A stretch of DNA of 14,134 nt from Caldifarciminota bacterium 4484_100 (GTDB lineage Bacteria; Hydrothermota; Tepidihabitantia; SM23-42). The notes beneath the pieces are model-generated. The model was not told the origin of the DNA. It saw only the letters and a list, made by a program, of their open reading frames with translations, and did not search any database. Where the stretch lies: contig MUKB01000008.1 in assembly GCA_002049785.1 (NCBI GenBank), positions 1 through 14,134 on the forward strand, in the 5' to 3' direction. Of the stretch, positions 1 to 14,134 are shown piece after piece. A program made the position numbers and the translations under genes. Position 1 is the stretch's first letter; the number at the start of each line of letters is the position of its first letter.

Positions 1-2
1 AT

Positions 3-104
3 ACCGGTCTGGGTAATGATTTTACCATCTACGCACGATGTGCCGGCCGGGTGAAATTCGGTTATAAAAAGGGCGGCAAGAAGATCGTTTCGGTCATCCC
101 ATAA
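3..104 (+). CDS. rpmA: 50S ribosomal protein L27, C-terminal fragment
   Basis: The reading frame enters from the left edge and gives 33 residues ending in GRVKFGYKKGGKKIVSVIP, with a TAA stop. This fits the C-terminal half of bacterial L27, where a DFT(I/L)xA strand is followed by G-V-V-K-F and a basic tail ending K-V-S-V-x-P. L27 is a large-subunit protein whose N-terminus reaches the peptidyl-transferase centre; that part and the start lie outside the window. No hairpin with a U-tract follows the stop, so termination is not evident here. The identification rests on a short conserved tail but is a good match. Confidence 0.85.
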   Translation, partial: TGLGNDFTIYARCAGRVKFGYKKGGKKIVSVIP

Positions 105-273
105 AAAACCGTTAGTAATTAAGTCATTGTACTGGATACTCGATACTTGATTCTGGATACTGGATAAAAATATTTAGTCATTGGTCATTGAGTTATTAAA
201 AAACATAAGTCATTAAGTCATTGAGTCATTAAGTCATTGGGAAAACCGTTAGTCATTAAGTCATTGAGTCATT
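105..273. repeat. Octamer GTCATTRA tandem/interspersed repeat
   Basis: The hexamer GTCATT occurs ten times exactly (starts 123, 177, 184, 209, 217, 225, 233, 252, 260, 268), plus a variant GTTATT at 192. Within runs (209-233 and 252-268) the period is exactly 8, unit GTCATTRA. A larger duplication is superimposed: 105-129 and 242-266 match at 24 of 25 bases, beginning AAAACCGTTAGT. No start codon or sustained reading frame explains it. It looks like non-coding repeat expansion between rpmA and comM. Confidence 0.85.
130..166. repeat. GATACT/CTGGATACT word repeat
   Basis: This stretch is built from related words: actGGATACT, CGATACTTGAT, TCTGGATACTGGATA. A related copy (GATACTTGATGCTCGATTC) appears near 398-416, beyond the 9-bp array. 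The two copies bracket the other arrays, which suggests the whole 105-420 block grew by shuffling short modules. Function unknown. Confidence 0.6.
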
Positions 274-372
274 GACAAACCAGACAAACCAGAAAAACGA
301 GACAAACCAGACAAACCAGATAAACGAGATAAACCAGAAAAACCAGACAAACTAGAGAAACGAGACAAACCA
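274..372. repeat. 9-bp minisatellite, unit GACAAACCA, 11 units
   Basis: Eleven back-to-back 9-bp units start at 274, 283, 292, 301, 310, 319, 328, 337, 346, 355 and 364. The consensus is GA-N-AAAC-S-A. Only three positions vary: position 3 takes all four bases, position 8 is C, G or T, and the rest is nearly fixed. Read in one frame the units would be Asp/Glu-Lys-Pro/Arg tripeptides, but no start codon opens that frame after the TGA at 265-267, so it is scored as non-coding. The array abuts the octamer repeat directly. Confidence 0.9.
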
Positions 373-417
373 GAGAGGCATTTCGGAATTAAAGATTGAT
401 ACTTGATGCTCGATTCA

Positions 418-440
418 TCCTCCCCCCTCAAGGGGGAGGA
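418..440. other. C/G-rich perfect hairpin
   Basis: TCCTCCCCC at 418-426 pairs perfectly with GGGGGAGGA at 432-440, giving a 9-bp stem with loop CTCAA. There is no following T-tract, so it is not a typical intrinsic terminator, although its position between rpmA and comM would allow transcript-end protection. A second small stem, GAGGC 470-474 with GCCTC 481-485, lies inside the downstream direct repeat. Confidence 0.6.
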
Positions 441-519
441 AATGGAGGAGGGTTGCGTCCCCTCTGCCCGAGGCGGACAGGCCTCAATGGGGAAGAAATG
501 GAGGATGGATGCGTCCTCT
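426..519. repeat. 38-bp direct repeat (two copies, 56-bp offset)
   Basis: Bases 426-463 and 482-519 align without gaps at 33 of 38 positions, both containing CCTCAA-N-GGGGA, GAAATGGAGGA and TGCGTCC. The spacer between them contains GCCCGAGGCGGACAGGC. No open frame of note covers it. It resembles a dispersed intergenic repeat element; whether other copies exist in the genome cannot be seen here. Confidence 0.7.
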
Positions 520-538
520 ATTCTGAGCTAAAAAGTGG

Positions 539-566
539 TTGACTTTTTTGGGTTATTCATTATACT
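539..566 (+). promoter_or_regulatory. comM promoter (leaderless type)
   Basis: TTGACT at 539-544 is followed by a 16-bp spacer and TATACT at 561-566. The comM ATG begins at 573, after only 6 nt, so the predicted transcription start coincides with the start codon. No purine-rich ribosome-binding site fits between them. Confidence 0.7.
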
Positions 567-572
567 CATCTT

Positions 573-2114
573 ATGCTTTCCAAGGTATATTCTTGTGCTA
601 CCTATGGTATTGATGGTTATCTGATAGATGTTGAGGTCGACCTTGCACCAGGTCTTCCTGGTTTTACCACCGTAGGGCTTCCTGACAATGCAGTAAAGGA
701 GTCAAAGGATCGGGTCTTTGCCGCGATAAAGAATGCGGGATTCAGATTTCCCACAAAGAAGATTACAGTAAATCTTGCACCAGCAGACATAAAGAAAGAG
801 GGTTCCAGTTTCGACTTACCGATCGCGGTTGGAATCTTGGGAGCAGAGGGTTCTATAAGCACAGGCCAGCTGAATCGGTATGCAATTCTGGGTGAACTTT
901 CTTTGGATGGTTCACTCCGTCCGATCAAAGGTGCAATCTCGATTGCATTGGCAGTTAAGGAGAATCGACTTGATGGTCTGATTTTGCCCCGGGTAAATGC
1001 CCGGGAGGCGGCAATTGTTGATGGGATTAAGGTATATGGGTTTGATAACATCATTGAGGTGGTTGCCTTTTTGAATGGAGAGATTGATAAGACCCCGACC
1101 CGGGTGAATCGTGATGAGATATTTGAGTCGGCATCACAATATACAGTCGATTTTTCTGAAGTGAAAGGTCAGCATCATGCAAAAAGGGCGTTGGAGATTG
1201 CTGCAGCTGGAGGCCATAATATTCTGATGATTGGACCTCCAGGAACCGGAAAGACGATGCTGGCACGAAGATTGGTTACAATTCTACCCAGAATGACCCT
1301 TGAAGAGGCCCTGGAGACGACCAAGATACATTCGGTTGCCGGGGTGCTTGGCCAGGGTGAATCCCTGCTTGCAACCCGTCCATTTCGCTCACCTCATCAT
1401 ACAATATCAGATGCAGGTATTATAGGTGGTGGTCATATCCCAAAGCCGGGCGAGGTGTCACTCGCCCATAATGGTGTATTATTTCTTGATGAGCTTCCTG
1501 AGTTTCATAAGAATGTTTTGGAAGTTCTTCGCCAACCCCTTGAGGATGGTTCGGTAACGATCGGTAGAGCAAAGATTACCCTTACATACCCGGCGAGATT
1601 CATGCTTGCGGCCGCTATGAACCCCTGCCCCTGTGGCTATTTCACTGATCCCTATCATGAATGCCGATGTACGCCCCAGGCGATACAACGGTATCATTCA
1701 AAACTTTCTGGTCCACTTCTGGACCGTATCGACATCCATATTGAGGTTCCATCCTTGCGATACGATGAACTGAAGTCGAGCCAGCCGGGTGAGTCTTCCG
1801 AGGAGATAAGAAAAAGGGTAAACCAGGCGCGGTCTCGCCAGCTTCAAAGATATAAACATCGAAGAAAGGTCTATTGCAATGCCCATCTCGGGACGCGTGA
1901 CATAAGAAAGTTCTGTGTTATCGATGAGAAGTCCCAGTCATTGCTGAAAACCGCGATTGAGCGGTTCGGTCTATCAGCCCGGGCTTATGATAAGGTGCTG
2001 AAGGTTGCCCGGACAATTGCTGATTTAGAAGGGGTTGAGGATATCAAGACCACCCATATTGCAGAGGCGATCCAGTATCGTAGTTTAGACAAAAATGTCT
2101 GGCAGAGACTTTAG
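573..2114 (+). CDS. comM: ComM/YifB-family AAA+ ATPase (magnesium-chelatase-like)
   Basis: This 513-residue protein has full family length. Residues 1-170 form the Lon-protease-like ChlI domain (opening with a [21 protein letters not shown] motif). The AAA+ core has Walker A GPPGTGKT at 221-228, Walker [11 protein letters not shown] at 302-311, and a distinctive MNPCPCG at 349-355 with a second Cys pair C364/C366, a possible metal-binding CxC...CxC set. The C-terminal helical domain is about residues 405-513. Known ComM proteins are hexameric helicases that promote branch migration during natural transformation; a cytoplasmic role of that kind is inferred here. It stands alone, with its own promoter and 58 bp before deoB. 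The ATG at 573 is chosen because the family N-terminus (M-L-S-K-V-Y-S) starts here and the promoter immediately precedes it. Confidence 0.93.
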
Positions 2115-2137
2115 CCATTGATTTATATTCGAGAGAC

Positions 2138-2165
2138 TTTACAATTTAATATTTATGAATATAAT
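2138..2165 (+). promoter_or_regulatory. deoB operon promoter (leaderless type)
   Basis: TTTACA at 2138-2143, a 16-bp spacer, and TATAAT at 2160-2165. The deoB ATG is at 2173, 7 nt after the -10 box, so the transcript is predicted to begin about 1 nt before the start codon. The intervening TTGATTA has no Shine-Dalgarno. Confidence 0.7.
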
Positions 2166-2172
2166 TTGATTA

Positions 2173-3339
2173 ATGAAGCGCGCAATCGTTCTCATTCTCG
2201 ATGGTGTTGGTATCGGTGAACTTCCAGATGCGGATCAGTATGGAGATCAGGGAAGTAATACCTTAGGAAATCTTGCACAATCTTGTGGCGGTCTGAACCT
2301 GCCATTTTTAGAAAAACTCGGTCTGGGCAATATCGCTGATATTGCGGGTGTCAAGAGGGTGGATAAACCTCTTGCCTGCTTTGGTAAGATGGCAGAGAGG
2401 TCTCCAGGCAAGGATTCTACTTCTGGACACTGGGAACTTCTTGGTGTTGTCTTAAAATCTCCATTTCCCACTTATCCTGAAGGGTTTCCCGATGAGATAA
2501 TAAAGGAACTTGAATCAAGGTTCGGCCATAAGATTCTGGGTAACAAGCCGGCATCAGGGACAGAGATTATCAAACAGTTGGGTGAGGAACATATCAGAAC
2601 AAAATCACCGATCGTTTACACCTCGGCGGACAGTGTCCTGCAGATTGCCTGTCACATCGATGTCTTCAGCCTTGAAGAGTTATATAAATTTTGTGAAATC
2701 GCAAGAGAGGTTATGCAGGGGAAGCATAATGTAGCACGGGTTATTGCCCGTCCATTTGCGGGCTCAGCACCGAATTTTTACCGCACCAAGGACCGCCGTG
2801 ATTTTTCCCTGCCTCCACCAGAGCCGACACTGCTTGACCTTGCCCAGAGAAAAGGTTATCAGGTTATCGTAATCGGCAAGGTGGATGACCTCTTCAGCCA
2901 TCGTGGTTATGACCGCTCCTATCATTCAGTCAATGACCTTGAGTGTGTCGATTATGTGCTCAAATCGATGGATGAGGTGGAGCAGGGTTTGATTGTGGCA
3001 AATTTCGTGCAGTTTGATATGGATTGGGGTCATCGTAATAATATCGAAGGATTCAAGAACGGATTGATTGAGATCGATGGCGGTTTAAAAGAGATAATCG
3101 AAAATCGAAGAAGCGAGGATCTCATTTTTATTACTGCAGACCATGGCAATGACCCAACCACCCCTTCGACCGACCACTCCCGCGAATATGTTCCGATCCT
3201 TGCCCATTCGGGAAAAGCACCCGGGGTTAATTTGGGAATCAGGAGATCGTTTTCGGACCTGGCCAAGACAATTGCCCGATATCTTGATATCGAAGGGATA
3301 CATTATGGTGAAGATTTCCTCGACAGCTGTCTCTCATAA
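2173..3339 (+). CDS. deoB: Phosphopentomutase
   Basis: DeoB interconverts ribose/deoxyribose 1-phosphate and 5-phosphate, linking nucleoside phosphorolysis to central carbon metabolism in the cytoplasm. The 388-residue length fits the family. Alkaline-phosphatase-superfamily residues are all in place: D10 in LILDGVGIGELPDA, the phosphorylated Thr T83 in KDSTSGHWE, D153 in SADS, D282 and H287 in FDMDWGHRN, D323/H324 in TADHGND, and H335 in TDHSREYVP. These match the di-manganese site and phospho-threonine known for Bacillus DeoB with a small constant offset. It opens a four-gene operon and overlaps cdd by 35 nt. The ATG lies just after a -10 box with no Shine-Dalgarno, so it is probably translated from a leaderless mRNA. 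Confidence 0.97.
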   Translation: MKRAIVLILDGVGIGELPDADQYGDQGSNTLGNLAQSCGGLNLPFLEKLGLGNIADIAGVKRVDKPLACFGKMAERSPGKDSTSGHWELLGVVLKSPFPTYPEGFPDEIIKELESRFGHKILGNKPASGTEIIKQLGEEHIRTKSPIVYTSADSVLQIACHIDVFSLEELYKFCEIAREVMQGKHNVARVIARPFAGSAPNFYRTKDRRDFSLPPPEPTLLDLAQRKGYQVIVIGKVDDLFSHRGYDRSYHSVNDLECVDYVLKSMDEVEQGLIVANFVQFDMDWGHRNNIEGFKNGLIEIDGGLKEIIENRRSEDLIFITADHGNDPTTPSTDHSREYVPILAHSGKAPGVNLGIRRSFSDLAKTIARYLDIEGIHYGEDFLDSCLS

Positions 3340-3721
3340 GCGACTTGCAAGAGAGATGATAAAACTTGTAAAGAAAGGGATTACCAATGCCTATGCGCCT
3401 TATTCCTCAATTCCGGTGAGTGCCGGGCTCTATTGCAAGGATGGCGAAATATTTACCGGGGTCAATATTGAAAATAGTTCTTATTCTTTGAGTATGTGTG
3501 CGGAAAGGGTCGCGCTGTTTAAGGCTGTTGCTTCAGGCCAAAGGAATTTTTTATTATTACTTTTATATTCACCAAAGATAGATTTCATTCTTCCCTGTGG
3601 CGCCTGTCTCCAGACCCTCTGTGAATTTTCTCCAGAACTTGTGATTGCAACAATGAATACGAATGAAGAATTTAAATTTTATCCATTAAAGACACTTATC
3701 AAAAGGCCATTCAGATTATGA
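3305..3721 (+). CDS. cdd: Cytidine deaminase
   Basis: This 138-residue protein would deaminate cytidine/deoxycytidine to uridine/deoxyuridine in pyrimidine salvage. Catalytic zinc-site motifs are clear: C65-A-E67 (MCAERVALFKAV), and P97-C98-G-A-C101. The three Cys ligands and catalytic Glu correspond to the short tetrameric CDA class; NIENSSYS and AYAPYS are further family signatures. The start at 3305 is preceded by GAAGGGA about 6 nt upstream and overlaps deoB by 35 nt. A downstream ATG at 3356 is possible but would trim the first helix. An in-frame ATG at 3143 lies deep inside deoB and adds non-family sequence. Overlap with deoB supports one nucleoside-salvage unit. The gene ends in an ATGA overlap with the next gene. 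Confidence 0.93.
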   Translation: MVKISSTAVSHKRLAREMIKLVKKGITNAYAPYSSIPVSAGLYCKDGEIFTGVNIENSSYSLSMCAERVALFKAVASGQRNFLLLLLYSPKIDFILPCGACLQTLCEFSPELVIATMNTNEEFKFYPLKTLIKRPFRL

Positions 3722-5502
3722 ACTATTTTTTCAGTATCTTTCTGAGAGATTTAAATAGAGAGAAGTTTTATGAAATAATTGAAACCTTGGAGCAATTCTC
3801 CGGAAGTATCGTTGAGGTTGAGAAGAGTCTGATCCTCGGTCAATCTGATACCGTTGAGATTGTCGCCTCACTTTTGAAGATGCGTGAATTCTACCCGGAG
3901 ATGAGGTTCGGTTTTTCCCAGTATCCAGGTCTTGCCAAGGGCCTTTCCCGTATTGCGAAGTTCGGCGAGGTCCTGATATCTGAAGAGGTTGAGCAGAAAC
4001 TCCTCGACGACTTTGAAATCACCTCGCTGGGTATGCTCACGATTGAAGGGATGTCGAGCCAGATACTCGTCTGCAGGATTGACCAGCCCCGGGGAGATTT
4101 GAAATTTCCCAAGCAGATAAGAAAAGAAAATAGAATCTCCCGGGCGGGTCAGATTGATGCCATGGAGAATCTTTTGAGTGTTTCTAATGCGGTTTTGATT
4201 GTTGGACCTACCGGAATCGGAAAGACGGTCTTCATTGACCAGCTGGTAGAGAGATGGCAGGAACAAAAAGAAGTCCTGCGCACGGTCTGTCCACCCATTA
4301 TTCGGCGTCTCAGTCTGGAACCGATTATGGAACTTGTTGAGCAGTTGTTGGAGATTGAGGATGTCGAATCGATTGGAGAAAAACAGCAGGCTATTGAAAG
4401 GCGTCTCAAGGAACTGGGTATTGCCGATATCGGCACGACCTATCTTGCAGTGCTCGATTTTTTGGGTCTGAGCGAGGAGGAGACGATTTTAGAGAAGATG
4501 GACCTGAAGGTCAGGGTTGACCTTGTTACTACCAACATTGCTGAAATTATTAAAAGAATGTCCTGGAATCGACCTCTTGTTATTATCGTCGAGGATGTTG
4601 AGAATATGGATCCGTCTTCGGTCAATTTTATGCAGAACCTTATACTTAAATTGGCCGATGAAAATGTATATTTTATTTTCTCCTCAGCCCTCTCCCAGGT
4701 GAACATTTCAGGAATCAAGGAATTTGAATTGCGCGAGATCGAGAGGGAGGATTTGATAAACCTGGTCAAGAACGAAATTAATGAAGAAATTAAATTCGCT
4801 GCTGCCACCCCACTCCATATTGCACAGTTTTTACGACTTTATAGGGAGGAGAGGCTCGACTATTTTTATAAACAGTACCAGGGTGAAGCTGCAATCGGAG
4901 GCTTTAACCTCCCATTCCATGACTTTAAGACAGTGGTCAAACGCCGGGTCGAACTACTGGAAGAGAAGAAGGATTTTATTTATAATCTTGCTATCGCCGG
5001 GATTAAGATTATCCCCGATGAGTTTCCTGTGGACAAAGATAATCTTGGACTCTTTGAATATTTTGTAAAAAGGGGCTTCCTGCGTCGATTTTTAAACTAT
5101 TACATATTTATAAATCCGTTACTCCATAATGAAATCTATGACCTCATCCCGGATAAGAAGAGACGACATCAACATCTGGCAGATTATTACAGTAGGCTTG
5201 AAGGATATGAAGAGCTTGCTGCCTACCATCTTCAGCAGGCGGAGAGTTACAACAAGGCGATTGAGTATCTGATAAAATCTGCTCAGTTAGTAGTTGGAAA
5301 AGGGGCGTATGATTCAGGCATCAATTACTACAAGAAGGCCCTCGAGTTATGTCAGCAGCATCGGGAGCTTGCCAATCTGGAGATTCTGGTGGCTATAAAT
5401 GAGGGTCTGGCCGATATCTATCGTGCCCTGGATGATGAGGAGACTGCATTAAAATATTATAAGGTTGTTCTGGATAGTTATAAAGAAATTCTTAAGGAAT
5501 GA
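3718..5502 (+). CDS. STAND-type ATPase with degenerate nucleotidyl-cyclase-like N-terminus and TPR tail
   Basis: A 594-residue cytoplasmic protein. Residues 1-122 resemble the end of a class III adenylate/guanylate cyclase homology domain (GLSRIAKFGEVLISEEVEQK, then a SLGMLTIEGMSSQILVCRI-like strand). The early metal-binding Asp motif (FxDIxGFT) is not present, so catalysis is unlikely. An AAA/NACHT-like domain follows, with Walker A GPTGIGKT at 163-170 and Walker B LVIIVED at 287-293. Residues about 500-594 are TPR-like helices (YNKAIEYLIKSA, YDSGINYYKKALEL, EETALKYYKVVLD). The order cyclase-ATPase-TPR is that of known cyclase-coupled STAND regulators, but this copy is short at both ends. 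It overlaps cdd and lptD by 4 nt each (ATGA), implying translational coupling. Its ligand or target is unknown; a scaffold or signalling role is inference. Confidence 0.72.
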   Translation: MNYFFSIFLRDLNREKFYEIIETLEQFSGSIVEVEKSLILGQSDTVEIVASLLKMREFYPEMRFGFSQYPGLAKGLSRIAKFGEVLISEEVEQKLLDDFEITSLGMLTIEGMSSQILVCRIDQPRGDLKFPKQIRKENRISRAGQIDAMENLLSVSNAVLIVGPTGIGKTVFIDQLVERWQEQKEVLRTVCPPIIRRLSLEPIMELVEQLLEIEDVESIGEKQQAIERRLKELGIADIGTTYLAVLDFLGLSEEETILEKMDLKVRVDLVTTNIAEIIKRMSWNRPLVIIVEDVENMDPSSVNFMQNLILKLADENVYFIFSSALSQVNISGIKEFELREIEREDLINLVKNEINEEIKFAAATPLHIAQFLRLYREERLDYFYKQYQGEAAIGGFNLPFHDFKTVVKRRVELLEEKKDFIYNLAIAGIKIIPDEFPVDKDNLGLFEYFVKRGFLRRFLNYYIFINPLLHNEIYDLIPDKKRRHQHLADYYSRLEGYEELAAYHLQQAESYNKAIEYLIKSAQLVVGKGAYDSGINYYKKALELCQQHRELANLEILVAINEGLADIYRALDDEETALKYYKVVLDSYKEILKE

Positions 5503-7511
5503 TAATCATCTTATACCTGGGGATGGCCGTAGATACAGCTCCGGGTGATACGGTCGATATAATCCATTATCAGGCAAAAGAGATTGTATACGATTTAGAA
5601 AAATCGTTGATAACCCTTTCTGACTCTTCGATAATTACATACCGAGATATCAAATTGACATCAGATAGTGCATATTATCACATTGATGAAAATGTTCTTG
5701 AGGCCTTCGGAAATTGCGACCTCAGGCAGATGGGTGATTCGATCAAGGGCGATTATCTTAAGTATAATATTGAAAATAGAAAGGCATTGATGACCAACGC
5801 ACGAACCCAGATCGGTAAGGGATTTCTTGAAGGAAAGAAGGTTATTTGGGTGAGTAAGGATGTTATAAATGCCTACGACGGCGTGTATACCACCTGTAGT
5901 AATACACCTCCCCATTACTATTTCTACTCCCCGAAAATGAAGATATATCTTGGAGATATGGTTATTGCCCGACCGATCTTTCTCTATATCCAGGGTGTTC
6001 CAGTTGTGGCCGCGCCGTTCTGGTTTGTTCCCATATCGAAGAAACGCAAGTCCGGACTTTTGCCATTTCGGGCCGGAAATTCCCGCGATTTTGGAAAATT
6101 TATTCGCGGTTTTGCCTATTATTTCGTCATCTCAGATTATGCAGACCTCACCCTCCAGGTTGATGCTATGGAGAAGAAGGGGATAATGCCACACTTAGAG
6201 GCTATCTGGGATTATAACCCATTCACCAAAGGAACGATCCACAGCTCTTATATAAAAGAAACAGATACCAGGCGGAAACGGTATAGTATCGAGGCGAGAA
6301 ACAGTTCTCCATATTTTCTTCTGGGTTCGAGTTTCAATTGCGACATTCACTATATCAGCGATAATCAATATCAGCAGGATTTTACAGATACTACAGTATT
6401 ATGGTTGAAGAAAGAGATTTCATCACAGGCAACCATCACCGGGGAGTTCAATAGTATAAAGAATACCCTTTTTTTCGAACGGATGGAAAACATAGCTGAC
6501 AGCACGATAATTGAAAAACTCCCCGGCTATTCGTTCTCTACACCCTCACGCCTTCTCTTTTCAACGATAAATTATTCGGTCGCTGGACATTTTACCCGTG
6601 AACAATACCAATCATCTGTTGATACAACCCGGGTTGTGGGCGCGGATATCAGTACCGCCCCTTCATTTAAGCAGAATATACTGGGTCTATTTACAATTTC
6701 ACCTCGAGTCAATTTCGATCTTGCGGGATTTGATCAGGATACTGCAGGAAATAGGTTGCGGATGCGTGCTGCATATTCATTTACGACCAGTGCAACGACG
6801 ATCTTCTACCGGATCTTTGGACTGGAACTTCTGGGCTTCCATGGTATCCTGCATAAGGTGATTCCACAGATTTCATATTCTTATACCCCTGATTTTCATT
6901 CGGAGCGGTTTCCTGTGGTCTCCGGAATTCCCAGGTTCACTCCCTGCAATCAGATCGCCTTTGGGATCGGTCAGGAGTTTGAAGCGAAGTTTGGTGAAGA
7001 GTTGAAGAAGATTCATGTCCTCAAGATGAACTGGAATGGTGCGTATAATCTTCTCACCGATTCTTTGACGCCATTTAAATTTTTTGGGGAATTGCCGGCG
7101 AACCTTTTTCCTGGACCGATCAGCAGTTTTAATTTAAACATAAGAGGTGAATGGAATCCATATAATTATGACTACACCTATACCATAACAAATTCAATCT
7201 CTTTTGTACTGAGTTTCTTTTCAATAAATCTGAATCAGAGTTATACAAAAGCGGGGACATATCAGATTTGGTTCAATGGGAAGTTGAAACCGACACGCAA
7301 CTGGCTTGTTTCATATTCGGCGCGTTATGATTGGGAGACAAAGCGTCTGGTCAATTATAGTTTCAATCTCCAGCGTGACCTCCATTGCTGGCAGGCAAAT
7401 TTCAGTTTCAATCAACTCGGAGATGTGTGGCGCTATGACTTCAAGGTTCAGATTAAAGAGATTCCCGAGGTGCAGATTGGAAAGGGGCTCCTCGGTTATA
7501 TCTTTGAATAG
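5499..7511 (+). CDS. lptD: LPS-assembly protein LptD (OstA-like outer-membrane protein)
   Basis: LptD inserts lipopolysaccharide into the outer leaflet of the outer membrane. Residues about 20-115 resemble the periplasmic LptA/OstA-like jellyroll (repeated short beta strands, YDLEKSLITL...AYYHIDENVLEAFG). From about 128 the family signature appears: VYTTC...PHYYFYSPKMKIY, IARPIFLYIQGVPV, PFWFVP...KRKSGLLPF. The rest is a beta-strand-rich barrel with alternating aromatic residues. At 670 aa it is in the size range of compact LptDs. The N-terminus (MIIILYLGMAVDTA) is a very short hydrophobic stretch with no basic n-region, so the export signal looks abbreviated; an in-frame stop at 5493 prevents extension upstream. 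It is the last gene of the deoB operon, overlapping the STAND gene by 4 nt, and its stop lies 5 bp from the convergent gene. Confidence 0.85.
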   Translation: MIIILYLGMAVDTAPGDTVDIIHYQAKEIVYDLEKSLITLSDSSIITYRDIKLTSDSAYYHIDENVLEAFGNCDLRQMGDSIKGDYLKYNIENRKALMTNARTQIGKGFLEGKKVIWVSKDVINAYDGVYTTCSNTPPHYYFYSPKMKIYLGDMVIARPIFLYIQGVPVVAAPFWFVPISKKRKSGLLPFRAGNSRDFGKFIRGFAYYFVISDYADLTLQVDAMEKKGIMPHLEAIWDYNPFTKGTIHSSYIKETDTRRKRYSIEARNSSPYFLLGSSFNCDIHYISDNQYQQDFTDTTVLWLKKEISSQATITGEFNSIKNTLFFERMENIADSTIIEKLPGYSFSTPSRLLFSTINYSVAGHFTREQYQSSVDTTRVVGADISTAPSFKQNILGLFTISPRVNFDLAGFDQDTAGNRLRMRAAYSFTTSATTIFYRIFGLELLGFHGILHKVIPQISYSYTPDFHSERFPVVSGIPRFTPCNQIAFGIGQEFEAKFGEELKKIHVLKMNWNGAYNLLTDSLTPFKFFGELPANLFPGPISSFNLNIRGEWNPYNYDYTYTITNSISFVLSFFSINLNQSYTKAGTYQIWFNGKLKPTRNWLVSYSARYDWETKRLVNYSFNLQRDLHCWQANFSFNQLGDVWRYDFKVQIKEIPEVQIGKGLLGYIFE

Positions 7512-7516
7512 AAGAG

Positions 7517-9223
7517 CTACTGGAGGAAGAAGTCATCGCGATTGTCTTCGATCTCCTCCGGAGTGAAGAGTTCCTGGGTAATGAGGTTGAGACGTTCCTG
7601 CCTTTTGTACTGAAGTAGCCGCACCATATTCGAATCGACAGGGGTTATAATCTTACGGTCACAGCGGATGATATATCCTGCCCAATCGGTAACCAGTGGG
7701 GGTGAGATTTCATTTTCATTCAGCGAGGCGACCACACCGGCAAATTCCTCGCCGTAGGCGGTGGCAATCTGAACCAGGGTCTGGTCCTTTATCCCGGACT
7801 GGTATGAAATCAGGGTATCGGTCTTGCTCAATTCAGCCATTGTCTTACCTGTATTCAACTGGTCATAGAGTTCTGCCATATATTGTTTCAGGTTGTCTTT
7901 CAGAACCTTATTCTCCAGTCGCGCCTTGATCCTTGGCCTGGCATCCTCTAATGTCAATTCTTTTGCAGGAATTATTGAGTCGAGTGCAAACAGGTAATAA
8001 CCGCCGATACTGCTAAAGGGTCCACCGATATCCTTTGGTCCGGCATGGAAGGTGAAATCTTTCAGTTTCTTTTTATTATTTACTGGAAAATCCACGCCAT
8101 CCGCGGTGAAGGGGATGGTCTGGCGTACCGGTATCTCAAAGTCTATTGCGGTAGAATCAAAACCTATCTCCTTGGCAGATTCCTTGAATGCATTGATGCG
8201 GTCGTAGATATCATCAACCGTGGTTGCAGAGACTTCAATATTTGCCTTGACCCGATAGAATAGTCCTTTGTGCACACGTTTGATTACCTCAAAACCGTGC
8301 GCACCCTTGAATATCCCTGAGACCTCTCCATCTTTCAGGCTCTTGTATACCTTTAAGAGATATGGTTTGACCAGCGATTCTTTTTCAAAGCGGTATTCAA
8401 CAAGGGTATCATCAGAGACATCCTTTGCCAGTTTCAGAAAATCTTCGCCCAGTTTTAACTCGGCAAGAAAGTCCTCAAGCCGTTCCCGGGCCTCGGTTGT
8501 ATCTGCGGATGAAGGCCGGCGTGGGAAATAGACATACTTCAATATCCTTTTCTCGGGAATGACGAATTCCTTTTTATGCTTTTTATAGTAATTTTCAATT
8601 TTGGTATCATCTATATTCACCCTTGAGTGCATTTTGTAAAGTGCAATATTGATAAAAGAGAAGTCATATTTCGTATTCTGCCAGAGAAGGAGAATACTAT
8701 CCTCAAATGGTGAAACCCAGCCGAGGGTGGTCAGTATGGTGCGGGCCTTTTCCTTGGGAAGTTCACTCCGTAGTTGTTGTTCATATTGATATAACCACTG
8801 GATGCTCTGGGGTGCCTTCAGGAGCTGGTAATACTTGTTCCAGTCGAATTTCCCATTCTCATCTTTCATATATTCGGAATTGTAGATCTCAGGCGGGGGA
8901 TTATTTTTGATAATCGCCCAGATCTCTTCGTCGGTTACTGAAATTCGTTCTTTCTGGAGTAAGCGTGACCACATAATATCATCGATGAGCATAGACCAGA
9001 TCTCATCCCTGGTTATGCCCTTCTGGCTGTTTTCTTTGTTACGGACATAATTTATGTAGTCCTGATATGAGATAGTGATTCCGTCAATTTTGGCAATATT
9101 CTTTGACCTCATGCCGCGACGTCCGGTTACATTCAACCCCCAGTTGAAAAATATTAAGAGGGCGAAGCCTGCCAGAGCAATAAAGAGGATCAATCTTGTC
9201 TTTTTCCTTAACTGTTGCATCAT
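7517..9223 (-). CDS. Membrane-anchored SurA/PpiD-like peptidyl-prolyl isomerase/chaperone
   Basis: This 568-residue protein has a basic start (QQLRKKTR), one hydrophobic anchor at about 11-28, then a large extracytoplasmic part. Residues 40-190 resemble the SurA N-terminal chaperone domain (IAKIDGITISYQDYINYV...ISVTDEEIWAII). Residues about 226-318 look like a parvulin domain (LGEDFLKLAKDVSDD, LKDGEVSGIFKGAHGFEVIKRVHK), though the usual SHIL opening reads KYVYF, so isomerase activity is doubtful. A second, weaker parvulin-like segment follows (KDIGGPFSSIGGYYLFALD). This is PpiD-style architecture: a periplasmic holdase aiding envelope proteins. It starts 2 nt after larA; AGGAGG (9234-9229) sits 5 nt before the first ATG and 8 nt before the second of a tandem ATGATG, so either codon may be used. 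Confidence 0.8.
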   Translation of the reverse strand: MMQQLRKKTRLILFIALAGFALLIFFNWGLNVTGRRGMRSKNIAKIDGITISYQDYINYVRNKENSQKGITRDEIWSMLIDDIMWSRLLQKERISVTDEEIWAIIKNNPPPEIYNSEYMKDENGKFDWNKYYQLLKAPQSIQWLYQYEQQLRSELPKEKARTILTTLGWVSPFEDSILLLWQNTKYDFSFINIALYKMHSRVNIDDTKIENYYKKHKKEFVIPEKRILKYVYFPRRPSSADTTEARERLEDFLAELKLGEDFLKLAKDVSDDTLVEYRFEKESLVKPYLLKVYKSLKDGEVSGIFKGAHGFEVIKRVHKGLFYRVKANIEVSATTVDDIYDRINAFKESAKEIGFDSTAIDFEIPVRQTIPFTADGVDFPVNNKKKLKDFTFHAGPKDIGGPFSSIGGYYLFALDSIIPAKELTLEDARPRIKARLENKVLKDNLKQYMAELYDQLNTGKTMAELSKTDTLISYQSGIKDQTLVQIATAYGEEFAGVVASLNENEISPPLVTDWAGYIIRCDRKIITPVDSNMVRLLQYKRQERLNLITQELFTPEEIEDNRDDFFLQ

Positions 9224-9225
9224 AA

Positions 9226-10479
9226 TTACCTCCTTTGGTTAAGAACAGGCAAGACCACCTTCCCATTGGGGATGATAAATAGTTTGTAATCATTCCCGTG
9301 CTCACCTTTTATCTTTTCAATGGCATCGTTCAATTCGGTTATCGGTTTGAACCCGAGTGATTTCACAGTTTCAGGCTCCAGGTCTGAGAGCACATAGACC
9401 TTGTGTTCTTTTAAAATTCGGGCGGTAACAAATGCCCGATGACCTCCGATTTCAATCTTATCTTCAGGATAGCCGAGAAGCCGGTCAATACTGTTTTCCT
9501 GCATAAGTTTTAAAAATTTCATGTTGCCGAACCCCTCCTGACATCGAGCAATGAGAATAATACTGCCTTTCGGTTTGAGTGCACGCATCGCCAGATTCAA
9601 GGACTTATGGCTGTTATAGAAATCTTTATCGTATGGATAACCTCCGGCACTGACAATCACCGCATCGGCTGGTTGTGTAATGGTCTGTTTCCTCTGCGTG
9701 CAGAAGTATTCTACGGCCTGTTCAAAAGCAAATATCGGGTTACCAAAAAAGACCCGTGATGTTTTTCGGGTCGGGGTCTCCACAACATTCACCAGGTAAT
9801 CCGGTTTGAAGAGTTCGGCTGCCTCGGCCATCTCCTGGGCGATGATATTATTTTTCAGTTCAGCAATGGCAACTCCGGGTCGGCGCAGTTTTGAATGATT
9901 CGCCCTTGTGGTATTATATGAAGATATTCCAGGCAAGATCGATTTCCTTCCTCCGGAGAACCCTGCAAGATAGTGGAAGTCAACCCGACCGGTCAGAATC
10001 ACGAATTCAGCTTCCCTTGCCCGTCGGTTCACCTCCACCACCAGATTTGTGCTCGTCTTACCGATACGGACGAGTTCATTGCGGCAGTTATGGAAGGTGA
10101 ATTCGAATTCATCAAGAAGCCTGCCGTAGAGTCTTCTGTTCTCTTCCGGGGTGTGGAGGCGGTGGGTGCCGATTGCAATGATGAAATGGATATTCTTTTC
10201 ATCTACCCCGGCATCAACAATTTCGCCAATTAAGAATCTCAAGATTTCCTGATAATTGGCGATTGAACGGGTTATATCCGAAACAAGGATCACCAGATCC
10301 CTGGGCCGGTTTCGGCGCAGAAGTTTGACCAATCTCGGGGCACCAATCGGTGCTGTTACACCACTTTTCAACAGTTCTTCAATTCTTAGAGGCTCATCAG
10401 GTTTTGGTTCCAATACCGCCAGTAAATTTCTCTCAGGTACATTACAGGTAATGGTGCTGGTGCCGTATTTCAATTCCAT
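9226..10479 (-). CDS. larA: LarA-family nickel-pincer racemase/epimerase-like protein
   Basis: LarA uses a covalently bound nickel-pincer cofactor to racemize lactate by hydride transfer; relatives act on malate, phenyllactate or sugar acids. The 417 residues match family length. Expected residues are visible: D68-x-T-R71 (SDITRS), GTH at 104-106, H169 in VDFHYLAGF, the pincer-bearing lysine K179 in SGGRKSILPG, H195 in ANHSKL, and a later YNSHKSLNLA at 288-297. These correspond to H108, H174, K184 and H200 of the Lactobacillus enzyme. The substrate cannot be read from sequence, so lactate racemase is only the best-known member. The cofactor-making larB, larC and larE are not in this window. 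It leads a two-gene minus-strand operon from a leaderless-type promoter, and its final Arg-Arg-stop codons form the next gene's ribosome-binding site. Confidence 0.87.
   Translation of the reverse strand: MELKYGTSTITCNVPERNLLAVLEPKPDEPLRIEELLKSGVTAPIGAPRLVKLLRRNRPRDLVILVSDITRSIANYQEILRFLIGEIVDAGVDEKNIHFIIAIGTHRLHTPEENRRLYGRLLDEFEFTFHNCRNELVRIGKTSTNLVVEVNRRAREAEFVILTGRVDFHYLAGFSGGRKSILPGISSYNTTRANHSKLRRPGVAIAELKNNIIAQEMAEAAELFKPDYLVNVVETPTRKTSRVFFGNPIFAFEQAVEYFCTQRKQTITQPADAVIVSAGGYPYDKDFYNSHKSLNLAMRALKPKGSIILIARCQEGFGNMKFLKLMQENSIDRLLGYPEDKIEIGGHRAFVTARILKEHKVYVLSDLEPETVKSLGFKPITELNDAIEKIKGEHGNDYKLFIIPNGKVVLPVLNQRR
9229..9234 (-). promoter_or_regulatory. Shine-Dalgarno AGGAGG embedded in larA end
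   Basis: On the minus strand AGGAGGTAA encodes the last Arg-Arg-stop of larA and is also a near-perfect ribosome-binding site for the downstream ppiD-like gene. The spacing is 5 nt to the first ATG and 8 nt to the second. This shows that anti-SD-dependent initiation operates in this organism. Confidence 0.85.
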
Positions 10480-10484
10480 AGCCT

Positions 10485-10512
10485 ATTTTACCTAAATAGT
10501 GGGTTATGTCAA
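10485..10512 (-). promoter_or_regulatory. larA operon promoter (leaderless type)
   Basis: On the minus strand: TTGACA (10512-10507), a 16-bp spacer, and TAAAAT (10490-10485). The larA ATG starts at 10479, 5 nt after the -10 box, so the transcript is expected to start at the ATG itself. There is no Shine-Dalgarno. Confidence 0.7.
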
Positions 10513-10523
10513 CGACCAAGGGT

Positions 10524-10540
10524 TCCACGAAAATTGTGGA
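10524..10540. promoter_or_regulatory. 17-bp dyad upstream of larA promoter
   Basis: TCCAC at 10524-10528 and GTGGA at 10536-10540 flank a near-symmetric centre GAAAATT, giving an operator-like dyad about 12 bp upstream of the larA -35 box. An activator or repressor site is possible; no regulator gene lies in the window to test it against. Weak by itself. Confidence 0.3.
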
Positions 10541-10645
10541 TTGGGTCATTTAATAAAATTTGGCATCTATACTGAACTGGATAATGCGGAAGGGATATCA
10601 GCAATAATTCTTTGAAATTTAATGTCTTTGCGATGCAGATAGTTG

Positions 10646-10673
10646 TTGACAGGGGTTAGATTTTAGATATAAT
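10646..10673 (+). promoter_or_regulatory. Promoter of secreted kelch gene
   Basis: Consensus TTGACA at 10646-10651, a 16-bp spacer, and consensus TATAAT at 10668-10673; a second TATAAT follows at 10673-10678. It is the best match to sigma-70 consensus in the window, suggesting strong expression. The predicted start near 10680 gives a leader of about 118 nt. The dyad TTGAAA-TCG-TTTCAA (10680-10694) sits on the start point and could be an operator or a 5' hairpin. Confidence 0.8.
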
Positions 10674-10679
10674 ATAATG

Positions 10680-10797
10680 TTGAAATCGTTTCAAACTCTT
10701 GAAAGGGGGTGATAGGAGCAAAAAGTCCGGGTTTAAGGGATAGCCTGAAATGAGAAGAAAAATTATCCCAAATAAATAATAAACGAAAGGAGCAGTA
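10680..10797 (+). promoter_or_regulatory. Long 5' leader of kelch gene, possible structured RNA
   Basis: The strand TTTCA (10689-10693) can pair with TGAAA at 10681-10685, with TTGAAA at 10699-10704, or with TGAAA at 10746-10750, so alternative folds are possible. ACTCTT-GAAA-GGGGGT (10695-10710) can form a 6-bp, GU-rich stem capped by GAAA. Then come GGAGCAAAAAGTC, CGGGTTTAAGG and GATAGCC. The order AAAC / GAAA-capped stem / GCAAA / CGGG-TAAG / ATAGCC with an outer TTTCA-TGAAA helix recalls the c-di-GMP-I (GEMM) riboswitch consensus, but the second arm is too short. Two overlapping mini-ORFs also lie here: GTG 10709-10753 and ATG 10750-10779 (MRRKIIPNK), overlapping as ATGA. No terminator is seen before the gene. 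AAAGGAG at 10786-10792, 5 nt from the ATG, is the ribosome-binding site. Confidence 0.35.
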
Positions 10798-13230
10798 ATG
10801 AAGAAGTTTATTATTCTGGCGTTATCGCTTTGCTTAATGCCAATCTTTTTGCAGGCAACATCAGAGGATGTTGCAGCAACACCGGCACATGTGTTTAAGG
10901 TGCCGAACCCACAACCGTCCCATTATGACGGGCCGCGGTCTACGCCGACTCTGGTTGATACAATCGATTTGAGTCCGATAAATCCAACTGGTTATTGCTG
11001 GGGTATTACATATGACTGGGACCGTGATGTTCTCTGGATAACCCAGTGGAACTCTGCCTATCCCACGGTCTATGCAATTCAGAAGACATCGCCCTGCACT
11101 AAGGTCGATTCCTTCACCTTAGGCAGTGGCGCCCCTTCATATCACCTTGGTATCGGCTATGCGGGCAATGATATTATGTATATGGCAGGTTTTGACGCCA
11201 ATGTCTATCAGATTGATATGATAACCGGGAATGGAACGGTCTATCGGTCAATGCCCTGGTCCAGTGCTGAAGGTCTGGGATTTAATGCGGTTGATGATGC
11301 AATCTATCCGAGCGACTGGTCGGCTGATCAGTGTGCCTGGGCAATACCATCTCAGTCTGGTTCCTGGAATACCTGGAGTGTTGCATCAGCTCCCTGTGGA
11401 ATGTCCGGTGCCTGGAGCGCATCTACACCTCCGGATATGATTTTCCAGGCTGAGGAAGCGAACCCGGCTCACTTTTATCAGTATAGCGTGAGCGGTGGTG
11501 TGCCCAATACCACTCCAGATTCGGTCTGGGATTGTGACCCTGGACAGACCCAGGGATATGAGGCAGACTGCACATTTGACGGCCGGTATGTCTATATCCT
11601 TGACCAGTCCGGTCCGGACAAGGTCTGGGTATATGATGTTGGTATTGCAGGGACCAACCACGATGTGGGTACCCAGGCGATTCTTGCACCTGGGGCAACG
11701 ATTCTGCCCAATACCACGATTAATCCCAGTGCCCGATATCGGAATTATGGTGGATATACCGAGACATTTGATGTCTATTTCCTAATCGATTCAGCCGGAG
11801 TTAATATCTATAGCCAGAGCGCAAATATTACTTTGAATTCTGGAACCGATACCACAATCACCTGGCCCAGCTGGACCTCCTGTGGGACAAGCGGTATTAC
11901 ATATGACATCACCGCCTACACAGTCCTTTCTGGTGACGAGAATCCGGCAAATGACACCCTGACCAGCCAGACCATTGTTACCACTGTTTACTGGGAGATA
12001 CTCTCTGCCCAATTCCCATCGCCAAGTTCAGGACACGAGATGGCGACCATACACGATGGTAAATATATGGTCTTTGGCATTAGAACTACCGGTGGTTATT
12101 TGAGCCAGACTCAGATTTACGACATTGCTGCAGGTTCCTGGAGTGCGGGTCCGGATAATCCATACGGTTGCGGTGCTTATGGTTCTGCCCAGGGTGTGAA
12201 TGGCAAATACTACAGAATTGGTGGAACTGATAGCTGGCCAACAGCACTCACAAGGGTTGATATATATGACCCATCTACTAGCCAGTGGTCAAGCGGTGCG
12301 GCCTCACCAAGGGCATGGATTGACCATGCGACTGGGGTGTATAATGATTCTCTCATCTTCTGTCTTGGTGGTGGTAACTGGGGAACTGGTAATACACCAC
12401 ATACTGATGTATACTTCTATGATACCTATCTGGATTCCTGGACCCAGGCAACATCAATGCCCGGTGTTGGCAGAGGTTGTCTTGCTGGTGGTGTGATTGA
12501 TACATTTGCGATTGTAGCCTGTGGTTATGATGGCACAAGTACCTATCGCAATGACTATATTGTGGGCATCATTGACCAAAGCGATGCCTCCCAGATTGCC
12601 TGGGGTTCGCCAACAAACATTCCAGGAATGGCTGGCCGTTATCGTGTGCCCAGTGGTGTTGACCACGTTAACAAAGAACTCTGGGTAGTGTGTGGACAGA
12701 TCTCAGGTGGAGCAAGTGATGAAACCTGGTCATATAACCCATATACCGATACCTGGACCAACTGGAATAAGCCTAAACCACATCCAATGGGTAATGTCTC
12801 ACCAGTTGTAGTCACCACGACCGCTGCGGGTGATTTTGGTGTTTTTGTTGCGAGTGGATATTTTAATGGTTCATACATTACTGACCACGAGGTCTTCCAT
12901 ACCGGTATGACCGGAATCGAAGAGAAGCCGGGTGAATTCACCCAGCCGACCGCGTTCGGCTTTGCTCCGGATATGCCGAATCCGGTTAAGGGTTATGCAC
13001 CGATTACCTATACGACCACAAAACCTGGTCCGGTAACACTTAAGGTGTTCGATATCTCTGGTCGACTGGTGAAGACACTGGTCAATCGTGTGGTTGAGCC
13101 ACAGGGAACAAAGACTGTATACTGGACCCTGAAGGATGATTCTCATCGTCCGGTTGCCAATGGTGTCTACTTCTTGAGACTTGAGGTTGGTTCTGAGGTT
13201 GCTACGCACAAGCTTACGGTTGTGAAGTAA
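10798..13230 (+). CDS. Secreted kelch/beta-propeller protein with FlgD-like C-terminal sorting-type domain
   Basis: An 810-residue exported protein of unknown specific role. Residues 1-20 are a classic signal peptide (MKKF, hydrophobic core, cleavage likely after LQA). Residues about 64-282 look like a beta-propeller-type segment (GITYDWDRDVLWITQW, LGIGYAGNDIMYMAGF). About 288-397 resembles a CARDB-like beta-sandwich (ATILPNTTINPSARYRNYG...ENPANDTLTSQT). About 408-702 carries some five or six kelch-like blades (GHEMATIHDGKYMVFG, YYRIGG, DIYDPSTSQW, YNPYTDTW). After a GIEEKPGE linker, residues 716-810 form a FlgD-Ig/type A sorting-like domain (DMPNPV...VTLKVFDISGRLVKTL...ANGVYFLRLEVG, final HKLTVVK). 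Such tails direct surface export or anchoring in Bacteroidota; whether type IX secretion exists here is unknown. It is a single-gene unit with its own strong promoter, a Shine-Dalgarno and a terminator. Confidence 0.85.
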   Translation: MKKFIILALSLCLMPIFLQATSEDVAATPAHVFKVPNPQPSHYDGPRSTPTLVDTIDLSPINPTGYCWGITYDWDRDVLWITQWNSAYPTVYAIQKTSPCTKVDSFTLGSGAPSYHLGIGYAGNDIMYMAGFDANVYQIDMITGNGTVYRSMPWSSAEGLGFNAVDDAIYPSDWSADQCAWAIPSQSGSWNTWSVASAPCGMSGAWSASTPPDMIFQAEEANPAHFYQYSVSGGVPNTTPDSVWDCDPGQTQGYEADCTFDGRYVYILDQSGPDKVWVYDVGIAGTNHDVGTQAILAPGATILPNTTINPSARYRNYGGYTETFDVYFLIDSAGVNIYSQSANITLNSGTDTTITWPSWTSCGTSGITYDITAYTVLSGDENPANDTLTSQTIVTTVYWEILSAQFPSPSSGHEMATIHDGKYMVFGIRTTGGYLSQTQIYDIAAGSWSAGPDNPYGCGAYGSAQGVNGKYYRIGGTDSWPTALTRVDIYDPSTSQWSSGAASPRAWIDHATGVYNDSLIFCLGGGNWGTGNTPHTDVYFYDTYLDSWTQATSMPGVGRGCLAGGVIDTFAIVACGYDGTSTYRNDYIVGIIDQSDASQIAWGSPTNIPGMAGRYRVPSGVDHVNKELWVVCGQISGGASDETWSYNPYTDTWTNWNKPKPHPMGNVSPVVVTTTAAGDFGVFVASGYFNGSYITDHEVFHTGMTGIEEKPGEFTQPTAFGFAPDMPNPVKGYAPITYTTTKPGPVTLKVFDISGRLVKTLVNRVVEPQGTKTVYWTLKDDSHRPVANGVYFLRLEVGSEVATHKLTVVK

Positions 13231-13246
13231 TTATACAGTTTAAGAT

Positions 13247-13280
13247 AAAGCCCCCGCACAAAAAGTGCGGGGGCTTTTTT
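13247..13280 (+). terminator. Intrinsic terminator after kelch gene
   Basis: A perfect 13-bp stem, AAAGCCCCCGCAC (13247-13259) with GTGCGGGGGCTTT (13265-13277), loop AAAAA, followed by T residues to 13280. It lies 16 bp after the stop codon. The A-tract on the left arm means it could also work in reverse. It is the only convincing intrinsic terminator in the window. Confidence 0.95.
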
Positions 13281-13282
13281 AT

Positions 13283-13322
13283 ACCGATTTTTTATTTTCA
13301 GAGAAAATGGGCGATAAATCGG
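13283..13322. other. AT-rich nested inverted repeat
   Basis: ACCGATTT (13283-13290) and AAATCGGT (13315-13322) are complementary and enclose a smaller ATTTTC-AGA-GAAAAT hairpin (13293-13307). TTTTA follows. It could be a weak back-up terminator or a chance structure between the kelch gene and serS. Confidence 0.3.
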
Positions 13323-13365
13323 TTTTATAGTAGTTTCTGCAGTTGGGAAAAATTAGTTTATATCA

Positions 13366-13393
13366 TTGACTTGAATTGAAAAAATGGTATAAT
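13366..13393 (+). promoter_or_regulatory. serS promoter (leaderless type)
   Basis: TTGACT at 13366-13371, a 16-bp spacer, and TATAAT at 13388-13393. The serS ATG begins at 13401, 7 nt after the -10 box, leaving room for about one untranslated nucleotide. The interval AGTCATA has no Shine-Dalgarno, and no T-box-like leader is present. Confidence 0.75.
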
Positions 13394-13400
13394 AGTCATA

Positions 13401-14134
13401 ATGATCGACATAAAAATTTTAAGGGAAGAACCCGAACTTATACGAAAGGCAATTAGGGATCGGGGAGAGGATATCTCCCTGGATGAGATTCTTGAACTCG
13501 ATAAAAAGAGGCGTGCCCTGATAACCGAGTTGCAAAGGTTGAGGCAGAAAAGGAATGAACTTTCAGAAAAGGTTGGCCAGTTGAAACGGGAAGGTAAAGA
13601 TACGAGCGATTTGATGGACCGGGCGCGGGAAATAGGTGCACAGATTAAAGAAAAGGAGAAATTATCTAAAAAGGTCGATGAGCAGTTCAGGAGAAAGATG
13701 CAATGGCTTCCCAATATTCCGCATAAATCGGTTCCTGTAGGTCCTGATTCGAGTGCCAACAGATATGTGCGGGGATTAAAAGAGCCTCCCAGATTCGATT
13801 TTAATGTTCTACCCCACTGGGATATCTGCACTGCCCTGGATATTCTGGATCAGAAGCGGGCTTCAAAGATTGCGGGCTCGCGATTCATCCTTTATAAGGG
13901 TGCTGGTGCCAAACTGGAAAGGGCACTGATAAATTTCTTTCTGGATATCCACACGCAGAGACATAGTTATCTTGAGGTTTTCCCACCGGTCCTGAACCCT
14001 CCACAATGCCTTTTCGGCACCGGTCAGCTTCCCAAACTTGCGCGGGAGATGTATTATTGCCAGGATGACAACCTTTATCTTGCCCCAACCGCTGAAGTCC
14101 CTTTGACAAATATCCATACCGGAGAGATAATTCC
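13401..14134 (+). CDS. serS: Seryl-tRNA synthetase, N-terminal 244 codons (runs off the window)
   Basis: SerRS charges tRNA-Ser with serine in the cytoplasm. The frame starts MIDIKILREEPELIRKA, typical of bacterial SerRS, and has no stop before the window ends, so about 57% of the usual 420-430 residues is seen. Residues about 30-105 are the charged, heptad-rich coiled-coil arm that grips the tRNA long arm (ELQRLRQKRNELSEKVGQLK, KEKEKLSKKVDEQ). Class II catalytic-domain features follow: the SKIAGSRFILYKGAGAKLERAL-type motif 1 region, YLEVFPPVL, GTGQLPKL, and the serine-recognition TAEVPLTN near the edge. Motifs 2 and 3 lie outside. The ATG directly follows a -10 box without a ribosome-binding site, and nothing in frame upstream suits the family N-terminus. 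Confidence 0.95.
   Translation, partial: MIDIKILREEPELIRKAIRDRGEDISLDEILELDKKRRALITELQRLRQKRNELSEKVGQLKREGKDTSDLMDRAREIGAQIKEKEKLSKKVDEQFRRKMQWLPNIPHKSVPVGPDSSANRYVRGLKEPPRFDFNVLPHWDICTALDILDQKRASKIAGSRFILYKGAGAKLERALINFFLDIHTQRHSYLEVFPPVLNPPQCLFGTGQLPKLAREMYYCQDDNLYLAPTAEVPLTNIHTGEII

Follow-up and report, generated by a model that had tools for sequence, protein, structure and literature searches.

Promoters abutting start codons point to leaderless initiation of many first genes in a WOR-3 genome

Leaderless genes in bacteria are linked mainly to the Actinobacteria and Deinococcus-Thermus. Close to a third of the D. radiodurans genes have a -10 box 6-7 nt upstream of the ORF, and these TA-led genes are mixed with Shine-Dalgarno (SD) genes in the same genome (PMC3160421, PMC12340547). 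Mycobacteria also mix the two modes, with about one quarter of their genes leaderless, and an ATG or GTG at the 5' end works there, while a TTG does not (PMC3898074, PMC4633059). According to GeneMarkS-2, as cited in PMC9581028, leaderless and leadered genes may share one genome, with leaderless ones reaching up to 40% of the transcripts, and leaderless genes are predicted for 21.6% of the bacterial species in its set.

The stretch of DNA analysed here (the window, 14,134 nt) belongs to a genome close to candidate division WOR-3 MAGs, and a literature search found no paper on leaderless genes in this phylum. Such genes are of an already known kind, which, judging from the sequence, looks common and conserved in WOR-3. 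The likeness to the TA-led genes of Deinococcus-Thermus covers the -10 box abutting the ORF and the mixture with SD genes, also found in the leaderless genomes of GeneMarkS-2, and it extends to a -10-like box about 10 bp upstream genome-wide, a concentration in first genes and starts at ATG or GTG, not TTG. Unlike what those Deinococcus-Thermus papers describe, the promoters here combine the -10 with a strong -35 box (TTGACA) across a 16-bp spacer, 5 nt is the most frequent gap and the phylum is a different, uncultured one. The mycobacterial cases have been proven by TSS mapping and ribosome profiling, whereas the WOR-3 case is built on DNA.

The first-pass annotation had noticed that comM, deoB, larA and serS each show a -35 box, a 16-bp spacer, a -10 box and then an ATG after 6, 7, 5 and 7 nt, respectively, and all four sites are indeed present (Table 1). 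Each promoter is the top -35/-10 pair within its 110 nt upstream, and an equal or better pair was obtained in 0 (comM), 1 (deoB), 1 (larA) and 0 (serS) of 100 Markov shuffles per gene. The absence of SD sites was borne out by inspection, as none of the 5-7 nt between -10 and ATG forms one. The hairpin and T run upstream of serS support its being a first gene. The deoB gene begins 58 nt past comM on the same strand, and ranks as first only because it has its own conserved promoter.

Table 1. Positions of promoters, genes and other signals in the window
Feature	Positions	Strand	Remarks
comM -35 box, TTGACT	539..544	+	
comM -10 box, TATACT	561..566	+	ATG 6 nt downstream
comM, YifB family ATPase	573..2114	+	TIGR00368, 684 bits
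deoB -35 box, TTTACA	2138..2143	+	same in 21/21 copies examined
deoB -10 box, TATAAT	2160..2165	+	ATG 7 nt downstream
deoB, phosphopentomutase	2173..3339	+	NF003766, TIGR01696
larA-like nickel-dependent racemase	9226..10479	-	best NF052593, 374 bits, under its cut-off of 500
ppiD SD site, GGAGG	9229..9233	-	internal gene
larA -10 box, TAAAAT	10485..10490	-	ATG 5 nt downstream
larA -35 box, TTGACA	10507..10512	-	
kelch promoter, TTGACA-16-TATAAT	10646..10673	+	
kelch SD site, AGGAG	10788..10792	+	
Hairpin and T run resembling a terminator, in the kelch-serS interval	13250..13281	+	found by eye
serS -35 box, TTGACT	13366..13371	+	
serS -10 box, TATAAT	13388..13393	+	ATG 7 nt downstream
serS, 5' part	13401..14134	+	continues past the window end; name as in the first-pass annotation

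Very probably, given this geometry, the four genes are served by ordinary primary-sigma promoters that would start transcription on the A of the ATG or no more than about 2 nt away from it, and a start at this place would leave the mRNAs leaderless. The distance of the transcription start from the -10 box is taken from the E. coli rule. The ribosome would then recognise the 5'-terminal AUG or GUG without SD contact, presumably through direct binding of the leaderless mRNA to the 70S ribosome, as in other prokaryotes (PMC5397173); both the start position and this ribosomal route are inferred. Leaders of 1-2 nt would be compatible with gaps of 7-8 nt and with a purine at -1, which most serS copies have.

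The ppiD-like gene (aaaGGAGGtaattATG) and the kelch gene (AGGAGcagtaATG) do carry the SD sites that had been claimed for them, with two qualifications regarding gene position. The former starts 2 nt past the end of larA, and is therefore internal. The latter does stand first, behind a promoter of its own, but its leader is inferred to measure about 118 nt, which makes it an exception to the rule that had been proposed. No match was found in the whole window with Rfam at gathering thresholds, so this leader belongs to no RNA family described at that threshold.

The abutting promoter is kept in 18/18 copies of larA, 17/17 of serS, 19/21 of deoB (the remaining two have a gap of 10 nt) and 12/18 of comM, window copies included, although these copies are related, not independent; comM lacks it in all five located copies of families f3 and f7. 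Of the relatives in which a match was obtained, the comparison covered 20/25 for deoB, 17/26 for larA (distant hits of ≤34% identity were left out) and 16/29 for serS, all of the window's own family. For comM, five loci that the script did not locate (L232, L235, L238, L245, L246) were left out, and the 13/19 rows became 12/18 because one locus (L224) repeats the window. These alignments bear on the reading that the promoters are real and the true start codons lie downstream, which would give short leaders, since the starts were called computationally and signal-free start calling was poor. That reading is very unlikely, given that in most relatives the matches to the ComM, DeoB, LarA and SerS proteins extend to residue 1 or 2, and that the gap is 5-8 nt in 65 of 67 copies of larA, serS, deoB and order-level comM, two deoB copies with 10 nt and one comM failure apart.

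The leaderless reading of the four genes was extended to the window's genome through a 424-kb sample, picked blind to the pattern, and a mixture model in which the start is chosen jointly with the upstream signals, blind to the position in the transcription unit, with a penalty for overlaps of >30 nt with the preceding gene. The model, which learned the boxes TATAAT and TTGACA, placed a promoter abutting the start in 51/140 first genes vs 9/176 internal ones (p=7e-13), and in 18/700 shuffled upstreams. In the genus mate (G071), the counts were 43/98 first and 7/129 internal, with 13/490 shuffles. The genome-wide test that had been proposed thus returned a -10 peak 5-8 nt before the starts of first genes and hardly any before internal ones, where the SD prevails. 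On the other hand, the suggestion that leaderless initiation is the default for first genes was too strong and found no support: 51 (36%) are promoter-abutting, about equal to the 52 (37%) led by an SD, and 37 (26%) show neither. The accompanying idea, that SD sites serve some internal or special genes, holds in that internal genes are mostly SD-led (114/176), and fails in that the SD is not special, being common in first genes. The leaderless mode would serve roughly 36-44% of first genes (36% here, 44% in the genus mate), while other first genes have SD sites.

The promoters are of the primary-sigma (sigma-70) type, with TTGACA and TATAAT at 16 rather than about 17 bp, and the RpoD of the genus mate retains the E. 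coli residues Q437, T440, R584, E585, R588 and Q589, which we take to be those contacting the promoter; these are conserved in 5/5 genomes examined. Anchoring on the promoter, an ORF start lies 5-8 nt downstream of 44 out of 110 TTGAC promoters (reversed control, 1/24), and gaps of 5-8 nt carry 89% of the model weight in the sample. AT-rich upstream signals could be S1 sites in some phyla, and AT-rich non-canonical sites are reported for the FCB group (PMC5397173, PMC9581028). The hexamer might therefore be a translational element, i.e., an S1-type or non-SD ribosome site as discussed for Bacteroidetes, with the true promoter further upstream. This is very unlikely, as the hexamer is tied to a -35 box at a fixed distance (spacer 16 in 91/110 promoters and in 93% of the model weight) and is all but missing from the internal genes counted above, which need ribosome sites too. 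The SD is widely used, unlike the little genome-wide use of Bacteroidetes-type initiation: 196/373 genes in the sample are SD-led, and the anti-SD of the genus mate is intact.

The pattern TTGAC-N{17,18}-TAnnnT-N{5,7}-ATG has 141 matches in the window's genome vs 4 for the reversed pattern, and 25 when the ATG is moved 20 nt further off. Chance or base composition, in spite of the sizeable background of bare TAnAAT-N6-ATG (119 vs 41 reversed), has a negligible probability next to these counts, the shuffles and the ortholog conservation.

In the promoter-led genes, which we read as leaderless, TTG starts are rare (2/128 vs 28/315 SD-led, p=0.003, a post hoc test pooling both genomes), which fits the mycobacterial exclusion of 5' TTG, although the depletion is not clear in two other samples (5/57 vs 5/33 in G043; 4/26 vs 2/44 in G102). 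A T at -1 is found in 49/74 promoter-led vs 77/196 SD-led genes (p=1e-4, also post hoc).

As a positive control, Thermus pTT27, a known leaderless user, behaved alike in this test (38/71 first vs 8/69 internal), although its shuffles were also called at 28%, so that only the contrast between first and internal genes counts there. E. coli gave 28/76 first vs 12/46 internal without a clear box, a contrast unlike that of the window's genome. Starting the model from a reversed motif was not a clean negative control, so reliance was placed on the shuffles, E. coli and the contrast between first and internal genes: in the genus mate the run returned to the true -10 but displaced the -35 by 1 nt (first genes 50/97, internal genes 24/129), and in the sample it ended with a shifted motif of lower quality (58/140 and 29/176). 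With starts called by hexamer score only, a procedure that the mixture model replaced, the peak was weaker (19, 13 and 7 of 145 first genes had TAnnnT at gaps of 5, 6 and 7 nt, and other positions had about 5 each), since that procedure often put the start in the wrong place, as for kelch in the window.

The pattern is present in 65/65 genomes of the window's class, and is weaker, or accompanies another promoter box, in several other families, and some families have no excess under it. Small samples gave, for first vs internal genes, 14/55 vs 2/43 in f3 (shuffle rate 7.6%), 14/43 vs 1/24 in f10 (11%), 11/34 vs 6/50 in f9 (14%), 32/57 vs 9/32 in f22 (22%) and 21/45 vs 3/45 in f26 (18%), and those of f22 and f26 are only suggestive of abutting promoters. 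Equally small samples of f17 (9/26 vs 2/32, 31%), f11 (18/44 vs 9/68, 49%) and f30 (13/32 vs 4/29, 35%) support no claim. The search for TANAAT-N6-ATG across the phylum had too high a background in most families, and was used only for two f22 genomes (152 vs 14 reversed in G034; 165 vs 13 in G035).

Family f23 looks more leaderless than the window's class, with a different promoter box: it lacks the TTGAC -35, and a C..C..TAnAAT box stands, mostly 6-9 nt before the start, at about three quarters of its first genes. Its RpoD retains the E. coli-type -35 contact residues, and the RpoD comparison gave no explanation of the box. There is an even chance that leaderless initiation is an old trait retained in the WOR-3 phylum, outliving changes in the promoter code, which is TTGACA-16-TATAAT in the class and C..C..TAnAAT in f23.

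A further phylum using this mode at similar levels would be an independent case for asking why some bacteria keep it and which ribosomal property permits it. In practice, gene callers that expect an SD are liable to put starts of these MAGs in the wrong place, while promoters would be readable straight from the sequence for many genes. Divergent pairs of the larA-serS type show how compact control regions without leaders can be, as the two promoters of this pair lie within 77-106 bp in 8/13 genomes.

The promoter pattern ahead of comM (YifB family ATPase), deoB (phosphopentomutase), the larA-like racemase gene and serS is real and beyond chance. The boxes named in the first-pass annotation are present in the sequence as described there (see table), and each is the top -35/-10 pair within 110 nt upstream of its gene. 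When upstreams were Markov-shuffled and scored with boxes learned from the source genome itself (G000), the site score was matched or exceeded 0, 1, 1 and 0 times per 100 shuffles for comM, deoB, larA and serS, respectively.

Promoter boxes and start codons of the four window genes
Gene	-35	-10	ATG	Strand	Spacer (bp)	Gap, -10 to start (nt)
comM	539-544	561-566	573	+	16	6
deoB	2138-2143	2160-2165	2173	+	16	7
larA	10507-10512	10485-10490	10479	minus	16	5
serS	13366-13371	13388-13393	13401	+	16	7

In E. coli, transcription starts some 6-7 nt past the -10 box, a distance that may be borrowed here, since the primary sigma factor of the genus mate, G071, retains the E. coli residues at the checked positions, which we take to be the -10 and -35 contacts. 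Read from the sequence in this way, the four genes very likely have leaderless mRNAs. The 16S 3' end of G071, picked out by eye in locus L157, is GGATCACCTCCTTT, and an anti-Shine-Dalgarno (SD) is thus present.

The pattern recurs throughout the source genome, which is 53% complete and has 136 contigs (1.33 Mb; the window is contig C49). There, TTGAC-N{17,18}-TAnnnT-N{5,7}-ATG has 141 matches against 4 when reversed and 25 when the ATG is moved 20 nt further on. In a 424-kb sample (45 contigs numbered in multiples of three, each cut at 20 kb if longer), a model sorting upstreams as promoter-led, SD-led or neither learned TATAAT and TTGACA, with 93% of the weight on spacer 16 and 89% on gaps of 5-8. 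The promoter-led class took in 51/140 first genes of transcription units, 6/26 intermediate, 9/176 internal and 8/31 at contig edges (first versus internal, Fisher p=7e-13), and 18/700 shuffled upstreams. The anticipated -10 signal near the starts of first genes was thus found, but the proposal that leaderless initiation is their default should be reworded, as it is about as common there as SD initiation (52/140; internal, 114/176). Of 110 TTGAC promoters, 91 have spacer 16 and 44 are followed by an ORF start after 5-8 nt (1/24 for the reversed control). Several of the rest lead to an SD within about 15-30 nt, as judged by eye among the 60 of 101 rows listed.

Similar values were obtained for G071 (302 kb; first 43/98 versus internal 7/129, p=2e-12; shuffles 13/490). 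Of the two 150-kb controls, Thermus pTT27 gave 38/71 versus 8/69 (p=8e-8; shuffles 99/355), and E. coli K-12, where the model learned no clear -10, gave 28/76 versus 12/46 (p=0.15; shuffles 107/380).

Start codons differ between the classes, with TTG at 1/74 promoter-led versus 19/196 SD-led genes in the sample and 1/54 versus 9/119 in G071 (pooled, 2/128 versus 28/315, p=0.003), although this depletion is not universal (5/57 versus 5/33 in G043, 4/26 versus 2/44 in G102, both relatives' genomes). The base before the start is T in 49/74 promoter-led versus 77/196 SD-led genes of the sample (p=1e-4). In mycobacteria, according to one study, leaderless translation starts at a 5'-end ATG or GTG, not TTG (PMC4633059).

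The SDs attributed to ppiD and the kelch gene are both present; ppiD starts 2 nt past the end of larA and is therefore internal. The kelch gene has, besides its SD, its own promoter (TTGACA/TATAAT, 10646-10673), from which a leader of about 118 nt (10680-10797) would follow, with no Rfam match at gathering thresholds. The gene, which encodes a kelch-like secreted protein with a T9SS-type sorting tail (TIGR04183), sits between larA and serS (10480-13400), which in 13 relatives are direct, divergent neighbours. In these 13 genomes the two genes share one stretch, with start codons 77-106 bp apart in eight and 142-391 in the other five.

Counting the window copy, the best promoter lies at gap 5-6 in 18/18 copies of larA and at 5-7 in 17/17 of serS (window's own family only), and deoB has gaps of 6-8 in 19/21, the remaining two being at 10. 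The -35 of deoB is TTTACA in 21/21 copies (relatives, L254-L273), where the usual box is TTGACA, and perhaps doubles as a regulator site. For comM, the gap is 5-7 in 12/18 distinct located copies, i.e., 12/13 in the family and order versus 0/5 in families f3 and f7. In these five the top promoter is 18-47 nt off, and one f3 copy (L240) has AGGAGG upstream. The comM copies L231 (G076) and L245 (G110) each carry one in-frame stop (TGA and TAA), through assembly error or as pseudogenes. Among named genomes, the closest match to the window ComM is from a candidate division WOR-3 MAG (65% identity), with a KSB1 MAG likewise at 65%; among the other relatives' genomes, the best matches are from the window's own genus and family.

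Across 147 genomes of the phylum, pattern matches abutting a start codon outnumber shifted ones in 65/65 genomes of the window's class (f1-f10, G000 included; 11028 versus 2706, reversed 379), the shifted count being a harsh control because it includes real SD-led promoters. The other 82 genomes have 3604 versus 1761 (reversed 523), with ratios of at least 3 in f15 and f28-f33, and of 1.2 or less in f13, f17, f20, f22, f23, f25 and f35. Named loci gave access to 28 genomes, of which two WOR-3 MAGs had 86 versus 7 reversed (1.4 Mb) and 23 versus 7 (2.4 Mb). In none of the remaining 26 did the density of matches exceed about 12 per Mb, versus 106 in G000.

Leaderless genes are known from other bacteria, and the window's lineage very likely adds a further case, judging by these sequence patterns. 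They were detected in 207/953 bacterial genomes, in a survey whose listed groups include one termed 'unclassified' and do not name the window's phylum (PMC3160421); a later survey, as cited in PMC9581028, predicted leaderless use for 21.6% of bacterial species. No literature linking WOR-3 or Stahlbacteria with leaderless genes was found in a search with sparse coverage of subscription journals, and none of the titles listed by wider searches was evidently about the lineage.

Elsewhere in the window, 120-370 holds intergenic low-complexity runs of gtcattaagtcattgag and acaaaccag, resembled by TGACTCAATGACTTA repeats on contigs C5 and C98 of G000. A partial AAA-type regulator-like protein (3718-5502; TIGR03903 match over residues 69-355) is followed by an LptD-like outer-membrane protein (5499-7511).

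A more novel lead than the four-gene leaderless pattern is the changed promoter box of family f23. In its genome G043 (111 kb), 38/50 first versus 8/38 internal genes are promoter-led (shuffles 24/250), and the model found no clear -35 in this sample. The box is TAnAAT; of these 38 first genes, 92% have C at -12 and 74% at -9 (last base of TAnAAT as -1). Most first genes on loci L185-L191 of this genome have C..C..TAnAAT near their start codon, without a TTGAC -35. The checked RpoD residues are unchanged in G043 and G038 and so do not account for the altered box. In the G043 sample, C..C..TA.AAT occurs 46 times versus 13 reversed, and in 32 cases an ORF begins 5-10 nt beyond it. C..C..TAnAAT-N7-ATG has at most 20 matches per genome outside f23 (the top counts being 20 versus 3 reversed in G034, 19 versus 1 in G035, 16 versus 7 in G128 and 14 versus 4 in G071), and across f23 it has 645 versus 37, in 8/8 genomes, one of which was the source of the motif.
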